DNA of 64,000 bases from Weissella koreensis KACC 15510 (GTDB taxonomy: Bacteria; Bacillota; Bacilli; Lactobacillales; Lactobacillaceae). Position numbers and translations under genes: made by a program. Shown here one piece after another: positions 1 to 64,000 of the stretch (positions are counted from its first letter, which is position 1; every line of letters begins with the position of its first letter). The stretch is from positions 682,001-746,000 of the forward strand of contig NC_015759.1 in NCBI RefSeq assembly GCF_000219805.1. Reading direction: 5' to 3'. Under the pieces are notes generated by a model. The model saw only the letters and a list, made by a program, of their open reading frames with translations. It ran no database searches and was not told the origin of the DNA.

Positions 1-346
1 AAATTCCCGTTGCTGAACTAGCACTTTTTTCTGATAACGAAAGAAAAGCTACTCCCAATCCAATTGCCACTGCACTAACTGCTGAAATGATCGATTCAGA
101 TCGATGTTCGCTCAAACCTAACTGACCAATACTAATCGCCGAAACCGCAGTAAATAAAAGCATCCCCCACAATGGAGACCAACTCATAAAAATTCCAAAT
201 GAAGCTCCTGCAAAACCAATTTCACTCAAAACGTGACCAAAAAAAGACATTCGCTTGGCCACCACAAAGACCCCCATCATCGCTGAAATAATTGCAATAA
301 GCGTCCCCACAATCCATGCATTTTGCATAAACGTATAACTAAACAT
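1..346 (-). CDS. adcB: Zinc/manganese ABC transporter permease, AdcB/ZnuB type (partial)
   Basis: This is the N-terminal 115 residues or so of an ABC-3 family membrane permease; the rest lies beyond the window edge. The protein starts MFSYTFMQNAWIVGT, typical of ZnuB/AdcB/MntB permeases, and shows hydrophobic segments at about residues 10-30, 42-68 and 84-105. Its ATG overlaps the last 8 nt of the upstream ATPase gene, so the two are translationally coupled. It should form the channel through which zinc released by the binding protein crosses the membrane. Zinc rather than manganese is inferred from the AdcR-type regulator and boxes at the head of the operon. Confidence 0.88.
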   Translation of the reverse strand, partial: MFSYTFMQNAWIVGTLIAIISAMMGVFVVAKRMSFFGHVLSEIGFAGASFGIFMSWSPLWGMLLFTAVSAISIGQLGLSEHRSESIISAVSAVAIGLGVAFLSLSEKSASSATGI

Positions 347-1016
347 TTTGCTCCCCTTCACGCATTTTTAAACTTTGGCAAGGCCCAAGCTCACTTCCAT
401 CAGGTCCCAACCTTAAATAGTCATCTGCATAGCCCTGAATAATTTCTAGATCATGACTTACCATAATCACACTTAAATTATGATGATCACGATAATGTTT
501 AACCACATCCATTAATTCAAATTTAGCGGATTGATCCAAATTAGCAGTGGCCTCATCTAAAATTAAAACATCGGGATTTTTCAAAAGTGCCTGAGCTAAA
601 AAAGCTCGTTGCCGTTCGCCGCCCGAAGCTTGATCAATACGTCGTTTAGCAATTTGATCTAATTTCGTATCTTTAATGATGTGTTGCAGCCAATCCTTTT
701 CAGTGCGTGACAACCAAGGGCGCCAACCACGATCAAAGCTTAGCCCAATATATTCTTTAATATTCAAAGGAAAAGCCTGCATATCTGAACGATATTGTGG
801 AACATAAGCAATTTCAACGTCTTTTTTTGCCCATTCAAAGTTTCCTTCCGTCAAGTTTATTTCCTGCATTAATGCTTTTAATAACGTTGTTTTCCCAACT
901 CCATTTTCCCCTAATAAAGCTAAAACTTGATGTTCTTGGACTTCAAAGTTAACATCTCGATATAACCAGCGACCATCTAGATTGATTCCAATTTGATTTC
1001 CCGTTAAAATTTTCAT
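339..1016 (-). CDS. adcC: Zinc ABC transporter ATP-binding protein, AdcC-like
   Basis: This 225-residue cytoplasmic ATPase powers the metal importer. Walker A GENGVGKTT lies at residues 36-44, the ABC signature ASGGERQ at 130-136, Walker B VLILDEA at 150-156 and the switch histidine in VSHD at 188. Length is normal for AdcC/ZnuC. It overlaps the binding-protein gene by 4 nt at its 5' end and the permease gene by 8 nt at its 3' end, so regulator, binding protein, ATPase and permease form one operon. The start beginning MKILTGNQ is supported by the overlap geometry. Metal specificity rests on the regulator, not on the ATPase itself. Confidence 0.9.
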   Translation of the reverse strand: MKILTGNQIGINLDGRWLYRDVNFEVQEHQVLALLGENGVGKTTLLKALMQEINLTEGNFEWAKKDVEIAYVPQYRSDMQAFPLNIKEYIGLSFDRGWRPWLSRTEKDWLQHIIKDTKLDQIAKRRIDQASGGERQRAFLAQALLKNPDVLILDEATANLDQSAKFELMDVVKHYRDHHNLSVIMVSHDLEIIQGYADDYLRLGPDGSELGPCQSLKMREGEQNV

Positions 1017-1930
1017 GATTTTAATGCCTCTTCAATTTGATCTAATATTTCTAATTGCCACTGTAAATAATTTTTATCATCCGGCTTGGTTTCCGTCACT
1101 TCAACTACTGGAACCTTGTCTTGACGTGCCATTCTCACAGCCCGTTTTGTCACAGTATTTTCAGCTTGCGGATTATTTACAACAAAAGCCACCTCACCTT
1201 GCTTTAAAGTATCATTCCAGGCTAAAACATCAGTGGGTATTGGATCATTCCCAGCTTCAATTGCACGCGAAAAATTCTGATTAATATTTTTTACCCCTAA
1301 ACCGGTCAAGGCATTATCATAAACCGGTTCAGTCACCATAATTTTTTTACCTTTAAGTTGTACTGATAATTTATTCCGTTTATTTTCCAAGGGACGTAAA
1401 GTTGCCATGTACTTTTTTGCATTGGCTTCAAAATATGACTTCGATGCGGGATCAATAGAACTTAATTTATCCACTAATGGTTGCTTCATTTGCTTAGCGA
1501 TCATCGGTTGATACCAAAAATGTTCATTATCCCCAGCTTGATATCCAACAACTTGATTCACATTAATCTTTTGGGCTTTTTGATTAGCCTTAGCAAATTT
1601 TGTTGACCAAGCATCATATCCTGCTCCATTGGAAATAATCAATTGCGCCTTAGCGTACTGTTTAGCAGTTTCTACACTGGGCTCATATTCATGCGGATCA
1701 ATGGAAGCTTTAGTAAGAATGCTCTCTACTTGCCCCCGATTACCCACTACAGCTTTCGCCATTTCACCATAAACAGCAAGACTCGTCACGATGTTTATTT
1801 TTTTTGTCGCTTCTAATCCCTGATTCGCCTTTTCATTTTGCCAAGCTCGTTGAAAAATTAATCCCAATAAAATAATAACCGCTATGACCGGAATCAGTAC
1901 CCAGCGCAAACGACGATTCTTTTTTTGCAT
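1013..1930 (-). CDS. adcA: Metal ABC transporter substrate-binding protein, AdcA/ZnuA-like
   Basis: This 305-residue extracytoplasmic cluster A-I binding protein should capture zinc. An N-terminal hydrophobic segment (residues about 10-26) follows basic residues, but I see no lipobox cysteine, so it appears anchored by an uncleaved helix or secreted rather than lipidated. Likely metal-ligand regions are DPHEYEPS near residue 77 and NEHFWYQP near 135. The position where many ZnuA proteins have a third His reads VTEPVYD here. There is no His-rich loop. It is the second gene of the operon, 4 nt after the regulator. A manganese role is the main alternative. Confidence 0.85.
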   Translation of the reverse strand: MQKKNRRLRWVLIPVIAVIILLGLIFQRAWQNEKANQGLEATKKINIVTSLAVYGEMAKAVVGNRGQVESILTKASIDPHEYEPSVETAKQYAKAQLIISNGAGYDAWSTKFAKANQKAQKINVNQVVGYQAGDNEHFWYQPMIAKQMKQPLVDKLSSIDPASKSYFEANAKKYMATLRPLENKRNKLSVQLKGKKIMVTEPVYDNALTGLGVKNINQNFSRAIEAGNDPIPTDVLAWNDTLKQGEVAFVVNNPQAENTVTKRAVRMARQDKVPVVEVTETKPDDKNYLQWQLEILDQIEEALKS

Positions 1931-1934
1931 AATC

Positions 1935-2396
1935 CTACTCCTCTTTTAGACAATGCCCCAATTCAGTGATAAAACGGCTAATCACCTGTTGTTCGCTTGC
2001 TGAAAATTGTTGAATAATTGCATCATAAACTGCTAACGTTTCTGCGTGCTGCTCCGCATGTATTTCTGCCAATGCTGCTCCTTGTTGATTAACGGTAAAT
2101 CTTACTAACCGTGCATCTTTTTGATCAATCACTGGTACCACACAATTACAATCATCTTTCTGCAGCCCCTTCATGGCCTTGGTAATAGCTGCCGGACTAA
2201 TCTGCAAAGCTTCTGCTAATTCCTTATTAGTTTGTAGGCCTTTTTGATTTAACAACATTAAGATATGTCCCTGGGTATTAGTAATCGTACTCTGAGTCTT
2301 ACTAAAAAGAATTTCACGTTGTTGTTCAGCAACTGTATGTAATTGGTTTAATAAAGCATCAATTTGGATCGCTTTTATTTCAATTTGTTGGTCCAT
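1935..2396 (-). CDS. adcR: MarR-family zinc-responsive repressor, AdcR-like
   Basis: This 153-residue winged-helix protein is the first gene of the zinc-uptake operon. The helix-turn-helix region around residues 55-80 (ELAEALQISPAAITKAM) is typical of MarR proteins, and His and Cys residues (DDCNC, HAEQHAE) give possible zinc ligands. The promoter carries two TTAAC-N2-GTTAA-type sites, the known streptococcal AdcR target, one of them abutting the Shine-Dalgarno sequence. This supports autoregulation and zinc-dependent repression of the transporter. The family assignment is firm; the AdcR role is inferred from operon plus operator. Confidence 0.88.
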   Translation of the reverse strand: MDQQIEIKAIQIDALLNQLHTVAEQQREILFSKTQSTITNTQGHILMLLNQKGLQTNKELAEALQISPAAITKAMKGLQKDDCNCVVPVIDQKDARLVRFTVNQQGAALAEIHAEQHAETLAVYDAIIQQFSASEQQVISRFITELGHCLKEE

Positions 2397-2408
2397 TTCA
2401 CAAACTCC

Positions 2409-2432
2409 TTAACTGGTTAATAAACTGGTTAA
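2409..2432 (-). promoter_or_regulatory. Two tandem AdcR boxes
   Basis: TTAACTGGTTAA at 2409-2420 is a perfect match to the AdcR consensus TTAACNNGTTAA, and TAAACTGGTTAA at 2421-2432 differs at one position. The first box directly adjoins the AAGGAG ribosome binding site of adcR, so a bound repressor would block transcription start or early elongation. Confidence 0.8.
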
Positions 2433-2483
2433 TAATATACCATAAGTTTTATGAAACTGTCAACTTATAAAATAATACAATAT

Positions 2484-2516
2484 AAAAAAAAGATCAGGAC
2501 TTCCCAGTCCCAATCT
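2484..2516 (-). terminator. Intrinsic terminator after the oatA-like gene
   Basis: On the minus strand a GGACT/AGTCC stem extended by GAT/ATC is followed by eight T residues. It lies about 90 bp past the stop codon of the acyltransferase gene. Confidence 0.65.
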
Positions 2517-2607
2517 CAATTTAATTATAATTTAAGATCAAATGTTATTTTTGATCTCTGTATTTTCCAAACAATACATTTTTTGTGCTTGATTATGATT
2601 AATAGAC

Positions 2608-4452
2608 CTACTGATCTTTTCCAGTATTTAAAATAATTCTAAGAATACTCTTCGTGTATTCAATCGATCCAGTCGGCGTTGGATGAACCCGATCATTTCC
2701 CAACCATTCTGAATGTTGAGATGCCAAAATGTTCCAATTTACAATTTTTAAATTTTGATATTTTTTGGCTTGTTGCTGGAGATTTTGATTGTTCAATCCA
2801 ACCCAATTACGATCTGCAAAGTCATTCACCCAATAAACTTGACGTTTATCCCCAGCAATCTTCATAACTTGACTAATTTGTTCCTTTGAGATCGTCCCAT
2901 TGGTTCCACTCGTAATCAAAATACGATCTGCTAGATTATGTTGATCTTTTAAAGTTTTCAAAATGTTAATCACATCTGTCATCTGACGCCCGATTTTAGC
3001 ATCAACCGTCATTTGCGGTATAACTTTTTGTAAATTAGGCGCTGCATTCAACAATAATGAATCGCCTACAGCTGAAACTGGAATTTTCTGCATTTTTTCG
3101 AATTGTTGCTCATTAATCGCATATTGATCCAATAACGTTTGATCAGCTGGTTTCACGCTAGAGGCTGCCTTTTTATTCTGCTTAGCAATTATTTTAGCCT
3201 TTTTATTTGCTTGAGCCAATTGTTGTTTATTCTTAGTTAATCGATTCTCCAAGCTGGTTTTAGGCGGATCTTGTCCAGCTTGTGGCGTCAATATCGCCTG
3301 AGTCCCACTTACCAATAAAAACAAAGCGCTCGCCGCATAGATTTGAATACCACCATTTCTTGGAATTTTAGACCAAATCGGCGTACCTTTAAATATTTTT
3401 TCAATATAACGATAACTAATTTCGGCTAATACTAATACCCATATAATCTCAATTATATTATCTAGTAGTTTAGCTGGATGCCCGGTAAAACGGCTATAGA
3501 TCACAAAGACCGGTAATTGATACAAGTATATACTATATGATCGAGTCCCTAAATATCGCAAAATACGATGATGTAATAATTTACTGAAGGTCGAAGCCGG
3601 ATGTGCAGTAACGGCCACTAGTACCATCATCACGATAGTAATCAAAAACATGCCAACATAATATGTGAAAGCCCATTGTCCATTCAATGTGAATAAAGCA
3701 AATAGGAGAATAGCTAATGCAAGCCAACCGATTAAATCTAGACTTCTTTTAACAGCTGGTTTAACCACCAATTTAAATTTATTTGATGGCCAAATAAATG
3801 CTAAAGATGCTCCTAGCAAAATCGCAAATAGCCTCGTATCGGTCCCATAATAAACTCGATTTAAATTGGTTGAACTATAAAATACTGCCATTAAAATAGC
3901 TGATAACAGAGCACCAATCATTAATCCACTACTAATCTTACGCCTTGATACTTTTAAACGTACCAATATCAAAACAATGATGGGCCAAAATAAATAAAAT
4001 TGGCCTTCAATTGATAATGACCAAAGATGCGTGAATGGAGATGGATTATGCCATTGATCAAAATATGATCCGCCGTGCTTTATAGCCCAAAAATTATAAA
4101 CATAAACCAAATTAGTCAATACAATTGAGCGCAAATTATAAAGCAACGGTTTAAAATACCAAAAAATAATAACTGAAGTTGCCAGTAGCATTACTAGTAA
4201 TGCTGGGATCAAACGTTTCAAACGTCGAATCCAAAACGACCAAATCTTAATTCGACCCGTCCGACCATATTCTTGGAGTAATAAATCCGTAATTAAATAA
4301 CCCGATAAAATAAAGAAGAGAGGCACACCAAGCCACCCTCCCACAATGCGATCTGGCCACAAATGATAACCAATCACGCCTAGGACCGCTATTGCTCTTA
4401 AACCGTCAAATCCAGTTATATATCGTCGCTTTGACGCTATCTGTTGTTCCAT
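2608..4452 (-). CDS. oatA: Peptidoglycan O-acetyltransferase, OatA/OafA-like (acyltransferase 3 + SGNH)
   Basis: This 614-residue membrane protein has the two-part OatA architecture. An acyltransferase-3 domain with about ten membrane helices spans residues 10-390, with the conserved GYH at 28-30 and RxxPALL-type motifs near 80. An extracellular SGNH-hydrolase domain follows a K/Q-rich linker (about 400-435), with the nucleophile motif GDS at 463-465 and Asp587/His590 in NDRVHPT. Such enzymes O-acetylate cell-wall sugars and confer lysozyme resistance. It is monocistronic and followed by a terminator. Acetylation of a wall polysaccharide instead of peptidoglycan is the main alternative. Confidence 0.85.
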   Translation of the reverse strand: MEQQIASKRRYITGFDGLRAIAVLGVIGYHLWPDRIVGGWLGVPLFFILSGYLITDLLLQEYGRTGRIKIWSFWIRRLKRLIPALLVMLLATSVIIFWYFKPLLYNLRSIVLTNLVYVYNFWAIKHGGSYFDQWHNPSPFTHLWSLSIEGQFYLFWPIIVLILVRLKVSRRKISSGLMIGALLSAILMAVFYSSTNLNRVYYGTDTRLFAILLGASLAFIWPSNKFKLVVKPAVKRSLDLIGWLALAILLFALFTLNGQWAFTYYVGMFLITIVMMVLVAVTAHPASTFSKLLHHRILRYLGTRSYSIYLYQLPVFVIYSRFTGHPAKLLDNIIEIIWVLVLAEISYRYIEKIFKGTPIWSKIPRNGGIQIYAASALFLLVSGTQAILTPQAGQDPPKTSLENRLTKNKQQLAQANKKAKIIAKQNKKAASSVKPADQTLLDQYAINEQQFEKMQKIPVSAVGDSLLLNAAPNLQKVIPQMTVDAKIGRQMTDVINILKTLKDQHNLADRILITSGTNGTISKEQISQVMKIAGDKRQVYWVNDFADRNWVGLNNQNLQQQAKKYQNLKIVNWNILASQHSEWLGNDRVHPTPTGSIEYTKSILRIILNTGKDQ

Positions 4453-4491
4453 CTAAATTACCCCTAAACTAGATCTAACATTCTTTCTTGT

Positions 4492-4522
4492 AAAATAAAA
4501 CCGGAACAAAGCGGTTCCAGTT
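4492..4522 (-). terminator. Intrinsic terminator after the DUF975 gene
   Basis: An imperfect hairpin (AAAC-CGGAAC with GTTCC-A-GTTT) is followed on the minus strand by TTTTATTTTA, about 45 bp past the DUF975 stop codon. Confidence 0.6.
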
Positions 4523-4568
4523 TCAGTGTTAATCGTTTATTTTTCATCAGCAGTTTAAGAAACTTGCT

Positions 4569-5273
4569 TTAATTTACACCTAAATCATCGGCTTGTGCTT
4601 TTTTTAAAGCTAGATAAAAATTAGTCGTTGCTAATTCATAATATGGAACTACCCAGATGGTCGCCAATCCACTAGTCAAAGCAACCAAAATCCACCAAGG
4701 AATAAATGAAATTTGCAAAACAAAATATTCCCACTTATGTCCATCCATCATCACACGTGAGCGTGAAATGTATTCATTAATTGACTCAATAGCAACTCCA
4801 CGCTTTACATCTTCAGCATAAATAAATTCTGCTTGCGAATATGCGAAGTTTTTAATAATTCCTGGAATCACGAATAAACATGACCACAACAATGTATATA
4901 AAAATCGAATAGCCATCAAAACAACCGTATCAACGACAGTTTCCCGATTAAAGAAGCGAAAACTTACTAAACCAACTTGCTTTAGCTCCATTTTACCATT
5001 ATTACGACTCCATTCGACCATGGTCCACATCACACCTAGTGAAACAGCCCCAATCACGATTGCTTCAATTAAACCAGCCCATAACGTCCGACTTAACGCA
5101 AATAGAATGGACGAGGGTTTAACTAATGTCACGCCTTCTTGAAAGCCATCACCATATGATAATAACAATGTAAAGATCTGCCAGGCAATTAATGGCCAAG
5201 CTAAGACCACGAAAAATCGCCAATTATTTTTTAATTTTTGCCACGCATCTTTTTTTAATGTGGTAATTCCCAT
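4569..5273 (-). CDS. DUF975 family integral membrane protein
   Basis: The 234-residue protein begins MGITTLKKDAWQKLKNNW, the N-terminal signature of DUF975 proteins of Firmicutes, followed by about five hydrophobic segments (approximately 20-40, 60-85, 118-145, 185-215). No catalytic motif is visible and the family has no firm function. It is monocistronic, with an AT-rich upstream region and its own terminator. The start has a good Shine-Dalgarno sequence (GGAG). Confidence 0.75.
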   Translation of the reverse strand: MGITTLKKDAWQKLKNNWRFFVVLAWPLIAWQIFTLLLSYGDGFQEGVTLVKPSSILFALSRTLWAGLIEAIVIGAVSLGVMWTMVEWSRNNGKMELKQVGLVSFRFFNRETVVDTVVLMAIRFLYTLLWSCLFVIPGIIKNFAYSQAEFIYAEDVKRGVAIESINEYISRSRVMMDGHKWEYFVLQISFIPWWILVALTSGLATIWVVPYYELATTNFYLALKKAQADDLGVN

Positions 5274-5423
5274 TATTTATTTTTCTCCTCAAAATATCAA
5301 TTAAAATACTACCCTTATTTATATAGTTAATTGTATCATAATCAGAATTTGATTAATTGTCTGAAACTCTTTAAATTTGATTTGATAAATAATTTTTATT
5401 ATCTAATTCACCATTCTAAAATA

Positions 5424-5463
5424 AAAAAGGAGGTCGAAACAAATCGTCTCAATCCCCTTTTAA
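5424..5463 (-). terminator. Intrinsic terminator after dtpT
   Basis: AAAAGG and CCTTTT arms with an interrupted inner stem lie just after the peptide-transporter stop codon. The A/T tracts on both sides would allow it to work in either direction. Confidence 0.6.
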
Positions 5464-5472
5464 TTCAGTTAA

Positions 5473-6933
5473 CTATTTAACTCCATCCATCAATCGAACG
5501 ATCATTCGAACCAAGAAAATCATAACAATTCCCAAGATAACGGCGATCAATCCAAAGATGAAGAAGTATCGAACTTCTGTCTGAGGTGAATATAATCCAA
5601 CAAATTGGGCATTCAAAGCTGATCCAACAGCTGATGACAAGAACCAAAGCGACATCATTTGTACTGTATATGCACGTGGTGCCAATTTAGTTGTGACTGA
5701 AAGTCCAACTGGTGAAATTAACATTTCTCCAATAATAATCAGTGCCCATGATCCAAGCAACCATAATGGTGATACTCGACCACTTGTTCCCCAAAGTGCA
5801 CCAGGGATTGATAGAAGCAAGAATGATGCTCCAGCAAAGATTAACCCAATTGCAAACTTCAATGGTGCTGAAGGTGCATTCTTTTTCCAACGGCTCCATA
5901 ATGTTGCAAAGAATGGTGTGTACAACATAATGAAGAATGGATTAAGAGACTGGAACCATGCCGCCGGGATCCATGAATGGATCACACGGGTTTGCGCAAA
6001 AGTTGCCAAGACAACGGATCCTTGTTCTTCTAAGGCCCAGAATAGGACAGCTCCAAAGAATAATGGAAGGTATGCTAAGACACGTGAACGTTCCTGCTTA
6101 GAAACTTTACGTGACGTTAACATTTGCACGAAATACATTACCGGAATGGCAACAGCAACAATAGTTAGCAAATTAATGAAATCTGCAATATCGTTCCAGC
6201 CCATCAAAACCATCAAGGTAACTACCAATCCCAAAGCAACAAGCGCTAAAATAACTTTGACAATTAATGGCCTAATTTCTTCTGGTTGTAGTGGATCAGT
6301 TGGATACAAACCATCTGTTGGCAAATTTTTCTTACCACCAATATAGTATTGTATTAATCCAAAGAACATTCCAATGGCAGCTAACCCGAAGGCTAAATGG
6401 AACCCAAAGTTTTCTTGAGTCCATCCCACTAAGAGGGGCGAAATGAACGATCCAAGGTTAATCCCAAATACAAAGATTGAGAACCCAGCATCACGTCTGC
6501 GGTCTTGCGGGGTATAAAGCGAACCAACTAATGAAGATACATTAGGTTTCAGAAGTCCGGTTCCAATTATAATTAATATAATCGAACCAAACAATGCCGA
6601 AGAGCCCAAAGGTAATGCTAGCACGATATGCCCTAACATTATGAATACCCCACCGATGAAGACCGCTTTACGCGACCCGATCATCCGGTCTGCAACGTAT
6701 CCTCCTAATGAACCTGATAGATACACCATCGACGCATAAATTGCCATGACAGATGCTGCAACTGATCTCGTAATGTTCAAGTCACCAACAGCAATTAAAT
6801 GCCACATATAATACAACAGGATGGCCCGCATTCCATAATATGAAAAGCGTTCCCACATCTCAGTCATAAATAAAGTTGAGAGTCCAATTGGTTGACCGAA
6901 AAATTTCTTTTCTTTTGTTTCTTCTGTACTCAT
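5473..6933 (-). CDS. dtpT: POT family di-/tripeptide:proton symporter, DtpT-like
   Basis: The 486-residue protein is a proton-dependent oligopeptide transporter with 12-14 predicted membrane helices. The signature ExxERFSYYG is at residues 25-34, contributing the proton-coupling E-x-x-E-R, and the second PTR2 signature ([13 protein letters not shown]) lies near residue 155. DtpT imports di- and tripeptides, a major amino-acid source for lactic acid bacteria. An AAAGGAAAG ribosome binding site precedes the ATG and a TATAAT-like -10 lies about 30 bp upstream of it. It is monocistronic. Confidence 0.9.
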
Positions 6934-7166
6934 ACACGCCCAATCTTTCCTTTTACATTATAATATGCAAAAATCTAATAATGTTTTAATTTTAACAAAA
7001 CAGTATCTTAGATACAAGGAATAATTAAGGCCGTTGTTAGATACCCGGACACACTTTCTCATTTTTATCCCATAAGTCCAGATTTTTAGCCAATACCAAT
7101 TTTCGATTATTTTTCAAAAAATATCCGTGTTTATACCATTTAAATTTATTTAAATTAATTTATAGC

Positions 7167-7574
7167 TTAATCATCAAAGGGAGAGGGTAAATCTCTAACG
7201 ACATCTTCAGTTCCAGCTTGCACTGCTTTTTGATAATAATCTTCTTTCCAGTTGATAAAATTCATTTGTTGCTCTAGATTTTCAATCTGAATTTGTAGTT
7301 GTACTTTTTGATCTTGAATATAATTCAAGCGTTCGCTCAACGTTTCATCACCCTCCATGCACAAATCGATAAATAATTTAATCTTACTTATCGGTAATCC
7401 AATTTCTTTTAAGCAATGAATCACATTTAAATATTTGATACTTGCTTCTGAAAAAATTCGTTCATTTTGAGTATTACGCTCTGCAAATGGTAATAATCCT
7501 TTTTTGTCATAATATCTAATAGTAGAAATCGGAATCTTAAAGCGTTTTGAAATTTCACCAATATTATAATTCAT
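7167..7574 (-). CDS. MerR-family transcriptional regulator
   Basis: This 135-residue MerR protein has the N-terminal HTH motif (MNYNIGEISKRF, STIRYYDKKGLL) and a C-terminal coiled coil (about 80-115). The reading frame is open upstream, but the ATG at 7574 follows AAAGGGAG with good spacing and starts exactly at the family N terminus. The C-terminal part resembles AdhR-type MerR proteins and has one cysteine (in LFIDLCMEGD) just after the HTH. It is divergent from an SDR dehydrogenase, and its likely operator lies in the unusually spaced SDR promoter. The inducer is unknown; aldehydes or electrophiles are plausible by analogy with AdhR. Confidence 0.85.
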   Translation of the reverse strand: MNYNIGEISKRFKIPISTIRYYDKKGLLPFAERNTQNERIFSEASIKYLNVIHCLKEIGLPISKIKLFIDLCMEGDETLSERLNYIQDQKVQLQIQIENLEQQMNFINWKEDYYQKAVQAGTEDVVRDLPSPFDD

Positions 7575-7592
7575 TTTTTCTCCCTTTTTTAT

Positions 7593-7624
7593 TCGACCTA
7601 AACCATAGTTTAGCATGTATGCTA
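7593..7624 (+). promoter_or_regulatory. MerR-type 19-bp-spacer promoter of the SDR gene
   Basis: A -35-like TCGACC (7593-7598) and -10-like TATGCT (7618-7623) are separated by 19 bp, the long spacing typical of MerR-activated promoters. The spacer contains the inverted repeat CTAAAC-CATA-GTTTAG (7598-7613). A second repeat, TAGCAT-GT-ATGCTA, covers 7611-7624. Confidence 0.6.
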
Positions 7625-7661
7625 GTTTATATTGATAAATAAAATAAACAGGAGCAATCAA

Positions 7662-8396
7662 ATGACCAATAAAAAATTAATCGTAATCACTGGTGCCAGT
7701 TCCGGCTTCGGAGCTGAAATCGCCAAAATTTTTAATCAGGCTGGTAATCCCCTACTCTTAATTGGCCGTAATATTGCCAAAATGGAGGCTTTACCACTTG
7801 ATTTTACTAATATTATGTTAGCTCAAGCCGACGTTACCAATTTAACTGATTTCACTGCCAGCATTCGAAGGGCTGAAGCTAAATTTGGTCCTACTGATTT
7901 ATTAGTTAATAATGCTGGCGTCATGTTACTTGGTAATGTTGAAAACCAATCTTCACAAGAATGGCAAACTATGCTGGATACAAACGTAATGGGAGTTTTA
8001 AACGGAACCCAAATAGTGCTTCAAAATATGATCGATCGTCAAGGCGGAACTATCATTAATATGTCTTCAATCGCTGGTTTTAAGGCCTTCACCAATCATG
8101 CCGCCTACGTTGCTTCTAAATTCGGGGTACATGGCGCAACAGAAACCATTCGTCAAGAAGTTGCAAGTAAAAACGTTCGCATTTCCTTAGTCGCCCCTGG
8201 TGCAGCTGAGACTAATCTATTAACTCATGTCACCAGCAAATCTGCGTTAAACGACTATCAAGCCTGGAAAGAATCAATGGGTGGTCTTACGCTAGATCCT
8301 AAATATGTAGCTCAAACAGTGAAATTTATTTATGATCTTCCTCAAGCTGTTGAGATTCGCAAAGTAGATATTGATGCTACTCGTCAAGATGCATAA
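7662..8396 (+). CDS. SDR family NAD(P)-dependent oxidoreductase
   Basis: This 244-residue classical short-chain dehydrogenase has the cofactor motif TGASSGFG near residue 11, NNAG near 82, and the catalytic Ser and YxxxK (YVASK) near 135-155. An in-frame ATG 30 nt upstream exists, but the ATG at 7662 follows AGGAG at ideal spacing. It is divergent from a MerR regulator and has a promoter of MerR geometry, so induced expression is likely. The substrate cannot be read from the sequence. The window contains a second MerR/SDR pair of the same design. Confidence 0.87.
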   Translation: MTNKKLIVITGASSGFGAEIAKIFNQAGNPLLLIGRNIAKMEALPLDFTNIMLAQADVTNLTDFTASIRRAEAKFGPTDLLVNNAGVMLLGNVENQSSQEWQTMLDTNVMGVLNGTQIVLQNMIDRQGGTIINMSSIAGFKAFTNHAAYVASKFGVHGATETIRQEVASKNVRISLVAPGAAETNLLTHVTSKSALNDYQAWKESMGGLTLDPKYVAQTVKFIYDLPQAVEIRKVDIDATRQDA

Positions 8397-8467
8397 TTTC
8401 GTTTAAAACCATTTAAAAACAGTAATTCATCTGACAATATAACTGTTTACAATCCTAAAATATTTTT

Positions 8468-8510
8468 AGTCACCCACTTGTATTTAGGCAAGTATGTGGC
8501 TTTTTATTTA
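8468..8510 (+). terminator. Intrinsic terminator after the SDR gene
   Basis: AGTCAC-CCACTTG and CAAGT-ATGTGGCT arms are followed by TTTTTATTTA. Confidence 0.65.
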
Positions 8511-8599
8511 TAATTAAATGAATAATCATTTAGTATGATGGTTACAATTCATTATTTTAATTTATCTTTGTCCCATAAATAAATTTAAGATCAAAGACA

Positions 8600-8631
8600 C
8601 AAAAAAACGTCTTAACAATTAAGTTAAGACG
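8600..8631 (-). terminator. Intrinsic terminator of the tRNA-Tyr–tRNA-Gln transcript
   Basis: CGTCTTAAC-6 nt-GTTAAGACG is a perfect 9-bp stem followed by seven T residues on the minus strand, 30 bp beyond tRNA-Gln. Confidence 0.85.
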
Positions 8632-8660
8632 CACATGCCCAGCGGGATGAAACTCGATTA

Positions 8661-8732
8661 TTGGGGTAGTAGGAATCGAACCTACGCTGCATGGTACCAA
8701 AAACCACTGCCTTACCGCTTGGCTATACCCCA
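8661..8732 (-). tRNA. tRNA-Gln (anticodon UUG)
   Basis: The minus strand folds as a 72-nt cloverleaf with acceptor TGGGGTA/TACCCCA, T-arm GGTTCGATTCC, and anticodon stem GTGGT/ACCAT around loop TTTTGGT, giving anticodon TTG. The CCA end is not encoded. It is 5 bp downstream of tRNA-Tyr in the same transcript. Confidence 0.95.
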
Positions 8733-8737
8733 AATAC

Positions 8738-8823
8738 TGGTGGGGGGTAGAGGATTCGAACCTCTGAACCCGAAGGAATGGATTTACAGTCCACCGCGTT
8801 TAACCAGACTTCGCTAACCCCCC
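8738..8823 (-). tRNA. tRNA-Tyr (anticodon GUA)
   Basis: The minus strand folds as a class II tRNA with acceptor GGGGGGT/ACCCCCC, a long variable arm, T-arm GGTTCGAATCC and anticodon loop CTGTAAA (anticodon GTA). The CCA end (8738-8740) is encoded, unlike in the adjoining tRNA-Gln. Confidence 0.95.
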
Positions 8824-8866
8824 AGTATTATGTGACTTGTTTTTAACAACTCATCAACGTATATAT

Positions 8867-8895
8867 ATATTACACGGTGTTAATATATATGTCAA
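8867..8895 (-). promoter_or_regulatory. Promoter of the tRNA-Tyr/Gln transcript
   Basis: A consensus TTGACA at 8890-8895 and TAATAT at 8867-8872 are separated by 17 bp, about 45 bp upstream of tRNA-Tyr. The -35 element overlaps the last codons of the metallophosphoesterase gene. Confidence 0.75.
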
Positions 8896-9698
8896 CAGTT
8901 TTGGAAAAGTTTTTTTGACCAATTTTCAAAAAATGTTTTTTCAGTCCATTCATTGGCTTTAGAACGGCGATACCCGACACTAACATTATAATATTTAGTC
9001 GTTGTAATTTCCCGTGTAGGCACATTTAAATGAGCATGACCATAAACTACTTGCTTTATTCGAGAATCATTTTGATATAAATTCATGTAACGTTTGGATC
9101 CCATTACCCCATTAATCATTTGCCATTTCGGAAAATCTGCTGGATAAATTAAATCAAGGTTATGCGGAGCAAAATGTTGAACCATTAATACCTTTTCTTC
9201 ATCCTCAATTGATTTTAGCTGACTTTTTATTTGATTAATACTAAAAGTTGTCCGCTCAAAATCACTCATGGACTGCTTAATTAAGCCATCATAATAAAAG
9301 CCATTTTTAAATTGCTCAGCTTGTTCTTTTTGTGGTCCTTGAGCAAAAGAATAATCATACCAACCATTATTACCAATTAATGTTAAATCGTCTAATTTCA
9401 AGCTTTTATTATGAAAATACAAAGGGCTCAAATCCTGTTCTAATTCATCAAATGATACTCCATGTCCCATCTCGTGGTTTCCTGCTAAAAATCTAATTAA
9501 AATTGATGGTCCCACAATATTTTGCAAATTCTCTGCAAAACGCAACGTTTTTTCAAAATAATTATACCAATCACCAGCCATAATATAGACATCTATTTTA
9601 TGGTTAATTAAATACTCAGCTTGTTGATTTAAAACCATTTGACGTTCCAATCGATTAACATCTAAGTGATTGTCGCTGCTAATAGCAATTCTTGACAT
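8892..9698 (-). CDS. Calcineurin-like metallophosphoesterase
   Basis: The 268-residue protein carries the five metallophosphoesterase metal-binding blocks: SSDNHLD (residue 7), AGDWYN (41), GNHE (74), QHFAPH (about 175) and GHAHLN (about 220). These define a dinuclear-metal phosphodiesterase or phosphatase. The first block has SDNH where D-x-H is usual, which keeps an Asp and a His. No signal peptide is present, so it should be cytoplasmic. The substrate (nucleotide, nucleic acid or protein phosphate) cannot be predicted. It is monocistronic; its 3' end overlaps the promoter of the tRNA pair. Confidence 0.8.
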   Translation of the reverse strand: MSRIAISSDNHLDVNRLERQMVLNQQAEYLINHKIDVYIMAGDWYNYFEKTLRFAENLQNIVGPSILIRFLAGNHEMGHGVSFDELEQDLSPLYFHNKSLKLDDLTLIGNNGWYDYSFAQGPQKEQAEQFKNGFYYDGLIKQSMSDFERTTFSINQIKSQLKSIEDEEKVLMVQHFAPHNLDLIYPADFPKWQMINGVMGSKRYMNLYQNDSRIKQVVYGHAHLNVPTREITTTKYYNVSVGYRRSKANEWTEKTFFENWSKKLFQNC

Positions 9699-9795
9699 AT
9701 AAGCCTCCTAAAAACTTTCACCGCATAACAGACATCTTTATACATATAATAAAAATGAATACTTTTGATTTGACATAAATATAGCCCAAATATAG

Positions 9796-9846
9796 TAAAA
9801 AGCCAAAATTAATTTCTAGGTTAATCCCACAAAATAATTTTGGCTT
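9796..9846. terminator. Strong terminator after the histidine kinase gene
   Basis: AAGCCAAAATTA (9800-9811) and TAATTTTGGCTT (9835-9846) form a perfect 12-bp stem with T tracts on either side. It ends the two-component operon on the minus strand and could act in both directions. Confidence 0.8.
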
Positions 9847-9855
9847 AATTTTTTT

Positions 9856-10956
9856 TTAAACTTCTAACTGTAACGGCAAAGTTAAAATAAAGGATGTTGC
9901 CTCATCATTTGATTCAACTCGGACCGTTCCATTATGAGCTTCAATAATTCCGCCGACAATTGCTAAACCTAATCCTGAACCACCGGTATTCAAATTACGT
10001 GAACTTTCCACTCGATAGAATCGATCAAATACATGACCAAGGGCCTCTTCTGGAATCCTTTGGCCATCATTTGTCACCCGAACTTCAACAGTAGTATCTG
10101 AAATCAAAGAAGCTGACAACTCAATATAAGTTGCACCTTCTCCGTACTTAAAAGCATTTGAGATTAAATTCATAAAGACTCGTGCTAAACGATCTTGATC
10201 TCCAGCCATTTTAATAACTTCTGGAACTGTTTGAGCGCGAACTTCCATATGGTGTTGCTTAGATTCAAGTTCATAATTAGCAACCAATTGACTTAACATT
10301 GCTGATAAATTCAAAGGCACCATATGCAATTGCATTTTAAAATTATGATCATTAACTTGAACATATTCATACAAATCTTCAACCAACGTCTTCATATGTT
10401 CAGCTTTATCATACGCAATATTGACATACTTTTCTGTTTGTTCCCCCTCGGGATCCAATTTGACTAATCCTAAATAACCGATCAAAGCCGTTAAAGGGGT
10501 TCTTAAATCATGTGAAACATTGCCAATCATTTCATCTTTGGAATTCTCTATATTTTTAACTTTTAATTCGGCCATTTGTGCCGCTATAAAATTATTATTC
10601 ATACTTTGAATTAAAGGCCTCAAATGAACAAAGAACATTTTATGTAGCAATGAAAACTCTCGGTCGTTAAATAAATTTTCATTTCGCTGATCTATTTGAA
10701 TCGCTAACAATTCCATTGCCACATGTTCAAGCAAAGTATGCATCAACCACAACCACAAAACAAACGCACCTAAAGTAACAATTACAAATATTCCTAGATG
10801 GTGCTGCTGTATTAATTGAAGTTCTTTCAACCAATCTTGGGTTTCAAAATGACTTTGTGTCATTAATAGTGCCCCAATTTCTAAGAAAGCAATCGCTAAT
10901 GTACCCGCCAACATTTTCAGCACCAATTTAATCCAACCTTGGACTGATAAATTCAT
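9856..10956 (-). CDS. Sensor histidine kinase, VanS/EnvZ-like
   Basis: This 366-residue membrane kinase has two N-terminal helices (about 10-33 and 54-75) bounding a short extracellular loop of about 20 residues. The DHp motif NVSHDLRTPLTAL has the phosphoacceptor His149. The catalytic domain includes the N box (NLISNAFKYG) and G boxes ending SGLGLAIVGG. The tiny extracellular loop suggests an intramembrane-sensing or envelope-stress kinase. It lies 5 nt downstream of its response regulator. The stimulus is not predictable; the overall arrangement resembles VanS-type kinases of lactobacilli. Confidence 0.88.
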   Translation of the reverse strand: MNLSVQGWIKLVLKMLAGTLAIAFLEIGALLMTQSHFETQDWLKELQLIQQHHLGIFVIVTLGAFVLWLWLMHTLLEHVAMELLAIQIDQRNENLFNDREFSLLHKMFFVHLRPLIQSMNNNFIAAQMAELKVKNIENSKDEMIGNVSHDLRTPLTALIGYLGLVKLDPEGEQTEKYVNIAYDKAEHMKTLVEDLYEYVQVNDHNFKMQLHMVPLNLSAMLSQLVANYELESKQHHMEVRAQTVPEVIKMAGDQDRLARVFMNLISNAFKYGEGATYIELSASLISDTTVEVRVTNDGQRIPEEALGHVFDRFYRVESSRNLNTGGSGLGLAIVGGIIEAHNGTVRVESNDEATSFILTLPLQLEV

Positions 10957-10961
10957 AAGAT

Positions 10962-11651
10962 CTATAATACCTCAATCTTGTAACCAACACCCCAAACTGT
11001 TTGCACAACTTGATTACCATCGGTCGCTTCTTCTAATTTATCTCGCAAGTGTGAAACATGAACCATCACTGTTTTAGCACTGACCACGGACTCTTGTTGC
11101 CAAACTCGTTCGAAAATATCATCCGCACTAAATACTCGATTTGGATGTGAGGCAAGCAAATATAAGATTCCAAACTCCAACGCCGTCAAATTCACTGTTT
11201 CTCCATCAGCAGTTTTCACCTCATGGCTATCTTTATTAATCGTCAATGGTCCAATATCTAAAATTTCTTGAATTGGTTGTTGTACTCCATTTTGCGAACG
11301 GCGTAACAATGCTTTAATTCGCGCCATCACTTCTAATGGATTGAACGGCTTAGTAACATAATCATCAGCCCCAGTAATTAAGCCCTGAATCTTATCCATC
11401 GCACCAGATTTAGCTGATAAAATTAAAATTGGGACTGGATTATCCTTTCGGACTTCCTTCACGACTTCTGTTCCATTCATTTCTGGCATCATCACATCTA
11501 ATACCACCAACCCAATATCAGGATTAGTTCGTAATTTTTTCAATGCTTCTTTGCCATCAAAGGCCAACACTGGTTCATGGCCTTCATTTTTGACATAAAT
11601 TTCTAGTAACTCAGCAATTTCATGATCATCATCAACAATTAAAATCTTCAT
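10962..11651 (-). CDS. OmpR/PhoB-family response regulator, VanR-like
   Basis: This 229-residue regulator has a receiver domain with acidic residues DDD at 7-9, phosphoacceptor Asp52 in LDVMMPEMNG and a conserved Lys in TKPFNPLE near 104. A C-terminal winged helix (about 130-229) ends VVQTVWGVGYKIE, typical of OmpR/PhoB members. It precedes the kinase gene in a two-gene operon ending at the strong terminator at 9.8 kb. Targets are unknown. Confidence 0.9.
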   Translation of the reverse strand: MKILIVDDDHEIAELLEIYVKNEGHEPVLAFDGKEALKKLRTNPDIGLVVLDVMMPEMNGTEVVKEVRKDNPVPILILSAKSGAMDKIQGLITGADDYVTKPFNPLEVMARIKALLRRSQNGVQQPIQEILDIGPLTINKDSHEVKTADGETVNLTALEFGILYLLASHPNRVFSADDIFERVWQQESVVSAKTVMVHVSHLRDKLEEATDGNQVVQTVWGVGYKIEVL

Positions 11652-11672
11652 TGCTCATTCTCCTAAAATTCT

Positions 11673-12452
11673 TTATTTTTTGTTACTTACTTGAGATCCG
11701 CCCATGAATCCACCAACAATTCCTGTCCGCTTACGCAAGTAGCGGAATCCAGCAAATGCTGCTACAGCAACAATCAGATAAATCCAACCTGGCAAAACAG
11801 GATTGATCACCTTTGGAAGTACTGAAGCAAGCATGTAGATTAAGAACCACAAAGCAAAGGCTAGGATGGCTGAAATAACACGCAAAATTCTTCCTAGATC
11901 ACTACGCGCCATAATCTTAGTAATCAAGGCAAAGAGTAATCCTCCGCAAATTGAAGTTAACGCCAAAGCCAAAATTCCAGCAGCGCCAGCATTTACTGAA
12001 GCATCTTTTTGGAATAATAGTGTAATTCCAAACATCGCTGAGAATAACATTAAGAATGTTAGCATATTGTCAAAAGCTAAATCCCAATACCCAAAATCAC
12101 TATAAACGGTTCCTTGATTTTGTTGATTGTGGGCTTCAACTTCCATTCCTAAAGCGGCAGCAGGTGTACCATAAATTTGTTTCGCCGTCTTTCCTACTTT
12201 TTGGCCTTCTAACAAATCACTTTGCATTTTTTGAATCAATGGTAAATATTGTTTATCATTTTCAACTAACTCAATAGCTTGATATACGAATTTTTGATTT
12301 CTATTACTCAAACCAGATTCTGCTAAATCAGCATGCGTTGGCATTTCAGTTACTTCCGTTTCAGTCGCTTCCATTCCGGTTGCTTCCATTTCGGTTACCT
12401 CCGTTTCGCTAACTTCACTTACTGGCTCTTGTGCCTTCATTTCTTCCGTCAT
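11673..12452 (-). CDS. DUF1129 family membrane protein with N-terminal Glu/Thr repeats
   Basis: This 259-residue protein has a low-complexity acidic start (residues about 8-40, repeated E-V/A-T-E-T/M), a soluble DUF1129 region (about 45-115), and four membrane helices (about 130-245). The family is common in lactobacilli next to ychF and parB and has no established function. The acidic start is encoded by a short 15-bp tandem repeat. The gene follows ychF by 26 bp on the same strand and is probably cotranscribed. Confidence 0.78.
   Translation of the reverse strand: MTEEMKAQEPVSEVSETEVTEMEATGMEATETEVTEMPTHADLAESGLSNRNQKFVYQAIELVENDKQYLPLIQKMQSDLLEGQKVGKTAKQIYGTPAAALGMEVEAHNQQNQGTVYSDFGYWDLAFDNMLTFLMLFSAMFGITLLFQKDASVNAGAAGILALALTSICGGLLFALITKIMARSDLGRILRVISAILAFALWFLIYMLASVLPKVINPVLPGWIYLIVAVAAFAGFRYLRKRTGIVGGFMGGSQVSNKK
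12349..12408 (-). repeat. 15-bp tandem repeat inside the DUF1129 gene
   Basis: Four consecutive 15-bp units of the type GTTRCYTCCRTTTCG (12349, 12364, 12379, 12394), plus a diverged fifth, encode the E(V/A)TE(T/M) repeats. The unit is five codons, so slippage would change length but keep the frame. Confidence 0.75.
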
Positions 12453-12478
12453 TAAACCATCTCCTCCGTAAATTCATT

Positions 12479-13579
12479 TTAAACGTTAAACAAGAACTCC
12501 ATAATGTCACCATCGGAAACCACATACTCTTTTCCTTCAGATCGTAACCGGCCGGCCTCTTTAACTGCCTTTTCATTACCATATTGATCCAAATCTTCAT
12601 AGCTCATTGTCTCAGCACGAATGAATCCACGTTGGAAGTCAGAGTGAATCACTCCGGCCGTTTCTGGCGCTTTAGCTCCAGATTTGAAAGTCCAAGCACG
12701 TACTTCTTTTACTCCGGCCGTAAAGAATGTGCGCAAATTCAACAAGTCATATGCTGCCCGAATCAACACATTCAGGCCAGGTTCTTCGACCCCTGACATT
12801 TCCAAAAATTCAGCTTGATCTTCTTTTGGCATCTCTGCAATTTCTTCTTCAGCCCGCGCTGATAAACCAACAACCTGTGCTCCTTCTTGAGCAGCGTATT
12901 CTTGGATCATTTGGAAATACTTTGAAGCCTCAGGATCACTCATATCATCTTCACTAACATTTGCTACATATAATGTTGGCTTTGTTGTTAGTAAGAATAA
13001 GTTTCGTACAATTTTTTCTTGTTCTTCCGTAAATTCTGCTAATCGTGCTGGCTTTCCAGCATCTAATAAAGGCTTAATCTTATCTAACACTTCAAATTCA
13101 GCCTTAGCTTCCTTGTCTCCACCTTTAGCTGCTCTAGAAACTCGATCATAACGTTTTTCAATTGATTCCAAATCAGATAAAACTAATTCAGTATTAATAG
13201 TTTCAATATCATCAATCGGATCAACCGTTCCATTGACATGCACAATATTATCATCATCAAAAGCGCGAACAACGTGCACAATCGCATTTACTTGACGAAT
13301 ATTTTCCAAAAATTTATTTCCTAATCCCTCACCTTGTGAAGCACCTTTAACAATTCCCGCAATATCCGTGAATTCAAAGGTAGTTGGAATAATTTTATTA
13401 CTTTTCACAATTTCAGCAATTCTAGCTAAACGAGCATCAGGAACTTCAACCATCCCCACATTTGGCTCAATCGTAGCAAAAGGATAGTTCGCCATTTCAG
13501 CTCCAGCCTTTGTGATTGCATTAAATAAAGTTGATTTCCCAACGTTTGGAAGTCCAACAATTCCAGCTGTTAATGCCAT
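12479..13579 (-). CDS. ychF: Ribosome-binding ATPase YchF (Obg-family)
   Basis: This 366-residue P-loop protein has G1 GLPNVGKST at residues 9-17, the switch II region DIAGIVKGAS near 72 and the NVSE motif near 205. NVSE replaces the usual guanine-specifying NKxD and explains ATP preference in YchF/OLA1. A coiled-coil insertion and a C-terminal TGS domain complete the family architecture at the usual length. YchF binds the ribosome and affects translation and oxidative-stress resistance in other bacteria. It sits in the conserved rsmG–parAB–DUF951–ychF block, all on the minus strand. Confidence 0.95.
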   Translation of the reverse strand: MALTAGIVGLPNVGKSTLFNAITKAGAEMANYPFATIEPNVGMVEVPDARLARIAEIVKSNKIIPTTFEFTDIAGIVKGASQGEGLGNKFLENIRQVNAIVHVVRAFDDDNIVHVNGTVDPIDDIETINTELVLSDLESIEKRYDRVSRAAKGGDKEAKAEFEVLDKIKPLLDAGKPARLAEFTEEQEKIVRNLFLLTTKPTLYVANVSEDDMSDPEASKYFQMIQEYAAQEGAQVVGLSARAEEEIAEMPKEDQAEFLEMSGVEEPGLNVLIRAAYDLLNLRTFFTAGVKEVRAWTFKSGAKAPETAGVIHSDFQRGFIRAETMSYEDLDQYGNEKAVKEAGRLRSEGKEYVVSDGDIMEFLFNV

Positions 13580-13609
13580 ATTTAATTTCCTTCTTTTCTA
13601 TTAATTTTA

Positions 13610-13792
13610 TTAGTTAGCTTTTTCCAAAACCTTTTTAAAGCGACGATCAAAATCATGTCGTGATAACATTACCACTCGTTCACATCCTTGACACTTAATT
13701 TTCATATCTGCACCAATGCGAATAATCGCCCAGCGATTAGTTCCGCAAGCATGTGGTTTTTTCATTTCAATAATATCCGAAAGTTCATACAT
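13610..13792 (-). CDS. DUF951 family protein
   Basis: This 60-residue protein is a typical DUF951 member: MYELSDIIEMKKPHACG, then a CxxC pair (KCQGCERVV), suggesting a small zinc-ribbon or OB-like fold with Cys ligands at C16, C34 and C37. An in-frame GTG lies three codons upstream, but the ATG at 13792 follows GAGGTG at good spacing. The gene is 17 bp after parB and 30 bp before ychF, its conserved position. Its function is not known. Confidence 0.85.
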   Translation of the reverse strand: MYELSDIIEMKKPHACGTNRWAIIRIGADMKIKCQGCERVVMLSRHDFDRRFKKVLEKAN

Positions 13793-13809
13793 ATGTATCA
13801 CCTCGTTTT

Positions 13810-14718
13810 TTAATCGTTGAGATCTAGTCCTAATGCGTTAATAATACGATTCAAATCTTGATCTGATCCATAATTAATTTCAATTTTACCAGCACCACGT
13901 TGATTATGCTTGATCGCAATTTTGGTAGCTAATTTATCCGACAAAGCTTTTTCCGTTTCCTTCAACTCTGCTGAAATTTGTGGTGTAACTTTTGAAACCA
14001 CTTTATTTTCATTCATTTCATTAACTAAACGTTCCACTTGCCGAACCGTCAAACGCTCTTGCATTACTCGTTTAGCTAAATTCAAAATTTGGCGCTTATT
14101 ATGCAACCCCAATAAAGTTCTTCCTTGCCCCATTGATAATTCACCTGTTTGGATCCAATCTTGAACCTCTTGCGGTAAAGTCAATAAACGAACGGTATTT
14201 GCGACAACGGAACGTGCCTTTCCCAAGCGTTTAGCAACTTGGACTTGCGTAAGATGCAAAACATCCATCATCTGCTTATAAGCCAAAGCTTCTTCAATTG
14301 GTGACAAGTTTTCTCGCTGTAAATTCTCCAAAACAGCCGCCTGCATCATCGTTGCATCATCATATGCACGAACGACTGCTGGAATCGTTTCATTCCCAGC
14401 TAGTTGAGTTGCACGCCAACGTCGTTCACCAGCTAAAATTTCATATTTATCTTTAGATTCTTTAGCCACGCGAACAATAATTGGTTGTAAAATACCATTT
14501 TCTTTAATTGAGTTAGCCAACTCACGTAAAGCGTTTTCATCAAAGCTATGGCGTGGTTGAAAAGGATTAGCAATAATAAAATTTACATTTAAATTTTCTA
14601 TAGCATCCCCTTTGTTTTCATCTACATCTACATCAATTCCTTGTTGCCCAAAGAGTGCATTTAATCCACCACTGACAATGTTATCGCCTAGAACGCTTTT
14701 TTTCTTAGATGTTGTCAT
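13810..14718 (-). CDS. parB: Chromosome-partitioning protein ParB (Spo0J)
   Basis: This 302-residue ParB has the CTP-binding ParB/Srx domain (about 45-135, with GERRWRA near 117) and the HTH KorB-like domain (about 150-215, VAKRLGKARSVVANTVRLL). A C-terminal dimerisation region follows. ParB loads at parS sites and recruits SMC near the origin. It overlaps parA by 14 nt. A near-perfect parS lies 1.6 kb away, upstream of rsmG. Only one ParB paralogue is present; the Noc gene often found next to rsmG in Bacilli is absent. Confidence 0.95.
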   Translation of the reverse strand: MTTSKKKSVLGDNIVSGGLNALFGQQGIDVDVDENKGDAIENLNVNFIIANPFQPRHSFDENALRELANSIKENGILQPIIVRVAKESKDKYEILAGERRWRATQLAGNETIPAVVRAYDDATMMQAAVLENLQRENLSPIEEALAYKQMMDVLHLTQVQVAKRLGKARSVVANTVRLLTLPQEVQDWIQTGELSMGQGRTLLGLHNKRQILNLAKRVMQERLTVRQVERLVNEMNENKVVSKVTPQISAELKETEKALSDKLATKIAIKHNQRGAGKIEINYGSDQDLNRIINALGLDLND

Positions 14719-15484
14719 GAGCTGCTAAAACCTCCTCTGCCAACTTACCATATACTTCTGCTCCCCGTGACTTAGGATCATAATCAATGATCGCTAATCC
14801 ATGACTAGGAGCTTCTGATAGACGGACATTCCGAGGGATTACCGTTTTATATACTTGATCTGTAGTGAAATAGTTACGGACGGCATTTTCAACTTCATTT
14901 GAAAGATTAGTCCGGGCATCCACCATCGTTAACAAAACACCTTCAATATCTAAATTAGGGTTTAACAAACTCTTAATTTGCGTAATTGAATTCAATAGTT
15001 GACCCAACCCTTCCAAGGCATAATATTCAGCCTGTACTGGAATTAAGATGGAATCAGCTGCAGTAAAGGTATTAATGGTAATTAATCCTAATGAGGGTGG
15101 ATTGTCGACCAAAATATAGTCGTATTCGTCAGAAATTAGATTCAAAGCTTCTTTCAAACGTGTTTCTCGAGCCATCACTGGAGCTAATTCTAGTTCTGCT
15201 CCGGCCAAACGAATTGTAGCAGGAACAATTTCTAAATTATCATGACTAGTTGGAATAATCACATCCGCAAGAGAAACTCCATGCACCAAAACGTCATAAA
15301 TTTCATGTTCTGGTTCGATCGTTGATTTTTTAATTCCTAATCCTGAAGTAGCATTTCCTTGTGGATCGGCATCAATTATTAATACCCGATGTCCTAAACT
15401 AGCAATCGCGGCTCCTAGATTAACCGTAGTAGTGGTTTTACCAACCCCACCTTTTTGATTGGCTAATGCAATAATATGTGCCAT
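14705..15484 (-). CDS. parA: Chromosome-partitioning ATPase ParA (Soj)
   Basis: This 259-residue deviant Walker ATPase starts MAHIIALANQKGGVGKTTT, with the signature KGGVGKTT at residues 11-18. It has DADPQGN at about 39-45 and DNPPSLG near 125, as expected for Soj/ParA. It works with ParB in origin segregation and modulates DnaA in Bacillus. The gene lies between rsmG and parB, 50 bp after rsmG. Confidence 0.95.
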   Translation of the reverse strand: MAHIIALANQKGGVGKTTTTVNLGAAIASLGHRVLIIDADPQGNATSGLGIKKSTIEPEHEIYDVLVHGVSLADVIIPTSHDNLEIVPATIRLAGAELELAPVMARETRLKEALNLISDEYDYILVDNPPSLGLITINTFTAADSILIPVQAEYYALEGLGQLLNSITQIKSLLNPNLDIEGVLLTMVDARTNLSNEVENAVRNYFTTDQVYKTVIPRNVRLSEAPSHGLAIIDYDPKSRGAEVYGKLAEEVLAAHDNI

Positions 15485-15533
15485 GAACTTACCTTTCTCT
15501 TCTTACATACTTAGTCAACATTTAGGTTAACTT

Positions 15534-16253
15534 TTATAACGTTTTATTCTTAATATCACTAAATTTTCTTGGATATTTGGCTGGTGTTTTTTTGACTTTT
15601 TTAATAACCACAATTTCTCGAGCATCACCATTAGGTAAATCAACTTTAATTTGATCTTCAACAGCCCCTCCAACGGTCGGAATAGCAACTTTGGCATCCT
15701 GAATTTCTTCAGCGGCTCGACTACCTTTCATCGCTAATAAGACTCCCCCTCGCTTGACCAATGGTAGTGTCATTTCAACTAACATCGGCATAGCTTTTAA
15801 TGCACGGGCAGTTGCAACATCAAAAGTTTCACGAGTTGGTGCATTTTTATCTCCAAAAACCTCAGCTCGTTCATGAATAGGCTGAACGCCTGTCAGATCT
15901 AACTTTTCAATTAATTGGTTCAAAAAATTAATTCTTTTTTGTAGCGAATCTACAATTACTATTTCTAATTGCGGGAAGGCAATCTTAAGTGGCAATGATG
16001 GAAACCCTGCTCCAGCACCAACATCGACTAGTTTTAATGGCTCAGTTTGTAAGGCTGGGTAAGCCCAAGCTAACGTTAATGAATCAAAAAAATGTTTTAA
16101 ATATACTTCGTTTTTTTCAACAATATTGGTTAAATCCATTACCTGATTTACTTCGATTAAGTAATCATAATAAATCTGATACTGCTCTAATTGGCGCTCA
16201 TCTAATTTAATACCTTTTTTCTCTAAGGCAGTCTCAAATTCTTCGGGATTCAT
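15534..16253 (-). CDS. rsmG: 16S rRNA (guanine527-N7)-methyltransferase RsmG
   Basis: This 239-residue Rossmann-fold methyltransferase has the SAM-binding motif VDVGAGAGFPSLPLKI at about 77-92 and VDSLQKR near 103. Length and sequence are standard for RsmG (GidB). The enzyme methylates G527 of 16S rRNA, affecting streptomycin sensitivity. It is the first gene of the rsmG–parA–parB–DUF951–ychF run. The upstream region contains a parS site. Confidence 0.95.
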   Translation of the reverse strand: MNPEEFETALEKKGIKLDERQLEQYQIYYDYLIEVNQVMDLTNIVEKNEVYLKHFFDSLTLAWAYPALQTEPLKLVDVGAGAGFPSLPLKIAFPQLEIVIVDSLQKRINFLNQLIEKLDLTGVQPIHERAEVFGDKNAPTRETFDVATARALKAMPMLVEMTLPLVKRGGVLLAMKGSRAAEEIQDAKVAIPTVGGAVEDQIKVDLPNGDAREIVVIKKVKKTPAKYPRKFSDIKNKTL

Positions 16254-16324
16254 CTATTTTCCTCCATGTAAACAATTACATTAAGAATAACCCAAAAAAC
16301 AAGGTGTTTCAATACTTTTCATTG

Positions 16325-16340
16325 CGTTTCACGTGAAACA
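16325..16340. promoter_or_regulatory. parS centromere site
   Basis: The 16-mer CGTTTCACGTGAAACA differs from the palindromic parS consensus TGTTTCACGTGAAACA only at the first base. It lies 72 bp upstream of rsmG, in the same locus as parA and parB, as expected for an origin-proximal ParB loading site. Apart from this site and the start region of the downstream gene, I see nothing else in the gap 16254-16586. Confidence 0.85.
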
Positions 16341-16586
16341 TATACTTAAACCTAATTTTAATATCAAACTTTCTGGTTAAAGCTTATTAATATGTTCCAC
16401 TCTATCCATTTAAAATCAAATCTATCTGGTATTTTCCTACCATACCTATAAAATTCATTAGTCATTTTTAAGCTTGTCAAAATCACCAAATATATTTATA
16501 GTAGTAAAGATTATAATAATTAGATAATAATTATTAAATTCGAATTTTAAATAATATAAGAACTAATTTGAAAGGACATGTTAATT

Positions 16587-17615
16587 ATGATTAAAGCTAA
16601 ATCTCAATACTGGCAAAATATTATTGATCAAGCTCAAATTCCGGGACAAGATAAAGTCCCATTTTTCACTCTCGCTCCGATGGAAGCAGTGACTGATACT
16701 GTCTTCCGACGAGTTGTCGAACAAGCAGCCGGACCAGATGCCTATTATACCGAGTTCACTAATGCTCGCAGTGTCGCCCATCCTAAAGCTAAATTTTCAG
16801 TTCAAGGCCGTTTAGCAGTCGCTGAAAACGAACGAATGCCAATTGCTCAAATTTGGGGTGATCGGCCTCAGGATTTCGTTTCATCGATCAATGACTTAAA
16901 AGAGCGCGGTTATCAAGCTGTCGATCTCAACATGGGTTGTCCCGATGGTACAGTCATTAAAAATGGCGGTGGTTCTGATTTAATTCGTAATCCCGAAACT
17001 GCCGCAGCGGTGATTGCCGCAGCCAAAGAACCTGGACTGCCTATCTCTGTTAAAACACGCCTTGGTTTCAACCATCTTGATACCTATAAAACTTGGCTGC
17101 CGTTTTTGCTAGAACAAGACATTCAAGTTCTAACCGTTCATTTACGAACACGTAAAGAAATGTCAAAAGTCCCTGCTCATTTTGAATTAATTGACGAAAT
17201 TTTAGCTATGCGTGATGAAATTTCTCCTAATACTTTAATTCAATTTAATGGTGATATTAAAAATCGAGCAGAAGGATTAGCATTGGCTCAAGCTCATCCT
17301 GGTATTGATGGTTTAATGATTGGCCGTGGTATTTTTGAAAGTCCTTGGGCTTTTGAAAAAGAACCGGTTGACCATACCTTAGAAGATTCTTTGGTTCTCT
17401 TAAACCTACAATTAGATTTACATGATGAAGTAACTAAATTATATGGTCCACGCCATTTCCAAAAATTGAAGCGCTTCTTCAAAATATATGTCCGTTCTTT
17501 CTCATATGCTTCCGATCTTCGAATGGCATTAATGGAAACAAATACTACTGATGAAGTTCGCCAAGTTTTGGCTGAATTTGATCAACAATATAAAGAACAC
17601 ATTGAGCAAGATTAA
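16587..17615 (+). CDS. dus: tRNA-dihydrouridine synthase
   Basis: This 342-residue FMN-dependent Dus enzyme has the N-terminal FTLAPMEAVTD motif, the catalytic cysteine in NMGCPDGTV near residue 108, the KTRLGF substrate-binding stretch and the phosphate-binding GLMIGRG near 245. The active-site loop NMGCPDGTVIKNGGGS differs from the usual DusB NMGCPxxKIVKNGxGS, placing it in a divergent subgroup. An ATG 9 nt upstream is too close to the AAAGGA site, so I chose the ATG at 16587. It is monocistronic and ends at a bidirectional terminator. Confidence 0.88.
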   Translation: MIKAKSQYWQNIIDQAQIPGQDKVPFFTLAPMEAVTDTVFRRVVEQAAGPDAYYTEFTNARSVAHPKAKFSVQGRLAVAENERMPIAQIWGDRPQDFVSSINDLKERGYQAVDLNMGCPDGTVIKNGGGSDLIRNPETAAAVIAAAKEPGLPISVKTRLGFNHLDTYKTWLPFLLEQDIQVLTVHLRTRKEMSKVPAHFELIDEILAMRDEISPNTLIQFNGDIKNRAEGLALAQAHPGIDGLMIGRGIFESPWAFEKEPVDHTLEDSLVLLNLQLDLHDEVTKLYGPRHFQKLKRFFKIYVRSFSYASDLRMALMETNTTDEVRQVLAEFDQQYKEHIEQD

Positions 17616-17685
17616 GTTTTTTCAAAAATTTATTTTTATCCCGCAGTGATGACGATCAATCTAATCTGGGGGTTTTATTTTATAA

Positions 17686-17724
17686 TAAAAGAGGCTGGAT
17701 AAAATTTTTATCCAACCTCTTTAT
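17686..17724. terminator. Bidirectional terminator between dus and the small membrane gene
   Basis: AGAGG-CT-GGATAAA pairs with TTTATCC-AA-CCTCT, with A and T tracts on the two sides. Converging genes end on each side. Confidence 0.75.
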
Positions 17725-17746
17725 AATTTAAATATCTTTCAAGTCT

Positions 17747-17974
17747 CTAATCTTTATTACGATGACGCCATTCATCCTGATTATCTAATAAAAAGTTTTT
17801 AAAACTTAAAACTGTTGATATCAAATCTGGTAAAACAAAGAGGATAAATGCCAAAGTTCGCATTATAAATCCAGTTGGCTGCAATAACCAAATAAATAAA
17901 TAATCCATTGCGATGGTTAATATTAACGTTGACGGCGTAGCATGAACATACCCATCCATAAATCGTTTCTGCAT
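17747..17974 (-). CDS. Small membrane protein of unknown function
   Basis: The 75-residue protein has two hydrophobic helices (about 16-33 and 36-58) and a charged C terminus ending DEWRHRNKD. I recognise no family. Its ATG lies 1 nt after the stop codon of the esterase gene, with the AAAGGGG ribosome binding site inside the esterase 3' end, so it is very likely translated and cotranscribed with the esterase. Confidence 0.6.
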   Translation of the reverse strand: MQKRFMDGYVHATPSTLILTIAMDYLFIWLLQPTGFIMRTLAFILFVLPDLISTVLSFKNFLLDNQDEWRHRNKD

Positions 17975-17975
17975 T

Positions 17976-18884
17976 TTAACCCCTTTTTATTCCTAATATT
18001 TTTTGAATAAATTGTAATTTCAATTGATAATTGGTAGTATCCATAAAATCATCAATTCCATGGTGAGCTCCCTCAACTAGATGTAATTGTGCCATTTCTG
18101 GACCAATCATCTGTTGAGATGCTTCAATTAGACGAATTGTTTGTTGATAAGGGACTACTTGATCAGCCGTTCCTGCGAAACCTATAATGGGCGGCATTTG
18201 AGGAGTCAAATAATTAATCGGATCAATTTTATTCACCAAATCTGGTACATCTTGAGGAGCATTTTGTCCTAATAGCTGTCCTTCAAACGACTCATCTGTC
18301 CCAGTTTCAGCATACTTTGGTTTAGTTTTAGTAGCCGCAAACTGAGTCGGAAATTGGTCAACCTGATAAGGTCCATACATCGCAACAATTCCTTGTACTT
18401 CTTCACTAGCAGTTTGAAATTGCCCGAATGTAGAATTTTTAAATGCTGCTGTATTAGCTGTAATACCTGCCAAGACTGCCAATTGGGCACCTGATGATTC
18501 ACCCATTAAAATGGTTTTATTCATATCTAAATTATATAATATGCCTTTGGATTTTAGCCAACGTATAGCTGCTTTAACTTCATAAACTTGAGTCGGAAAA
18601 GGTGCTTGCCATAACAATGAATAATCTAAACTCACTACTGCAAAACCAGCAGATAGAAATTGTAAAGCGGGCTCCAGCTTAAAAGAACTTTTATCTCCTC
18701 GCCATAATCCACCACCATAGATATCGATAATGACGGGAAAAGGCGCAGTTCCTTCATTTGGTAGGTAAATATCCAATTGATGCCTAGGACCTTCCATATA
18801 AGATAAGTCATGCCATTGATTATTAATCATTTGGACATTAGCTGGTTTAAAAGTATACCCCTGTTCAATAAACTTATTTGTCAT
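17976..18884 (-). CDS. Alpha/beta hydrolase (esterase/lipase, BD-FAE-like)
   Basis: This 302-residue hydrolase has an oxyanion motif DIYGGGLWRGDK near residue 53, the nucleophile elbow GESSGAQ near 130, and a terminal His in GAHHGIDDF near 275. An Asp in GTADQVVPY near 238 completes the triad. No signal peptide is seen, so it is cytoplasmic. Such proteins hydrolyse short-chain or acetyl esters; the substrate is not predictable. A two-helix small membrane protein follows in the same operon. Confidence 0.82.
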   Translation of the reverse strand: MTNKFIEQGYTFKPANVQMINNQWHDLSYMEGPRHQLDIYLPNEGTAPFPVIIDIYGGGLWRGDKSSFKLEPALQFLSAGFAVVSLDYSLLWQAPFPTQVYEVKAAIRWLKSKGILYNLDMNKTILMGESSGAQLAVLAGITANTAAFKNSTFGQFQTASEEVQGIVAMYGPYQVDQFPTQFAATKTKPKYAETGTDESFEGQLLGQNAPQDVPDLVNKIDPINYLTPQMPPIIGFAGTADQVVPYQQTIRLIEASQQMIGPEMAQLHLVEGAHHGIDDFMDTTNYQLKLQFIQKILGIKRG

Positions 18885-19021
18885 TATCTCCTCCTCAGTA
18901 ATTTAAAAAACTTTCCCTCTCCATTCTAACAATTTTATGATTAAACTGTTAGCCATCGTTTTTTTAGATAAATTGTTATATAATTAGTACTTACTTTTTA
19001 ATAGTTAATTGGAGGCTATTC

Positions 19022-19429
19022 ATGGCACAACTACACGATTTTGATTTTGCAACTTGGGACCATTATTTACAACAACAAATTGGTAAAACCATTCCCTGGC
19101 ATGCCGGAGCTGATCACTTGGACCATCCCCTCTATGACTCTGAATTATTCAAAATGCTACATGAGTTCAAAGGTTCTGACTTTTATGATGCAAATTTCCA
19201 ACGGACCTTAATGCAAAAAGAATTAGCCACGCCTATCACTGAATCTGACATCATTGACATTGCTAATGATTCAAATGACTTCTTCAAACTACGGGCCATT
19301 ATTTCAATGATCATTGAAAACGAAAAATTTTTCGAAGGAATGTGGGCTGCAATGTTAGAAAAAGGAATTTTTAAAAAATTACTACAACGTCTACACCAAA
19401 CTACACCATCTGATTTTCCTATTTGGTAA
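19022..19429 (+). CDS. Hypothetical cytoplasmic protein
   Basis: I do not recognise this 135-residue protein. It is soluble, acidic, rich in aromatic residues (FDFATWDHYL, GMWAAMLEKGIF) and probably all-helical. It has a strong TTGGAGG ribosome binding site and is followed by a clear terminator, so it is a real single-gene transcript. It lies between divergent and convergent minus-strand genes, so the neighbours do not hint at function. Confidence 0.7.
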   Translation: MAQLHDFDFATWDHYLQQQIGKTIPWHAGADHLDHPLYDSELFKMLHEFKGSDFYDANFQRTLMQKELATPITESDIIDIANDSNDFFKLRAIISMIIENEKFFEGMWAAMLEKGIFKKLLQRLHQTTPSDFPIW

Positions 19430-19440
19430 ATTAAATTCCT

Positions 19441-19480
19441 AATCCCGTTGATGCAAACAAGCACAAACGGGATTTTTTAT
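19441..19480 (+). terminator. Intrinsic terminator
   Basis: AATCCCGTT (19441-19449) pairs with AACGGGATT (19466-19474), followed by TTTTTATTT. It ends the 135-residue hypothetical gene. Confidence 0.85.
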
Positions 19481-19546
19481 TTATAAAGAAAAAGCCCCTA
19501 CCAAATGGTCTGAGCCTTTCTTTAAATGATATTTTCAATTAGGATA

Positions 19547-20677
19547 CTATGCCTGTTTTGGTTTTTCGTCGCTAGTTTGTTCATTGCGATTGACAAAGAA
19601 CTCCCAAAGATAAACAAAGAGGGTTCGTAAAATGGCATAGGTTGGAATAGCTAAGATCATCCCCGCTATTCCAGCCACATTTCCTGCTGCCAATAATAAA
19701 ATAATTATTGTCATCGGATGAATGTTCAAACGTGAACCAATAATCCGCGGATAAATAATATTTCCATCAATCAAATGCACAATTGCCACTACTAAGACTG
19801 TGAAAAAAATTTGCCAAACACCTTGTGTCGCTGAAACAAATAGTGCTGGTACAATTCCAATATATGGTCCCAAATATGGCACAATATTAGATAATCCAGC
19901 GATAATCGCTAAGACTAAAGCATATTTCTCACCAATTAAGAAGTATCCAATTCCTGTCGCAAATCCTACAAATAACATCTCCATAACTTGACCCATAATA
20001 TAGTTTGAAAGTGTGTCATTTAGTAAACTAGCAACTTCCGCCATATCATCTTTTCGTTTTGGAAACCATTGTTGAACGAATGGTAATAACTTATGGCCAT
20101 CGCTTAACATATAGAAAGTCATAACAGGTACCGTTAATGCATAAACCAAATATCCAATCAAAGAACTAGCAAATCCCCCAATGCCATTGGCCATTCCATT
20201 AGCAATTTGAGTCCCATATTTTTGAGCCCCATGTTGCAATGTATTTGCATCAAAAGTTACCCCCATCCGATTAATAATAGCTAGTCGATCTTCACCTTCC
20301 ATCCAATTTCGCATCTGACGCAAATATGTCGGTGCTGATTGTACAAAATTAGTGATTTGATCAATTAAACGTGGTACAACAATTGCCATTGCTAATCCAA
20401 TCAAAACCATCATTAACACCACTAAAAATAATGCAATGATACTACGCGGAATCGACTTATTCTTTTTTATTTTTATTTTTTCAATAATTTTTATGATTGG
20501 ATTTAGAATATAATACAACAAACCTGAAATTAAAACGGGAATAAAAACCGCCCCAATAAATTTAAAAATCGGTTCTAAAATAAAATCCAGCTGTGAAACA
20601 ACCATCAATAAAAGTGCAACAATTAATAATTCAAGTGACCAAAATAATATGGATTTTGATCGGATTTTTTCTAGCAT
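19547..20677 (-). CDS. AI-2E family transporter-like membrane protein
   Basis: This 376-residue integral membrane protein has 7-8 helices and the family-typical C-terminal block (NIVPYLGPYIGIVPALF, about 250-266, then GNIIYPRIIGSRLNIHPMTII). Proteins of this superfamily include a claimed AI-2 exporter (TqsA) and Na+/H+ antiporters, so the substrate is open. A short weak hairpin at about 19486-19526 may terminate it. It follows the acylphosphatase gene by 11 bp and is likely cotranscribed with it. Confidence 0.82.
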   Translation of the reverse strand: MLEKIRSKSILFWSLELLIVALLLMVVSQLDFILEPIFKFIGAVFIPVLISGLLYYILNPIIKIIEKIKIKKNKSIPRSIIALFLVVLMMVLIGLAMAIVVPRLIDQITNFVQSAPTYLRQMRNWMEGEDRLAIINRMGVTFDANTLQHGAQKYGTQIANGMANGIGGFASSLIGYLVYALTVPVMTFYMLSDGHKLLPFVQQWFPKRKDDMAEVASLLNDTLSNYIMGQVMEMLFVGFATGIGYFLIGEKYALVLAIIAGLSNIVPYLGPYIGIVPALFVSATQGVWQIFFTVLVVAIVHLIDGNIIYPRIIGSRLNIHPMTIIILLLAAGNVAGIAGMILAIPTYAILRTLFVYLWEFFVNRNEQTSDEKPKQA

Positions 20678-20688
20678 ACTTATCTCCC

Positions 20689-20964
20689 CTAATAAATTTT
20701 AAAAGTCGTATAATCTGGATTTACTCCGACGCTTGCAATTTTAACATGGTGGACTTTAGTACCGTTAGATGGGCCAATTTCAATCTGAGTTATAAATTTA
20801 CGAATATTCATTTCCTCACCTTGAGCTTCAATTGATACTGATCCGTCAGTTTCATTGATGACAAATCCTACAATCCCTAACTGCACAGCTAGACGACGAG
20901 TCGCCCAACGAAATCCAACACCTTGCACTAGACCATACACTTTCAATCGAACTGCTTGTTCCAT
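20689..20964 (-). CDS. acyP: Acylphosphatase
   Basis: This 91-residue protein has the acylphosphatase signature VQGVGFRWATRRLA (residues about 13-26) with the catalytic Arg (GVGFR) and the second-motif Asn in GFVINETDGSV (about 37), where GWVRN is more usual. It hydrolyses acyl phosphates such as acetyl phosphate or carbamoyl phosphate. It is the promoter-proximal gene of a pair with the AI-2E-type membrane protein. Confidence 0.92.
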   Translation of the reverse strand: MEQAVRLKVYGLVQGVGFRWATRRLAVQLGIVGFVINETDGSVSIEAQGEEMNIRKFITQIEIGPSNGTKVHHVKIASVGVNPDYTTFKIY

Positions 20965-21020
20965 TTTATTTCCCCCTTCTCTATTACGATTCCAATTAAT
21001 TTATAAAATTAAATTTATTT

Positions 21021-21530
21021 TTAGTGAAATTGCCGATATTTAGCCACTAATTTAGCTGTTGTAATAATATGGTTTTCCATTTGATCATGTAGTTGATTCA
21101 AATAAAACCCTGGCTCTAAATCTAAAATAACATCTAATGCATAAACCTTTAAAATATAATTATGATCACGGCCACGAGGTCGCATCCCTCCATAGTAACT
21201 AGATGTTTCTTTGTCTTGATTATATCCCATAGGACTGTGTGAACTATTCACACCTTGAATAAATTCTGACGTTTCTTGACTTGCATTTGCCAAGACTTCA
21301 GTTGTTAATAAGTTGGCTAATGTCCAATGGATCCAAATAAACCCTTTAGTTACTTCATAGGCATCTAAATCATAGAGGACTGCTGCATAACTTTTAGCCA
21401 TTTCAGGGGCTTCTTCAATTTTAAATGGTATCGAATAGGTAGGAATTTTATTTTCGTTCACATATTGACTGTAACCTCCAAAAATATCCTTAAAGTAACC
21501 ATTTTCAATCCCCGTACTTGTTATTTTCAT
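21021..21530 (-). CDS. YbhB/YbcL family PEBP-like protein
   Basis: This 169-residue protein matches the bacterial phosphatidylethanolamine-binding-protein family: YAAVLYDLDAYE, IHWTLANL, NSHSPMGYN and the GGMRPRGRDHNYILKVYALD block that replaces the usual PPxGxxHxYxFxxYALD. Its biological role is uncertain. It is cytoplasmic with no signal peptide and appears monocistronic. Confidence 0.88.
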   Translation of the reverse strand: MKITSTGIENGYFKDIFGGYSQYVNENKIPTYSIPFKIEEAPEMAKSYAAVLYDLDAYEVTKGFIWIHWTLANLLTTEVLANASQETSEFIQGVNSSHSPMGYNQDKETSSYYGGMRPRGRDHNYILKVYALDVILDLEPGFYLNQLHDQMENHIITTAKLVAKYRQFH

Positions 21531-21623
21531 ATCTTTTTACCTTCTAAATAATTAGTTACACCTTAATTGTATTTAATATCCTAATAAATGAAACAATAAT
21601 CTGCAAGTCTCTAATCGATCATT

Positions 21624-22181
21624 TTACAATTCTAAAATTGGTGATAATTCAAGCCAAGTCGATTCGAATAAAGGGAAAATCAAATTATCATCCCATTTAT
21701 TCATAAAATATGGATGATAAAAATATGTAAAAGCCATCATAATTGTGATACCTCGTTGTTGCCGAAAAGTATCCCAGCCCATGATATATTCAACTTTATT
21801 CGAAAAAGCCGTTAATTCATCATTCATAATTTCACTTTGTTGACTAATTTTTTTAACATAAAGTTGGGTTAGCGCTGGATCAGCTCTAAAAGCTGCTTGG
21901 CGCTGTTGTACCAAAGTTTGTAACCAATCATGAAGACTATCAATTCTTGCTTCTACAGGCATTCGGACAGCTTGATCTAAAATTGGCTGATCAATCTTCA
22001 ATAACCAATCATTAATCAAAGCCTCAACTAGCGCCTCACGATTTTTAAAGTGTTTGTATAGAGCGGCATGCGATACATCCAAAATTTTAGCAATGGCTGT
22101 CATCCTTAATCCAGCATCCCCTTTATCCATCAACACTGTTTGGGCTGCTTCAAAAATTTGTTCATCATTTATTTTACCCAT
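21624..22181 (-). CDS. TetR-family transcriptional regulator
   Basis: This 185-residue regulator has an N-terminal TetR HTH (IFEAAQTVLMDKGDAGLRM, then ILDVSHAALYKHFKNREAL) and a TetR_C domain. A GTG start at 22193 is possible, but the ATG at 22181 has AGGTGG at 8 nt. The C-terminal region (TYFYHPYFM) resembles lactobacillar TetR proteins of unknown effector. The neighbouring PEBP gene on the same strand ends too far off to be clearly linked. Confidence 0.87.
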   Translation of the reverse strand: MGKINDEQIFEAAQTVLMDKGDAGLRMTAIAKILDVSHAALYKHFKNREALVEALINDWLLKIDQPILDQAVRMPVEARIDSLHDWLQTLVQQRQAAFRADPALTQLYVKKISQQSEIMNDELTAFSNKVEYIMGWDTFRQQRGITIMMAFTYFYHPYFMNKWDDNLIFPLFESTWLELSPILEL

Positions 22182-22282
22182 TATCTTACCCACCTGTTCT
22201 TCCGGTTATGCTTCATTATAAAGCAGTCAACCATATCTGTCCTGTATCACCCTTAAATGATTAATTATGTAGAGATTTTTAA

Positions 22283-22314
22283 TAAAAAAAGACTAGGATA
22301 AATATCCTAGTCTT
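22283..22314 (-). terminator. Intrinsic terminator after the second SDR gene
   Basis: AAGACTAGGATA and TATCCTAGTCTT form a perfect 12-bp stem with a 2-nt loop, followed on the minus strand by seven T residues. Confidence 0.85.
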
Positions 22315-22418
22315 TCTTACTCAGTAATTTTGAAAATCAATATCATTCATTTAAGATCATTTCTATTAATAAAGATTATAATCTGACACTACTATCAAAT
22401 TTAATAATGTAAATTAGA

Positions 22419-23159
22419 TTAAATTGATTGTTTTGCTGGTCGAATCAAGACTTCACTAATTGCTACGTGCTTTGGTTGTTGAATAGCATAAACTACGGCG
22501 TTAGCTACATCTTCAGGGTTTAAGCTAACTCCCTCCAACTTAGATTGACCTTCAAGATAGGTTTCTATATCTTTATTTCCAACAGTTGTTAAGAGTTCAG
22601 TTGATACCATTCCAGGTGAAACAATTGTTGAGCGAATTCCTGTTTGATATTCTTCTTGGCGCAAGCCTTCCATAATTGCCCGTACAGCAAATTTAGTTCC
22701 ATTATAAACTGCTGAACCAGGGTACATCACATGCCCTGCTACAGAATCAGTGGAAATAATTAATCCATCTTTTTGCTCACGCATAATCGGAAGAACGGCT
22801 CCAATTCCATTTAATACACCCATAACATTGGTATTCAACATCATCTCCCAACTATCATAATTGAGTTCAGATAAATTACCCTGTGGCATAATTCCTGCAT
22901 TATTATAAAGAACATCAATATGTCCAAATTTGTTCATGGCTAAATCAACTACAGCCTTAACTTGATCACGTTTCGTTACATCAGCAGTTTGATAAAAGAC
23001 ATTTTCTCCCAATTGAGCTGCTAATTGACTAATTTTGTCCTCACGGCGAGCTGCAATAACTAATTTTGCTCCTTGTTCTGCCAATTTGATAGCTGTTGCT
23101 TCTCCAATTCCAGAAGACGCTCCCATAATAATAACTACTTTATTTTTAATTTCATTCAT
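22419..23159 (-). CDS. SDR family NAD(P)-dependent oxidoreductase
   Basis: This 246-residue classical SDR has the glycine motif GASSGIGEATA (about 14-24), NNAGIMPQGN (about 88) and catalytic Ser plus YNGTK (about 151-155). In the active site Tyr-Asn-Gly-Thr-Lys keeps YxxxK. It is divergent from a MerR regulator, and its promoter has the 19-bp MerR spacing with a perfect palindrome, so it is almost certainly the MerR target. The substrate is unknown. Confidence 0.9.
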   Translation of the reverse strand: MNEIKNKVVIIMGASSGIGEATAIKLAEQGAKLVIAARREDKISQLAAQLGENVFYQTADVTKRDQVKAVVDLAMNKFGHIDVLYNNAGIMPQGNLSELNYDSWEMMLNTNVMGVLNGIGAVLPIMREQKDGLIISTDSVAGHVMYPGSAVYNGTKFAVRAIMEGLRQEEYQTGIRSTIVSPGMVSTELLTTVGNKDIETYLEGQSKLEGVSLNPEDVANAVVYAIQQPKHVAISEVLIRPAKQSI

Positions 23160-23237
23160 TATTCAATTCCCCTTTTCAATTTTAAATATTAATTTATGTT
23201 ATATGTTTCTAGCTTGTTATTAAGCAACAACAAAGTC

Positions 23238-23268
23238 ATAATAACATTAAAGTTCACTTTAATGTCAA
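23238..23268 (-). promoter_or_regulatory. MerR-regulated promoter of the second SDR gene
   Basis: On the minus strand, consensus -35 TTGACA (23263-23268) and -10 TATTAT (23238-23243) are separated by 19 bp. The spacer lies within a perfect inverted repeat, arms ACATTAAAGT and ACTTTAATGT at 23244-23253 and 23256-23265. This is textbook MerR geometry for twist-activated transcription. Confidence 0.85.
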
Positions 23269-23299
23269 CCATCTATCTAATTTATAAGGAGAAATAACA

Positions 23300-23725
23300 A
23301 TGTCATATACCATCTCACAAGTCGCTAAGGCAATGCAAATTCCAGCATCAACCCTACGTTACTATGATAAAGAAGGCTTACTTCCAAATTTATCACGCCA
23401 AGCTTCTGGCTATCGCAGCTTTTCCGATGGCGATATTGAAATGATCGATGTCATTGAATGTCTAAAAGCCACTGGTATGTCAATTAATGACATTAAAAAT
23501 TATGCCGATTTGACTAAATCTGGTGACAATTCATTAGAGGCCCGTCGAGATATGTTCATTCAACAAAAAGCCCTCGTTAAACGACAAATCGCAAGTCTCG
23601 AAAATTCAATGCAATTATTAGATAAGAAATGCCAATATTATGAAAGCGCCATTGAGGCAGGTACCGAGACTATTCATTTCCCAATTCAAATGTCACTCCA
23701 AAATCGTCTGAAATTTCAAAAATAA
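23300..23725 (+). CDS. MerR-family transcriptional regulator
   Basis: This 141-residue MerR regulator starts MSYTISQVAKAMQIPASTLRY with a strong AAGGAG site. It has the winged HTH (1-70), a coiled coil (about 85-115) and a short tail. Cys55 and Cys116 are the only cysteines; Cys55 lies in the conserved IECLKATG stretch where AdhR-type MerR proteins carry a sensing cysteine. It is divergent from an SDR gene and should autoregulate and activate that gene through the 23.24 kb palindrome. Confidence 0.9.
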   Translation: MSYTISQVAKAMQIPASTLRYYDKEGLLPNLSRQASGYRSFSDGDIEMIDVIECLKATGMSINDIKNYADLTKSGDNSLEARRDMFIQQKALVKRQIASLENSMQLLDKKCQYYESAIEAGTETIHFPIQMSLQNRLKFQK

Positions 23726-23897
23726 AGTCGATGTTTTGATCTATTTATAGCCATTCAAATTAAGTATAAATGCTTTGAATTTAAATCTAAGATTACTTGA
23801 TATACCTTGATATAAATCATCCCCACATTGCTTAGATCATGCTAAAATAAGATATTATTAGAAAAGGAGCTGGGGTTAACCCTTGTAGTACGAAATT

Positions 23898-25334
23898 ATG
23901 GCATATAATCGCAACCCAAATCAGCATGATAAACCTTATCATGCTTCACGTGGAACAAATTCCGCCTCAAACAATGTCATCGTTAAAATTGGTGACAAAT
24001 TACTAATTACCATTAAAAGACTTGGTATTAACGGAGAAGGAATTGGTTACTATAAACGTAAGATTACCTTTATTCCTGGTGCGTTGCCAGGTGAAGTTGT
24101 TGATGTTAAAGTTACCAACTTTACAGACCGTTTTATCGAAGCTGAAATTCGCAAATTCAAACAAAAGTCACCGGATCGGGTCGAACCTATCGACGATCAA
24201 AGTGTTGGTGGTTTTGAGCTAGAACACTTATCTTATCCAAAACAATTAGAATTCAAGCAAGATGTTATCCGACAAGCTCTTGAAAAATATAAACCTCGTG
24301 GTTTTGAAGATATTGAAATTAAGCCCACAATTGGCATGGAAGATCCTAGAGGTTATCGTAATAAAGCCCAATTCCCGATTCGTCAAATGAAGGATGGAAC
24401 CATTTCTGTTGGGATGTATCAACGTAACTCCCATTTCTTAGTTGATTTACCTAAGGTGTCCACTCAACATCCTGCTACCTTAAAAGTTGTCCGTAAGGTC
24501 CGTGATATTATCGATGAGTTAGAGATTCCAATCTACGAAGAAAAGAAAAATACAGGTATCATTAAGACACTGGTTGCCCGAGTAAGTGAATCAACCGGTG
24601 AAGTCCAATTAACTATTGTGACTAATTCTGATAAAATCCCTGAACTTTCAACATTAATCGCATATATTCATGATGATTTACCAGAAGTGGTTTCAATTCA
24701 TCAAAATATTAATCCCGACGAAACTTCATTAATTTGGGGTGAAAAAACTAAGTTACTTTGGGGTTCTAACTTCATTACTGAAACAATTAATGGGCGTCAA
24801 TTTAAGTTGTCACCTCGAGCATTCTTACAACTAAATCCCCGTCAAACAGCGCGTTTGTATCAAGAGGCTTTAAGTGCTCTGGATCTAACCCATGCTGATA
24901 AATTAATTGATGCTTATTCTGGTGTTGGAACCATCGGAATTTCCCTAGCTGATAATGCTGGTGAGATTCGTGGAATGGATACTGTTCCAGAGTCAATTGC
25001 TGATGCTAATCAAAACGTTTTGGATAATAATGTTACAAATACCAAATACTTTGTTGGCGCTGCTGAAGATTTGATTCCACAATGGACCGCAGCTGGTTGG
25101 ATCGCCGATGCAATTGTCGTTGATCCTCCCCGGACTGGTTTAGATATTAATTTACGAAATACAATTTTGGCTCATGCGCCAGAAAAATTTGTTTATATTT
25201 CATGTAATGAATCAACATTAGCTCGTGATTTAGTCGATCTTCTTAAAGTTTATGATGTCGAATATATTCAACCAATTGACATGTTCCCTCAAACTGCTCG
25301 TTGGGAAGGAATTGTTAAGTTCACAAAACGTTAA
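23898..25334 (+). CDS. rlmCD: 23S rRNA (uracil-C5)-methyltransferase RlmCD
   Basis: This 478-residue TrmA/RumA-family enzyme has an N-terminal TRAM domain (about 25-85), a central substrate-recognition region, and a SAM-binding domain with DAYSGVGTIGISLA (about 337) and VVDPPRTGLD (about 412). The catalytic cysteine is in YISCNESTLARD (about 433). In Gram-positives RlmCD methylates U747 and U1939 of 23S rRNA. The RumA iron–sulfur cysteines are absent. An AAGGAG lies 28 nt before the ATG with a palindrome in between, an unusual leader. A parS-like motif lies inside the 5' end. Confidence 0.88.
   Translation: MAYNRNPNQHDKPYHASRGTNSASNNVIVKIGDKLLITIKRLGINGEGIGYYKRKITFIPGALPGEVVDVKVTNFTDRFIEAEIRKFKQKSPDRVEPIDDQSVGGFELEHLSYPKQLEFKQDVIRQALEKYKPRGFEDIEIKPTIGMEDPRGYRNKAQFPIRQMKDGTISVGMYQRNSHFLVDLPKVSTQHPATLKVVRKVRDIIDELEIPIYEEKKNTGIIKTLVARVSESTGEVQLTIVTNSDKIPELSTLIAYIHDDLPEVVSIHQNINPDETSLIWGEKTKLLWGSNFITETINGRQFKLSPRAFLQLNPRQTARLYQEALSALDLTHADKLIDAYSGVGTIGISLADNAGEIRGMDTVPESIADANQNVLDNNVTNTKYFVGAAEDLIPQWTAAGWIADAIVVDPPRTGLDINLRNTILAHAPEKFVYISCNESTLARDLVDLLKVYDVEYIQPIDMFPQTARWEGIVKFTKR
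23942..23957. promoter_or_regulatory. Possible second parS-like site
   Basis: TGCTTCACGTGGAACA matches parS at 14 of 16 positions, including the full CACGTG core. It lies in the coding start of rlmCD, 7.6 kb from the clear parS. The two mismatches leave it uncertain. Confidence 0.35.
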
Positions 25335-25345
25335 TCAAAAAATTT

Positions 25346-25396
25346 AAAAAGGCGTCTAATCTAGGTATTTACCCTGATTAGACGCCTTTTTCTTTT
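25346..25396. terminator. Bidirectional terminator between rlmCD and ribU
   Basis: GGCGTCTAATC (25351-25361) and GATTAGACGCC (25376-25386) form a perfect 11-bp stem, with A tract on the left and T tract on the right. Confidence 0.9.
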
Positions 25397-25961
25397 AAAT
25401 CAGATTAATTAATCGCCTAACAAAGGGCAGAATCAACAAACTTAAACTAATTAAAATAACTCCCTCTAATAGATTAAATGGAACCACTGCCAACAACAGA
25501 TAATTAAAAATACCAAAGACCTGACCAATATTAAAATTAGCAAATTGCGCATAAAGCGGAATCGCATAAAAATAGTTCATCAAGACCATCATAACTGTTA
25601 ATGCAACAGAACCAAGTACGATTGACATGCCTTTTTGAATCCAAGGTCGCCATTTATTTTTGGTCAAGCAATAATACAAAACTGTCATTAAAATCATGAA
25701 TCCCAAAATATTCATTGGTAAACCAATATAATCATTTACCCCAGCATTATTAAGTAATAATTTTAACAATGACCGAATCAGTAAAATTAGGTACCCACTT
25801 TTCAAATCAAGTAACATCATTCCCATAAAGATCGGAATAAACGATAGATCAATTTTTAAAAAAGGCATTGTTGGAATTAATGGCACCGAAATAAAAACCA
25901 TTAAAATCACCGATAAAGCCGAAAAAAGGGCAATAAGACTTAATTTTCTAGTCTGCATCAT
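25395..25961 (-). CDS. ribU: Riboflavin ECF transporter S component RibU
   Basis: This 188-residue membrane protein has about six helices and the RibU features: the N-terminal LSLIALFSALSVILM, the substrate-loop region (FLKIDLSFIPIFMG, about 35-48) and GLPMNILGF near 80. It binds riboflavin and works with the general ECF energising module, which is not in this window. An FMN riboswitch and an intrinsic terminator stand directly upstream, giving strong independent support. It is monocistronic. Confidence 0.93.
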   Translation of the reverse strand: MMQTRKLSLIALFSALSVILMVFISVPLIPTMPFLKIDLSFIPIFMGMMLLDLKSGYLILLIRSLLKLLLNNAGVNDYIGLPMNILGFMILMTVLYYCLTKNKWRPWIQKGMSIVLGSVALTVMMVLMNYFYAIPLYAQFANFNIGQVFGIFNYLLLAVVPFNLLEGVILISLSLLILPFVRRLINLI

Positions 25962-25991
25962 TTTCGTACTCCATTCATTTTTAATTAAATT

Positions 25992-26023
25992 AAAAAAATC
26001 CCCTGAGTTTAAAACTCACGGGA
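25992..26023 (-). terminator. Attenuator terminator of the ribU FMN riboswitch
   Basis: TCCCGTGAGTTT and AACTCAGGGGA form a stem followed by seven T residues on the minus strand, between the aptamer and ribU. It is the expected FMN-induced off-switch. Confidence 0.8.
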
Positions 26024-26109
26024 CTATCAAAGACACTTAAAAGCACTATTCTTATATGATCATAATATCCCCTTTAAAAGATATTAAGGCCACTAAAAAA
26101 GCTCCTTTA

Positions 26110-26237
26110 ATTCTTCTCCCATCCAGACTTTAACTGTCGGTGCTAGATTCACACTAGCTCAACCATTTAAAATGGCTCACGGACTTTGATATAGACATCA
26201 TTTACCGTCGGTCGGGAATTACACCCTGCCCCGAAGA
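26110..26237 (-). ncRNA. FMN riboswitch (RFN element)
   Basis: The minus strand shows the conserved RFN blocks in order: TCTTCGGGGCAGGGTG, AATTCCCGACCGACGGT, GTCCGTGAGCC, a variable hairpin GCTAG/CTAGC, ACCGACAGTTAAAGTCTGG and ATGGGAGAAGA. The first and last blocks pair to close the aptamer. It lies about 150 bp upstream of ribU and ahead of a terminator, so transcription attenuation is likely. The rest of the gap to guaA (26238-26451) shows only AT-rich promoter-like sequence and no purine riboswitch. Confidence 0.95.
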
Positions 26238-26451
26238 ATTTATTTAATTTAAAATCATTATATACATAATTTTTATTATTTGCAAAAGCGTCATCATTCA
26301 TATAATTTATATTATTGTCTTTTAAAATCGAACATTAATTTATAATAAACGTCCAATTAGCGATAACAATTTATCAAAAGCAGATTTACCTTTAAAATTA
26401 TGGTATTCTCTCGTATAATTAAAACATTCAATTTAATTTAGGAGGACTATG

Positions 26452-28002
26452 ATGGCTGAACTCAAGCAACAAGAAAGCATCCTCGTTCTCGACTTCGGTT
26501 CACAATACAATCAATTGATTGCCCGCCGAATTCGAGAAATGGGAGTATACTCAGAACTTAAGCCACACACCATTACAATAGAGGAAATTAAAGCAATTAA
26601 TCCAGTGGGGTTAGTCTTTTCTGGTGGACCTAATTCAGTTAACGACGAAGGGGCCTTTACCATTGATCCTGAAATCTATAACTTAAATATCCCGATTTTG
26701 GGAATCTGTTATGGTATGCAACTCATGGCCCATCAACTCCCCGGCGGAAAAGTAGCACCTGCTAATAATTCATCCGAATATGGCGAGACTGAGATGGAAG
26801 TTACTGATCCTGAAGCAGTACTATTTAAGGGAACACCAAAAAAGCAAGTTGTTTTGATGTCCCATGGTGATTACGTGGACCAAGTTCCTGACGGGTTTAC
26901 GGCTGTAGGAACTTCTGACAACACACCAATTGCTGCAATGCAAAATCCGGATAAGAATCTTTATGCAATCCAATTTCATGCTGAAGTTCAACACACCGTT
27001 TATGGTCACCAAATTATAGAAAACTTTATCAACGCTACTCGTGCTAAGCGCAATTGGTCAATGGATGATTTTATCGACCAGCAAATCGAAGAAATCCGTT
27101 CTACAGTTGGTGATAAGAAGGTATTGCTTGGTCTCTCTGGTGGTGTAGATTCTTCAGTTGTTGGAGTTTTACTACAACGTGCCATTGGTGATCAATTAAC
27201 TTCAATTTTCGTTGATCATGGTCTTTTACGTAAAAACGAAGCTAACGAAGTCATGGAAGCTCTTGGTGGTAAATTCGGTCTTAATATTATTAAGGTCGAC
27301 GCCCAAGAACGTTTCCTTAATAAATTAGCTGGTATTTCAGATCCAGAAAAAAAGCGCAAAATCATTGGTAATGAATTTATTCAAGTTTTCGATGAAGAAG
27401 CTACTAAACTTAAGGGCATTGATTTCCTAGCCCAAGGAACGCTTTATACTGATATTATTGAATCTGGAACTGACACGGCCCAAACAATTAAGTCTCACCA
27501 CAACGTTGGGGGGCTTCCTGAAGATATGCAATTCACTTTAATTGAACCTCTTAAGACACTCTTTAAAGATGAAGTCCGTGCTTTAGGTGAAAAACTGGGT
27601 ATGCCACACGACCTAGTTTGGCGTCAACCATTCCCTGGTCCTGGACTTGGAATTCGAGTTTTAGGTGATATCACTGAAGCTAAACTCGAAATCGTCCGTG
27701 ATTCTGATGCAATTTTGCGGGAAGAATTTGCTAACCACGGCCTTGATGCTGAAGTTTGGCAATACTTCACCGTCCTAACAGGTGTCCGTTCCGTTGGTGT
27801 CATGGGAGATGGTCGTACTTATGACTACACTATCTCCATTCGTGCCATTACTTCTATAGATGGAATGACAGCCGATTTTGCTAAGCTTCCTTGGGATATC
27901 TTGGAAGAAGTATCACGTCGAATTGTCAACGAAGTGAGTGGGATTAACCGCGTAGTCTACGACATTACAGCTAAGCCACCAGCAACTGTTGAGTGGGAAT
28001 AA
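26452..28002 (+). CDS. guaA: GMP synthase (glutamine-hydrolysing)
   Basis: This 516-residue enzyme converts XMP to GMP. The class I amidotransferase domain has the nucleophile Cys in GICYGMQLM (about residue 86) with His/Glu in QFHAEVQHT (about 176-178). The ATP-pyrophosphatase domain has the P-loop [10 protein letters not shown] (about 229-238), and the dimerisation domain ends KPPATVEWE as in all GuaA. Two tandem ATG codons occur; the second at 26452 has better spacing (6 nt) from AGGAGG. It is monocistronic with a terminator downstream. Confidence 0.97.
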
Positions 28003-28092
28003 TAAATTTTAAAAGATAATCTATGATTTAAAAAAGTCACGCTCGTTTAGTGATTACATTTAACTCTAAAAATTGAAGTTTGTTTCAATTAA

Positions 28093-28143
28093 TTGGTCGG
28101 AAAGTTTTTAGTACTCTACTGAAAACTTTTCGACCATTTTTTA
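28093..28143 (+). terminator. Intrinsic terminator downstream of guaA
   Basis: GGTCGGAAAGTTTT and AAAACTTTTCGACC form a long stem with one mismatch, followed by TTTTTT. Confidence 0.85.
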
Positions 28144-28535
28144 GTTGCTTTAATCGCTAATCATTCTTGGCTTAATACTTAAATATAATTTATCTTTGCA
28201 CGATTAACATTTTGAATGCCTTAAATTTAAAAGAAATACAAACTGTAAAATATTTTAATCCCATTTTAGGAACTGCAGATGGAATCTTGTGACTATTTAA
28301 TAAAATAAATATTACAGATGCGATTTATCACTACCGCAACTAGAAAAAAGTTCATTTAAAATATATGCAGGCGTAATAATTTTATTTTGGCTGAAGCTTA
28401 TTTAGTGTAAAATTTAAAAAAGCAAAGCATCTATCAGTAACTACTGGATTATGGCGATATACCTATCAAATTTTTGAAAGTTTAGTTCACAGAGACAAAG
28501 TTACTATACATAACCAAAATAGTGGGGAATAATAA
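28144..28535. other. Intergenic region without recognised features
   Basis: This 392-bp AT-rich gap between the guaA terminator and the ClC gene has no long reading frame on either strand, no repeat and no riboswitch that I recognise. Its last 20 bp hold a GGGGAAT ribosome-binding-like sequence for the next gene. Confidence 0.5.
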
Positions 28536-29816
28536 ATGGAACACGTATTAAAAGAGTCACAAAACCCAAAGGAGATTCACCAACAAACTGGAATTTTAAT
28601 TATTTCAACGATTGCTTTAGGCATCATAGTTGGTTTTAGTTCATTGATTTTGAGTTTATTTTTAGATAAAGTTGAACAATTTTTCTTAAGCTTCAAAGAA
28701 TCAGCACTCGCGCCTAGCGCAACCATGATTGCCGGTAGTCATCGACTCATTTCAGTGATTATTGGGGGGATGTTAGCCACCATCATTTGGTATATTCTAC
28801 GCACTAAATTTAAACCCATCATCAGTATCAATCAGGCCTTAAAAGGAAAACAGATGCCATGGATTGAAACCATCATTGATGTTCTAACCCAGATTATGTT
28901 TGTCGGAACTGGTGGTTCGGTGGGCCGTGAGTTAGCTCCAAGAGAAGCCGGAGCCATGCTAGCGCAACGATGGTCAAACATGATTAATAAAATAGGATTA
29001 TCAAAAATAACTCCCGAAGATCAACAGTTATTAATTGCTGCTGCTGCCGGGGCCGGTTTCGCCGGAATCTACATCGCCCCCATCACGGGGATGTTTTTCT
29101 GTGTTGAAATTCTATTAAAAAAAATAACACCAAAAACGGTAACCATCAGTTTAAGTATGAGTGTGATTTCAATGTTAATAGGTTCTTTGGTTAAGGGCTT
29201 TAAGCCTTACTATTTAATTCACGATACTCATTTCAGCTTAATGATGCTACCTTTTGTTTTAATCGCGAGTCCCATTATTGGACTAGTCGGCGTTTTATTT
29301 CGTAAAGCCTTTAAATGGGCTGAAAAATTTCAAGCCAAGAATAAACAAATTTTATGGCAATTACCATTATTAGCTGTTTTAACTGGATTAATAGCAATGA
29401 TATTCCCACAAATCATGGGAAATGGTCGGGCCTTAGCTCAACTGTCAATGAATTATAATCACCATTTTTTTATCGGGATTCTTATTTTGGGCGCAATCGC
29501 TAAAGCTACCGTAACAGTTTTAACGATTCGTGCTGGCGCATCCGGTGGAACGTTAACCCCATCAATTGCGATTGGATCAGCCTTAGGTGTTTTAATTGGA
29601 CTAGGCTTTAATTTATTAGGCTTCCCACTTTCATTGAGTCAAGCAGCATTATTAGGTGCCGCTATTCTCTTGGCTGCCTCACAACAAGCTCCTTTAATGG
29701 CTTTATTTATGATTTTCGAAGTTAGCCATCTTGATTATTCGGCATTTTTACCTCTTGGTCTTGGTGTGGCGATCGCAGCCATCATTTCACAATTATTCTT
29801 TAAAGGTCGTTTATAG
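28536..29816 (+). CDS. ClC-family chloride channel/transporter
   Basis: This 426-residue membrane protein has about 10-11 hydrophobic segments and ClC motifs: GTGGSVGRELAPREAG (about 127-142, keeping the gating Glu in GRE), GAGFAGIYIAPITGMFF (about 173), and GASGGTLTPSIAIG near 338 (the GxFxP region). The first selectivity motif GSGIP is not seen in usual form. It could be a Cl- or F- channel or H+/anion antiporter. It is monocistronic. Confidence 0.85.
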   Translation: MEHVLKESQNPKEIHQQTGILIISTIALGIIVGFSSLILSLFLDKVEQFFLSFKESALAPSATMIAGSHRLISVIIGGMLATIIWYILRTKFKPIISINQALKGKQMPWIETIIDVLTQIMFVGTGGSVGRELAPREAGAMLAQRWSNMINKIGLSKITPEDQQLLIAAAAGAGFAGIYIAPITGMFFCVEILLKKITPKTVTISLSMSVISMLIGSLVKGFKPYYLIHDTHFSLMMLPFVLIASPIIGLVGVLFRKAFKWAEKFQAKNKQILWQLPLLAVLTGLIAMIFPQIMGNGRALAQLSMNYNHHFFIGILILGAIAKATVTVLTIRAGASGGTLTPSIAIGSALGVLIGLGFNLLGFPLSLSQAALLGAAILLAASQQAPLMALFMIFEVSHLDYSAFLPLGLGVAIAAIISQLFFKGRL

Positions 29817-29869
29817 AAAGATATATATAATAGCTATTATTAATTATTTGATTTAATTATTGTGAACTT

Positions 29870-29907
29870 AACCCCATTAGTTGGCTAAAACTGATGGGGT
29901 TTTTATT
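29870..29907 (+). terminator. Intrinsic terminator after the ClC gene
   Basis: CCCCAT-AGT and ACT-ATGGGG arms are followed by TTTTTATT. Confidence 0.8.
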
Positions 29908-30012
29908 ATGTTTTAAAAAACATTCTAACTATGCTTAAATACAGATAAATTTATTTAAAGATATTTAAAAAGTTTGCACTAAATCAAAAAACACTTATAG
30001 TAAAAGAAACAA

Positions 30013-30029
30013 GTTATTTATAAAGTAAC
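30013..30029. promoter_or_regulatory. Possible operator upstream of the NmrA–Rrf2 operon
   Basis: GTTATTTATAAAGTAAC is an imperfect palindrome (GTTA/TAAC outer arms, TT/AA inner) about 100 bp upstream of the reductase gene. It could bind the Rrf2 regulator encoded in the same operon. The rest of 29908-30125 is featureless AT-rich DNA. Confidence 0.3.
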
Positions 30030-30125
30030 ATGTTCTCAAATTATCAAATCAACATATCGCATCACAATGTTCATGTAGATATCAGAAATAATATTTATAA
30101 AAAAATTGATAAAGGATAAATAAAA

Positions 30126-30992
30126 ATGAAATATTTAATTACCGGCGCAACAGGAAATTTAGGTACTCGAGTAGTCCATAATTTAATTAAATTAGTAGGA
30201 TCTGAATCCATTACCGCTGCAGTTCATACACCAAGTAAGGCTAATTTGATTAAAGAACTAGGTGTAAATTTGGTATCAATCGATTATTTGAACGTTGATA
30301 GTATGGTTCAAGCCTTCAAGAAACAAGATGTAGTGATTTATATTCCTAGTAAAACTTATAGTATGTTACAGAGAATTACGGAGTTTGAAAATTCGATAAA
30401 AGCCTTAAAATTAGCCAATGTACACAATGTTGTCTTTGTTAGTTTCTACGCTGATCAAGAAAATAATCCCTTTACGATGTCTCCCTACTACGGCTATGCT
30501 CCAAGAAAACTGGCTGGTAGTGGTTTAGCATATGCTGTTATTAGAAATTCACTATATGCTGATCCATTGGTGCCTTACTTACCCGAACTAATTGAACGAA
30601 AACACTTAATCTATCCGGTCGGCGATCAAGCGATGAGTTTTATCACCCAAGATGACAGTGCTGAATCAATCGCTAAGTTGGCTATGCAACCTAATTTACG
30701 AGATCATGGACAAATCTATACTGTGACTCAAGATAATAGTTTAACTATGCCAGAACTCGGAAAAATTATGACTACTATCACTGATCATACAATTGGCTAT
30801 GAGCCAGTTACTACGAAAGAATTTGGTGAAATCTATGCTCCAGATGGGGATGGCGAAGAGTTAGCTAGTATGTATGCCGCTGGTGCTCTAGGATTATTTG
30901 ATCAAGTCACCAATGACTTTAAAACCATCACAGGACACGCTCCTAAGAACATGCTGAACTTCTTATCCCGCAATTATGTGGAGCGTAAATAA
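30126..30992 (+). CDS. NmrA/QorB-like NAD(P)-binding reductase
   Basis: This 288-residue atypical SDR has the N-terminal nucleotide motif ITGATGNLGTRV (about 4-15), then VYIPSKTY where sugar or quinone reductases of the NmrA family carry ISS. It lacks a catalytic YxxxK. QorB-like members reduce quinones with NADPH. The gene lies 2 bp before an Rrf2-family regulator, so both are one operon. A second NmrA-type paralogue is at 37.5 kb. Confidence 0.82.
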   Translation: MKYLITGATGNLGTRVVHNLIKLVGSESITAAVHTPSKANLIKELGVNLVSIDYLNVDSMVQAFKKQDVVIYIPSKTYSMLQRITEFENSIKALKLANVHNVVFVSFYADQENNPFTMSPYYGYAPRKLAGSGLAYAVIRNSLYADPLVPYLPELIERKHLIYPVGDQAMSFITQDDSAESIAKLAMQPNLRDHGQIYTVTQDNSLTMPELGKIMTTITDHTIGYEPVTTKEFGEIYAPDGDGEELASMYAAGALGLFDQVTNDFKTITGHAPKNMLNFLSRNYVERK

Positions 30993-30994
30993 AA

Positions 30995-31429
30995 ATGAAA
31001 TATTCCCATAAATTAAGTGACGCCGTACATATTTTAGCTTACGTTTATATTTATGCTGATGGAGATCTATCAAGTAAAGCTATTGCTTCAAGTGTTGAAA
31101 CAAATCAAAGTATGGTTAGACGGATGATGTCGAATTTAGTGCGGGCCGGTTTACTCAACAGTCAACCTGGTAAAGTAGAAGTATCTTTAGCCAAAGCCCC
31201 TCAAGACATTAGTTTGCTTGATGTTTATCTAGCAATAGAAGACAATCATAATTTCTTACACATTGATGACAAGACCAATCCGCTATGTATCGTTGGTGGC
31301 AATATTCAGGAAACTTTGAATGATGTTTATAGTAAAATTCAAAAAGATGCTGAAGCAAGTATGTCAGAACACTCATTACAAGAGATCATTGATCAAATTC
31401 TAACCCTTGAAAAAAATAAAAATCGTTAA
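30995..31429 (+). CDS. Rrf2-family transcriptional regulator
   Basis: This 144-residue regulator has the Rrf2 winged helix (MKYSHKLSDAVHILAYV, SSKAIASSVETNQSMVRRMMSNLVRAGLL). It has a single cysteine (PLCIVG, about 104) in the region where IscR-type proteins carry three, so it does not bind an IscR-like cluster. It most resembles YwnA-type Rrf2 proteins, and it probably controls the preceding reductase in response to redox or electrophile stress. Confidence 0.85.
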   Translation: MKYSHKLSDAVHILAYVYIYADGDLSSKAIASSVETNQSMVRRMMSNLVRAGLLNSQPGKVEVSLAKAPQDISLLDVYLAIEDNHNFLHIDDKTNPLCIVGGNIQETLNDVYSKIQKDAEASMSEHSLQEIIDQILTLEKNKNR

Positions 31430-31460
31430 TTTACTGCTAACATATTTCAGACATAATACT

Positions 31461-31503
31461 AAAAAGTACATTTCCTCAAACTAGAGATAATGTGCTTTTT
31501 TAT
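31461..31503 (+). terminator. Intrinsic terminator after the Rrf2 gene
   Basis: AAAAAGTACATT and AATGTGCTTTTTT arms with one mismatch close a 17-nt loop. Confidence 0.65.
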
Positions 31504-31507
31504 ATTA

Positions 31508-31672
31508 ATGTTTGAAGAAATTTCCAACAATGAAGAACAAAACAAATTAAACGCTGCCTTATTTTTTAACATTATTATTGGATATATCGCCCTAATGAGC
31601 ACTGGTATTCAACCATCTGATGCTCAACAAATATTTATTAGAAATATTAATCGAGTATTTGATTCTTTTTAA
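31508..31672 (+). pseudogene. Remnant resembling a TetR-family C terminus
   Basis: An open stretch of about 54 codons (FEEISNNEEQNKLNAALFF, ending QQIFIRNINRVFDSF) has the look of a TetR ligand-binding C terminus but has no HTH in front and no ribosome binding site. It directly follows the terminator of the Rrf2 gene. I treat it as a decayed fragment; the family call is tentative. Confidence 0.35.
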
Positions 31673-31676
31673 ACTT

Positions 31677-31954
31677 TTATTTATAAAATTTCAAAATAAT
31701 GGTCGGGTTCAGTTAGTAAAATTAACAGAAAAAGGCGACGTAAAGCTGAAAAAAGTCTCTTCTATATTCGATAGTATCTTGACTATTTAGATCCCAAAGA
31801 ATGGTTTGAGTTATCTAATATCCTTGATAAATTAAATGATGGTATTCGTGATAATTTAAATTTGAACGGAATTCAAAATATTGGAACACGCATTATGTTA
31901 AGCCATTTGGATTGTAAAAATGAACAAGATCCAGAAATTAATAGTAGTAAATAA
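31677..31954 (+). pseudogene. Remnant of a MarR-family regulator (wing and C terminus)
   Basis: Translation gives IKFQNNGRVQLVKLTEKGDV, the MarR wing, and then LKKVSSIFDSILTI and a stop. After a frame change near 31790 it continues DPKEWFELSNILDKLNDGI and on to a TAA at 31954. The HTH-encoding 5' part is missing. The frameshift and truncation mark it as a dead gene. Confidence 0.6.
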
Positions 31955-32001
31955 CCAGTCTATTAGACCGGTATTTGCGCATATAATTTTATAAATTAAA
32001 A

Positions 32002-32042
32002 CCCTATTCGTTGAATTCAATCGACGAATAGGGCCATTTTTT
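32002..32042. terminator. Bidirectional terminator
   Basis: CCCTATTCGT and ACGAATAGGG form a perfect 10-bp stem followed by TTTTTT, between the MarR remnant and the MFS gene. Confidence 0.8.
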
Positions 32043-32070
32043 ATATATTATTTTCCAAAAGTGCTTGTAT

Positions 32071-33474
32071 TCATTTTTTCACCCGATTAGTCATCATGAA
32101 AGCAGGTATTAAAATCAATAATGAAAAAATTGTAGCATATAAAAATCCATATTGATACGCGCCAATTAATTGATTTGGCTGATTGACCGGATGTATCACG
32201 GTATACCCCGTCACTACGGTTGCTAGTACTGCTGCTCCAAAAGCCGAACCTACTTGTTCAAATAATTTAGCACCAATCGATGCTGCTCCCACATCAATTT
32301 TATCAATCCCTACATAAACGTCGGCTTGCAAGGCAGACTTAACTCCAGCACCACCAATTCCGCGAATAAACATGATTAACATTAATAACCAACTAGCTGT
32401 TGTTTGACCCAAATAAACCAAGGGTAGCGTTCCAATTACGGTAATAATAACTCCCAAGATAATAACGATTCGTGCACCGATTTGATCAATCATACGGCCA
32501 ATCATTCCCCGCGCCATCAACATTCCTAAACTTTGCGGAATCAAAGCTATGGCAGCAATGATCAAACTATCACCTCGAACATCTTGAAAATAAAGAGGGA
32601 ATAATAGCATCGGACCAGTAGTAATAAATCCAGCTAATAAATCACCAAGCATCGCCCCTGAAAAATTATGATATTTAAATAAATGCAGTGGTAAAACCAC
32701 GGTATATTTTGTCTTCAAGGCGTAAAAAACATAAATTATGCTGGCTAGTAACCCTATTCCAACTAGGCGTAAAGTTGCTATTTGAAGAAAAGTTCCTGTC
32801 ATACTAGCTTTGGTAATTCCTAAAATTAGGCTTACTGCAATCACCACTAATAAAGTTATTCCTAAAAAGTCAAAATGATCTAGCCGACGCTGTGGGCTAC
32901 TTTTAGGTACCATCCTAATTAAACCGATAATCGCAATCATCACAATAGGCACATTTACAAAGAACATCCATCGCCATGAACTAGTCTGGACAATGAGCCC
33001 ACCAAATATCGGTCCTAGCATCGGTCCTAGAGTCATAGGCACTCCAATAATGGACATAACTTGTCCCATTTTAGCGCCTCCAAATAATTCAACTAATAAC
33101 GTAAACATAACTGTAATTAATAGGCCCGAAAATAAACCTTGAATTATTCGCATGCTAATTAACATATATATATTGGCTGATAATCCAGCTAATAGTGACG
33201 CTAATCCGAATCCAATTTCAGACCATAAATAAATCGTTCTTCCCGAAAAGCGATCCACCAACCAACTTGAGAACGGAACGGCAGCCCCCATCGCTAAAAT
33301 GAAACTTATCATAACCCACTGAACTAACCCTAGTGAAGCTTGGAACTCTTGACCTAGTTGATTGATGGCAATATTAACCATTGTAGAATCTAGCATCGGT
33401 GCCATTGTTCCAAGTACGAGCACCCATGCTATCGTAACTAGCTCCTTTGGAAATTTTTGTGTTTGTTTGAACAT
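32071..33474 (-). CDS. MFS drug efflux transporter, DHA2 (EmrB/QacA) family
   Basis: This 467-residue transporter has 14 predicted helices. Motif DxxxxN (LDSTMVNIA) appears in helix 1 at about 28-36, the motif A-like loop DRFSGRTIYLWSEIGF near 75, and motif C GPMLGPIFGGLI near 148. DHA2 members export drugs or toxic metabolites using protons. A MarR regulator lies just upstream on the same strand and likely represses it through repeats in its promoter. Confidence 0.87.
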   Translation of the reverse strand: MFKQTQKFPKELVTIAWVLVLGTMAPMLDSTMVNIAINQLGQEFQASLGLVQWVMISFILAMGAAVPFSSWLVDRFSGRTIYLWSEIGFGLASLLAGLSANIYMLISMRIIQGLFSGLLITVMFTLLVELFGGAKMGQVMSIIGVPMTLGPMLGPIFGGLIVQTSSWRWMFFVNVPIVMIAIIGLIRMVPKSSPQRRLDHFDFLGITLLVVIAVSLILGITKASMTGTFLQIATLRLVGIGLLASIIYVFYALKTKYTVVLPLHLFKYHNFSGAMLGDLLAGFITTGPMLLFPLYFQDVRGDSLIIAAIALIPQSLGMLMARGMIGRMIDQIGARIVIILGVIITVIGTLPLVYLGQTTASWLLMLIMFIRGIGGAGVKSALQADVYVGIDKIDVGAASIGAKLFEQVGSAFGAAVLATVVTGYTVIHPVNQPNQLIGAYQYGFLYATIFSLLILIPAFMMTNRVKK

Positions 33475-33521
33475 AATTCTTACCTCAATTTTTAAATATA
33501 TTTGTTTTTTAATGTTTCCTA

Positions 33522-33568
33522 GTCAACAAAATACATATTAAACCTTTTTGTTTCTTTGTCAACAAAAT
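33522..33568 (-). promoter_or_regulatory. Promoter and direct-repeat operator of the MFS gene
   Basis: GTCAACAAAAT occurs at 33522-33532 and again at 33558-33568. On the minus strand TTGACA within the second copy serves as a -35 with a TAATAT-like -10 16 bp on, so the repeats bracket the promoter. They are candidate sites for the adjacent MarR regulator. Confidence 0.5.
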
Positions 33569-33577
33569 TGTTAGTAA

Positions 33578-33605
33578 ATAAAAAACGCAGGTCTTATTCT
33601 GCGTT
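33578..33605 (-). terminator. Intrinsic terminator after the MarR gene
   Basis: AACGCAG and CTGCGTT form a 7-bp stem followed on the minus strand by TTTTTTATTT. The stem overlaps the MarR stop codon. Confidence 0.75.
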
Positions 33606-34071
33606 AGTTTGAGGTATTTAATTTGTGCATTTCTTGTTCAAAATGCTGATTTAATTTTCCCGCAAAATCAAGCATTTCATTCAATTCTTCTTCTTTAAGC
33701 AGATCAAAAATTTGCTGATCACGCCTCACAATATCAGTATGTAAATCTGCATGTCTTGCAAATAAATTTTTACCAGCCTCAGTTAATTTAAAATAACGTT
33801 CTTTTTTATTATTGGGGCGTTGAAAAGAAACTACCAAATCTTTATTAACTAATTTATTCATTAATTTAGTTACTCCACCACGTGTCATACCAGTTTCATC
33901 AGCTATTTTAGTTACATTCGGTTCATCCAAATGGCCCACCAAATCAACAGTTTCAACTTCTACATGGGTATAACCCGTGAACTGATTAGTCACCACCGCC
34001 CGATTTAAGCGCATGAAATTATTCACTACTTCAATATAGGCCGACATAAATACATCTTCTCGATTTTCCAT
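33604..34071 (-). CDS. MarR-family transcriptional regulator
   Basis: This 155-residue regulator has the MarR winged HTH (NVTKIADETGMTRGGVTKLMNKLVNKDLV, in pieces, about 52-80, then a wing with RPNNKKERYFKLTEAG). An upstream in-frame ATG gives seven more residues, but the ATG at 34071 follows AGAGG at 8 nt. It precedes an MFS exporter gene and is separated from it by a terminator and a promoter with direct repeats. Confidence 0.87.
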   Translation of the reverse strand: MENREDVFMSAYIEVVNNFMRLNRAVVTNQFTGYTHVEVETVDLVGHLDEPNVTKIADETGMTRGGVTKLMNKLVNKDLVVSFQRPNNKKERYFKLTEAGKNLFARHADLHTDIVRRDQQIFDLLKEEELNEMLDFAGKLNQHFEQEMHKLNTSN

Positions 34072-34152
34072 TGTAATGTCCTCTAAAATCATTATACAAA
34101 ATTGTTTCCCAATAAACCAAATTTCATTATTTTAAATTACACAAATTAAACG

Positions 34153-34196
34153 TCAAAAAAGCCTAATACCATTTAAATGCTATCAGGCTTCTTATT
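34153..34196. terminator. Terminator after the M20 deacylase gene
   Basis: AAGCCT-AATA and TATC-AGGCTT arms with an A tract on the left give a minus-strand terminator; the right side is also T-rich. Confidence 0.7.
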
Positions 34197-34244
34197 TTTA
34201 ATATCAATTAAATCAAACTACTAAATAAAACTACTGTTTTAACT

Positions 34245-35450
34245 TTATTCAGCTAAATATTGATCAAATAATTGGATATATAATTCAATGAAATCCAAAT
34301 ACATTTTTTGATCAACGTATTCATTAGCGGTATGCGAGGTCGTATTTCCTGGTCCAAAGACAATAAACGGAACATTATCATCCTGATCGCGCATCAAATT
34401 CGAAGCATCTGTGATTCCTGGGGATGCTAAGACTGGAATCTTCTCACCGGCATACTTTTCACCAATCGTTTGTGCCAAATGGATCAAATCATTTTCCTTG
34501 GTTGAAATCACAGCAGGTTCATCCATCATTACTTCATAGCTGATATCTGCCTGCTTTAATTCAATCGGCAACATTTTAGCCATATTTACATCATAATTTT
34601 GATTACTTTTTTGTAGTTCTTTTTTAACGATTGCGTCAAATTTATTCAATACATCTTTTCCATTAAATTCTGGAATCGTTCGAATATTGATCTGAGCTTC
34701 GGCAGATTCAGGTAATGAATTAACTTGGACCCCACCCGCTAAAATATCAGTATTTACTGTTACATTCCCTAAGACTGTATTAACGGGAATTTCAGCGGCT
34801 CTAAATTCTTCATTAACGGCCGCCAAAATACTAATCACTGGATCAAGAGCATTATAACCAAAGTTTGGCATTGAACTATGTGAAGCCGTTCCCTTCGAAG
34901 TCAATTTAATATCAATTGATCCTTTTTGGGCGTACGCAATTTGATATCCAGATGGCTCTGCCACTAGGAGAGCATCAACATCTTGCATATATCCTTTTTC
35001 AAAAAATAGTTGTGATCCTTCTTCACCAACTTCTTCTCCTAGCGTTGCTAATAAACGTAGTGTCCCACGAGCTGGCTTATTTTGTGCTTTCATTTCAATC
35101 ATAGCAATGACCAAGGCTGCCAAACCGCTCTTCATATCTGAAGAACCACGGCCATATAATTTTCCATCTTTTTGTGTCAAGGTAAAGGGATCGCTATTCC
35201 AATCATCTAAATTACCAGGATCAACTACATCCATATGTCCAGTTACAGCCATTACTGGTGCGCCAGTCCCAATTTCAGCTACTAAGTTAGCTCGACTTTC
35301 ACCAATCTTGATAATCTTAGCTTCAATATCATATTGCGCCAAAATTTCTGATAAATAATTTGCTACATCCAATTCATGTTCGTTAACTGATGGGATTTCC
35401 ACCAATTTTTTCAAAATATCAATTCGTGCTGATTCATTTAAAAGTGCCAT
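34245..35450 (-). CDS. M20 family metallohydrolase, ArgE/DapE type
   Basis: This 401-residue zinc deacylase has the M20 metal ligands: GHMDVVDPG (about 71), the bridging Asp in GRGSSDMKSG (about 104), catalytic Glu pair GEEVGEEG (about 138), and the final His in GNTTSHTANE near 376. The internal dimerisation lid spans about 180-290. Candidates are succinyl-diaminopimelate desuccinylase, acetylornithine deacetylase or a related N-acyl amino-acid hydrolase; sequence alone does not settle which. It is monocistronic. Confidence 0.82.
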   Translation of the reverse strand: MALLNESARIDILKKLVEIPSVNEHELDVANYLSEILAQYDIEAKIIKIGESRANLVAEIGTGAPVMAVTGHMDVVDPGNLDDWNSDPFTLTQKDGKLYGRGSSDMKSGLAALVIAMIEMKAQNKPARGTLRLLATLGEEVGEEGSQLFFEKGYMQDVDALLVAEPSGYQIAYAQKGSIDIKLTSKGTASHSSMPNFGYNALDPVISILAAVNEEFRAAEIPVNTVLGNVTVNTDILAGGVQVNSLPESAEAQINIRTIPEFNGKDVLNKFDAIVKKELQKSNQNYDVNMAKMLPIELKQADISYEVMMDEPAVISTKENDLIHLAQTIGEKYAGEKIPVLASPGITDASNLMRDQDDNVPFIVFGPGNTTSHTANEYVDQKMYLDFIELYIQLFDQYLAE

Positions 35451-35555
35451 ATTCAGTATGCCTTCTTTCTAAATTTCACTTAACGCCAAAATCCATTAAC
35501 AGTTCTACACGTCCATTCTAACACTTCATTTTTTTAAATAATAGCTATCAAAAAT

Positions 35556-35999
35556 TTACTTTCTATGTCCTTTAAAAATTTCTTTTTTTCGCAGATTCAA
35601 TCCCAATGAAGCAATTGAAAAACCACAAACTAAGCCAATCGCAATCACCAATGTATTAAAGACTCCTGCCACTCCAGCATTAATATTTCCCTTGGTAAAA
35701 CTGGTCACCGTTTCAAATGCCATTCCCCCTGGGACCAATGGAATTAAGGTACCCACGTAAATCATTAGTGAAGGAACCTTCTTTCTTTTAGCAAAAACTA
35801 ATCCAACTACCCCAATCAAAAAAGCTGCAACGATATTCGCTAGAAAAACATTATCAATGCTTTGAACTACAAAAAGATATGTTGCCCACGAAATGGCTCC
35901 CGTGAATCCAGATGATAAAAGAGCCCGTTTTGGAACATTAGCAATTACACCATAAAAATAACTTGATAAAAAAGCTAACCCAATTGAAATATAATCCAT
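35556..35999 (-). CDS. Threonine/serine exporter small subunit, ThrE C-terminal domain
   Basis: This 147-residue membrane protein with five helices matches the DUF3815/ThrE_2 half of split threonine/serine exporters. A TTG codon upstream overlaps the previous gene, but the ATG at 35999 follows GGAGG at 8 nt. That GGAGG lies within the last codons of the partner gene, so the pair is translationally coupled. The two subunits together correspond to the fused ThrE of Corynebacterium. Confidence 0.82.
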   Translation of the reverse strand: MDYISIGLAFLSSYFYGVIANVPKRALLSSGFTGAISWATYLFVVQSIDNVFLANIVAAFLIGVVGLVFAKRKKVPSLMIYVGTLIPLVPGGMAFETVTSFTKGNINAGVAGVFNTLVIAIGLVCGFSIASLGLNLRKKEIFKGHRK

Positions 36000-36003
36000 T
36001 ATT

Positions 36004-36780
36004 TTATCCTCCAAACACTAGCTTGATCATGAAATTACCTGCCGCTGCCCCAAGTGATAAAGCAACTAATGCAAAGATGGCATCAATCGATCTAACAATC
36101 CCCGAAATGATTTGGCCATCTACGATTTCCCGTAAAGCATTCGTGATCGCTAATCCTGGGACTAGAGGCATAATTGCTCCAAAAATAATATTATGCATTC
36201 CTAATTTTGGGAAAACACTAGCCATGACTCCTGCTAATAATCCAATCATCATACCCCCAACAAATTCACTAAAATATGTATTTAAGCTGAGTTTGTTAAT
36301 TTGATTAAAACAAAAATAAGAAAATGCTCCAACTAAAAACATTGCCAAATAAGCATTGGGATTCGCCTCATTCACTAATAATGGGGTTAAAGAAACCATT
36401 CCGGCAGCGAGTACTTTTTGCCATCCTTTAAATGAAATTACTTCTTTCTTGATTTTTTGAATTTCATTTTTAAATTCATCAAAATCCATATCATGGCTAG
36501 TAAGCTTTCGTGAAAAGTTATTGACCTCATCCACAGTTTGAAGATTAAAACCTGATAATCGCGTTTTAACAACCTTTGTTGCTATGATTTGATTAGCTGA
36601 AATAGAAACTGACGTTAAAGTTACGATACATGTCACTGGCAATTCTAGAGCAGTTCCAATATATTCAATTGTTTCTTCGATCCGAAATGATTCTGCCCCA
36701 CCTAGTAATAATAAAGATGCCGCATCGGCCATTACTTCCATTCTTTCCCGAATACTTTGTTCACTTTGTTTATTATCCAT
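36004..36780 (-). CDS. Threonine/serine exporter large subunit, ThrE N-terminal domain (DUF1212)
   Basis: This 258-residue protein has a soluble N-terminal region with the DUF1212 signature (MADAASLLLLGGAESFRIEET, about 17-37) and five membrane helices from about 128 on, including PLVPGLAITNALRE near 208. It pairs with the small subunit encoded just downstream. Export of threonine and serine is established for ThrE family members; specificity here is inferred. Confidence 0.83.
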   Translation of the reverse strand: MDNKQSEQSIRERMEVMADAASLLLLGGAESFRIEETIEYIGTALELPVTCIVTLTSVSISANQIIATKVVKTRLSGFNLQTVDEVNNFSRKLTSHDMDFDEFKNEIQKIKKEVISFKGWQKVLAAGMVSLTPLLVNEANPNAYLAMFLVGAFSYFCFNQINKLSLNTYFSEFVGGMMIGLLAGVMASVFPKLGMHNIIFGAIMPLVPGLAITNALREIVDGQIISGIVRSIDAIFALVALSLGAAAGNFMIKLVFGG

Positions 36781-37457
36781 ACCTTCATCCCCACATCGGT
36801 TTATTTCATTAATTTGAATGCTTTACTAATAATTTGATAACAGTCACTTTATAAAAATAACTTTAGTCTCCAATATATTCAGAAACCACCTTATTTTTAT
36901 TTAAAAAAATGGCTAGCCAAGGCTACCCAGATCAAAACATTTTTTATATTTAGTCTCTTACAGCCTTAATTATCCCTTTCAATTAAGATTACATAATAGC
37001 TTAAAGATTCGCTTTATACCCTCCTTTTTCAGTTCTTGGAAGAATGATCAACCATATGATTTTTATTCATAATCATAAGACACACTTTTACCACTCATTA
37101 GTACCGTTTATTTTACACTTATAATATGCCATTGTTTCGTAATTTACTAGTTATGATTTTTATATTTAATTTTCTGCATTATTAATAGTCTTTTTTTCAT
37201 ATGGAACATATTATTTAATTAATAACCTAAAATGACGTTAGTTGTAGATTTCATTTTCTAACTAAAAATTAACCCAATGAAAAAAGTCTCTATATCTTCA
37301 ATACCATTCCAATAAATTGAGTACACAATACTAGTATTTAGCACAAATTCATTAATCAATCCCAATAATCAATTTTGCCAGCTCAAAGTTTTATTTATAT
37401 CGAAATAATTGAATATATTATTTTCAATCTTTCTGTTCAAAAAAACGTTTCACCCCA
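36781..37457. other. Long AT-rich intergenic region with an orphan terminator
   Basis: This gap of nearly 680 bp lacks any convincing reading frame. On the minus strand it contains a ribosome-binding-like AAAGGAGGG near 37020 with no following frame. At 36903-36929 it has a hairpin (TGG-TAGCC / GGCTA-CCA) with a seven-T tail. It may be the decayed remains of a minus-strand gene or encode a small RNA. Confidence 0.45.
36903..36929 (-). terminator. Orphan minus-strand terminator
   Basis: TGGGTAGCC and GGCTAGCCA form a stem with a 2-nt loop followed on the minus strand by TTTTTTT. No gene is recognisable immediately upstream of it. Confidence 0.55.
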
Positions 37458-37486
37458 TTGACACCGCTTTCAAAGCTGGTTATGAT
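37458..37486 (+). promoter_or_regulatory. Promoter of the NmrA–aldo/keto reductase operon
   Basis: Consensus TTGACA (37458-37463), 17 bp, then TATGAT (37481-37486), about 50 bp before the ATG. The spacer holds an imperfect inverted repeat, ACC-GCTTT/AAAGC-TGGT, a possible operator. Confidence 0.7.
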
Positions 37487-37536
37487 GAACTGATAGATTA
37501 TATTACTATCTTTAAATAAGGAAAGGATCAAATCTT

Positions 37537-38385
37537 ATGACAACTTATGCAATTACTAGTGTAACCGGCCGCTTTGGTCAGGTTGCAATTAAACAACTCA
37601 ACCAACTTATTAACCCTGAGGATAAAATTATTGGGCTAGCACGTAATGTTTCAAAAGCTAAAGCTATGGTTCCCGAAAACGTTATCGTTAAAAAAGGGGA
37701 TTTCAATGAACATACTACCTTGCAAGAATCATTAGTTGGGGTAGATAAACTACTATTTATTTCATCACAACCGGGACAAGCTGTTAGTCGCAGTACCCAA
37801 CACCTCAACGTGGTGAACGCAGCTAAAAAGGCCGGCGTTAAGTTCATCGCTTATACTAGTTTTCCACATGCTGACACTGCTAATACTCCCTTAGCTATGG
37901 ACCATCAAAAAACAGAAAAGGCGCTGCTTGATTCTGGAATTAAAACTTCATTTTTACGCAATAACTGGTACTTAGAAAATGAACTTATGACTCTTAAAAC
38001 TGCTGCTGATCAAAAAACATTCGTTGATGCAACTAATAATCAACTCGTTGGATGGGCCCTAGAGAAAGAATATGCGCAAGCTGCTGCTGAAGTCTTAACA
38101 TTGGCAGATCCCAAATCTATTTATGAATTATCAGGTTCTGCACGTACTTACACAGACCTCATCAATAATATGGATGCTAATATTAATGTAAAAGAAGCTT
38201 CCCTTAAACAACTTAGTTTTGAGCTAATTGCTGCTCATTATAATGAAGACCAGATTAACGGGATTATTTTTAATCAAACCCTTATCTCTGAAGGCGCTTT
38301 AGCTCAAACTTCATCAGATCTTACCGAATTATTAGGACACCCGCTAACCAATATAAAGGATGCCTTAAATCAACTATTAAATTAG
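37537..38385 (+). CDS. NmrA/QorB-like NAD(P)-binding reductase
   Basis: This 282-residue atypical SDR has the nucleotide motif VTGRFGQVAIKQL (about 8-20; G-x-x-G-x-x-A type) and LLFISSQPGQ near 71. It lacks YxxxK, like QorB NADPH:quinone reductases. It is the first gene of an operon with an aldo/keto reductase 24 bp downstream and has a clear sigma-A promoter. A paralogue lies at 30.1 kb. Confidence 0.83.
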   Translation: MTTYAITSVTGRFGQVAIKQLNQLINPEDKIIGLARNVSKAKAMVPENVIVKKGDFNEHTTLQESLVGVDKLLFISSQPGQAVSRSTQHLNVVNAAKKAGVKFIAYTSFPHADTANTPLAMDHQKTEKALLDSGIKTSFLRNNWYLENELMTLKTAADQKTFVDATNNQLVGWALEKEYAQAAAEVLTLADPKSIYELSGSARTYTDLINNMDANINVKEASLKQLSFELIAAHYNEDQINGIIFNQTLISEGALAQTSSDLTELLGHPLTNIKDALNQLLN

Positions 38386-38409
38386 TTATAAATTAAGGAG
38401 ATAATTACC

Positions 38410-39411
38410 ATGTATCAAGCAGATCCTAATCGCTATCAAGAAATGGAATACCGTCGGACTGGGCATAGTGGCCTCATGTTGCCTGCACTTTCATTTGGAT
38501 TATGGCATAATTTTGGTGAAAATAATAAATTTAATAATATGCAACAATTAATTTTTACTGCATTTGATCATGGGATTACTCATTTTGATCTAGCCAATAA
38601 TTATGGTCCTACTCCAGGCGCTGCTGAAATTAATTTTGGTAAAATTTTACACCAAGACCTTAAAGACTATCGGGATCAATTAATTATTTCAACTAAAGCT
38701 GGTTATGAAATGTGGGATGGGCCTTATGGAAATTGGGGTAGCCGTAAATCGTTACTCAGCAGCCTTGATCAAAGTTTAAATCGTCTGCAATTGGATTATG
38801 TTGATATCTTTTATCATCATCGCATGGATCCTGAAACACCATTGGAAGAAACAATGTTAGCTTTGGCTCAAGCAGTAAAAAGTGGAAAAGCCTTATATGT
38901 CGGTCTTTCCAACTATGATGGTCCAACGTTGCAACGGGCAACTGAACTTTTAGATGATTTAAAAGTTCCATTCATTATCAATCAGAATCGATATAATCTA
39001 TTGGATCGCACAGTAGAAAAAAACGGGCTATTAAGCAGCGTTGATGATCTTCAAAAAGGTCTGATTACCTTTAGCCCACTTGCTCAAGGTCAATTAACTA
39101 ATCGTTATCTCGATGGAATTCCTGCTGATAGTCGAATTGGTCATGATCCACGCTTTTTGAACGCTAAAATGTTAACATCAGACAAATTAGCTGCCATTCA
39201 AAAATTAAATACAATGGCAGTTGAACATGGAATTACTTTAGCTGAAATGTCACTAAAGTGGCTACTTCAAAAACCAGAAGTCACAAGTGTCTTAATCGGT
39301 TCAAGTAAACCCGACCAAATTATTGATAATATCGGCGTTTTAGCTATTGCTGATTTAACACCAGTAGAATTAGCAGAAATTGATCGTATTTTAGCTCCTA
39401 TTATTAAATAA
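38410..39411 (+). CDS. Aldo/keto reductase, YghZ/MgrA-like (AKR14)
   Basis: This 333-residue TIM-barrel reductase has the AKR tetrad: Asp and Tyr in HFDLANNYGP (about 57-65), Lys in STKAGYE (about 97) and His in DIFYHHRMD (about 130). Similar proteins (YghZ) reduce L-glyceraldehyde 3-phosphate or methylglyoxal using NADPH. It follows the NmrA-type reductase in an operon. Detoxification of carbonyl compounds is a reasonable inference. Confidence 0.87.
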   Translation: MYQADPNRYQEMEYRRTGHSGLMLPALSFGLWHNFGENNKFNNMQQLIFTAFDHGITHFDLANNYGPTPGAAEINFGKILHQDLKDYRDQLIISTKAGYEMWDGPYGNWGSRKSLLSSLDQSLNRLQLDYVDIFYHHRMDPETPLEETMLALAQAVKSGKALYVGLSNYDGPTLQRATELLDDLKVPFIINQNRYNLLDRTVEKNGLLSSVDDLQKGLITFSPLAQGQLTNRYLDGIPADSRIGHDPRFLNAKMLTSDKLAAIQKLNTMAVEHGITLAEMSLKWLLQKPEVTSVLIGSSKPDQIIDNIGVLAIADLTPVELAEIDRILAPIIK

Positions 39412-39424
39412 TGGTTATCAAATT

Positions 39425-39492
39425 AAAAAACTTACCTAAAACGTATTTTATCTAGTGAAGTATTAATCTTCATCGGATAAGGTATGTTTTTT
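39425..39492. terminator. Bidirectional terminator
   Basis: AAAAAACTTACCT and AGGTATGTTTTTT arms with a long loop separate the converging reductase and DedA genes. Confidence 0.6.
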
Positions 39493-39511
39493 GATAAGTT
39501 CTAACATTTTT

Positions 39512-40159
39512 TTATATTTTAACGAATAAATTAATAAATTTACTTCGAAAGGTTTTATTACTAAACATAATACCAAAACCTAATAACACGATTCCTAATA
39601 TCATCCAGTTCATACCATGTGGTAACGTCAGGTGCCCAAAGAAATAGCCAATAGATGTAATAACTAAGGCCCAAGCTAGACTAGAGCCTGCCGCCAAACC
39701 AATATATGATTTAAAATCCAATCCCAAACGATGCACAGTCAAAGGGACTAGCGTTCGTACGAATGGAACAAATCGACCAGCAAAGACAAATAGAAACCAG
39801 CGTCGGTGATTAAAATGATATGTTAAATTTTGAAAAATTGGTCCATTTATATGTCGTTCAATATAACCAATTCGACTAACTTGGCGTGCTAGCCATGCTC
39901 CAAAATAGTAGTTAATTGCATCACCTATCCATGATGCAATCGCAAAGACAGTGATTAACATCAATAATTCACCAATATTATGATGAATTCCGGCGATGCT
40001 TCCAGCTGTAATTAAAATTGTGTCTCCTGGGATAAATCCGGCAAAAATTGCCCCAGTCTCTACTAATATTAGAATAAAAAGAATTGAAAATTCAATCCAA
40101 GTGAATGTACCTCGGACCGCCATCATCTGATTAAACCAGTCGAGTAAGTTATTTGTCAT
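39512..40159 (-). CDS. DedA family membrane protein
   Basis: This 215-residue protein has about five helices and the DedA signature: ETGAIFAGFIPGDTILITAG (about 35-54) and FAGRFVPFVRTLVPLTVH (about 126-143). DedA/VTT proteins act in membrane homeostasis; some are undecaprenyl-phosphate or phosphatidylethanolamine flippases. It is divergent from a YczE-like gene. Confidence 0.88.
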   Translation of the reverse strand: MTNNLLDWFNQMMAVRGTFTWIEFSILFILILVETGAIFAGFIPGDTILITAGSIAGIHHNIGELLMLITVFAIASWIGDAINYYFGAWLARQVSRIGYIERHINGPIFQNLTYHFNHRRWFLFVFAGRFVPFVRTLVPLTVHRLGLDFKSYIGLAAGSSLAWALVITSIGYFFGHLTLPHGMNWMILGIVLLGFGIMFSNKTFRSKFINLFVKI

Positions 40160-40253
40160 CAGAAATGCACCTCAATTCTGGCAATTTCCTTTTATTATAA
40201 TGCTAATAGGTTAAAATTAAATTAAATATGTTTTCCGAGGTGTATTAATAACT

Positions 40254-40922
40254 ATGTATATTACAAATAATGAGACTAGGCCTTTGAAAGGGTCTGAAAC
40301 AATTATTTTTTTATTGTTAGGTTTATTTTTTAATGGCTTGGGCAATGGGTTAGCAGTGGCTACTAATATGGGATCAGCCGCTTGGACCGCTGCTGCCACT
40401 AACTTACAATCCTTCACTGCTATCCCCAAAGGATATTTTTTGTTTACTTTTGGAATACTAGCAGCACTAACTTTAATTGCTTTAACTAAACAAATATCTT
40501 GGCCTCACCTTTTAGGCAATTTAATTTTTGTAAGTTGTTTTAGCTATCTAGTTAACTTTTCTAGTCAAATTTTTGCGCCAGTCATTGACGCCCCCCTCTG
40601 GCTCAGAATTATTATCGACTTAATCTCTATTGTCATGGTTGGGACAGGAGTTTCAATCACCATGCGGGTAAATGTTATTACTCATCCCCTTGATGACTTA
40701 GTTCTTTATACTCGTTTTAAGTATCTAAACGGGAATGTGTTTTTGGCACAAGTAATCAATTTCACCCTTCCAATTCTGATGTCTCTCTTAATTTGGTACA
40801 TATCTGGGACTATTAAATCGGTGAATTTAGGAACATTAATTTCATTTTTTGGACAGGGAATTGTCATCGGTTGGGCTGACACCCATATGATTAAACACCT
40901 AACTTTTAGGAAAAATTTTTAA
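40254..40922 (+). CDS. YczE/YyaS/YitT family integral membrane protein
   Basis: This 222-residue membrane protein has five or six helices and the family pattern FNGLGNGLAVATNMGSAAW near residues 27-46 and TGVSITMRVNVITHPLDDL near 130-148. The family is present in many lactobacilli with no settled function. It ends at a strong bidirectional terminator. Confidence 0.75.
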   Translation: MYITNNETRPLKGSETIIFLLLGLFFNGLGNGLAVATNMGSAAWTAAATNLQSFTAIPKGYFLFTFGILAALTLIALTKQISWPHLLGNLIFVSCFSYLVNFSSQIFAPVIDAPLWLRIIIDLISIVMVGTGVSITMRVNVITHPLDDLVLYTRFKYLNGNVFLAQVINFTLPILMSLLIWYISGTIKSVNLGTLISFFGQGIVIGWADTHMIKHLTFRKNF

Positions 40923-40945
40923 AATTACAAACAAATCAGCATAAT

Positions 40946-40985
40946 AAAGCCGAGTTAGTTTTCAATCTAACTCGGCTTTATTTTA
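40946..40985. terminator. Bidirectional terminator
   Basis: AAAGCCGAGTTAG and CTAACTCGGCTTT form a perfect 13-bp stem followed by ATTTTATT. Confidence 0.9.
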
Positions 40986-40995
40986 TTAATTTAAT

Positions 40996-41694
40996 TTACT
41001 GTAATTGATCCATTGCGTCATTTAGCAATTGATCTACTAATACATTCCCAGCACTAGTTGCATGACCCTTAACCCAAATAAATTCCAAACGTTGGGCGAT
41101 CGGTTGAATTAATTGATCCACCTGTTGCCACAACTCTAAATTCGCAATTTGGCCGCTACTTTTCTTCCAACCGGCTACCTTCCAGTTGTACATCCAATTA
41201 GTGGCAGTATCCAAAACATATTTTGAATCACTCACAATTACGACCGGTATAGCTGTTTTTTGGGCTTGTTGTAAACCATGAATCAATGCTAGTATTTCCA
41301 TTTCATTATTGGTACGACCAAAAAAGGCTTCCGCATCCTTAAACAAAGGATTTTTTAAATCGTTTCCTTGATAAATAGCCAAAGCCCATGCGGCTTTATC
41401 TGTCGCCTTGACGTGTCCACCGGAAACATTACCAGTATTGCGACTACCACCATCTGTAAATAAATAATATTTTTCTGGATTTGTTTCAAACTGGCCATCA
41501 TAGGCAATCGTATATTGTCTTGAACTTAAATCTTGTCCTGCTTTTTGTTCCTCAAACCAAGTTTTAGCCTCAGTAGCTGTTGTAAAGCCTTTATAACGAG
41601 GTGCTGGTTTGGTTTGTGTGTACTTCTGTACAATACTCCAAGGCTTTGTATAAAGCCCCTCATATTGATTACCGATAATCGCATACGTTTTCAA
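40996..41694 (-). CDS. rnhA: Ribonuclease HI with N-terminal viroplasmin domain
   Basis: The protein of about 232 residues has a Caulimovirus viroplasmin-like RNA/DNA-hybrid-binding domain at its start (KTYAIIGNQYEG, then YKGFTTATEAKTWF). A type I RNase H domain follows, with the catalytic carboxylates in FTDGGSRN, NNEMEILAL, SDSKYV and LVDQLLND. It removes RNA from DNA hybrids and primers. An ATG at 41712 is in frame, but AGGAGC sits 8 nt before the TTG at 41694, which I prefer. It follows the HAD gene on the same strand. Confidence 0.87.
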   Translation of the reverse strand: MKTYAIIGNQYEGLYTKPWSIVQKYTQTKPAPRYKGFTTATEAKTWFEEQKAGQDLSSRQYTIAYDGQFETNPEKYYLFTDGGSRNTGNVSGGHVKATDKAAWALAIYQGNDLKNPLFKDAEAFFGRTNNEMEILALIHGLQQAQKTAIPVVIVSDSKYVLDTATNWMYNWKVAGWKKSSGQIANLELWQQVDQLIQPIAQRLEFIWVKGHATSAGNVLVDQLLNDAMDQLQ

Positions 41695-41714
41695 TTTTAA
41701 AGCTCCTATCATCT

Positions 41715-42542
41715 CTACTTATTAGTCTGTTTCTTTTGTAAATACTTTTCAATTGTCTTGATAACACCTGAATGCTGATTATCAGCCATCGCTGGTGGAA
41801 ATTGTTCAACAATCACTGGATCTCCATTCGACATGGCATAAGGCATTTGGGCTATTTTCAACATCTCCAAATCATTCAATCCATCACCAAATGCCATGAT
41901 CCAGGGCTGATCTTGCTGGTAATATTGGGCTAAAATTTGAAGTCCTTGAGCTTTATTGACCGTCGCAGCAATAACATCAATTGATCCATAACCTGATGTT
42001 GTAACATAGACTGACGATCCTACTTGATTTTGAATAAGCTCAATCAATGCTGGGACAGCCTGTGTTTCAACCCCAAAAGTTAATTTAACAATCCTATCAT
42101 GAATTTCATTGACCTGCTCCACGAAATAACTTACTTGGTCCTCACGCTGAAAAGTATTTTTTTGATGGTTTAAATTTCGATGTTTTCTCAACATAAACTT
42201 ATGATTCAAGCCGACAAAAATAACCCCTTTTTCAAGATGCATTTTTGAAATAACCTGCATAACTTTTTCCATAATTATAATTGGTATTACAGCTTCCTGT
42301 AATACTGTACCATTCGCTGCAATCACTACGGCCCCATTATTAGCCACAATATCAACTTGGCCCCAGACTGGTGCGAAACTTTTTTCTAACATGATCAGAT
42401 CACGACCTGTTGCCAGTACAAAATGATTATCTTGAGAATTAATTATTTGAACTAATGTTTTGAATCGATCCACATCATACTCTCTTTGATTATCAAAAAA
42501 CGTTCCATCTAAGTCACTTGCAAAAAAATCACCAGCCATCAT
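41715..42542 (-). CDS. HAD-superfamily sugar-phosphatase, Cof type
   Basis: This 275-residue HAD phosphatase (class IIB) has motif I SDLDGTFF (about 9-16), motif II TGRD near 61, motif III lysine in NKAQGLQ near 190, and motif IV GDGLNDLEML near 216. It probably dephosphorylates a sugar phosphate or FMN. GGAGG precedes the tandem ATG codons. It lies between KtrB and RNase HI genes on the same strand, so the three may be cotranscribed. Confidence 0.86.
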   Translation of the reverse strand: MMAGDFFASDLDGTFFDNQREYDVDRFKTLVQIINSQDNHFVLATGRDLIMLEKSFAPVWGQVDIVANNGAVVIAANGTVLQEAVIPIIIMEKVMQVISKMHLEKGVIFVGLNHKFMLRKHRNLNHQKNTFQREDQVSYFVEQVNEIHDRIVKLTFGVETQAVPALIELIQNQVGSSVYVTTSGYGSIDVIAATVNKAQGLQILAQYYQQDQPWIMAFGDGLNDLEMLKIAQMPYAMSNGDPVIVEQFPPAMADNQHSGVIKTIEKYLQKKQTNK

Positions 42543-42573
42543 CCAGCCTCCTTTTCATGTTAAAATATCTAAA

Positions 42574-43917
42574 TTATCCAATTAAGACTTCTTCTTCTGG
42601 ATATTCAATATGTATATCTTGAGCATGAACATTCAATACTGAAAACATAACAGTGTACAGACCGACTCGACCAATAAACATAACAGTCATAATAATGACC
42701 TTCCCCACACTAGAAAGATTTGGGGTCAAACCTAAAGTTAGTCCAGCCGTTGAAAAAGCAGATACCACCTCAAAGACGTAATATTCGGTTCCCCGACCCT
42801 TAGGCAAGGTTTCTGTGATACTAAGGAAAAACGATGCTAAGAAAATAAAAATAATCGCCACAATTGCCAACATTAAGGCCTTATTAACGGTCTTTTTTGA
42901 AAACTGACGATCCCTAAATCGAACCGATTCTTGCCCCCGCAAGGAAGCCCAAACCTGTGCTATTAAAATTCCCGCCGTTGTCGTTTTGATTCCTCCAGAA
43001 GTTGATCCAGGAGTCCCAACAATGAACATCAAAAAGACAAACGTCATAAAGCCGGCATTTGAAATTGTATTCATTGGTACAATTTCAAATCCTGCCGTTC
43101 GTGGAGTGATAGCAACAAACAAGGTATCAATAATCTGGTTAAACCATCCATTTGCTTGGTTAAAAGTTCCCGTTAGTGTATCTGAAATCAAGAATCCAAC
43201 AAATCCGATCCCAATAAGCCACGCTGAAACTGTCAACGTCAAACGAGTGTGTAAACTAAAATTATGTCTTTTCCGTTTTGAAATGATATCTCGCCAAACT
43301 AAGAATCCTAATGATCCCGCTAAAATCAATAACATCGTTACAATTAAGACGTATGAGTCACTTTTAAATTGACCAAAAGGAGCATCGAAAAAGACAAATC
43401 CGGCATTAGCGAAGGCTGAAATCGAATGAGCAATGGAATAATAAATTCCCTTCATCCATCCAAATCGAGGAATAAAATCAAACGCTAGTAATACAGCCCC
43501 TAACGCTTGAATTATAGTTGATAAACGTAAAACATATTCAAGAATTGAGTGTACGTCTGAAAAGCTTTTTAAATTTAGGGCCTGCTGTGCAAGCATTCGT
43601 GATCGCAAATCCAATCGTCTTCCAGTCAAAGTAATTAATAATACCGCAAATGTCATAAATCCCAACGCCCCTACTTCAATCATCATTAAAATGATGATTT
43701 GTCCAGGCAGAGTCCACGTAGTAGCAGTTGGTAATGTATTTAGTCCCGTAATAGTCGTCGCTGAAACAGCAGTAAAAATGGCGTCAATCAATGGCACATG
43801 CGTATGAGAATGATGCATCCACGGCAGAGTTAACAATAGGCTCCCCATAAAAATAATTAATAAGAAACCCAATGTTAAAATTTGTGGTGGGGTCATTTTT
43901 TTAGCAATTTTTTTCAT
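42574..43917 (-). CDS. ktrB: TrkH/KtrB family potassium uptake protein
   Basis: This 447-residue membrane protein has four pore-loop repeats of the SKT superfamily with filter-like stretches TITGLNTLPT (about 54), SISAFANAGF (about 157), TPRTAGFEIV (about 273) and STAGLTLGLT (about 389). It forms the K+-translocating subunit of a KtrAB system. No KtrA/TrkA regulatory subunit is adjacent, so the partner must be elsewhere. It is the last gene before the DnaA-box-rich region. Confidence 0.87.
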   Translation of the reverse strand: MKKIAKKMTPPQILTLGFLLIIFMGSLLLTLPWMHHSHTHVPLIDAIFTAVSATTITGLNTLPTATTWTLPGQIIILMMIEVGALGFMTFAVLLITLTGRRLDLRSRMLAQQALNLKSFSDVHSILEYVLRLSTIIQALGAVLLAFDFIPRFGWMKGIYYSIAHSISAFANAGFVFFDAPFGQFKSDSYVLIVTMLLILAGSLGFLVWRDIISKRKRHNFSLHTRLTLTVSAWLIGIGFVGFLISDTLTGTFNQANGWFNQIIDTLFVAITPRTAGFEIVPMNTISNAGFMTFVFLMFIVGTPGSTSGGIKTTTAGILIAQVWASLRGQESVRFRDRQFSKKTVNKALMLAIVAIIFIFLASFFLSITETLPKGRGTEYYVFEVVSAFSTAGLTLGLTPNLSSVGKVIIMTVMFIGRVGLYTVMFSVLNVHAQDIHIEYPEEEVLIG

Positions 43918-43998
43918 TTTCCATACCCGTTTCTAAATTTATCCTGTTCACCTAAAATTATAACCTAATTACTTTATTCTAGCTCTTTGTTAATAAAT

Positions 43999-44540
43999 TG
44001 TGTAAAACTTTAAAATTTAGTTATCCCCACCTGTGTATAAACTGTTAATAACTGTCGATAGTTTTCAACAATCTATATTTTTAACGTGTATAATTGTGTT
44101 TTTATGTCAAATAAAGCAATATACTTTCTTTTTATAAATCCTTTTATGAAGCCATCTAAATCTTGATTGTATTTTATAATAGAGATGTTAAAAACCACAT
44201 TGCTAATTTTATTTAATTCAATTTTAATGTTTTTTAATACTGTTAATAAAATGTTCAAATTTAAATATGAGATACCGCTTACAACGTTAAAACACGTTCT
44301 TTTATACTTAATATGTTAATATCGTTCGTCTTTTTATAAAGGCTATTATATTAATGCACATATTAATGATTAAATTTAACTTTATTAACCTTTACAAAGG
44401 TTGTTATAATAGGCTTCAAATAACTTTTCCACAGAGTTACTAACAACTGTGGATAATCATTAAAAGGTTTAAATTAACAAGCTATAAACCGTGTTATAAT
44501 TGAAAACAATGTAAAAAACATACAATATTTATGTGTGTAA
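43999..44540. other. DnaA-box cluster, possible replication origin or DnaA-binding region
   Basis: Within the 694-bp AT-rich gap between ktrB and rlmH I find two perfect TTATNCACA boxes (44032-44040 and 44448-44456, both minus). At least five more have one mismatch, at 43999, 44021, 44085, 44425 and 44532. Boxes occur as inverted pairs at 44021/44032 and 44425/44448. rsmG, parAB and a parS lie about 28 kb away, and gene orientation diverges here, which suits an origin. However, dnaA is not adjacent. The gap contains no convincing gene. Confidence 0.4.
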
Positions 44541-44611
44541 AAGTAACAAATCAACTTCTCTACAGAATATACCATCTTAAGGTTTAAATTGATTAGAAAG
44601 CGTAAAAATAT

Positions 44612-45091
44612 ATGAACATCAAAATTATCACAGTGGGAAAATTAAAAGAGCAATTTCTTAAAGATGGAATTGCTGAATATGCCAAACGTTTATCAAAATT
44701 TGCCAAATTTAATATTATTGAAGTTCAGGATGAAAAAGCACCTGAACAATTATCAGAAACGCAAATGCAACAAGTCATGGCAAAAGAGGGTGAACGAATT
44801 CTTAGCAAAATTAAAGACAAGGAATATGTTTTTGTCCTCGCTATCAAAGGAAAGGAACGAACTTCTGAAGCTTTAGCTCATGAAATCGATCAATTAGCTG
44901 TTACTGGACACTCCGATATAACTTTTGTAATTGGTGGTTCTTTGGGAACTGATCCATCAGTCAATCAACGTGCCAATACTCTAATTAGTTTTGGTAAATT
45001 TACCCTTCCACATCAGTTGATGCGCTTAGTATTAACTGAACAAATTTACCGTTCATTTATGATTAATATTGGATCCCCTTACCATAAATAG
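44612..45091 (+). CDS. rlmH: 23S rRNA (pseudouridine1915-N3)-methyltransferase RlmH
   Basis: This 159-residue SPOUT methyltransferase starts [20 protein letters not shown] and ends [13 protein letters not shown]. It has the SAM-binding GGSLGTD knot region near residue 108 and the [11 protein letters not shown] motif near 129. RlmH methylates pseudouridine 1915 of 23S rRNA. The invariant 3' end (PYHK) is the integration target of SCC elements in staphylococci. Here too it abuts a repeat whose second copy lies 9.25 kb downstream. Confidence 0.95.
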
Positions 45092-45497
45092 CTGCGTCTT
45101 TTTCTGCTTTAATGGGATTATTCGCCCCTAAATCCAAATTCATTAAAGCTTGGGAACCCGCGCCAAACATTGGTTGCGGGTCTTTTTTATGTCCTACTTG
45201 ATCGTAATTTCAAAAGTTTATATTTTTTATATATTTAGGTGTCATGTATGACCTCATTTGATCATCACGTCTTTCAAAAAACGTCAAACACATTGGCAAT
45301 TATACGTTTTAGCTTTATTTAGATCCTTTATGATTATTTTTGAGTCCTTTTCAATCAGTCTTTCAGCCAATTGTCTCGAATTACCCGTTATTTCCCGACG
45401 TTCCCCGTTAAAAATCCCGCCAAAATAAAAAAACGGGATCCCTGAAGTCTTGATATTACTGACTTCGTTCTGGATTTCCCATTTTCCCGTTTATTTT
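45071..45497. repeat. Long direct repeat, copy A (starts in rlmH 3' end)
   Basis: About 420 bp from GGATCCCC in the last rlmH codons to CCCGTTTATTTT reappear at 54324-54740 with about 90% identity by eye. Both copies hold two hairpins. On the minus strand they hold reading-frame remnants such as DPQPMFGAGSQALMNLDLG and ERREITGNSRQLAERLIEK, probably the ends of unidentified mobile-element genes. This fills the gap 45092-45619 apart from 120 AT-rich bases. Confidence 0.85.
45154..45188 (+). terminator. Terminator of rlmH
   Basis: ACCCGC and GCGGGT arms, extended by CAA/TTG, are followed by CTTTTTT. The same hairpin occurs in repeat copy B. Confidence 0.7.
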
Positions 45498-45619
45498 TAT
45501 ACTTAAATACAATTGTAGTCAACGTATTATCAAATCACTCTGGTATTAAGCTCACTTCATTTATAAATTAGAAAGCTTTAATTTATAAAGGCCTTACCTA
45601 ATATATAATATTTTCATAC

Positions 45620-46393
45620 TTAAAATTTTTTTGTTCTAAATATAACATAACCAATAAATAAAAATATTATAATATAACCAAATCCTCCATACAGCATTTG
45701 CATATTACTCAGTTTTGTCATGTTATGATATGATTCGTAATTATAATATTGAGTCGTTAAATGCGTTGCTATATTTAATGGATTCCAACGAACGATACCT
45801 ATTAAAGAATTATAACGATATATAATACTATTTGATATTCCACTTCCCATAAATACAATTAAAACACTCAAAGTTGTTACAACCTCGCTAGACTTTATTA
45901 ATATAGATAATAAAAATACACAACTAATTACAACCATAGTGGCTATAATATCTAAAAAACTTGTTTTTAATAAATTGATCACTAGCGGTTCATTATACTG
46001 ATAAATATCTATCCATGAAAAAATACTTTTATTTAATAAAACAATAGATAAAATCATTGTGTATATGACAGCAAATAAATGTATAAATATATCGTATAAA
46101 AAAAGTACAAACACCTTGGCAAAATATGCTACATTTTTATTTTTTGATTTATACAATAACTGCCAAATAGTATTATTTTTAAATTCCATAGAAAATATTG
46201 TTGATCCAACTAAAATTAATAAAAATGGAGATATAGTATCTAACCCGAATTCACCCATTATTAATAATTTACTATAATCATTTCTAAGAGATAATCCTAA
46301 AAAAAGCATAAAAACAAACAATACTACTAATGAAACCCAAGTTATTTTTCTTTTGGACAACTTAATTATTTCTCTTTTTACATTGATAATCAT
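45620..46393 (-). CDS. ABC-2 type permease, lantibiotic-immunity-like (second)
   Basis: This 257-residue membrane protein has six hydrophobic helices and the layout of BcrB/NukE/MutE-like ABC-2 permeases: a short basic start (KREIIKLSKRKITW) and a soluble loop between helices 2 and 3 (MEFKNNTIWQLLYKSKN). It lies 19 bp after a second permease of the same type and an ATPase, so the three form one exporter. Likely role is peptide-antibiotic self-protection or detoxification. Very AT-rich codon use fits a mobile origin. Confidence 0.75.
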   Translation of the reverse strand: MIINVKREIIKLSKRKITWVSLVVLFVFMLFLGLSLRNDYSKLLIMGEFGLDTISPFLLILVGSTIFSMEFKNNTIWQLLYKSKNKNVAYFAKVFVLFLYDIFIHLFAVIYTMILSIVLLNKSIFSWIDIYQYNEPLVINLLKTSFLDIIATMVVISCVFLLSILIKSSEVVTTLSVLIVFMGSGISNSIIYRYNSLIGIVRWNPLNIATHLTTQYYNYESYHNMTKLSNMQMLYGGFGYIIIFLFIGYVIFRTKKF

Positions 46394-46412
46394 TTTAATT
46401 GCCTTTCATTAA

Positions 46413-47150
46413 TCAAATTTTCCGATTCTTAAATAAGAAATAACCCAAATAGATGAATAATATTGTATAAATTATATTTCCCAAAATTAAATTCAAACTA
46501 GATAACCCACTGACATATTTGAAATCGGGACTATTTAGTTTGCTTATTATATATATCATATTCAATGGATTCCACTTTAAAATACTATGTAGGAAGGGAA
46601 TAAGTTGTTCTATAAATCCCGAAATGGTCGTTCCAATAAATCCTATAAATAAACCACAACCAACAACGGCAATATTTGATTTTAAAATAGATAATAAAAG
46701 AAAAGCCAGCGATATCATAAAAAATGAATATATTAACGTCCCAGATAAATTTATAATCAGCTTATCAATTTGATCGATATTAACTGATAGTCCAAATATA
46801 TAACCAAATATCACCGTAATTATTAATGAAAATAAAATCAATAAAACACTATATATACTAGCTATAAATAATTTATTAATATAAATAGTTAATTTATTAT
46901 CATACTTGTAAAATAAATTGATAATCGTTCCATTTTCATACTCCATATCAAGAAAATTTCCGGAAACCATCATAATAATAATAGTGATCCATTGAGTACT
47001 CCCAAATCCCGACTGAAAAGATAAGCTTATATTATTAGTAGTTATAGCAAAATAACTCATTAATGCTATTAACATTACGAAACCCCATCTACTCAAATTT
47101 TGTTTAAAAAACTTTTTAAATTCATTTTTTAATTTAATATAATTGTCCAT
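46413..47150 (-). CDS. ABC-2 type permease, lantibiotic-immunity-like (first)
   Basis: This 245-residue membrane protein has six helices and the loop FLDMEYENGTIINLFYKYDN near residue 70, paralogous to the loop of the downstream permease. Its 5' end overlaps the ATPase gene by 17 nt. Of two close ATG codons, the one at 47150 has AAGGGG at better spacing. The pair of different permeases suggests a heterodimeric membrane domain, as in LanEFG-type immunity transporters. Confidence 0.75.
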   Translation of the reverse strand: MDNYIKLKNEFKKFFKQNLSRWGFVMLIALMSYFAITTNNISLSFQSGFGSTQWITIIIMMVSGNFLDMEYENGTIINLFYKYDNKLTIYINKLFIASIYSVLLILFSLIITVIFGYIFGLSVNIDQIDKLIINLSGTLIYSFFMISLAFLLLSILKSNIAVVGCGLFIGFIGTTISGFIEQLIPFLHSILKWNPLNMIYIISKLNSPDFKYVSGLSSLNLILGNIIYTILFIYLGYFLFKNRKI

Positions 47151-48021
47151 GTTCATTCCCCTTTTTAGTGGAAATTAACTCAATAATTTTATCTTCAAAA
47201 TTAACATCATTCTTTTCTAAGTCTATGATATATACTTCTTCCCCTATTAAAATTCTCTGAGCCAAAATAACATCATCTGTACTGATAACAAAATAATTGT
47301 CTCTTAACAAAAAATTGATACCCTTAGCTTTAAATATGTCTATTGTTCTTTTAATATCACTAGTAATAAGTTTGACATGACTATTATCTATAAACTCATC
47401 AACTGGTTTATTTAAAATGATATGTCCATGCTCAATTAAAATAATATTAGTCATGATCTTCTGTAACTCTGAAAGAATATGACTAGAGATCAAAAATGCC
47501 TTACCATTTGTCGAATAATCTTTAATAATATTTCTAATCAGTATTGTTGATTCTATATCTAAGCCATTCATGGGCTCATCGAGAATAACCAAATCAGGAT
47601 TATTTATCAAAGCCATAGCAATTCCTAATTTTTGTTTCATTCCTAATGAATAATTTTTTACATTATCATAAATATAACTACTCATACCCAACTTTTCTAC
47701 CAATTTAATTATCTCGACTTCTTCATCACAATATAATCGTATATTTTCATATCCTGAAAAGAATGGATAAACTGCCGGATGTTCGATTAATGCTCCAACC
47801 TTCTGCAAACCACTGTGACTATTTTCAGTAATCGGAATATCTTTGAAAGTGATTTCTCCAGTAAATTTTGTTAGCCCTAAAATAGTCTTCATGATCGTTG
47901 TTTTACCAGCACCATTAGACCCTACTAACCCAACTATTTCTCCAGGTTCTATTTTAAAAGAAACATCTTTAATTATTTTTTTCTTTCCAAAATATGTATT
48001 AATATTTTTAATATTTAACAT
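47134..48021 (-). CDS. ABC transporter ATP-binding protein, BcrA/LanF-like
   Basis: This 295-residue ATPase has Walker A GSNGAGKTT (about 36-44), signature YSLGMKQKLG near 128, Walker B LVILDEPMNGLD near 151 and a His switch ISSHILSE. Use of LGMKQ and the C-terminal degenerate domain resemble the bacitracin/lantibiotic resistance subfamily. GGGAG precedes the ATG at 48021; the frame is open further upstream. It follows the membrane-anchored XRE gene by 14 bp and overlaps the first permease gene. Confidence 0.85.
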   Translation of the reverse strand: MLNIKNINTYFGKKKIIKDVSFKIEPGEIVGLVGSNGAGKTTIMKTILGLTKFTGEITFKDIPITENSHSGLQKVGALIEHPAVYPFFSGYENIRLYCDEEVEIIKLVEKLGMSSYIYDNVKNYSLGMKQKLGIAMALINNPDLVILDEPMNGLDIESTILIRNIIKDYSTNGKAFLISSHILSELQKIMTNIILIEHGHIILNKPVDEFIDNSHVKLITSDIKRTIDIFKAKGINFLLRDNYFVISTDDVILAQRILIGEEVYIIDLEKNDVNFEDKIIELISTKKGNEHGQLY

Positions 48022-48035
48022 TTTAATCTCCCAAA

Positions 48036-48575
48036 TCACTTCACGTTAGGTTCATACGTTTCATATAGCACAGAATGAATATTATACCTTATGTATGATT
48101 TAATATATTTAAATGATTTTTTACAAACATAATAAATAACTATTATCCCTAACATTCCCAATCCAAAATATAAAAACGATTCACCTGTTTCTATAACTGT
48201 AAAACTTTGATTTTTAAAAATGAACAAATATAAATTCCAAAATGGAAAAGCAACTCCAACTAAAATAAAGAAAATAAAAATTAATAAAAAGCTTAGGATC
48301 GGAATTAAATATGGAATTAAAAAATAGTTTAAAGTTAGCACCCCAACTAATGCCATAAAATTTAATTGTTTTTTAGTAATCATCCTATTTTCTCCGATAA
48401 TTCTTGAAATAGATTCATTATATAATTTTGACAAATCTACCAATGCTAAAGCGGGAGGTAACGGTTGTGCTTTTTCCCAATGAGATACTGTTTGTCGAGT
48501 CACATTTAATTCATCAGCTACTTCTTGTTGCGTCAATCCTTTTTCTAATCTAATAGACTTCAAATTATTTTCCAT
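48036..48575 (-). CDS. XRE-family regulator with C-terminal membrane segments
   Basis: This 179-residue protein joins an HTH_3 domain (residues 1-62, LTQQEVADELNVTRQTVSHW) to a membrane part with three or four helices (about 70-90, 92-115, 132-155). It is the first gene of the operon with the ABC exporter. A DNA-binding domain tied to the membrane next to a LanF-like exporter suggests a one-component sensor of membrane-active peptides. That is inference from architecture and context. Confidence 0.8.
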   Translation of the reverse strand: MENNLKSIRLEKGLTQQEVADELNVTRQTVSHWEKAQPLPPALALVDLSKLYNESISRIIGENRMITKKQLNFMALVGVLTLNYFLIPYLIPILSFLLIFIFFILVGVAFPFWNLYLFIFKNQSFTVIETGESFLYFGLGMLGIIVIYYVCKKSFKYIKSYIRYNIHSVLYETYEPNVK

Positions 48576-48822
48576 AAATAGCTTCTCCTCATACTCATTA
48601 TATATTCCTAAAATGATAATTTGACTAGCAAATTATTTTTAACATACCTTATATAAAGGCATTTTATAACTAAATTATAAATATATTCATTTAAAAATGA
48701 AGCAAAATATATCCTAATCAGATTATATTAATATTTTAAAAGCCGCTCTATTAGTACCTATTTTTACTAATCAGTTTAGATTTATTTCGAAATATATAAT
48801 TATAATGATATGAGCTTTTTTA

Positions 48823-49150
48823 TCTCGAATTACCCGTTATTTCCCGACGTTCCCCGTTCAAAATCCCGCCAAAACAAAAAAACGGGCACGATGAAGCCTT
48901 TTTATACCTGGCTTCGTTGGCAGTTTCCCGTTTTCCCGTTTATTTTACCGATAATATATAGATATTATTTGACTATTAGATTGATCCTGATTTTAGCTGA
49001 GTTCATTTGTTTTACAATTCGTTCATATAGTCCAACGGACTCTAATGTCTCTAGTTGCCAGTTCAATCCAAAACCACGCACAAATCGAGATAATGGATGT
49101 GCAGGTTCTTTAGTATCCTGTGCTACCAATACTTTGATTTTATCGTTAGC
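48823..49150. repeat. Island repeat, copy C (hairpin block plus DUF1643 3' end)
   Basis: The block CCCGTTATTTCCCGACGTTC to about 48960 is shared with copies A, B and D. From 48960 to 49150, the 3' end of the DUF1643 gene, it is shared only with copy D at 58375-58681. Its hairpin (GAAGCC/GGCTTC core, outer CGGG/CCCG stem, T tract on the minus strand) probably terminates the DUF1643 operon. It accounts for most of the gap 48576-48964. Confidence 0.8.
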
Positions 49151-49567
49151 TTCTTGATCCATTAGCCGCTCTAAAAATGTACGTAATCTAAATCGTGAAA
49201 TTTCTGATTTATCAGTCAAAGCACCAGTCGCAATGACAATGTAGTCTTGTTTTAGTGCAGTTGTGACTAGTTCATCCATACTATTATCTGTATACGCTTC
49301 GCGTAATATTTTCTCATTCGCTTTATTTCCTACACTCTTTGAAAATAAATTGCCTACTACGACACCACCTCCTCCCAATTTAAAGACGGCATTTTGAATC
49401 AACATCCCAGTCATATCATCTGACACTAGCTGTTCATTAGCTGGATAGTTACTTAATATGAAATAGCTTGGTAAATCACTATCCCACTGCCTGCTTTTCC
49501 AGAATATGTGTTCGCCCTCTCTTTTTTGACTTAGCTTCATTGCGACTTTTTCAATTGTTTTAGCCAT
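48965..49567 (-). CDS. DUF1643 family protein
   Basis: This 200-residue protein shows the DUF1643 pattern: SYFILSNYPANEQLVSDDM (about 34-52, usually LNPSxAD..DDPT) and GGGGVVVGNLFSKSV (about 64-78). It then has an IVATGALTDK stretch where family members have AWG. The family is common on plasmids and phages and has no known function; it may bind a nucleotide. It is last in a cassette of small genes on the minus strand. A truncated, frameshifted copy of its 3' end is at 58.5 kb. Confidence 0.75.
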   Translation of the reverse strand: MAKTIEKVAMKLSQKREGEHIFWKSRQWDSDLPSYFILSNYPANEQLVSDDMTGMLIQNAVFKLGGGGVVVGNLFSKSVGNKANEKILREAYTDNSMDELVTTALKQDYIVIATGALTDKSEISRFRLRTFLERLMDQEANDKIKVLVAQDTKEPAHPLSRFVRGFGLNWQLETLESVGLYERIVKQMNSAKIRINLIVK

Positions 49568-49579
49568 TGTTATTTACTC

Positions 49580-49882
49580 CTATATCCTTTTACTTTCATA
49601 TGCAATATCGCCCTTATAAAGGACCACATACCCTAATATCGATCCTTTTACGTTGTAATATGTAGCTATGGTGACTATTTCATTCTTATTGATTAAGATG
49701 GTTTGAGAATTAATCTTTACTTTATCCACACCTAATAAAAAAGCTGGAACCATTGTTGGCTCCAGCTCACTTATTTCAATCAATATTTCTTCTGGTTTTA
49801 AGACTTCAATTGTATGGATATGTTCCCACCCAAATAGTTCAATTACTTGGTTCATCAATACTTTATATAGCTTATTATTCAT
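49580..49882 (-). CDS. Hypothetical protein
   Basis: I do not recognise this 100-residue protein. It is soluble and rich in Ile, Glu and Lys, with predicted alternating strands and helices (EILIEISELEP, KVKINSQTILINKNEIVTIA). It overlaps the upstream Mor-like gene by 4 nt and ends 13 bp before the DUF1643 gene, so it belongs to the same operon. Confidence 0.65.
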   Translation of the reverse strand: MNNKLYKVLMNQVIELFGWEHIHTIEVLKPEEILIEISELEPTMVPAFLLGVDKVKINSQTILINKNEIVTIATYYNVKGSILGYVVLYKGDIAYESKRI

Positions 49883-50184
49883 ATTTTACCTTTTTCAATT
49901 TGTTTGATTACTCCTATAATCCACCTACGGGTGTATCCATACCTTTCTGATTCTTTATTTATATCTATTTCTCCATGTTCGTATTTATCCTTCAGAATTA
50001 GTTTCATGGCTTCAGGGCTATATAGATGAACCGGCAGGTTAATCTGTTGTCCGCTAAGCTGTCTGAATATCTTCATTAAGCCAAGTTCATCGCCTTCCAA
50101 CGCCATTAATATATCCATATAGACTGCATTCAATGCGTCTTTATCTATTTCATCATAATATTTAGCCTGTTTGATTCTGATCAC
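49879..50184 (-). CDS. Mor-like HTH protein
   Basis: The C-terminal half of this 101-residue protein (residues about 48-95: LPVHLYSPEAMKLIL, then KESERYGYTRRWIIGVIKQI) resembles the Mor transcription-activator family found in phages and mobile elements. The pattern is strand, then helix, then an HTH. The start is uncertain: GTG at 50184 has AAGGA very close to it. The gene overlaps the next one by 4 nt. A decayed paralogue lies at 62.06-62.21 kb. It may activate an element promoter. Confidence 0.6.
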   Translation of the reverse strand: MIRIKQAKYYDEIDKDALNAVYMDILMALEGDELGLMKIFRQLSGQQINLPVHLYSPEAMKLILKDKYEHGEIDINKESERYGYTRRWIIGVIKQIEKGKI

Positions 50185-50188
50185 TTCC

Positions 50189-50263
50189 TTATTTTTTAGT
50201 ATCGCTCAAAATATTAATTAATTCTGTCGCAATTGTGATTAAGACTTTTTGACCTACTCTCAT
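50189..50263 (-). CDS. Possible 24-residue microprotein
   Basis: The ATG overlaps the stop codon of the preceding gene as TAATG and opens a frame encoding MRVGQKVLITIATELINILS and four more residues, ending 5 nt before the Mor-like gene. The overlap implies reinitiation. The peptide would form an amphipathic helix. Its position in a tight operon supports translation, but its small size leaves doubt. Confidence 0.4.
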   Translation of the reverse strand: MRVGQKVLITIATELINILSDTKK

Positions 50264-50601
50264 TAAAACATCCATTCTTTATCTCCTTCCTTACGTGTAG
50301 CAATTAGTTGATTATCTTTGATCAATGCCAATCCCAAAGGATTGTTTGAAGGAATATCTACAAAATTAACTACGATACTTTCAAACCCTGCACCATTATT
50401 CAATTTCAGATATGAAACCACATACTCCATAATATATTCACTGTCACTGCTGATGAAATCTGGTAGTTCTTCACATCCAAGTTCGTCCGCAAACATGACT
50501 ATTGATTCCATTGGATAATCCTGCCTTGATACAATACCTTTATCATCACATATCATATTGATGCGTTCGTTCAAAATTTGTTTTAGTTTTACTTCTTCCA
50601 T
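50263..50601 (-). CDS. Hypothetical protein
   Basis: This 112-residue acidic soluble protein (MEEVKLKQILNERINMICDD, ending EGDKEWMF) belongs to no family I recognise. It has a strong GGAGG site 7 nt before the ATG at 50601; the upstream open frame is not needed. It is the first gene of the cassette leading to Mor-like, unknown and DUF1643 genes, and its stop overlaps a possible microprotein start. Confidence 0.65.
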   Translation of the reverse strand: MEEVKLKQILNERINMICDDKGIVSRQDYPMESIVMFADELGCEELPDFISSDSEYIMEYVVSYLKLNNGAGFESIVVNFVDIPSNNPLGLALIKDNQLIATRKEGDKEWMF

Positions 50602-50623
50602 AGTTTTACCTCCTTTTAGGCAC

Positions 50624-50656
50624 AAAAAAAGAGCTAAGCAAATTACACTTAGCTCT
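50624..50656 (-). terminator. Intrinsic terminator after the oxidoreductase gene
   Basis: AGAGCTAAG and CTTAGCTCT form a perfect 9-bp stem followed on the minus strand by a T tract. Confidence 0.8.
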
Positions 50657-50715
50657 ACTTCAACTTTATTAGAATATATAGATATATTCTGTATTCGTTA
50701 CAATTTTTTATTGAG

Positions 50716-50803
50716 TTTATGAATTTCATACATTCTCATCAAATTCATTTTCCGGAACACAGAAATTTCAAAATGTCTTTATCAAAACTCATATCAAATT
50801 TAT
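50716..50803. repeat. Direct repeat F, copy 1
   Basis: About 88 bp (TTATGAATTTCATACA to CTCATATCAA) recur at 52322-52411 with roughly 90% identity. The two copies bracket the Crp/Fnr–oxidoreductase cassette. Confidence 0.75.
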
Positions 50804-50823
50804 ATTACTTCATACTTTCAATT

Positions 50824-51411
50824 TTACATTTCTGCAAATTTTCGTTCTATCTTTTTCAACCATTTTTCTCTTTTTTCAGGCTTAACCATTTTAACCATGT
50901 TGAAACTGACCCACTTAACGTTCTTCATACCTGATTTTTTAAAAGTTCCCTTTATCAGTGCTTTTTTCAAAGCATTACCATAGCTAAACTTATACATTAC
51001 TTTTGGAGTATTCATTGTTGTAATAACTGTTGTAGACTTTAACTTTGGTAAAAGACTAACCATACTAAAACCATTCTTCTTGTAATCATATGTTAATCCA
51101 GGATATATGACCTTATCAATAAATCCTTTTGTCATTGCGGGCATTAATTCCCACCAAATTGGAAAAATGAAGACCAAGTGATCAGCTTGATGTATTTTTT
51201 CTGCATAGCTGATGGCCATTGGATCAACTGCTTGATGTTTTACAAAACCTAATAGATCATTAGAATTCATTACAGGATTGAAATTTTCTTTATCTAAATC
51301 GATAACTTCATACTCTCCGTAATTATTATTTATTCCTTTGATCACTGATTCTAAAATGGCATGGTTATAACTACCTTCATATGGATGATTGTAAATAATT
51401 AATGTTTTCAT
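50824..51411 (-). CDS. NAD(P)H-dependent flavodoxin-fold oxidoreductase
   Basis: This 195-residue protein starts MKTLIIYNHPYEGSYNHAIL, with the FMN phosphate-binding loop of the MdaB/YwrO/Kef-ancillary family. It has the flavin-contact motif FIFPIWWELMPAMTKGFIDK near 75-95. Such enzymes are FMN-dependent quinone or nitro reductases. AGGGAG stands 8 nt before the ATG at 51411. A Crp/Fnr regulator gene ends 77 bp upstream on the same strand and may control it. Confidence 0.85.
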   Translation of the reverse strand: MKTLIIYNHPYEGSYNHAILESVIKGINNNYGEYEVIDLDKENFNPVMNSNDLLGFVKHQAVDPMAISYAEKIHQADHLVFIFPIWWELMPAMTKGFIDKVIYPGLTYDYKKNGFSMVSLLPKLKSTTVITTMNTPKVMYKFSYGNALKKALIKGTFKKSGMKNVKWVSFNMVKMVKPEKREKWLKKIERKFAEM

Positions 51412-51488
51412 AATTGATTCTCCCTTATTACTTTGCACCTGTATCATAAGTTAAAATCAAATTATTGTAATTAACATAAGATAATCAA

Positions 51489-52034
51489 TCATTTAATTCT
51501 ATTTTTTATTCTACTTAAAGAAACCGGCGTAATTCCCAAGAAAGATGCTATATATTGAGCCGGTACACGTTTGATCAATTCACTGTTTTTTTCAAGCAAG
51601 GAAAGATATCTTTCTTCAGGAGATTCTTTAATTCTAGATAAAAAATACTCAGTATAAACAATAAAACGTTCAGATAGTTGATTCATCATAATTTTAAGTA
51701 GATCTGGTGAATCAATTAATAATATATCTAACTTTTCTTTTTCCAAAACTAAAACATCAGTCTCTTCGATTGTCTCGATCGAAAAAACACTAGGATTTTT
51801 CAGATAAAAGCTTTCATAAGATGATACTACCTGTCCTTCAAAGAAAAATTGGAAAGTTATTTCCTTACCATCGTCATTATTCCAAAGGCGTATTGCTCCC
51901 TTTTCAATAAAATATATTTTATCAGCTATATCTCCTTCAAAAAGCAAAGTTTTATTTGCAGCAAAACTTTTTTTATACCAATAATTTTTTTCTTTATCGT
52001 TAATTGAATTAATTATATCCATTAAATTATTCAT
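51489..52034 (-). CDS. Crp/Fnr-family transcriptional regulator
   Basis: This 181-residue protein has a cyclic-nucleotide-binding-type jelly roll (about 25-120, LLFEGDIADKIYFIEKGAIRL) and a short C-terminal HTH (VPAQYIASFLGITPVSLSRIKNRI) characteristic of compact Crp/Fnr members. No N-terminal Fe–S cysteines are present. GGAGG precedes the ATG at 52034. It heads a cassette with a quinone-reductase-like gene, flanked by direct repeats. Confidence 0.85.
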   Translation of the reverse strand: MNNLMDIINSINDKEKNYWYKKSFAANKTLLFEGDIADKIYFIEKGAIRLWNNDDGKEITFQFFFEGQVVSSYESFYLKNPSVFSIETIEETDVLVLEKEKLDILLIDSPDLLKIMMNQLSERFIVYTEYFLSRIKESPEERYLSLLEKNSELIKRVPAQYIASFLGITPVSLSRIKNRIK

Positions 52035-52321
52035 GAATACCTCCATTTAATGTAACTTATTTACCTATTTTATTTAACATTATTAAAAGTAAAATATACG
52101 TTAATAATCATATTAGCATTTATCGAATTTCTTTATCTATTTCAATGATTATTTCTTCAAGCATAGGTTAAATACATTAATTTAAAATTTGTTTTAATCT
52201 ATTTTTCTAAATCAATATTTTATCATTTTTTACAAAAAAAGAGCCAAGTGAACTGGTCCACCGACTCTCATACTATTACTTACACATTAACACCATATAT
52301 TATCCAGTCATTACAAATTAT

Positions 52322-52411
52322 TTAGTTATGAATTTCATACAATCTCATCAATTTCATTTTCCGGAACATAGGAATTTCAAAATGTTTTTATCAAAACTCA
52401 TATCAACTTCA
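52322..52411. repeat. Direct repeat F, copy 2
   Basis: This is the second copy of the 88-bp repeat at 50716-50803. A degenerate version of the terminator hairpin found beside copy 1 lies at about 52239-52268, so the duplicated unit was originally longer. The rest of 52035-52455 is AT-rich upstream sequence of the Crp/Fnr gene. Confidence 0.75.
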
Positions 52412-52455
52412 TACGACCTCATATTATATTAAAATCAATCATGAATAGAGCGATA

Positions 52456-52675
52456 CCATCAATCCAAATATAGATCCAAATACACCATCATATTATTTAG
52501 GAACTCCTTACCCTTCACCCTGCGTCTTTTTATATTTATACATAGGACTTCTTAGTACAGCTTGAATACAAATTCTCCACCAAAAAAGGGCGAACCCTTG
52601 AGTTCGTCCTTTTTATCTGCTTCTTTCAATTCGTCTACCAACTCGATCAATCATTTGGCTACATTAAATGATTAT
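52456..52675. repeat. Direct repeat E, copy 1
   Basis: About 215 bp recur at 59857-60070 with around 88% identity. The repeat contains a hairpin terminator (AAAAAGGGCGAAC / GTTCGTCCTTTTT, 52582-52614). On the minus strand it also encodes a coding remnant ending GSPFFGGEFVFKLY. Confidence 0.8.
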
Positions 52676-52795
52676 GCATTAATTTTTGGGTACGATGTTT
52701 CTGCTGTTAATAAATCATTAGATGGAATTTCAGTTGATGAATTCGAAACACATAATCCCATAATCATATCCACTTCTAGAAAATTTTTGATACTT
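52563..52795 (-). pseudogene. Decayed coding fragment of unknown function
   Basis: One minus-strand frame reads MIMGLCVSNSSTEIPSND, continues TAETSYPKINA, and then two stop codons interrupt SFNVAK and LIELVDELKEADKKDEL before it ends FFGGEFVFKLY. The 3' part is conserved, also with a stop, in repeat copy E2. It looks like the tail of a mobile-element gene, but I cannot name the family. Confidence 0.4.
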
Positions 52796-52824
52796 TAGAT
52801 CTTTGGACAAGTTTTGAATAAATA

Positions 52825-52874
52825 AAAATACACTTATGATTACCGACTGGCCTGTTCATAAGTGTATTTTTTTA
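52825..52874. terminator. Terminator after the YafQ-like gene
   Basis: AAAATACACTTATGA and TCATAAGTGTATTTT form a perfect stem followed by more T residues on one side and A-rich sequence on the other. Confidence 0.8.
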
Positions 52875-52883
52875 TTTTATCAG

Positions 52884-53111
52884 TCATTGAAATAGATCTT
52901 TATGAGTACCTATTCTAACTAATCTAATAATGGGGTTAGTTTTATGTGGAATGTATATTACGACTACATCTACCTGTCCATCTGATAGATGAAAATCAAG
53001 GTTACCATTATATAAGCCTCCACGATTATCTAACCCATGAGGATTATATGAATCTGGCACAGTCCCATTAATTTTTAATTCTCGTAATGCAACTTTGAAT
53101 TCAGATATCAA
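52884..53111 (-). CDS. YafQ/RelE-like toxin, probably lacking its normal start
   Basis: The reading frame resembles YafQ-family mRNA interferases (GGLYNGNLDFHLSDGQVDVV, then RLVRIGTHKDLFQ, with a C-terminal His and Phe typical of YafQ). Family homology continues upstream of the only usable start, a TTG at 53111, through LKPDPQFKKGYQVFKRDN. In-frame codons from the TAA at 53193-53195 to that TTG contain no ATG, GTG or TTG. The toxin is therefore either N-terminally truncated or silent. It follows a RelB/DinJ-like antitoxin gene. Confidence 0.6.
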   Translation of the reverse strand: MISEFKVALRELKINGTVPDSYNPHGLDNRGGLYNGNLDFHLSDGQVDVVVIYIPHKTNPIIRLVRIGTHKDLFQ

Positions 53112-53188
53112 TTCAGGATTGTCTCTCTTGAATACTTGATAACCTTTTTTAAATTGTGGATCTGGTTTTAGGATAAAGTCTGACGTTC

Positions 53189-53482
53189 TTAATTATCGCT
53201 GCCCAAGTGATTTATCAAATCATCAACATTATCAAATTCCGGTGAATTATCTGGAATCAATCCTATTTCCCTTGTCTGGGCTTCGATTAACGCCTTATGA
53301 GTTGTCTCATTAGGTATCCCTTTTGGGACAATCACTTCAAAAGGAATCTTATTTTGAATCACAAATTGTTTAGCGGCCATTACCAAATAGTCATTTAGAC
53401 TTAGTCCTACTGCTTTTAAGCGTGGTTCTAATTCATCGCGTAACTCATCATTCAGACGAATAGTTGTTGGTATTATTGCCAT
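53189..53482 (-). CDS. RelB/DinJ-family antitoxin
   Basis: This 97-residue protein has the ribbon-helix-helix start TTIRLNDELRDELEPRLKAV (about 6-25) and the DinJ-like segment LSLNDYLVMAAKQFVIQNKIPFEV, in two pieces. The C-terminal acidic tail would bind the toxin. It lies directly upstream of the YafQ-like frame, the usual antitoxin-first order. The antitoxin appears intact while the toxin start seems lost. Confidence 0.82.
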   Translation of the reverse strand: MAIIPTTIRLNDELRDELEPRLKAVGLSLNDYLVMAAKQFVIQNKIPFEVIVPKGIPNETTHKALIEAQTREIGLIPDNSPEFDNVDDLINHLGSDN

Positions 53483-53542
53483 AATATTGCACCACTTTAT
53501 TCTTTATATATTAAACCAATGACTTCATAATTTATTTTAACT

Positions 53543-53809
53543 TTAAGCCAATGTTATTTTGACACGTTTACCTAACGCATTAGCAATTTCAGTGAATTTA
53601 TCAATCGTGACATTGTCACCTTTTTCAATGTTAGCAACCGTTTTTTGACTAGTTCCAGCAAGGTCTGCTAGTTCTGATTGAGTCAATCCTGCTTCAGTTC
53701 GCGCATTATATAAGACAATTGCAGTTTCAAATTTATCACGAATGTTCTCGTAACCATTTGCCCACTCAACATCTTGTTTTTTTTCTGCTATCAAATCATT
53801 AATTTTCAT
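53543..53809 (-). CDS. HigA-like XRE antitoxin
   Basis: This 88-residue protein (MKINDLIAEKKQDVEWANGY...) has an HTH_3 domain (about 35-85, LTQSELADLAGTSQKTVANI). The ATG at 53809 lies inside the toxin gene (11-nt overlap) with AAGGA upstream, and the longer open frame is only toxin sequence read in another frame. Toxin-first order is typical of HigBA. It should neutralise the toxin and repress the operon. Confidence 0.85.
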   Translation of the reverse strand: MKINDLIAEKKQDVEWANGYENIRDKFETAIVLYNARTEAGLTQSELADLAGTSQKTVANIEKGDNVTIDKFTEIANALGKRVKITLA

Positions 53810-54155
53810 TGTCAGACCATTCCTTTCTAAGTTCAATTGCATGCTTAATTTCACGTGCTGGAGTTTTTTGTGTTTTCTTTGTAAAGCCATGTGTGATGAT
53901 ATATTGTCCATGTTCAACGTGAAAATAGATTGCCCGTTGAATATTTCCACCAGTCTCACTTCTCAATTCGAAAAGATTGTTATCTAGTTTTTTAATCCAT
54001 TTAAGTTGCCTTGCAACCATTAAACCTTGTTCTTGCGTTTGTTCAATTGTCATAAGCATTTTTTGCTGATCACGGTCAGGTAATGCATTCAGCCATTCTA
54101 AAAATTCATCATGTCCGTTAGGTCGTTTATATGTTTCAAATTCTACATTTTCCAT
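53799..54155 (-). CDS. HigB-like toxin (Gp49/RelE superfamily)
   Basis: This 118-residue protein (MENVEFETYKRPNGHDEFLE) matches phage-derived Gp49-like HigB toxins: the KWIKKLDNNLFELRSETGGN core, then AIYFHVEHGQYIITHGFTKK, then TPAREIKHAIELRKEW. These are ribosome-dependent mRNA endonucleases. A TTG start 18 codons upstream is possible, but the ATG at 54155 coincides with the family start. The toxin precedes and overlaps its HigA antitoxin. Confidence 0.85.
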   Translation of the reverse strand: MENVEFETYKRPNGHDEFLEWLNALPDRDQQKMLMTIEQTQEQGLMVARQLKWIKKLDNNLFELRSETGGNIQRAIYFHVEHGQYIITHGFTKKTQKTPAREIKHAIELRKEWSDNEN

Positions 54156-54323
54156 ATCTTGATTATAACCTATTATTTCTTTTTTAACAACATACGTTAT
54201 ATATTTCAAAATTTTATGTAAGACGGATTAATGTAAAAAGCATGCATAAACAGTTACGTACCAGCATCTATGTGGCCACTATACTGATAATATTTGTTTA
54301 AAAAAAGCAGCCATTTCTAATAA

Positions 54324-54740
54324 GGATCCCCATAACTGCGTCTTTTTCTGCTTTAATGGGATTATTCGTCCCTAAATCCAGATTTATTAAAGCTTGGGAA
54401 CCCGCGTCAAACATTGGTTGCGGGTCTTTTTTATGTCCTACTTGATCGTAATTTCAAAATTTTATATTTTTTATATATTTAGGTACCATGTATGACCTCA
54501 TTTGATCATCATGTCTTTCAAAAAGCGTCAAACCCATTGGTACTTATACGTTTTGGCTTTATTTACGTTCTTTATGATTAGTTTTGAGTCCCTTTCAATC
54601 AGTCTTTCAGCCAATTGTCTCGAATTCCCCGTTATTTCCCGACGTTCCCCGTTCAAAATCCCGCCAAAAAAAAAAACAGGATCCCTGAAGTCTTGATATT
54701 ACTGACTTCGTTCTGGATTTCCCGTTTTCCCGTTTATTTT
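54324..54740. repeat. Long direct repeat, copy B (with rlmH 3'-end remnant)
   Basis: This copy matches 45071-45497. The left edge keeps GGATCCCC and ATAA of the rlmH 3' end with two small deletions, and about 20 bp before it also resemble rlmH. It therefore looks like the duplicated target end of an insertion at rlmH. The copy fills the gap between the HigB gene and the redox cluster, apart from 54156-54323, where I see nothing specific. Confidence 0.85.
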
Positions 54741-54762
54741 ACCGATAATATATGAATATTTT

Positions 54763-54888
54763 TCAATTAGTTTTTGAAGCATTATCTTTTGTATCTTTTT
54801 CCTTATGATCAGATATTAAGCAACCATCAGGTCCACAAACACCTGTTTCATTGTCTGTACCAATTATATCAAAATTATTATAACTCAT
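54763..54888 (-). CDS. 41-residue cysteine peptide with CGPDGC motif
   Basis: A 41-codon frame starts MSYNNFDIIGTDNETGVCG and continues PDGCL to a Lys/Asp-rich tail. Its ATG overlaps the TGA of the FrnE/DsbA-like gene (ATGA), so translation is coupled. The only cysteines, C18 and C23, bracket GPDG and could form a disulfide or metal/persulfide site. As the last gene of a thioredoxin operon it may be a substrate or carrier of the redox proteins. I know no characterised family. Confidence 0.65.
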   Translation of the reverse strand: MSYNNFDIIGTDNETGVCGPDGCLISDHKEKDTKDNASKTN

Positions 54889-55538
54889 AATGAATTCTCC
54901 TCTAATTGAACTTGTTTAAGGGCCTTAACAAAAACATCATATGGTTGAGCACCACTAATACCATATTTATTATTAATTACAAAAAATGGTGCCGCATGAA
55001 TTCCTGATTGTTGAGCTTCAATTTCATCAGCTATTACATCTTTATGATATTTATCTGAATTCAAAACATCTAATATATCTTTTTCATCAAGTCCCGCTAT
55101 GATAGAAGCATCAAATAAAATTTTATGATCAGCTATTGATAATCCATCGCTAAAGTAAGTTTTATAAAAACTACTAATAACTCTTTCAGTTAATTCTGGG
55201 TCATGTTTACTTTCTGCTAATTTAATTATTCGATGGGCATCCACCGTATTAGTTGGAACAACACTATTGATATCCATTGACAATCCATCACCATGTGCCA
55301 TTGATTCAATCTGTTCCATTTGCGCCCTTGCTTGCGGTTCAAGGTCTCTATTACCATGTGTAAAATGATTAATATATCCTTCATTTGTTTCTTTGGGAGA
55401 TGTTGGATCTAATTCAAAAGATTTGAATTCTAATTGAGTTTTATCGTAAATTCCGATTTCCTTCATTGCTCTCTTCATACGATTTGATCCAATATAGCAA
55501 AATGGGCAAGCAATGTCTGACCAATATTTAATTTCCAT
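54885..55538 (-). CDS. DsbA-family FrnE-like oxidoreductase
   Basis: This 217-residue cytoplasmic thioredoxin-fold protein has the active site CPFC at residues 11-14 (SDIACPFCYIG). It has the helical insertion typical of FrnE and a cis-Pro region HAAPFFVINNKYGISGAQ near 180. FrnE-like proteins act in disulfide or oxidative-stress metabolism. It follows trxB by 14 bp and is coupled to the small Cys peptide gene. Confidence 0.88.
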   Translation of the reverse strand: MEIKYWSDIACPFCYIGSNRMKRAMKEIGIYDKTQLEFKSFELDPTSPKETNEGYINHFTHGNRDLEPQARAQMEQIESMAHGDGLSMDINSVVPTNTVDAHRIIKLAESKHDPELTERVISSFYKTYFSDGLSIADHKILFDASIIAGLDEKDILDVLNSDKYHKDVIADEIEAQQSGIHAAPFFVINNKYGISGAQPYDVFVKALKQVQLEENSL

Positions 55539-55552
55539 AATAAATTCTCCGG

Positions 55553-56497
55553 CTATTTAGTAGCTGCAAACTCATGTTTAAATTCTTCAATATACTCAAA
55601 CGCATTTTGCCCAGCAATACCACCATCACCAACTGCTGTTGTGATTTGGCGTAATTTCTTCTTACGAACATCACCAACTGCAAAAATTCCAGGAATTGAA
55701 GTTTCCATTTCAGAGTTTGTTAAAATCCAACCTGAATCGTCAGTGATATCAAGGCCTTGAAACATACCCGTATTAGGTGTGTTTCCGACATATATGAATA
55801 CACCTGAAGTATTAACTACTTTATCTTCACCCGTTTCAATATCGAAGGTCTTAACTCCTGTAACATGATTTCCGTCACCAATAATTTCAGTAACACTAGT
55901 GTTCCAAGTGAAATCCATTTTATCATTTGTAAAAGCACGCTCTTGAATGATTTTTTGTGCACGTAATTGCTTTCTACGATGAATAACATTAACGTTTTCA
56001 GTAATATTTGCTAAATACAGTCCCTCAGAAACAGCAGAGTCTCCACCACCAATTACGGTTACATCTTGATTTTTGAAGAAAGCCCCATCACAAACTGCAC
56101 AGTATGAAACACCTCTGCCTGAATATTTATCTTCACCTTCAACATCTAATTTACGATTAGTGGAACCAGTTGCAATAATCACTACTTTAGAATCAATTAT
56201 ATCGTCATCAATTTGAATATGTTTAATATTATGGTTATCTACTGTAAGACTCTGAACATCGCCATAAACAAAATTTACACCTGCATTAGTTGCACTTTCG
56301 TACATTTTTTGACCAAGTTCAGGTCCTTTAATTGAACTAAATCCCGGATAATTTTCAATGTCGTCAGTATTGTTCATCTGCCCTCCATAGATTCCTCTAT
56401 CCAGCATCGCCACATTCAAATTAGCGCGGGCTGCATACATAGCAGCAGTCATTCCGCCAGGTCCTGCACCAATTACTACTACATCATATTTTTTCAT
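55553..56497 (-). CDS. trxB: Thioredoxin reductase
   Basis: This 314-residue flavoprotein has the FAD motif GAGPGGMTAAMYAARA (10-25), the redox pair CAVC at 133-136, the NADPH motif GGGDSAVSEGLYL (about 156) and the C-terminal FAVGDVRKKKLRQ block. It reduces thioredoxin with NADPH. It lies amid three thioredoxin-like genes in one operon, 14 bp after the WCPDC protein gene. A lactobacillus would normally also have a core trxB, so this is probably an accessory copy. Confidence 0.93.
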   Translation of the reverse strand: MKKYDVVVIGAGPGGMTAAMYAARANLNVAMLDRGIYGGQMNNTDDIENYPGFSSIKGPELGQKMYESATNAGVNFVYGDVQSLTVDNHNIKHIQIDDDIIDSKVVIIATGSTNRKLDVEGEDKYSGRGVSYCAVCDGAFFKNQDVTVIGGGDSAVSEGLYLANITENVNVIHRRKQLRAQKIIQERAFTNDKMDFTWNTSVTEIIGDGNHVTGVKTFDIETGEDKVVNTSGVFIYVGNTPNTGMFQGLDITDDSGWILTNSEMETSIPGIFAVGDVRKKKLRQITTAVGDGGIAGQNAFEYIEEFKHEFAATK

Positions 56498-56511
56498 GCT
56501 TTAAACTCCTA

Positions 56512-56835
56512 TTAATCGGCTATATCACTTAAAAAAGCCTCTACATCTGATTTTGATTTTCTGTCCTTGTTTGCTAAACGCCCAATCTCTGTCCCGTCTG
56601 AGTAAACAACAAAACTAGGAATCCCATAGACATTCATTTCTTGAGCTAAATCAATATTTTCATCACGATCTACTTGAATAAATTTATAATCTGAAAAATC
56701 AGATTCAATTTCTGGCAATTTAGGTTTAATAAAACTACAGTCGGGACACCATGTTGCCATAAAAACCAAAACATATTTTCCATCTTTTAATCTATTTTCC
56801 AATTGTGACTTATCTATTACTGGTAATTTTTCCAT
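56512..56835 (-). CDS. Thioredoxin-like protein, WCPDC active site
   Basis: This 107-residue thioredoxin-fold protein has WCPDC at residues 29-33 and the cis-Pro loop GIPSF near 73. WCPDC is unusual compared with the WCGPC of classical thioredoxin and is seen in Gram-positive thioredoxin-like proteins of uncertain partners. It lies between trxA-like and trxB genes with 11-14 bp gaps. It probably has a substrate range distinct from its two paralogues. Confidence 0.85.
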   Translation of the reverse strand: MEKLPVIDKSQLENRLKDGKYVLVFMATWCPDCSFIKPKLPEIESDFSDYKFIQVDRDENIDLAQEMNVYGIPSFVVYSDGTEIGRLANKDRKSKSDVEAFLSDIAD

Positions 56836-56846
56836 AAATATATCCT

Positions 56847-57161
56847 CTAATTTGTATACTGAGCTAAAATATTTTTTAGTTTATCTTTAGAATGCAATCC
56901 AACTAGTTCTTCAACCACTTTGCCATCTTTTTTAATAATTAAAGTTGGAATTGACATAATACCAAATTCGTTAGCCGTCTCAGGATTAGCGTCAACGTCC
57001 ATCTTTGTAACTTTGACATTATTTCCTATTTCTTTATCTAATTGCTCAACGATAGGGCTCTGCATTTTACATGGGGGACACCAATCTGCCCAAAAATCAG
57101 TTAAAGTAATACCGGTACTAGTTTCTTGCACAAAATCTTTATCATTTAAGTTTTTAATCAT
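56847..57161 (-). CDS. trxA: Thioredoxin, WCPPC active site
   Basis: This 104-residue protein has the standard thioredoxin length and fold: FWADWCPPCKM with C28 and C31, VDANPETANEFGIMSIPTL with cis-Pro, and a C-terminal amphipathic helix. WCPPC replaces WCGPC; extra Pro in the motif alters redox potential and is common in accessory thioredoxins. It is the second gene of the operon, 18 bp after the first. Confidence 0.88.
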   Translation of the reverse strand: MIKNLNDKDFVQETSTGITLTDFWADWCPPCKMQSPIVEQLDKEIGNNVKVTKMDVDANPETANEFGIMSIPTLIIKKDGKVVEELVGLHSKDKLKNILAQYTN

Positions 57162-57179
57162 TTTTTACTTCTTCCTTTG

Positions 57180-57476
57180 TTATAAATAATATCGAATCAA
57201 TATTTCCAATTTTTCTTTATCAATAAATTTAGGAACACGCTCGACAACTTCACCATCTTTCAACAAAAGAAGGCTAGGAGCAGATCGAATATCATATTCA
57301 TTAGCAAGCTTAGCGTTTTCTTCAGCGTTAATAAATTCTATATTCAATTCATTTTGATATTCTTCTTTAATTTTTTTAATAATTGGTCGTTGCGTATAAC
57401 ATTGAGCACACCAATCATTCTCAAAATACATTAACGTTAATAAAAATTCTTTGTCAGCTATACTACTGTACATCAT
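57180..57476 (-). CDS. Thioredoxin-like protein, WCAQC active site
   Basis: This 98-residue protein is the first gene of the redox operon. It has WCAQC at residues 22-26, a cis-Pro in RSAPSLLLL near 66, and the thioredoxin secondary-structure order. An AGAGG site precedes two adjacent ATG codons (57476, 57473), either of which may be used. WCAQC resembles sites of thioredoxin-like proteins in Gram-positive redox islands. Its promoter carries the operator shared with the ArsR–rhodanese gene. Confidence 0.82.
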   Translation of the reverse strand: MMYSSIADKEFLLTLMYFENDWCAQCYTQRPIIKKIKEEYQNELNIEFINAEENAKLANEYDIRSAPSLLLLKDGEVVERVPKFIDKEKLEILIRYYL

Positions 57477-57499
57477 GAACCCTCTTTCAGTTTTTAATC

Positions 57500-57519
57500 A
57501 TTCAATTGATTTATTGAAT
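57500..57519 (-). promoter_or_regulatory. ArsR–rhodanese operator at the thioredoxin operon
   Basis: ATTCAAT-N6-ATTGAAT lies 24 bp upstream of the first thioredoxin gene, downstream of a TTGACA -35 near 57550 and a TATTGT-like -10. The same inverted repeat and a 17-nt flank (TTTATTGAATAGTTTAA) occur in the regulator's own promoter. Confidence 0.75.
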
Positions 57520-57577
57520 AGTTTAACAATAACACTTTTTTTAAATGTGTCAAATGCAAATAATCCTTACTTAAAAT

Positions 57578-57615
57578 AAAAAAATTACGCATGTCTTTTA
57601 AGAACATACGTAATT
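57578..57615 (-). terminator. Terminator of the ArsR–rhodanese gene
   Basis: AATTACG-ATGT and ACAT-CGTAATT arms are followed on the minus strand by TTTTTTTATTTT. It separates the regulator from the thioredoxin operon. Confidence 0.8.
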
Positions 57616-57629
57616 CATTTAATCTAATT

Positions 57630-58280
57630 TTATTTAGCCAAACTTAACGCTCTCCACTCTTGATAACTACTATTTAAACTAAAAGCATCAAATCCTCTTT
57701 CATTCAAATCATGAGTTGCTTGATTAGATCTACCGCAAAGTCTTCCACGACAATATACAATAATTGTCTTATTTTTTGGTAACTTATCCAAATTTTCTTC
57801 CAATTTATCTAATGGGATATTAAGGGCACCTTCGGCATGTCCAGCTTCGTATTCATCAACTGGACGCACATCTAACAATAAACTATCTTCTTTATTTCTA
57901 AATGCTTGATCTAATGAAATGGTTTTTACACCCTCGGCGCTATCAGAAAGTTGTTCGATTGATTTCATTTCAGAAAGTTCATCTTCTCCAACACTAATTA
58001 ATAAGAGAATTAATTTACTTATTTTTTCCGAACTTATGCTATAAATAACCCGATTCCCATCTTTAGTATTTTTTACCAAACGGCTTTCTTTTAATACCTG
58101 TAAATGTCTTGATGTATTAGCAATACTCATACCTGTTTCTTTAGAAATAACTTCTACTGATTTAGATGACTGGGTTAAAAGATCTAAAATTTCTAATCGT
58201 TTGTCGCTAGCAAGACCCTTCCCTAATCGAGCCAATTCTTTATATAATTGATCTTTATATATTTGTATCGAATCATTCAT
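57630..58280 (-). CDS. ArsR-family regulator fused to a rhodanese domain
   Basis: This 216-residue protein joins an ArsR winged helix (residues about 15-95, ISKETGMSIANTSRHLQVLK) to a rhodanese domain (about 120-212). The catalytic loop YCRGRLCGRS contains C177 and C182, the only cysteines in the protein, so metal sensing by the ArsR part is unlikely. A persulfide or disulfide on C177/C182 is the probable signal. AGAGGTG precedes the ATG at 58280; the open frame upstream runs into repeat D. Matching operators support control of itself and the thioredoxin operon. Confidence 0.88.
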   Translation of the reverse strand: MNDSIQIYKDQLYKELARLGKGLASDKRLEILDLLTQSSKSVEVISKETGMSIANTSRHLQVLKESRLVKNTKDGNRVIYSISSEKISKLILLLISVGEDELSEMKSIEQLSDSAEGVKTISLDQAFRNKEDSLLLDVRPVDEYEAGHAEGALNIPLDKLEENLDKLPKNKTIIVYCRGRLCGRSNQATHDLNERGFDAFSLNSSYQEWRALSLAK

Positions 58281-58294
58281 TTTACACCTCTTGA

Positions 58295-58345
58295 ATTCAA
58301 TCCATTTATTGAATAGTTTAATAATGACATTTCTTATTGTCAATA
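58295..58345 (-). promoter_or_regulatory. Promoter and operator of the ArsR–rhodanese gene
   Basis: TTGACA (about 58338-58343) and TAAACT with a 17-bp spacer form the promoter. Directly after it lies ATTCAAT-N6-ATTGAAT (58295-58314), the same operator as at 57500-57519. Placement over the transcript start implies repression. Confidence 0.75.
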
Positions 58346-58374
58346 CATTTATATTTAGCAATATAATTTTCATT

Positions 58375-58681
58375 CCGTTATTTCCCGACATTCCCCGTTC
58401 AAAATCCCGCCAAAATAAAAAAGCGGGCACAATGAAGCCTTGTTATACCTAGCTTCATTGGCAGTTTCCCGTTTATTTTACCGATAATATATAGATATTA
58501 TTTTATTATAGATGGATCTTAATTTTAGCTGATTTCATTTATTTTACAATTCGTTCATATAGTACGACGGACTCTAACGTCTCTAGTTACCAATTCAACC
58601 CAAAACCACGCATAAATCGAAAAAACGGATGTGCTGGTTTCTTTAGTATCTTGTACCACTAATACTTTGATTTTATCGTTG
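58375..58681. repeat. Island repeat, copy D
   Basis: This matches copy C (48832-49148) over the hairpin block and the DUF1643 3' end, with small deletions. The hairpin arms AATGAAGC/GCTTCATT are kept although the primary sequence has changed. Confidence 0.8.
58503..58681 (-). pseudogene. Truncated DUF1643 pseudogene
   Basis: Translation begins NDKIKVLVVQDTKE, matching NDKIKVLVAQDTKE of the intact gene at 48.97-49.57 kb. A one-base insertion then breaks the frame, and the WQLETLE region has become W-stop. Only the last third of the gene is present. Confidence 0.8.
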
Positions 58682-58721
58682 ACTAATTATTTATCTTATC
58701 TGATTAGAACTTTCATTACTC

Positions 58722-58935
58722 TTAGTTGCTTGTTGGTACACTATCCTTATCTGCAGAATCATCATTTGAGATGTTCTGACTATTATTTGTATAATTGTCT
58801 TTTGAACTACTTTTACTTTCAACAGTAAATTGGCCATTTTTGTTTGCTGAATTATTTTGAATGTCTAATAACTAATCCAATAATTGTAGTACTCAACAAT
58901 ACATGTTTGCTAATCTTAATTCCATTGCTCCATAG
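58722..58935 (-). pseudogene. Remnant of a secreted or surface protein
   Basis: The minus strand encodes a signal-peptide-like stretch (KISKHVLLSTTIIGLVI). After a frame break it continues with an Asn/Ser-rich segment (NNSANKNGQFTVESKSSSKD and more) ending PTSN-stop. This is the look of the N terminus of a truncated surface adhesin. No start codon with a good ribosome binding site remains. Confidence 0.5.
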
Positions 58936-58948
58936 TTAACTTTAAATT

Positions 58949-59632
58949 TCATCTAGCATATTTTTCAAAATATTCTACATCTTTAATCAAGATCAATCTC
59001 ATTTTTTGTTCTATTAAGTTTTGACTGACCAATTTATTCATAATTCTAGTTACTGAACTCCTGCTTTTAATCCCACAAAAATCACCGATCGTTTGGTGTG
59101 TTATTTTATGATTAATTAATATTTCTCCATTAATATTATTTTTAACACCAAATAATTTAATACATCTATACAGAAATTCACCAACTTGATCAACCTTGCT
59201 ACTACCCATATATTCCATTCGTTCTACATTTGCATTTATTCTTTGTCGATAATACATTTTTACATACTGATTTAAAATTTCATCTTTATTAACGAGTTTC
59301 CAAAACGTAAGACGATTAACTCTATAAAAAGTGGCCGTATTGGAATCAACTTTAACATCATAAGGTTGGTTAACTAATCCTTCATCCTCTTCCCTAAAAA
59401 GTGTGACAATCCCTGGTTTATTCATGTAAGAAATATTGACATTTTCTCCATTCGTCCCTAAAAGGGACATGATAACAACACCCTCAATCAAAATATAGAC
59501 ATGTGACTCTAAATAGCTTTCCCTGGTTAAATACATCTTTTTTGATAGTTTTACTGTTATTTTGTCATCCAGTGTTAACTTTTCCACCTCACTTAAAAGG
59601 TGATTGACATAAATTGGTTTTATATCTGTCAT
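58949..59632 (-). CDS. Crp/Fnr-family transcriptional regulator
   Basis: This 227-residue regulator has a cNMP-binding-like domain (about 20-125) and a C-terminal Crp HTH (about 165-215, HQTIGDFCGIKSRSSVTRIM). No Fnr-type cysteine cluster is present. An upstream TTG would add eight residues; I prefer the ATG at 59632. It is an orphan, with a remarkable 22-bp palindrome about 150 bp upstream that it may bind. Possible targets are the neighbouring glycosyltransferase genes or the redox island. Confidence 0.83.
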   Translation of the reverse strand: MTDIKPIYVNHLLSEVEKLTLDDKITVKLSKKMYLTRESYLESHVYILIEGVVIMSLLGTNGENVNISYMNKPGIVTLFREEDEGLVNQPYDVKVDSNTATFYRVNRLTFWKLVNKDEILNQYVKMYYRQRINANVERMEYMGSSKVDQVGEFLYRCIKLFGVKNNINGEILINHKITHQTIGDFCGIKSRSSVTRIMNKLVSQNLIEQKMRLILIKDVEYFEKYAR

Positions 59633-59782
59633 CCTTACAACCAGCCTCCTCGACAATAATAAATATAAGATTAAATACGTTTTTTATCGTTATTTTTATG
59701 TCTATACGGGCCATATTATAATCCTGATATCGGTTACATTTATTTCTGTTTTCATCCATATAATATGCATAATTTGTATTTT

Positions 59783-59804
59783 TTTGGTAACGTATGTTAC
59801 CAAA
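59783..59804. promoter_or_regulatory. Perfect palindromic operator upstream of the Crp/Fnr gene
   Basis: TTTGGTAAC-GTAT-GTTACCAAA has two perfect 9-bp arms. On the minus strand a TATAAT -10 directly precedes it, so bound protein would cover the start of the Crp/Fnr transcript. The rest of 59633-59856 is AT-rich. Confidence 0.65.
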
Positions 59805-59856
59805 TTATATGAGATATTATGTTAAGATAAATTTTTTATAATTAATTAATATATTC

Positions 59857-60070
59857 CCATCAACTCAAATATAGATCCAAATCCACCATTATCTTATTTA
59901 GGAAGATCCTTACCCTGTATTTCTTTATATTTATACATAGGAATTATTAGTACAGATTGAATACAAATTCTCCACCAAAAAAGGGCGAACCCTTGAATTC
60001 GTCCTTTTTATCTACTTATTTCAATTCGTCTACCAGCTCGGTCAATCATTTGGCTACATCAAATGACTAT
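59857..60070. repeat. Direct repeat E, copy 2
   Basis: This matches 52456-52675. Its right edge ends exactly at the stop codon of the glycosyltransferase gene, marking a junction between island modules. Confidence 0.8.
59977..60009. terminator. Terminator within repeat E2, after the glycosyltransferase
   Basis: AAAAAGGGCGAAC and GAATTCGTCCTTTTT form a stem with A and T tracts on the two sides. It ends the glycosyltransferase transcript. Confidence 0.7.
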
Positions 60071-61236
60071 TTAAAATTTATATCTACTAATTTAGCTATT
60101 AATTCTGACCATATTAGCATAACTTTTGTATCTTGATACTTATTTTTAACTGTTGCTTGTGCCTGGATGCCTAATTTATGAGTTAATTCAGGATTAGTTA
60201 ATAAATAAATCATCCTTTTCACAAATAAATCCACATCCCCATTATCCACTAGATACCCATTTTCATTATTATTAATCCATTCTCTTGGTCCATACTTCAC
60301 GTCAAAAGCAATGGTTGGAACTCCATACTGTGCCATTTCTAGAATAGTCAGAGGCATACCTTCATAATTAGAAGACAACACTGTAAATAACGTCCTACTC
60401 ATCAAATTACGTTTGATTTCTCCATTCACATAATCATTTATAGTTACGTTATTATATAATTTGTTTTCATTAACTATTTTTATAAATGGTTGTGCAACAG
60501 AAGATTCCTCAGGTTTATTCAGTGCTCCATAGAAATTAACATGAACATTAGGAAATTGTGCTATAACAGGTGGCATAATTTGTGTTAAAAATTTAGTTAT
60601 TCCTTTTTGTCGATCATTATATCTTGTAAAAATGTTGATTTCTTTTCGTAAGTTTACTTCTTTTCTAATAAAAACATTTTCAGAAATAGCATTTGGTAGA
60701 TATACTGTTTTTTCTGGACGGATTAGTTGAGTATCTATCAAATCAAATTTTTGTTGTTTTGTTAAAACAATGAATTTATCAACTTCATTTTGCCTGTCAA
60801 ACATATACTGATATTGCTCTTTAACCCCACCATGCAAATCCATATGATTATTGTGAATCACTTGTATTAACTTTAAATTAGTAAATATATGTTTATATAA
60901 AACTACCATTTGAAATAAACTTTTATCTTCATTAATTATGAATACCTTCTCATTTCGTTTTAAATCATTCTTTATTAAGCTAAGAAGCCAATTAGCTTGA
61001 TCACTTTTTGAAAGGAATTGATCAGGTTGTAAAACACCTACTCCTTCCATCAAGCCCTTTTCTGCATGAAGATTAAATTCCAAATCTTGTTTCTTAATTT
61101 GCGTCGGTTCGATATGCACTAAATATACATTTCCTAAATTTAGTTTATATAATTCGTTAGCATGCATAAAGGAGGAAGAATTAATTCCTCCTTTATCTAT
61201 TCCAATCGTTTTTTGTAAAACATAAAATGTAATCAT
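60067..61236 (-). CDS. GT4 family glycosyltransferase, TagE-like
   Basis: This 389-residue GT-B enzyme has a C-terminal donor-binding domain with the retaining GT4 motif SNYEGMPLTILEMAQYG (E-x7-E, about 293-309) and YGPREWINNNENGYLV. This latter pattern is typical of poly(glycerol-phosphate) alpha-glucosyltransferases and related protein glycosyltransferases. It probably glycosylates teichoic acid or a surface glycan in the cytoplasm. It follows an unrecognised 244-residue protein by 46 bp, and the two seem to form an operon. Confidence 0.8.
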   Translation of the reverse strand: MITFYVLQKTIGIDKGGINSSSFMHANELYKLNLGNVYLVHIEPTQIKKQDLEFNLHAEKGLMEGVGVLQPDQFLSKSDQANWLLSLIKNDLKRNEKVFIINEDKSLFQMVVLYKHIFTNLKLIQVIHNNHMDLHGGVKEQYQYMFDRQNEVDKFIVLTKQQKFDLIDTQLIRPEKTVYLPNAISENVFIRKEVNLRKEINIFTRYNDRQKGITKFLTQIMPPVIAQFPNVHVNFYGALNKPEESSVAQPFIKIVNENKLYNNVTINDYVNGEIKRNLMSRTLFTVLSSNYEGMPLTILEMAQYGVPTIAFDVKYGPREWINNNENGYLVDNGDVDLFVKRMIYLLTNPELTHKLGIQAQATVKNKYQDTKVMLIWSELIAKLVDINFK

Positions 61237-61282
61237 AAATATATCTTCCGTATATTTTTAATGCTTTTTTTAATTAAGTTGA

Positions 61283-62017
61283 TTAGGATATATTTATCCC
61301 AAATGACTCTGGATCATTTTTTGAGTCATTAGAACGATGATACCTTTCAACAGTGCCATTTTTATGGTAATAATGACCTAAAGATAATTTTTTCGCCTTA
61401 GCTAACCCTAAAAATAAGTTTATATGATCATAATATAATGTTGATTTAATTTTATTATTTACCACAAATACATTCCTAAATAATAATCTGACTGTATCTT
61501 GATGCTCAATAAGTTTCATATCATCTAATTTACCAACGAAAATAATTTCTTCATTTTCAAATCTGCTCAATAAAATCCTAGAATTCGTACTATCTCTTTC
61601 TAAATTATATGAATTATTACTCTTATAAAAATTTTGATAATACAACTCATCTAAAGTAGCGTGATATTTTTCAGTATAAAGTTTATATAATTTGCTACCA
61701 AAAAATCCATAAACTTTTTTCTTTATTTTAGGGTTGTTATCATATATATCACTAAGTCTATTTTTTATGATATATTGGGGTGTTTTATTCAGAGAGTATA
61801 TCAAATATAAATAGTGGTCATATGCAAGCGATGGATTAAAATCAAGTGAATGATAAAATCTCCATAGCAATACTCCTTCTGTCCTATTCATTAAAACCGT
61901 ATCTTCATCTTCAATTTGTAGATATCTTTCAAACTCACCAAAAGTTAAATTTATACTATCTTTGAAATAGTCATTATAATGTTTATTAATAATTTTTCTT
62001 TTACTTGTATTTACCAT
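61283..62017 (-). CDS. Hypothetical protein linked to the glycosyltransferase
   Basis: I do not recognise this 244-residue protein. It has no signal peptide or membrane helix and is rich in Tyr, Asn and Lys (YYQNFYKSNNSYNLERD). Its last third (IIFVGKLDDMKLIEHQDTVR to LYYDHINLFLGLAKAKKLSL) looks like alternating strands and helices. It precedes the GT4 gene on the same strand, so it may be an accessory subunit or a modifier in the same pathway. Very AT-rich codon use fits the island. Confidence 0.6.
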   Translation of the reverse strand: MVNTSKRKIINKHYNDYFKDSINLTFGEFERYLQIEDEDTVLMNRTEGVLLWRFYHSLDFNPSLAYDHYLYLIYSLNKTPQYIIKNRLSDIYDNNPKIKKKVYGFFGSKLYKLYTEKYHATLDELYYQNFYKSNNSYNLERDSTNSRILLSRFENEEIIFVGKLDDMKLIEHQDTVRLLFRNVFVVNNKIKSTLYYDHINLFLGLAKAKKLSLGHYYHKNGTVERYHRSNDSKNDPESFGINIS

Positions 62018-62057
62018 ATCTTTTAATTCCTAATATTAAATATTTTATTTAATTACA

Positions 62058-62210
62058 CTGCTAAGCCATCTACGAGAAGATCCATACCTTATTGTTTAAT
62101 CACATAAATGGTTACTTAGATTTATTTAGCCTTAATAACGCACCTTCCATTGCCATCTAACGCTCTTAGAATATCAATATCTGATGGATTTAATGAATAA
62201 ATTTCTAATT
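62058..62210 (-). pseudogene. Decayed copy of the Mor-like gene
   Basis: Minus-strand pieces DILRALDGNGRC and RYGSSRRWLSSV (different frames) match DILMALEGDELG and RYGYTRRWIIGV of the Mor-like gene at 49.88-50.18 kb. Frame breaks and stops separate them. The rest of the gap 62018-62583 holds only AT-rich DNA and a terminator. Confidence 0.6.
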
Positions 62211-62452
62211 AATCCATATTTATCAATCATTTTCCTACATAGATAACATACAAAAGCAACAATACAATAAAATAAAATACTTAGCTAAAGCGTAAGTAAT
62301 TGACATTATTAATGTCGTTTTTGGTAAGAATGACATTAATAATAAATAATATTCCTGCATATAGTTAGATATAACAACACTGTTTTATTTTAAATAGTAA
62401 TTTATTTCATAAATATCAAAAAAACAACCTTGATAATCAATAAATAGTAATT

Positions 62453-62507
62453 AAAAATACACCTACGAATCTGCCTAAATTGGCTTTTTCATAGGTGTAT
62501 TTATTTA
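62453..62507. terminator. Bidirectional terminator
   Basis: AAATACACCTA and TAGGTGTATTT form a perfect 11-bp stem. It resembles the terminator at 52.85 kb in its outer sequence (AATACAC/GTGTATT). Confidence 0.7.
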
Positions 62508-62583
62508 TCTAGTCTCTAAATATTTCTTTATAAGTACCTAACTTCAATAATTATTACAGTTATGTGTTTACTCATATTATTTT

Positions 62584-63723
62584 TTAATTAGCCTTAACCT
62601 GAGCCTTTTTATTAGATTTAAATACTGAAGAAATTACAAGTGTTATTCCAATTAATACAACCCAAAGCAAAGATTGAGTATTACCATTCCAAAATGAGTA
62701 ATCATAATAAACAATTGACTTCATTCCATCCAACAAGAACCTCATTGGTAGCCATGGCATAACCCAATTAGAGTAAAATGACGTTAACATCTCTGGGGCC
62801 AAGTTAACAATTGGCATTGAAAATAGCATCAACAAAGCGAAGACCGGAATACCAGCCATACCAATCCATAGTTCAACTCCAAACATTAACAGTTGAAAGG
62901 CAAGTGAGGCAAGTGAAGCGAAGAATGCCACCGTTACAAAGCTTGAATATGAGTATCCAAGGATCTCTTGGGCACCAATTGTTGAAATAAATCCTGAAAC
63001 TAATGCAATTACAATAATCACTCCAATTTCAATCAATTTTGAAGATAGCTTTGCACCTTTATTTCTATCTTCAAAACCTTTTTGAGCTAACAGCATCATG
63101 ACGGTTCCCAATAACGCTCCCATCCATATAGGTTGGAAAAAACTTGAACTAGCAGTTGGTCGGTCTTTGGTACTATGAACCGTTTTAGTCGTAACATTTA
63201 TTGGATTTAACAATGTTTTTTCAGTTTCGGGACTAATGTTAACATTCATCATTTGTGATTTGGTAATAACCTGGTTGGATATGTTTTGTCCAACTTTATT
63301 TGTCATCGTATTTAAAACATTTTGAACTGACGTAGCCACTGTCGCATTTTTAGCTTGATTTATAATGATACGCATCTCAGGCTTTTTTGCATTTGGCATT
63401 GGTAAATTTGTGATATCTTTTGAAAAACTCTTATCGATAATTAATGCACCATAATACTTCTGATGATCCATATCATTCCTTAAGTCTTTTTCACTATTAA
63501 TTTTACTCCACTTAATCGTAGTTGCATTTTTTCCACCAGTTGAAGTTACACTGGTTAACTGCTTAACAATATTTTTAGTGACAACTGTATTATCGGTATC
63601 TACAATGGCTAACGGTAAGTTCTTAGGCGCAACTTTAGTGCTGGGAATTTGGGCAATAATTAGTAGTATACCCATTATTAAAGCCACAACTAGCGACAAA
63701 ATATGAAATTTATTTTTGAACAT
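62584..63723 (-). CDS. YhgE/Pip-type ABC-2 membrane protein
   Basis: This 379-residue protein has an N-terminal helix (about 8-25), a large extracellular domain (about 30-190, starting NLPLAIVDTDNTVV) and five C-terminal helices (about 195-370). This is the layout of short YhgE/Pip or DUF3533 ABC-2-type exporters. Motifs LPLAIVDxD and GALIIDKSFS are characteristic. It is divergent from a TetR gene, the usual arrangement for such exporters, so TetR repression is likely. The substrate is unknown. Confidence 0.8.
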   Translation of the reverse strand: MFKNKFHILSLVVALIMGILLIIAQIPSTKVAPKNLPLAIVDTDNTVVTKNIVKQLTSVTSTGGKNATTIKWSKINSEKDLRNDMDHQKYYGALIIDKSFSKDITNLPMPNAKKPEMRIIINQAKNATVATSVQNVLNTMTNKVGQNISNQVITKSQMMNVNISPETEKTLLNPINVTTKTVHSTKDRPTASSSFFQPIWMGALLGTVMMLLAQKGFEDRNKGAKLSSKLIEIGVIIVIALVSGFISTIGAQEILGYSYSSFVTVAFFASLASLAFQLLMFGVELWIGMAGIPVFALLMLFSMPIVNLAPEMLTSFYSNWVMPWLPMRFLLDGMKSIVYYDYSFWNGNTQSLLWVVLIGITLVISSVFKSNKKAQVKAN

Positions 63724-63903
63724 CTCACTTCTCCTATAATAGTTAATTTAAAAGCAACATCTAGTTCTTTTTTCAACACTCTGTTGCTTTTCTTCGATTA
63801 TTATTATATTTTAAAGTAAGTAATAAAGACAGAAACAATAATTTGAAAATCGTTTCAATTACAACAACCATTCATTTAATGTTCATTTTTGAAAGGAATT
63901 ATT

Positions 63904-64000
63904 ATGTATTCACATAAAACTAATCAAACAAAATCTCAAATTATCGATGCATTCATCACAATTTTAAACACCAAAGATATTTCAAAAATTACAATATCTG
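63904..64000 (+). CDS. TetR-family transcriptional regulator (partial)
   Basis: The first 32 residues (MYSHKTNQTKSQIIDAFITI, then LNTKDISKITIS) are the start of a TetR HTH domain; the gene runs off the window. AAAGGA precedes the ATG. It is divergent from the YhgE/Pip-type exporter and probably regulates it. Confidence 0.8.
   Translation, partial: MYSHKTNQTKSQIIDAFITILNTKDISKITIS

Follow-up and report, generated by a model that had tools for sequence, protein, structure and literature searches.

An ArsR–rhodanese fusion and a thioredoxin operon share a predicted operator in Weissella koreensis and its relatives

Introduction

Rv0324 of Mycobacterium tuberculosis joins an ArsR-type regulator to a rhodanese domain. 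The same combination of an ArsR-HTH and a sulfurtransferase was listed in 2011 for LSA0217 of L. sakei 23K, a putative thiosulfate sulfurtransferase to which the passage listing it assigns no function, operator or regulon (PMC3146418). Judged by titles and the beginnings of abstracts, we found no published description of an ArsR–rhodanese thiol-repair regulon. The closest described regulators are SqrR, BigR and SoxR, ArsR-fold repressors of sulfur-handling genes that are switched by two cysteines, reported as C41 and C107 in SqrR (PMC9995734) and Cys50 and Cys116 in SoxR (PMC10451225).

On the side of the target genes, the nearest parallel is provided by the alt clusters of Pantoea, Pseudomonas and Burkholderia, described as mobile thiol-repair sets with a DsbA/FrnE homologue, thioredoxins and glutathione reductase, to which the Pseudomonas cluster adds OsmC, and which in Pantoea are under a cysteine-based repressor (PMC7119367, PMC13178969, PMC12306174). 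Overexpression of the dsbA/frnE-like gene alone is reported to have raised allicin resistance in Pseudomonas, where ahpD was the strongest resistance gene (PMC7119367), and altC, whose product belongs to the DsbA oxidoreductase family, is said to be enough for the Pantoea alt phenotype (PMC8417944, PMC12306174). Here we describe a locus of Weissella koreensis that shares features with both systems. From sequence comparison, we propose with a probability of roughly 0.6 that its repressor is thiol-switched, regulates its own gene and governs an operon dedicated to disulfide/persulfide repair, which would be functionally like the allicin-tolerance clusters.

Results

The window analysed is a 64,000-nucleotide stretch of the W. 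koreensis KACC 15510 genome (NC_015759.1, positions 682,001 to 746,000). Positions 54763-58345 of it hold an ArsR–rhodanese gene and a six-gene thiol-repair operon, every gene on the minus strand (Table 1). This inventory, given by an earlier note on the same DNA, agrees with the reading frames and with the Pfam and NCBIfam matches, and the operon genes do make up a reducing system, as the note had envisaged. As in the alt clusters, an altC-type DsbA/FrnE protein, thioredoxin and a disulfide reductase are found together on mobile DNA. Absent from the window operon are ahpD or any other AhpD-like carboxymuconolactone decarboxylase, an alkene reductase, an SDR and the TetR-family AltR, which is the alt repressor and in place of which this locus has the ArsR–rhodanese protein. 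The Pantoea alt stretch that we examined has no TrxB or ArsR–rhodanese annotated.

Table 1. Features of the locus, with positions counted from the first letter of the window
Feature	Position	Strand	Basis or remark
Putative operator dyad of the regulator's own promoter	58295..58314	-	ATTCAA-N8-TTGAAT, 0 bases after -10 box
Putative operator dyad of the operon promoter	57500..57519	-	6 bases after -10 box
Promoter-like site of regulator: TTGACA, 17 nt, TAAACT	58315..58343	-	Consensus match only
Promoter-like site of operon: TTGACA, 16 nt, TATTGT	57526..57553	-	Consensus match only
Fusion of ArsR-family winged-helix repressor and rhodanese domain, 216 aa	57630..58280	-	Pfam/NCBIfam; loop YCRGRLC
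Intrinsic terminator-like hairpin separating regulator unit from operon	57582..57616	-	Sequence
Thioredoxin-fold protein, WCAQC	57180..57476	-	Reading frame and Pfam Thioredoxin
Thioredoxin, TrxA-like, WCPPC	56847..57161	-	TIGR01068, 110.3 bits, cut-off 96.8
Thioredoxin-like, WCPDC	56512..56835	-	Pfam; WCPDC as in S. aureus TrxP, by motif match only
Thioredoxin reductase TrxB	55553..56497	-	TRX_reduct, 356.4 bits, cut-off 343.45
FrnE-type oxidoreductase of the DsbA family; no CX4C tail at its C-terminus, only Cys11 and Cys14	54885..55538	-	DSBA, 113.1 bits
41-aa peptide with CGPDGC, apparently the tail of FrnE in detached form	54763..54888	-	Gene order and tail comparison

The regulator scores above cut-off in both halves, with 39.6 bits for HTH_5 (cut-off 22) and 66.8 bits for NF033788 (cut-off 55) in the ArsR half and 61 bits (cut-off 22.2) in the rhodanese half, whose catalytic C177 is invariant; against the BigR model it reaches only 35.1 bits (cut-off 155). 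Its sole cysteines are C177 and C182, as the earlier note had it, and both lie in the rhodanese loop. This loop has the form CRGxxC in all 53 distinct fusions and in none of 29 non-fusion rhodanese segments, none of which has the second cysteine and 27 of which are 1-2 residues shorter at this place in BLAST alignments, so that the usual short rhodanese loop is not what the fusions carry. Among the 53 distinct fusions there is no conserved cysteine outside the loop and none in the ArsR half, and thus the pair of cysteines that SqrR, BigR and SoxR hold within an ArsR protein devoid of fused domains is here found in the fused rhodanese. The conserved loop cysteines support sensing by the rhodanese loop, the place that the earlier note had singled out. 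The rhodanese half might instead be an ordinary sulfurtransferase joined to an HTH that is constitutive or answers another signal, which would fit the conservation of the domain and of its catalytic cysteine; we regard this as very improbable, since the loop departs from all 29 non-fusion segments in its second cysteine and no further conserved cysteine suggests a thiol-sensing site elsewhere. Because the only conserved cysteines lie in a sulfur-handling loop, the repressor probably turns its genes on under reactive sulfur.

The system is mobile and widespread in lactic acid bacteria and carries its own repressor. Of 397 genomes sampled from the family, 42 carried the fusion, spread over 13 of 40 genera, and it also occurred on many plasmids from kimchi and vegetable ferments. 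A contig scan with the regulator as query returned two loci, one of which matched the rhodanese half only, and the W. koreensis genome has a second copy of the system, on a 19-kb contig. That copy adjoins a CopY-type repressor (194 bits, cut-off 122) and a copper P-type ATPase (584, cut-off 397), and CopY-like genes occur about 5.5 kb from two further copies (L096 and L097). Together with the membership of the regulator in the ArsR family, these neighbours would suit a metal(loid) sensor that takes up As(III), Cd or Cu at its CX4C dithiol and whose operon mends thiol damage caused by metals. Such a sensor seems improbable to us: the ArsR half lacks a conserved cysteine, no metal exporter is found among the window operon's genes by reading frames and Pfam, and distant relatives of the fusion tend to have sulfur-type neighbours. 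Five of the seven full-length distant fusions listed were examined, and four of these have MBL-fold hydrolases and MFS transporters next to them, in some cases with YeeE/YedE, TauE/SafE or rhodaneses as well and in one with an arsenic-resistance gene; the Phaeobacter fusion has no obvious sulfur gene among its neighbours. Beside the Priestia copy lie genes for a CsoR-type repressor (Pfam Trns_repr_metal) and a sulfurtransferase, together with those for thioredoxins and TrxB.

Judged by sequence, the promoter of the regulator has a candidate operator in the form of an imperfect inverted repeat, as is typical of ArsR/SmtB proteins. The repeat ATTCAAT-N6-ATTGAAT that the earlier note had reported occurs in exact form in both promoters, but the 17-nt flank described as shared is not identical in the two (2 of 17 positions differ) and spans the -10 region. 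A search for the operator elsewhere, which the note had suggested, found the exact pattern nowhere in the 1.44-Mb genome beyond these two sites. Allowing up to three mismatches yields 25 matches in the window where 26.6 are expected by chance, and so the exact or core dyad alone is informative. The core kept in relatives is the ATTCAA-N8-TTGAAT dyad, and with at most one mismatch allowed, 35 of 56 fusion genes have it close to their start, 42 have it downstream and 43 on one side or the other, counts that take in near-identical plasmid copies, against a background of 23 matches in 565,049 positions. Downstream dyads mostly lie ahead of a gene for Trx, TrxB, FrnE or a putative flavin reductase; this 443-aa flavin enzyme matches the disulfide-reductase superfamily, with no specific NCBIfam cut-off reached among the matches listed. 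Thirteen of the 56 fusion genes have no close dyad beside them; five of these (L043, L094, L101, L107 and L111) have an exact dyad elsewhere in their stretch, and the other eight have none there either. Five exact sites, two of them overlapping, fall within a plasmid stretch of Priestia in which the fusion has only 45% identity; one of the five lies ahead of trxA. Conservation across the family thus backs the shared operator and supports a real regulon in which the regulator would share a predicted operator with itself and the thioredoxin operon.

A broader regulon in this genome was considered and rejected. Core sites with at most one mismatch number 39, versus 26 for a reversed control, and so most of them are probably due to chance. 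A fourth exact genomic core dyad (C2:55754) was excluded because it lies within the reading frame of an FNR/CRP-like gene (Crp-type HTH).

Some trx promoters, 12 of 56 by a strict pattern, have a second dyad, ACTTACAAAAAGTAtGT, between -35 and -10. This second dyad and the generic character of the disulfide-reducing set would both fit a regulator that is a general sensor of disulfide or electrophile stress (diamide, quinone, hypochlorite), in which C177 and C182 oxidise to a disulfide and sulfur transfer is irrelevant. We consider this unlikely, as the rhodanese domain of the fusions is retained down to 33-38% identity, which suggests sulfur chemistry, and several distant fusions have sulfur genes beside them. 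The reading that we prefer, a thiol switch responding to reactive sulfur in the rhodanese loop, also has a parallel in Staphylococcus aureus, where TrxP and TrxQ occur with the CstA rhodanese sulfurtransferase; TrxP, a WCPDC thioredoxin, is reported to reduce protein persulfides, as do TrxA and TrxQ in vitro (PMC6196236). There, as here, a WCPDC thioredoxin stands alongside rhodanese sulfur chemistry, whereas in the present system sensor and rhodanese form one protein and the WCPDC thioredoxin lies inside the controlled operon. The window protein may resemble TrxP by motif match only, and TrxP was not found among the 60 of its 228 PDB matches that were listed.

The FrnE-type protein has the CPFC form of the CP(W/F)C motif in a DsbA-type domain and matches PDB 5cnw ('FrnE protein', E 1e-27), which we take to be the Deinococcus enzyme. 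FrnE of Deinococcus radiodurans is thus an enzyme of the same type, but it has its own C-terminal tail, and here the tail would be a separate gene product. A C-terminal CX4C tail is fused to 12 of 15 other FrnE-like proteins, and the Pantoea DsbA-family protein (28% identical) has a fused tail, but none of the 37 FrnE reading frames listed for the family ends in one. In 32 of 36 loci the gene directly after FrnE encodes instead a peptide with CGPxGC. In the window its gene overlaps frnE at ATGA, has its own Shine-Dalgarno-like sequence and matches no Pfam or NCBIfam family. The 41-residue peptide therefore looks like the detached CX4C tail of FrnE, a new arrangement. In the Deinococcus enzyme, the tail is reported to enter the active site of another molecule and to support TrxR-linked activity (PMC8945050).

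The sources of the carrier plasmids were tabulated from 60 of the 121 records of plasmids that encode a close FrnE, which left 53 once 7 rows without a usable source were dropped. Kimchi, pickle or fermented vegetables were the source of 31 of these 53 among the matches listed. Comparison plasmids were Lactobacillaceae plasmids found by their replication genes, 22 among 60 rows listed, less 4 without a source and 1 known carrier, and a second batch of 9 among 60, less 2 without a source; vegetable ferments account for 5 of 17, and for 6 of 24 with the second batch, among matches listed that may include further carriers. Fisher p is 0.05 against the former and 0.008 against the latter, for rows sorted by hand, with carriers partly clonal and Korean kimchi over-sampled. 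The ecological signal for vegetable ferments is weak and confounded.

Discussion

We propose that the ArsR half recognises ATTCAA-N8-TTGAAT and sits across the beginning of both transcripts, as the position and conservation of the dyads suggest. Reactive sulfur, in the form of persulfides, polysulfides or thiosulfinate-derived disulfides, would modify C177, C182 would resolve the modification, and the repressor would be released. TrxB would then supply electrons to the three thioredoxins and to FrnE, which, to judge by the motif and the gene order, may act with its CX4C tail given in trans as the separate peptide. The role of this response is most likely survival of lactic acid bacteria in sulfur-rich plant material, with garlic or cabbage perhaps the source of the reactive sulfur; this is the least certain step. 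We speculate further, and only tentatively, that the locus might be a mobile plant-thiosulfinate tolerance regulon of food lactic acid bacteria, assembled separately from the Gram-negative alt clusters, with a CRGxxC dithiol-loop sulfur-sensing repressor and a split FrnE whose dithiol peptide of about 40 residues serves as in-trans resolving tail and perhaps also provides other clients with a genetically encoded small thiol.

If the proposal is true, thiol sensing in the ArsR family is shifted out of the DNA-binding protein and into a fused domain for sulfur transfer, whose conservation extends from Lactobacillaceae to Rhodococcus and Hymenobacter. FrnE and its peptide would constitute a natural split enzyme in which 40 residues made separately stand in place of a redox tail, and the regulon would account for the thioredoxin sets carried on plasmids of vegetable-ferment bacteria.

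Results

The six-gene operon, separate from the ArsR-rhodanese gene, bears out the earlier note and encodes three thioredoxin-fold proteins (WCAQC, WCPPC and WCPDC), a thioredoxin reductase (TrxB), a FrnE/DsbA-type oxidoreductase and a 41-residue CGPDGC peptide, here PEP41. The genome holds a further TrxB and a further TrxA, 60% and 51% identical to those of the operon, which are presumably the housekeeping ones, and the operon would therefore be an extra set. Also as claimed, the exact dyad ATTCAAT-N6-ATTGAAT lies at both promoters, and an operator search of the 1.44-Mb genome found it at these two places only. The dyads start 0 and 6 bases past the -10 boxes of TTGACA-17-TAAACT and TTGACA-16-TATTGT, respectively, which are among the region's four best-scoring promoter-like sites (10/12 matches each) and are the only two of those four with a perfect TTGACA. 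As a class, promoter-like sites are not above chance in the region (14 found versus 20.2 expected), and therefore their coincidence with the dyads is what counts; terminator-like sites number 2 versus 1.3 expected. To judge by its position, a repressor bound at the dyad would block transcription starts. The 17-nt flank described as shared is common to both promoters and spans the -10 region, but differs at 2 of its 17 positions.

Positions of features in the window and in compared loci
Feature	Location	Strand
ArsR-rhodanese gene	window 57630-58280	minus
Six-gene operon	window 57476 down to 54763	minus
Promoter-like site TTGACA-17-TAAACT	window 58343-58315	minus
Promoter-like site TTGACA-16-TATTGT	window 57553-57526	minus
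Terminator-like hairpin between ArsR-rhodanese unit and operon	window 57616-57582	minus
Crp/FNR-like regulator gene	window 58949-59656	
Copies of ~140-170-nt repeat	window 45356-45497, 48820-48969, 54600-54770, 58375-58508	
159-nt (plus 48-nt) direct repeat	window 52456-52675 and 59857-60070	
Further TrxB	C2 (a contig of the genome):1098592	
Further TrxA	C2:842224	
Exact operator core inside another Crp/FNR-like gene (L140)	C2:55754	
Second copy of system, contig C1	L033 9907-14949	
ACTTACAAAAAGTAtGT at trx promoters	L033, L035, L037, L038, L080, L081, L085-L088, L090, L113	
Two OsmC genes after trx module, with MarR gene	L037 12396-13844; L038 12396-13844	
Two OsmC-like frames beside FrnE	L118 138-1005	
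Streptomyces plasmid FrnE-like gene	L123 338-1236	

Taken by itself, the window holds the motif, three mismatches or fewer allowed, at a level expected by chance. Across the whole genome, the exact core ATTCAA-N8-TTGAAT has four copies, two in the window module, one on an 18,992-bp contig (C1), where a second copy of the system has it at its trx promoter, and one inside a reading frame; the arsR promoter on C1 has the core with one mismatch, and sites with at most one mismatch number 39, versus 26 for a reversed control. On this motif evidence, the regulon in this genome seems to comprise two modules, window and C1. Because their regulators are 59% identical and the operator half-sites are the same, the two may cross-regulate each other.

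The C1 copy has an extra gene for a 443-aa flavin disulfide reductase-like protein, absent from the window copy, and adjoins a CopY-type repressor and a copper ATPase. The replication protein of C1 and its counterpart on a Leuconostoc lactis kimchi plasmid are 99.5% identical. In the window, a Crp/FNR-like regulator gene adjoins the ArsR-rhodanese gene, and another such gene on C2 holds the exact operator core within its reading frame. A repeat of ~140-170 nt, 79-96% identical, has its four genomic copies all in the window, two directly flanking the trx/ArsR module, and perhaps marks exchangeable cassettes. A direct repeat, ~90% identical, encloses a 7.4-kb block that includes the trx module and the Crp/FNR-like gene as well as a Gp49/HTH toxin-antitoxin-like pair.

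Of 397 genomes sampled within the family Lactobacillaceae, 42 carry the fusion (E <= 1e-25), across 13/40 genera, with plasmid carriers in Lactiplantibacillus, Leuconostoc, Pediococcus, Levilactobacillus and others. We compared 56 fusion genes in 55 loci (the window, L033-L035, eight plasmid loci and L079-L121), a set that includes near-duplicates and in which L035 (Limosilactobacillus caccae) and L080 are the same place. The stretch matches at least one of thioredoxin, TrxB, FrnE and the C1-type 443-aa flavin disulfide reductase at 52 of the 55 loci, and none of these at L083, L101 and L107. With at most one mismatch allowed, the core dyad lies near the start of 35/56 fusion genes, in the downstream intergenic region of 42, on both sides of 34 and on either side of 43, against a background outside those regions of 23 hits in 565,049 positions (0.008 per 200 bases), several of which themselves precede thiol genes. 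Fusions 56-67% identical to the window protein have the dyad in 21/25 cases on each side, those 47-55% identical in 9/18 near the start and 14/18 downstream, and those 34-46% identical in 4/12 and 6/12. Thirteen of the 56 have no close dyad (L043, L050, L083, L094, L095, L101, L107, L111 and L117-L121); exact dyads stand elsewhere in the stretch at L043, L094, L101, L107 and L111, before trxA at L094, where the regulator is downstream of the operon, and before trxA and at other places at L043. Next to a Ligilactobacillus fusion, FrnE and the peptide are the only genes of the operon. This family comparison lends good support to the predicted regulator and regulon.

In 12/56 cases, by a strict pattern, the operon promoter has a further dyad, ACTTACAAAAAGTAtGT, between its -35 and -10 boxes, with near variants in L034, L039 and L040 and a degenerate form in the window; no such dyad was seen at the regulator promoter. 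Because ACTTACAAAAAGTAtGT resembles HxlR-type sites, it suggests a second regulator.

Both loop cysteines, C177 and C182, were kept in 17/17 fusions of a first alignment, and CRGxxC is present in all 53 distinct fusions, 48 from the compared loci and five from distant phyla or classes; no other column of the 53-fusion alignment has more than 4 cysteines. The second cysteine is missing from all 29 non-fusion rhodanese segments compared, which come from order-level relatives and one Campylobacteraceae contig; at that point 27 of them are shorter by 1-2 residues, and 2 of the 29 also lack the first cysteine. Known ArsR persulfide sensors are described as having their cysteine pair within the ArsR protein (PMC9995734, PMC10451225), whereas the conserved pair of the fusion sits in the rhodanese loop, and the architecture therefore places any thiol switch there. 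This supports the proposal that the rhodanese loop does the sensing, with sulfane sulfur or disulfide stress as the candidate trigger. Neighbourhoods were compared for five of the seven full-length distant fusions listed. Four of these fusions adjoin MBL-fold hydrolases and MFS transporters; some of the four also have YeeE/YedE, TauE/SafE or rhodaneses nearby, and one has an arsenic-resistance gene. The fifth, in Phaeobacter, has an MFS transporter beside it and no evident sulfur gene. The Priestia fusion adjoins a CsoR-type repressor, a sulfurtransferase, thioredoxins and TrxB.

PEP41 matches no Pfam or NCBIfam family. All its BLAST relatives (21 distinct sequences, hence selected for likeness) have CGPxGC, and among the 36 loci that have a close FrnE, 32 have such a relative directly 3' of it; L098, L117, L118 and L119 do not. 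Because its frame relative to FrnE varies (15, 13 and 4 of the 32) and a Shine-Dalgarno-like sequence precedes it in 30/32 by a permissive pattern, PEP41 is a separate gene. A fused C-terminal CX4C is found in 12/15 FrnE-like proteins from elsewhere (28-39% identical), once as the exact CGPDGC (L136); the Pantoea alt cluster, an allicin tolerance gene set, likewise encodes a DsbA-family protein with a fused tail, CGSDGC, whereas the apparent tail of the window FrnE has a gene of its own. Of the three proteins lacking a fused tail, one is encoded on a Streptomyces plasmid, and a 65-aa gene with CIDGVC overlaps the end of its gene, likely a second, independent split.

Discussion

Shared operators, an invariant CX4C loop, co-occurring repair genes and a separate tail gene can be read directly from the DNA. 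In the mechanism that we propose, the regulator would repress both units, sulfur modification would release it, and the PEP41 tail would act in trans on FrnE. The FrnE of Deinococcus is described as placing the tail of one molecule in the active site of another, with a Cys244-Cys22 disulfide observed; TrxR-linked activity is supported by this tail, and FrnE proteins without any tail exist (PMC8945050). Since the Deinococcus tail reaches another molecule's active site, and given the comparison of fused and separate tails, action in trans as a separate peptide is plausible by analogy.

In Pseudomonas, dsbA alone is reported to give a clear gain of allicin resistance and ahpD a stronger one (PMC7119367); ahpD is absent from the window operon. 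The Pantoea altC is described as a DsbA-family oxidoreductase (PMC8417944) and is said to suffice for the alt phenotype (PMC12306174), a report whose main text makes no mention of Leuconostoc, Lactobacillus, lactic acid, ArsR or rhodanese. Homologues of FrnE thus play a part in allicin tolerance. Downstream of the L. plantarum and L. brevis copies come a MarR gene and two OsmC genes, and OsmC genes beside some trx modules are a further likeness to the Pseudomonas allicin-resistance islands. The window thioredoxin WCPDC has the same motif as TrxP, which is reported to reduce protein persulfides (PMC6196236).

Earlier papers already mention thioredoxins on Leuconostoc plasmids, in passages that name no regulon (PMC7829361, PMC13304100). 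The parts (ArsR, rhodanese, Trx and FrnE) are known; their arrangement is conserved, and we found no description of it in the literature searched. A vegetable-ferment source is recorded for 31 of 53 carriers with a source, versus 5/17 or 6/24 comparison plasmids, the sampling being biased. A plant-sulfur purpose is a candidate reading, as is a reactive-sulfur ligand.
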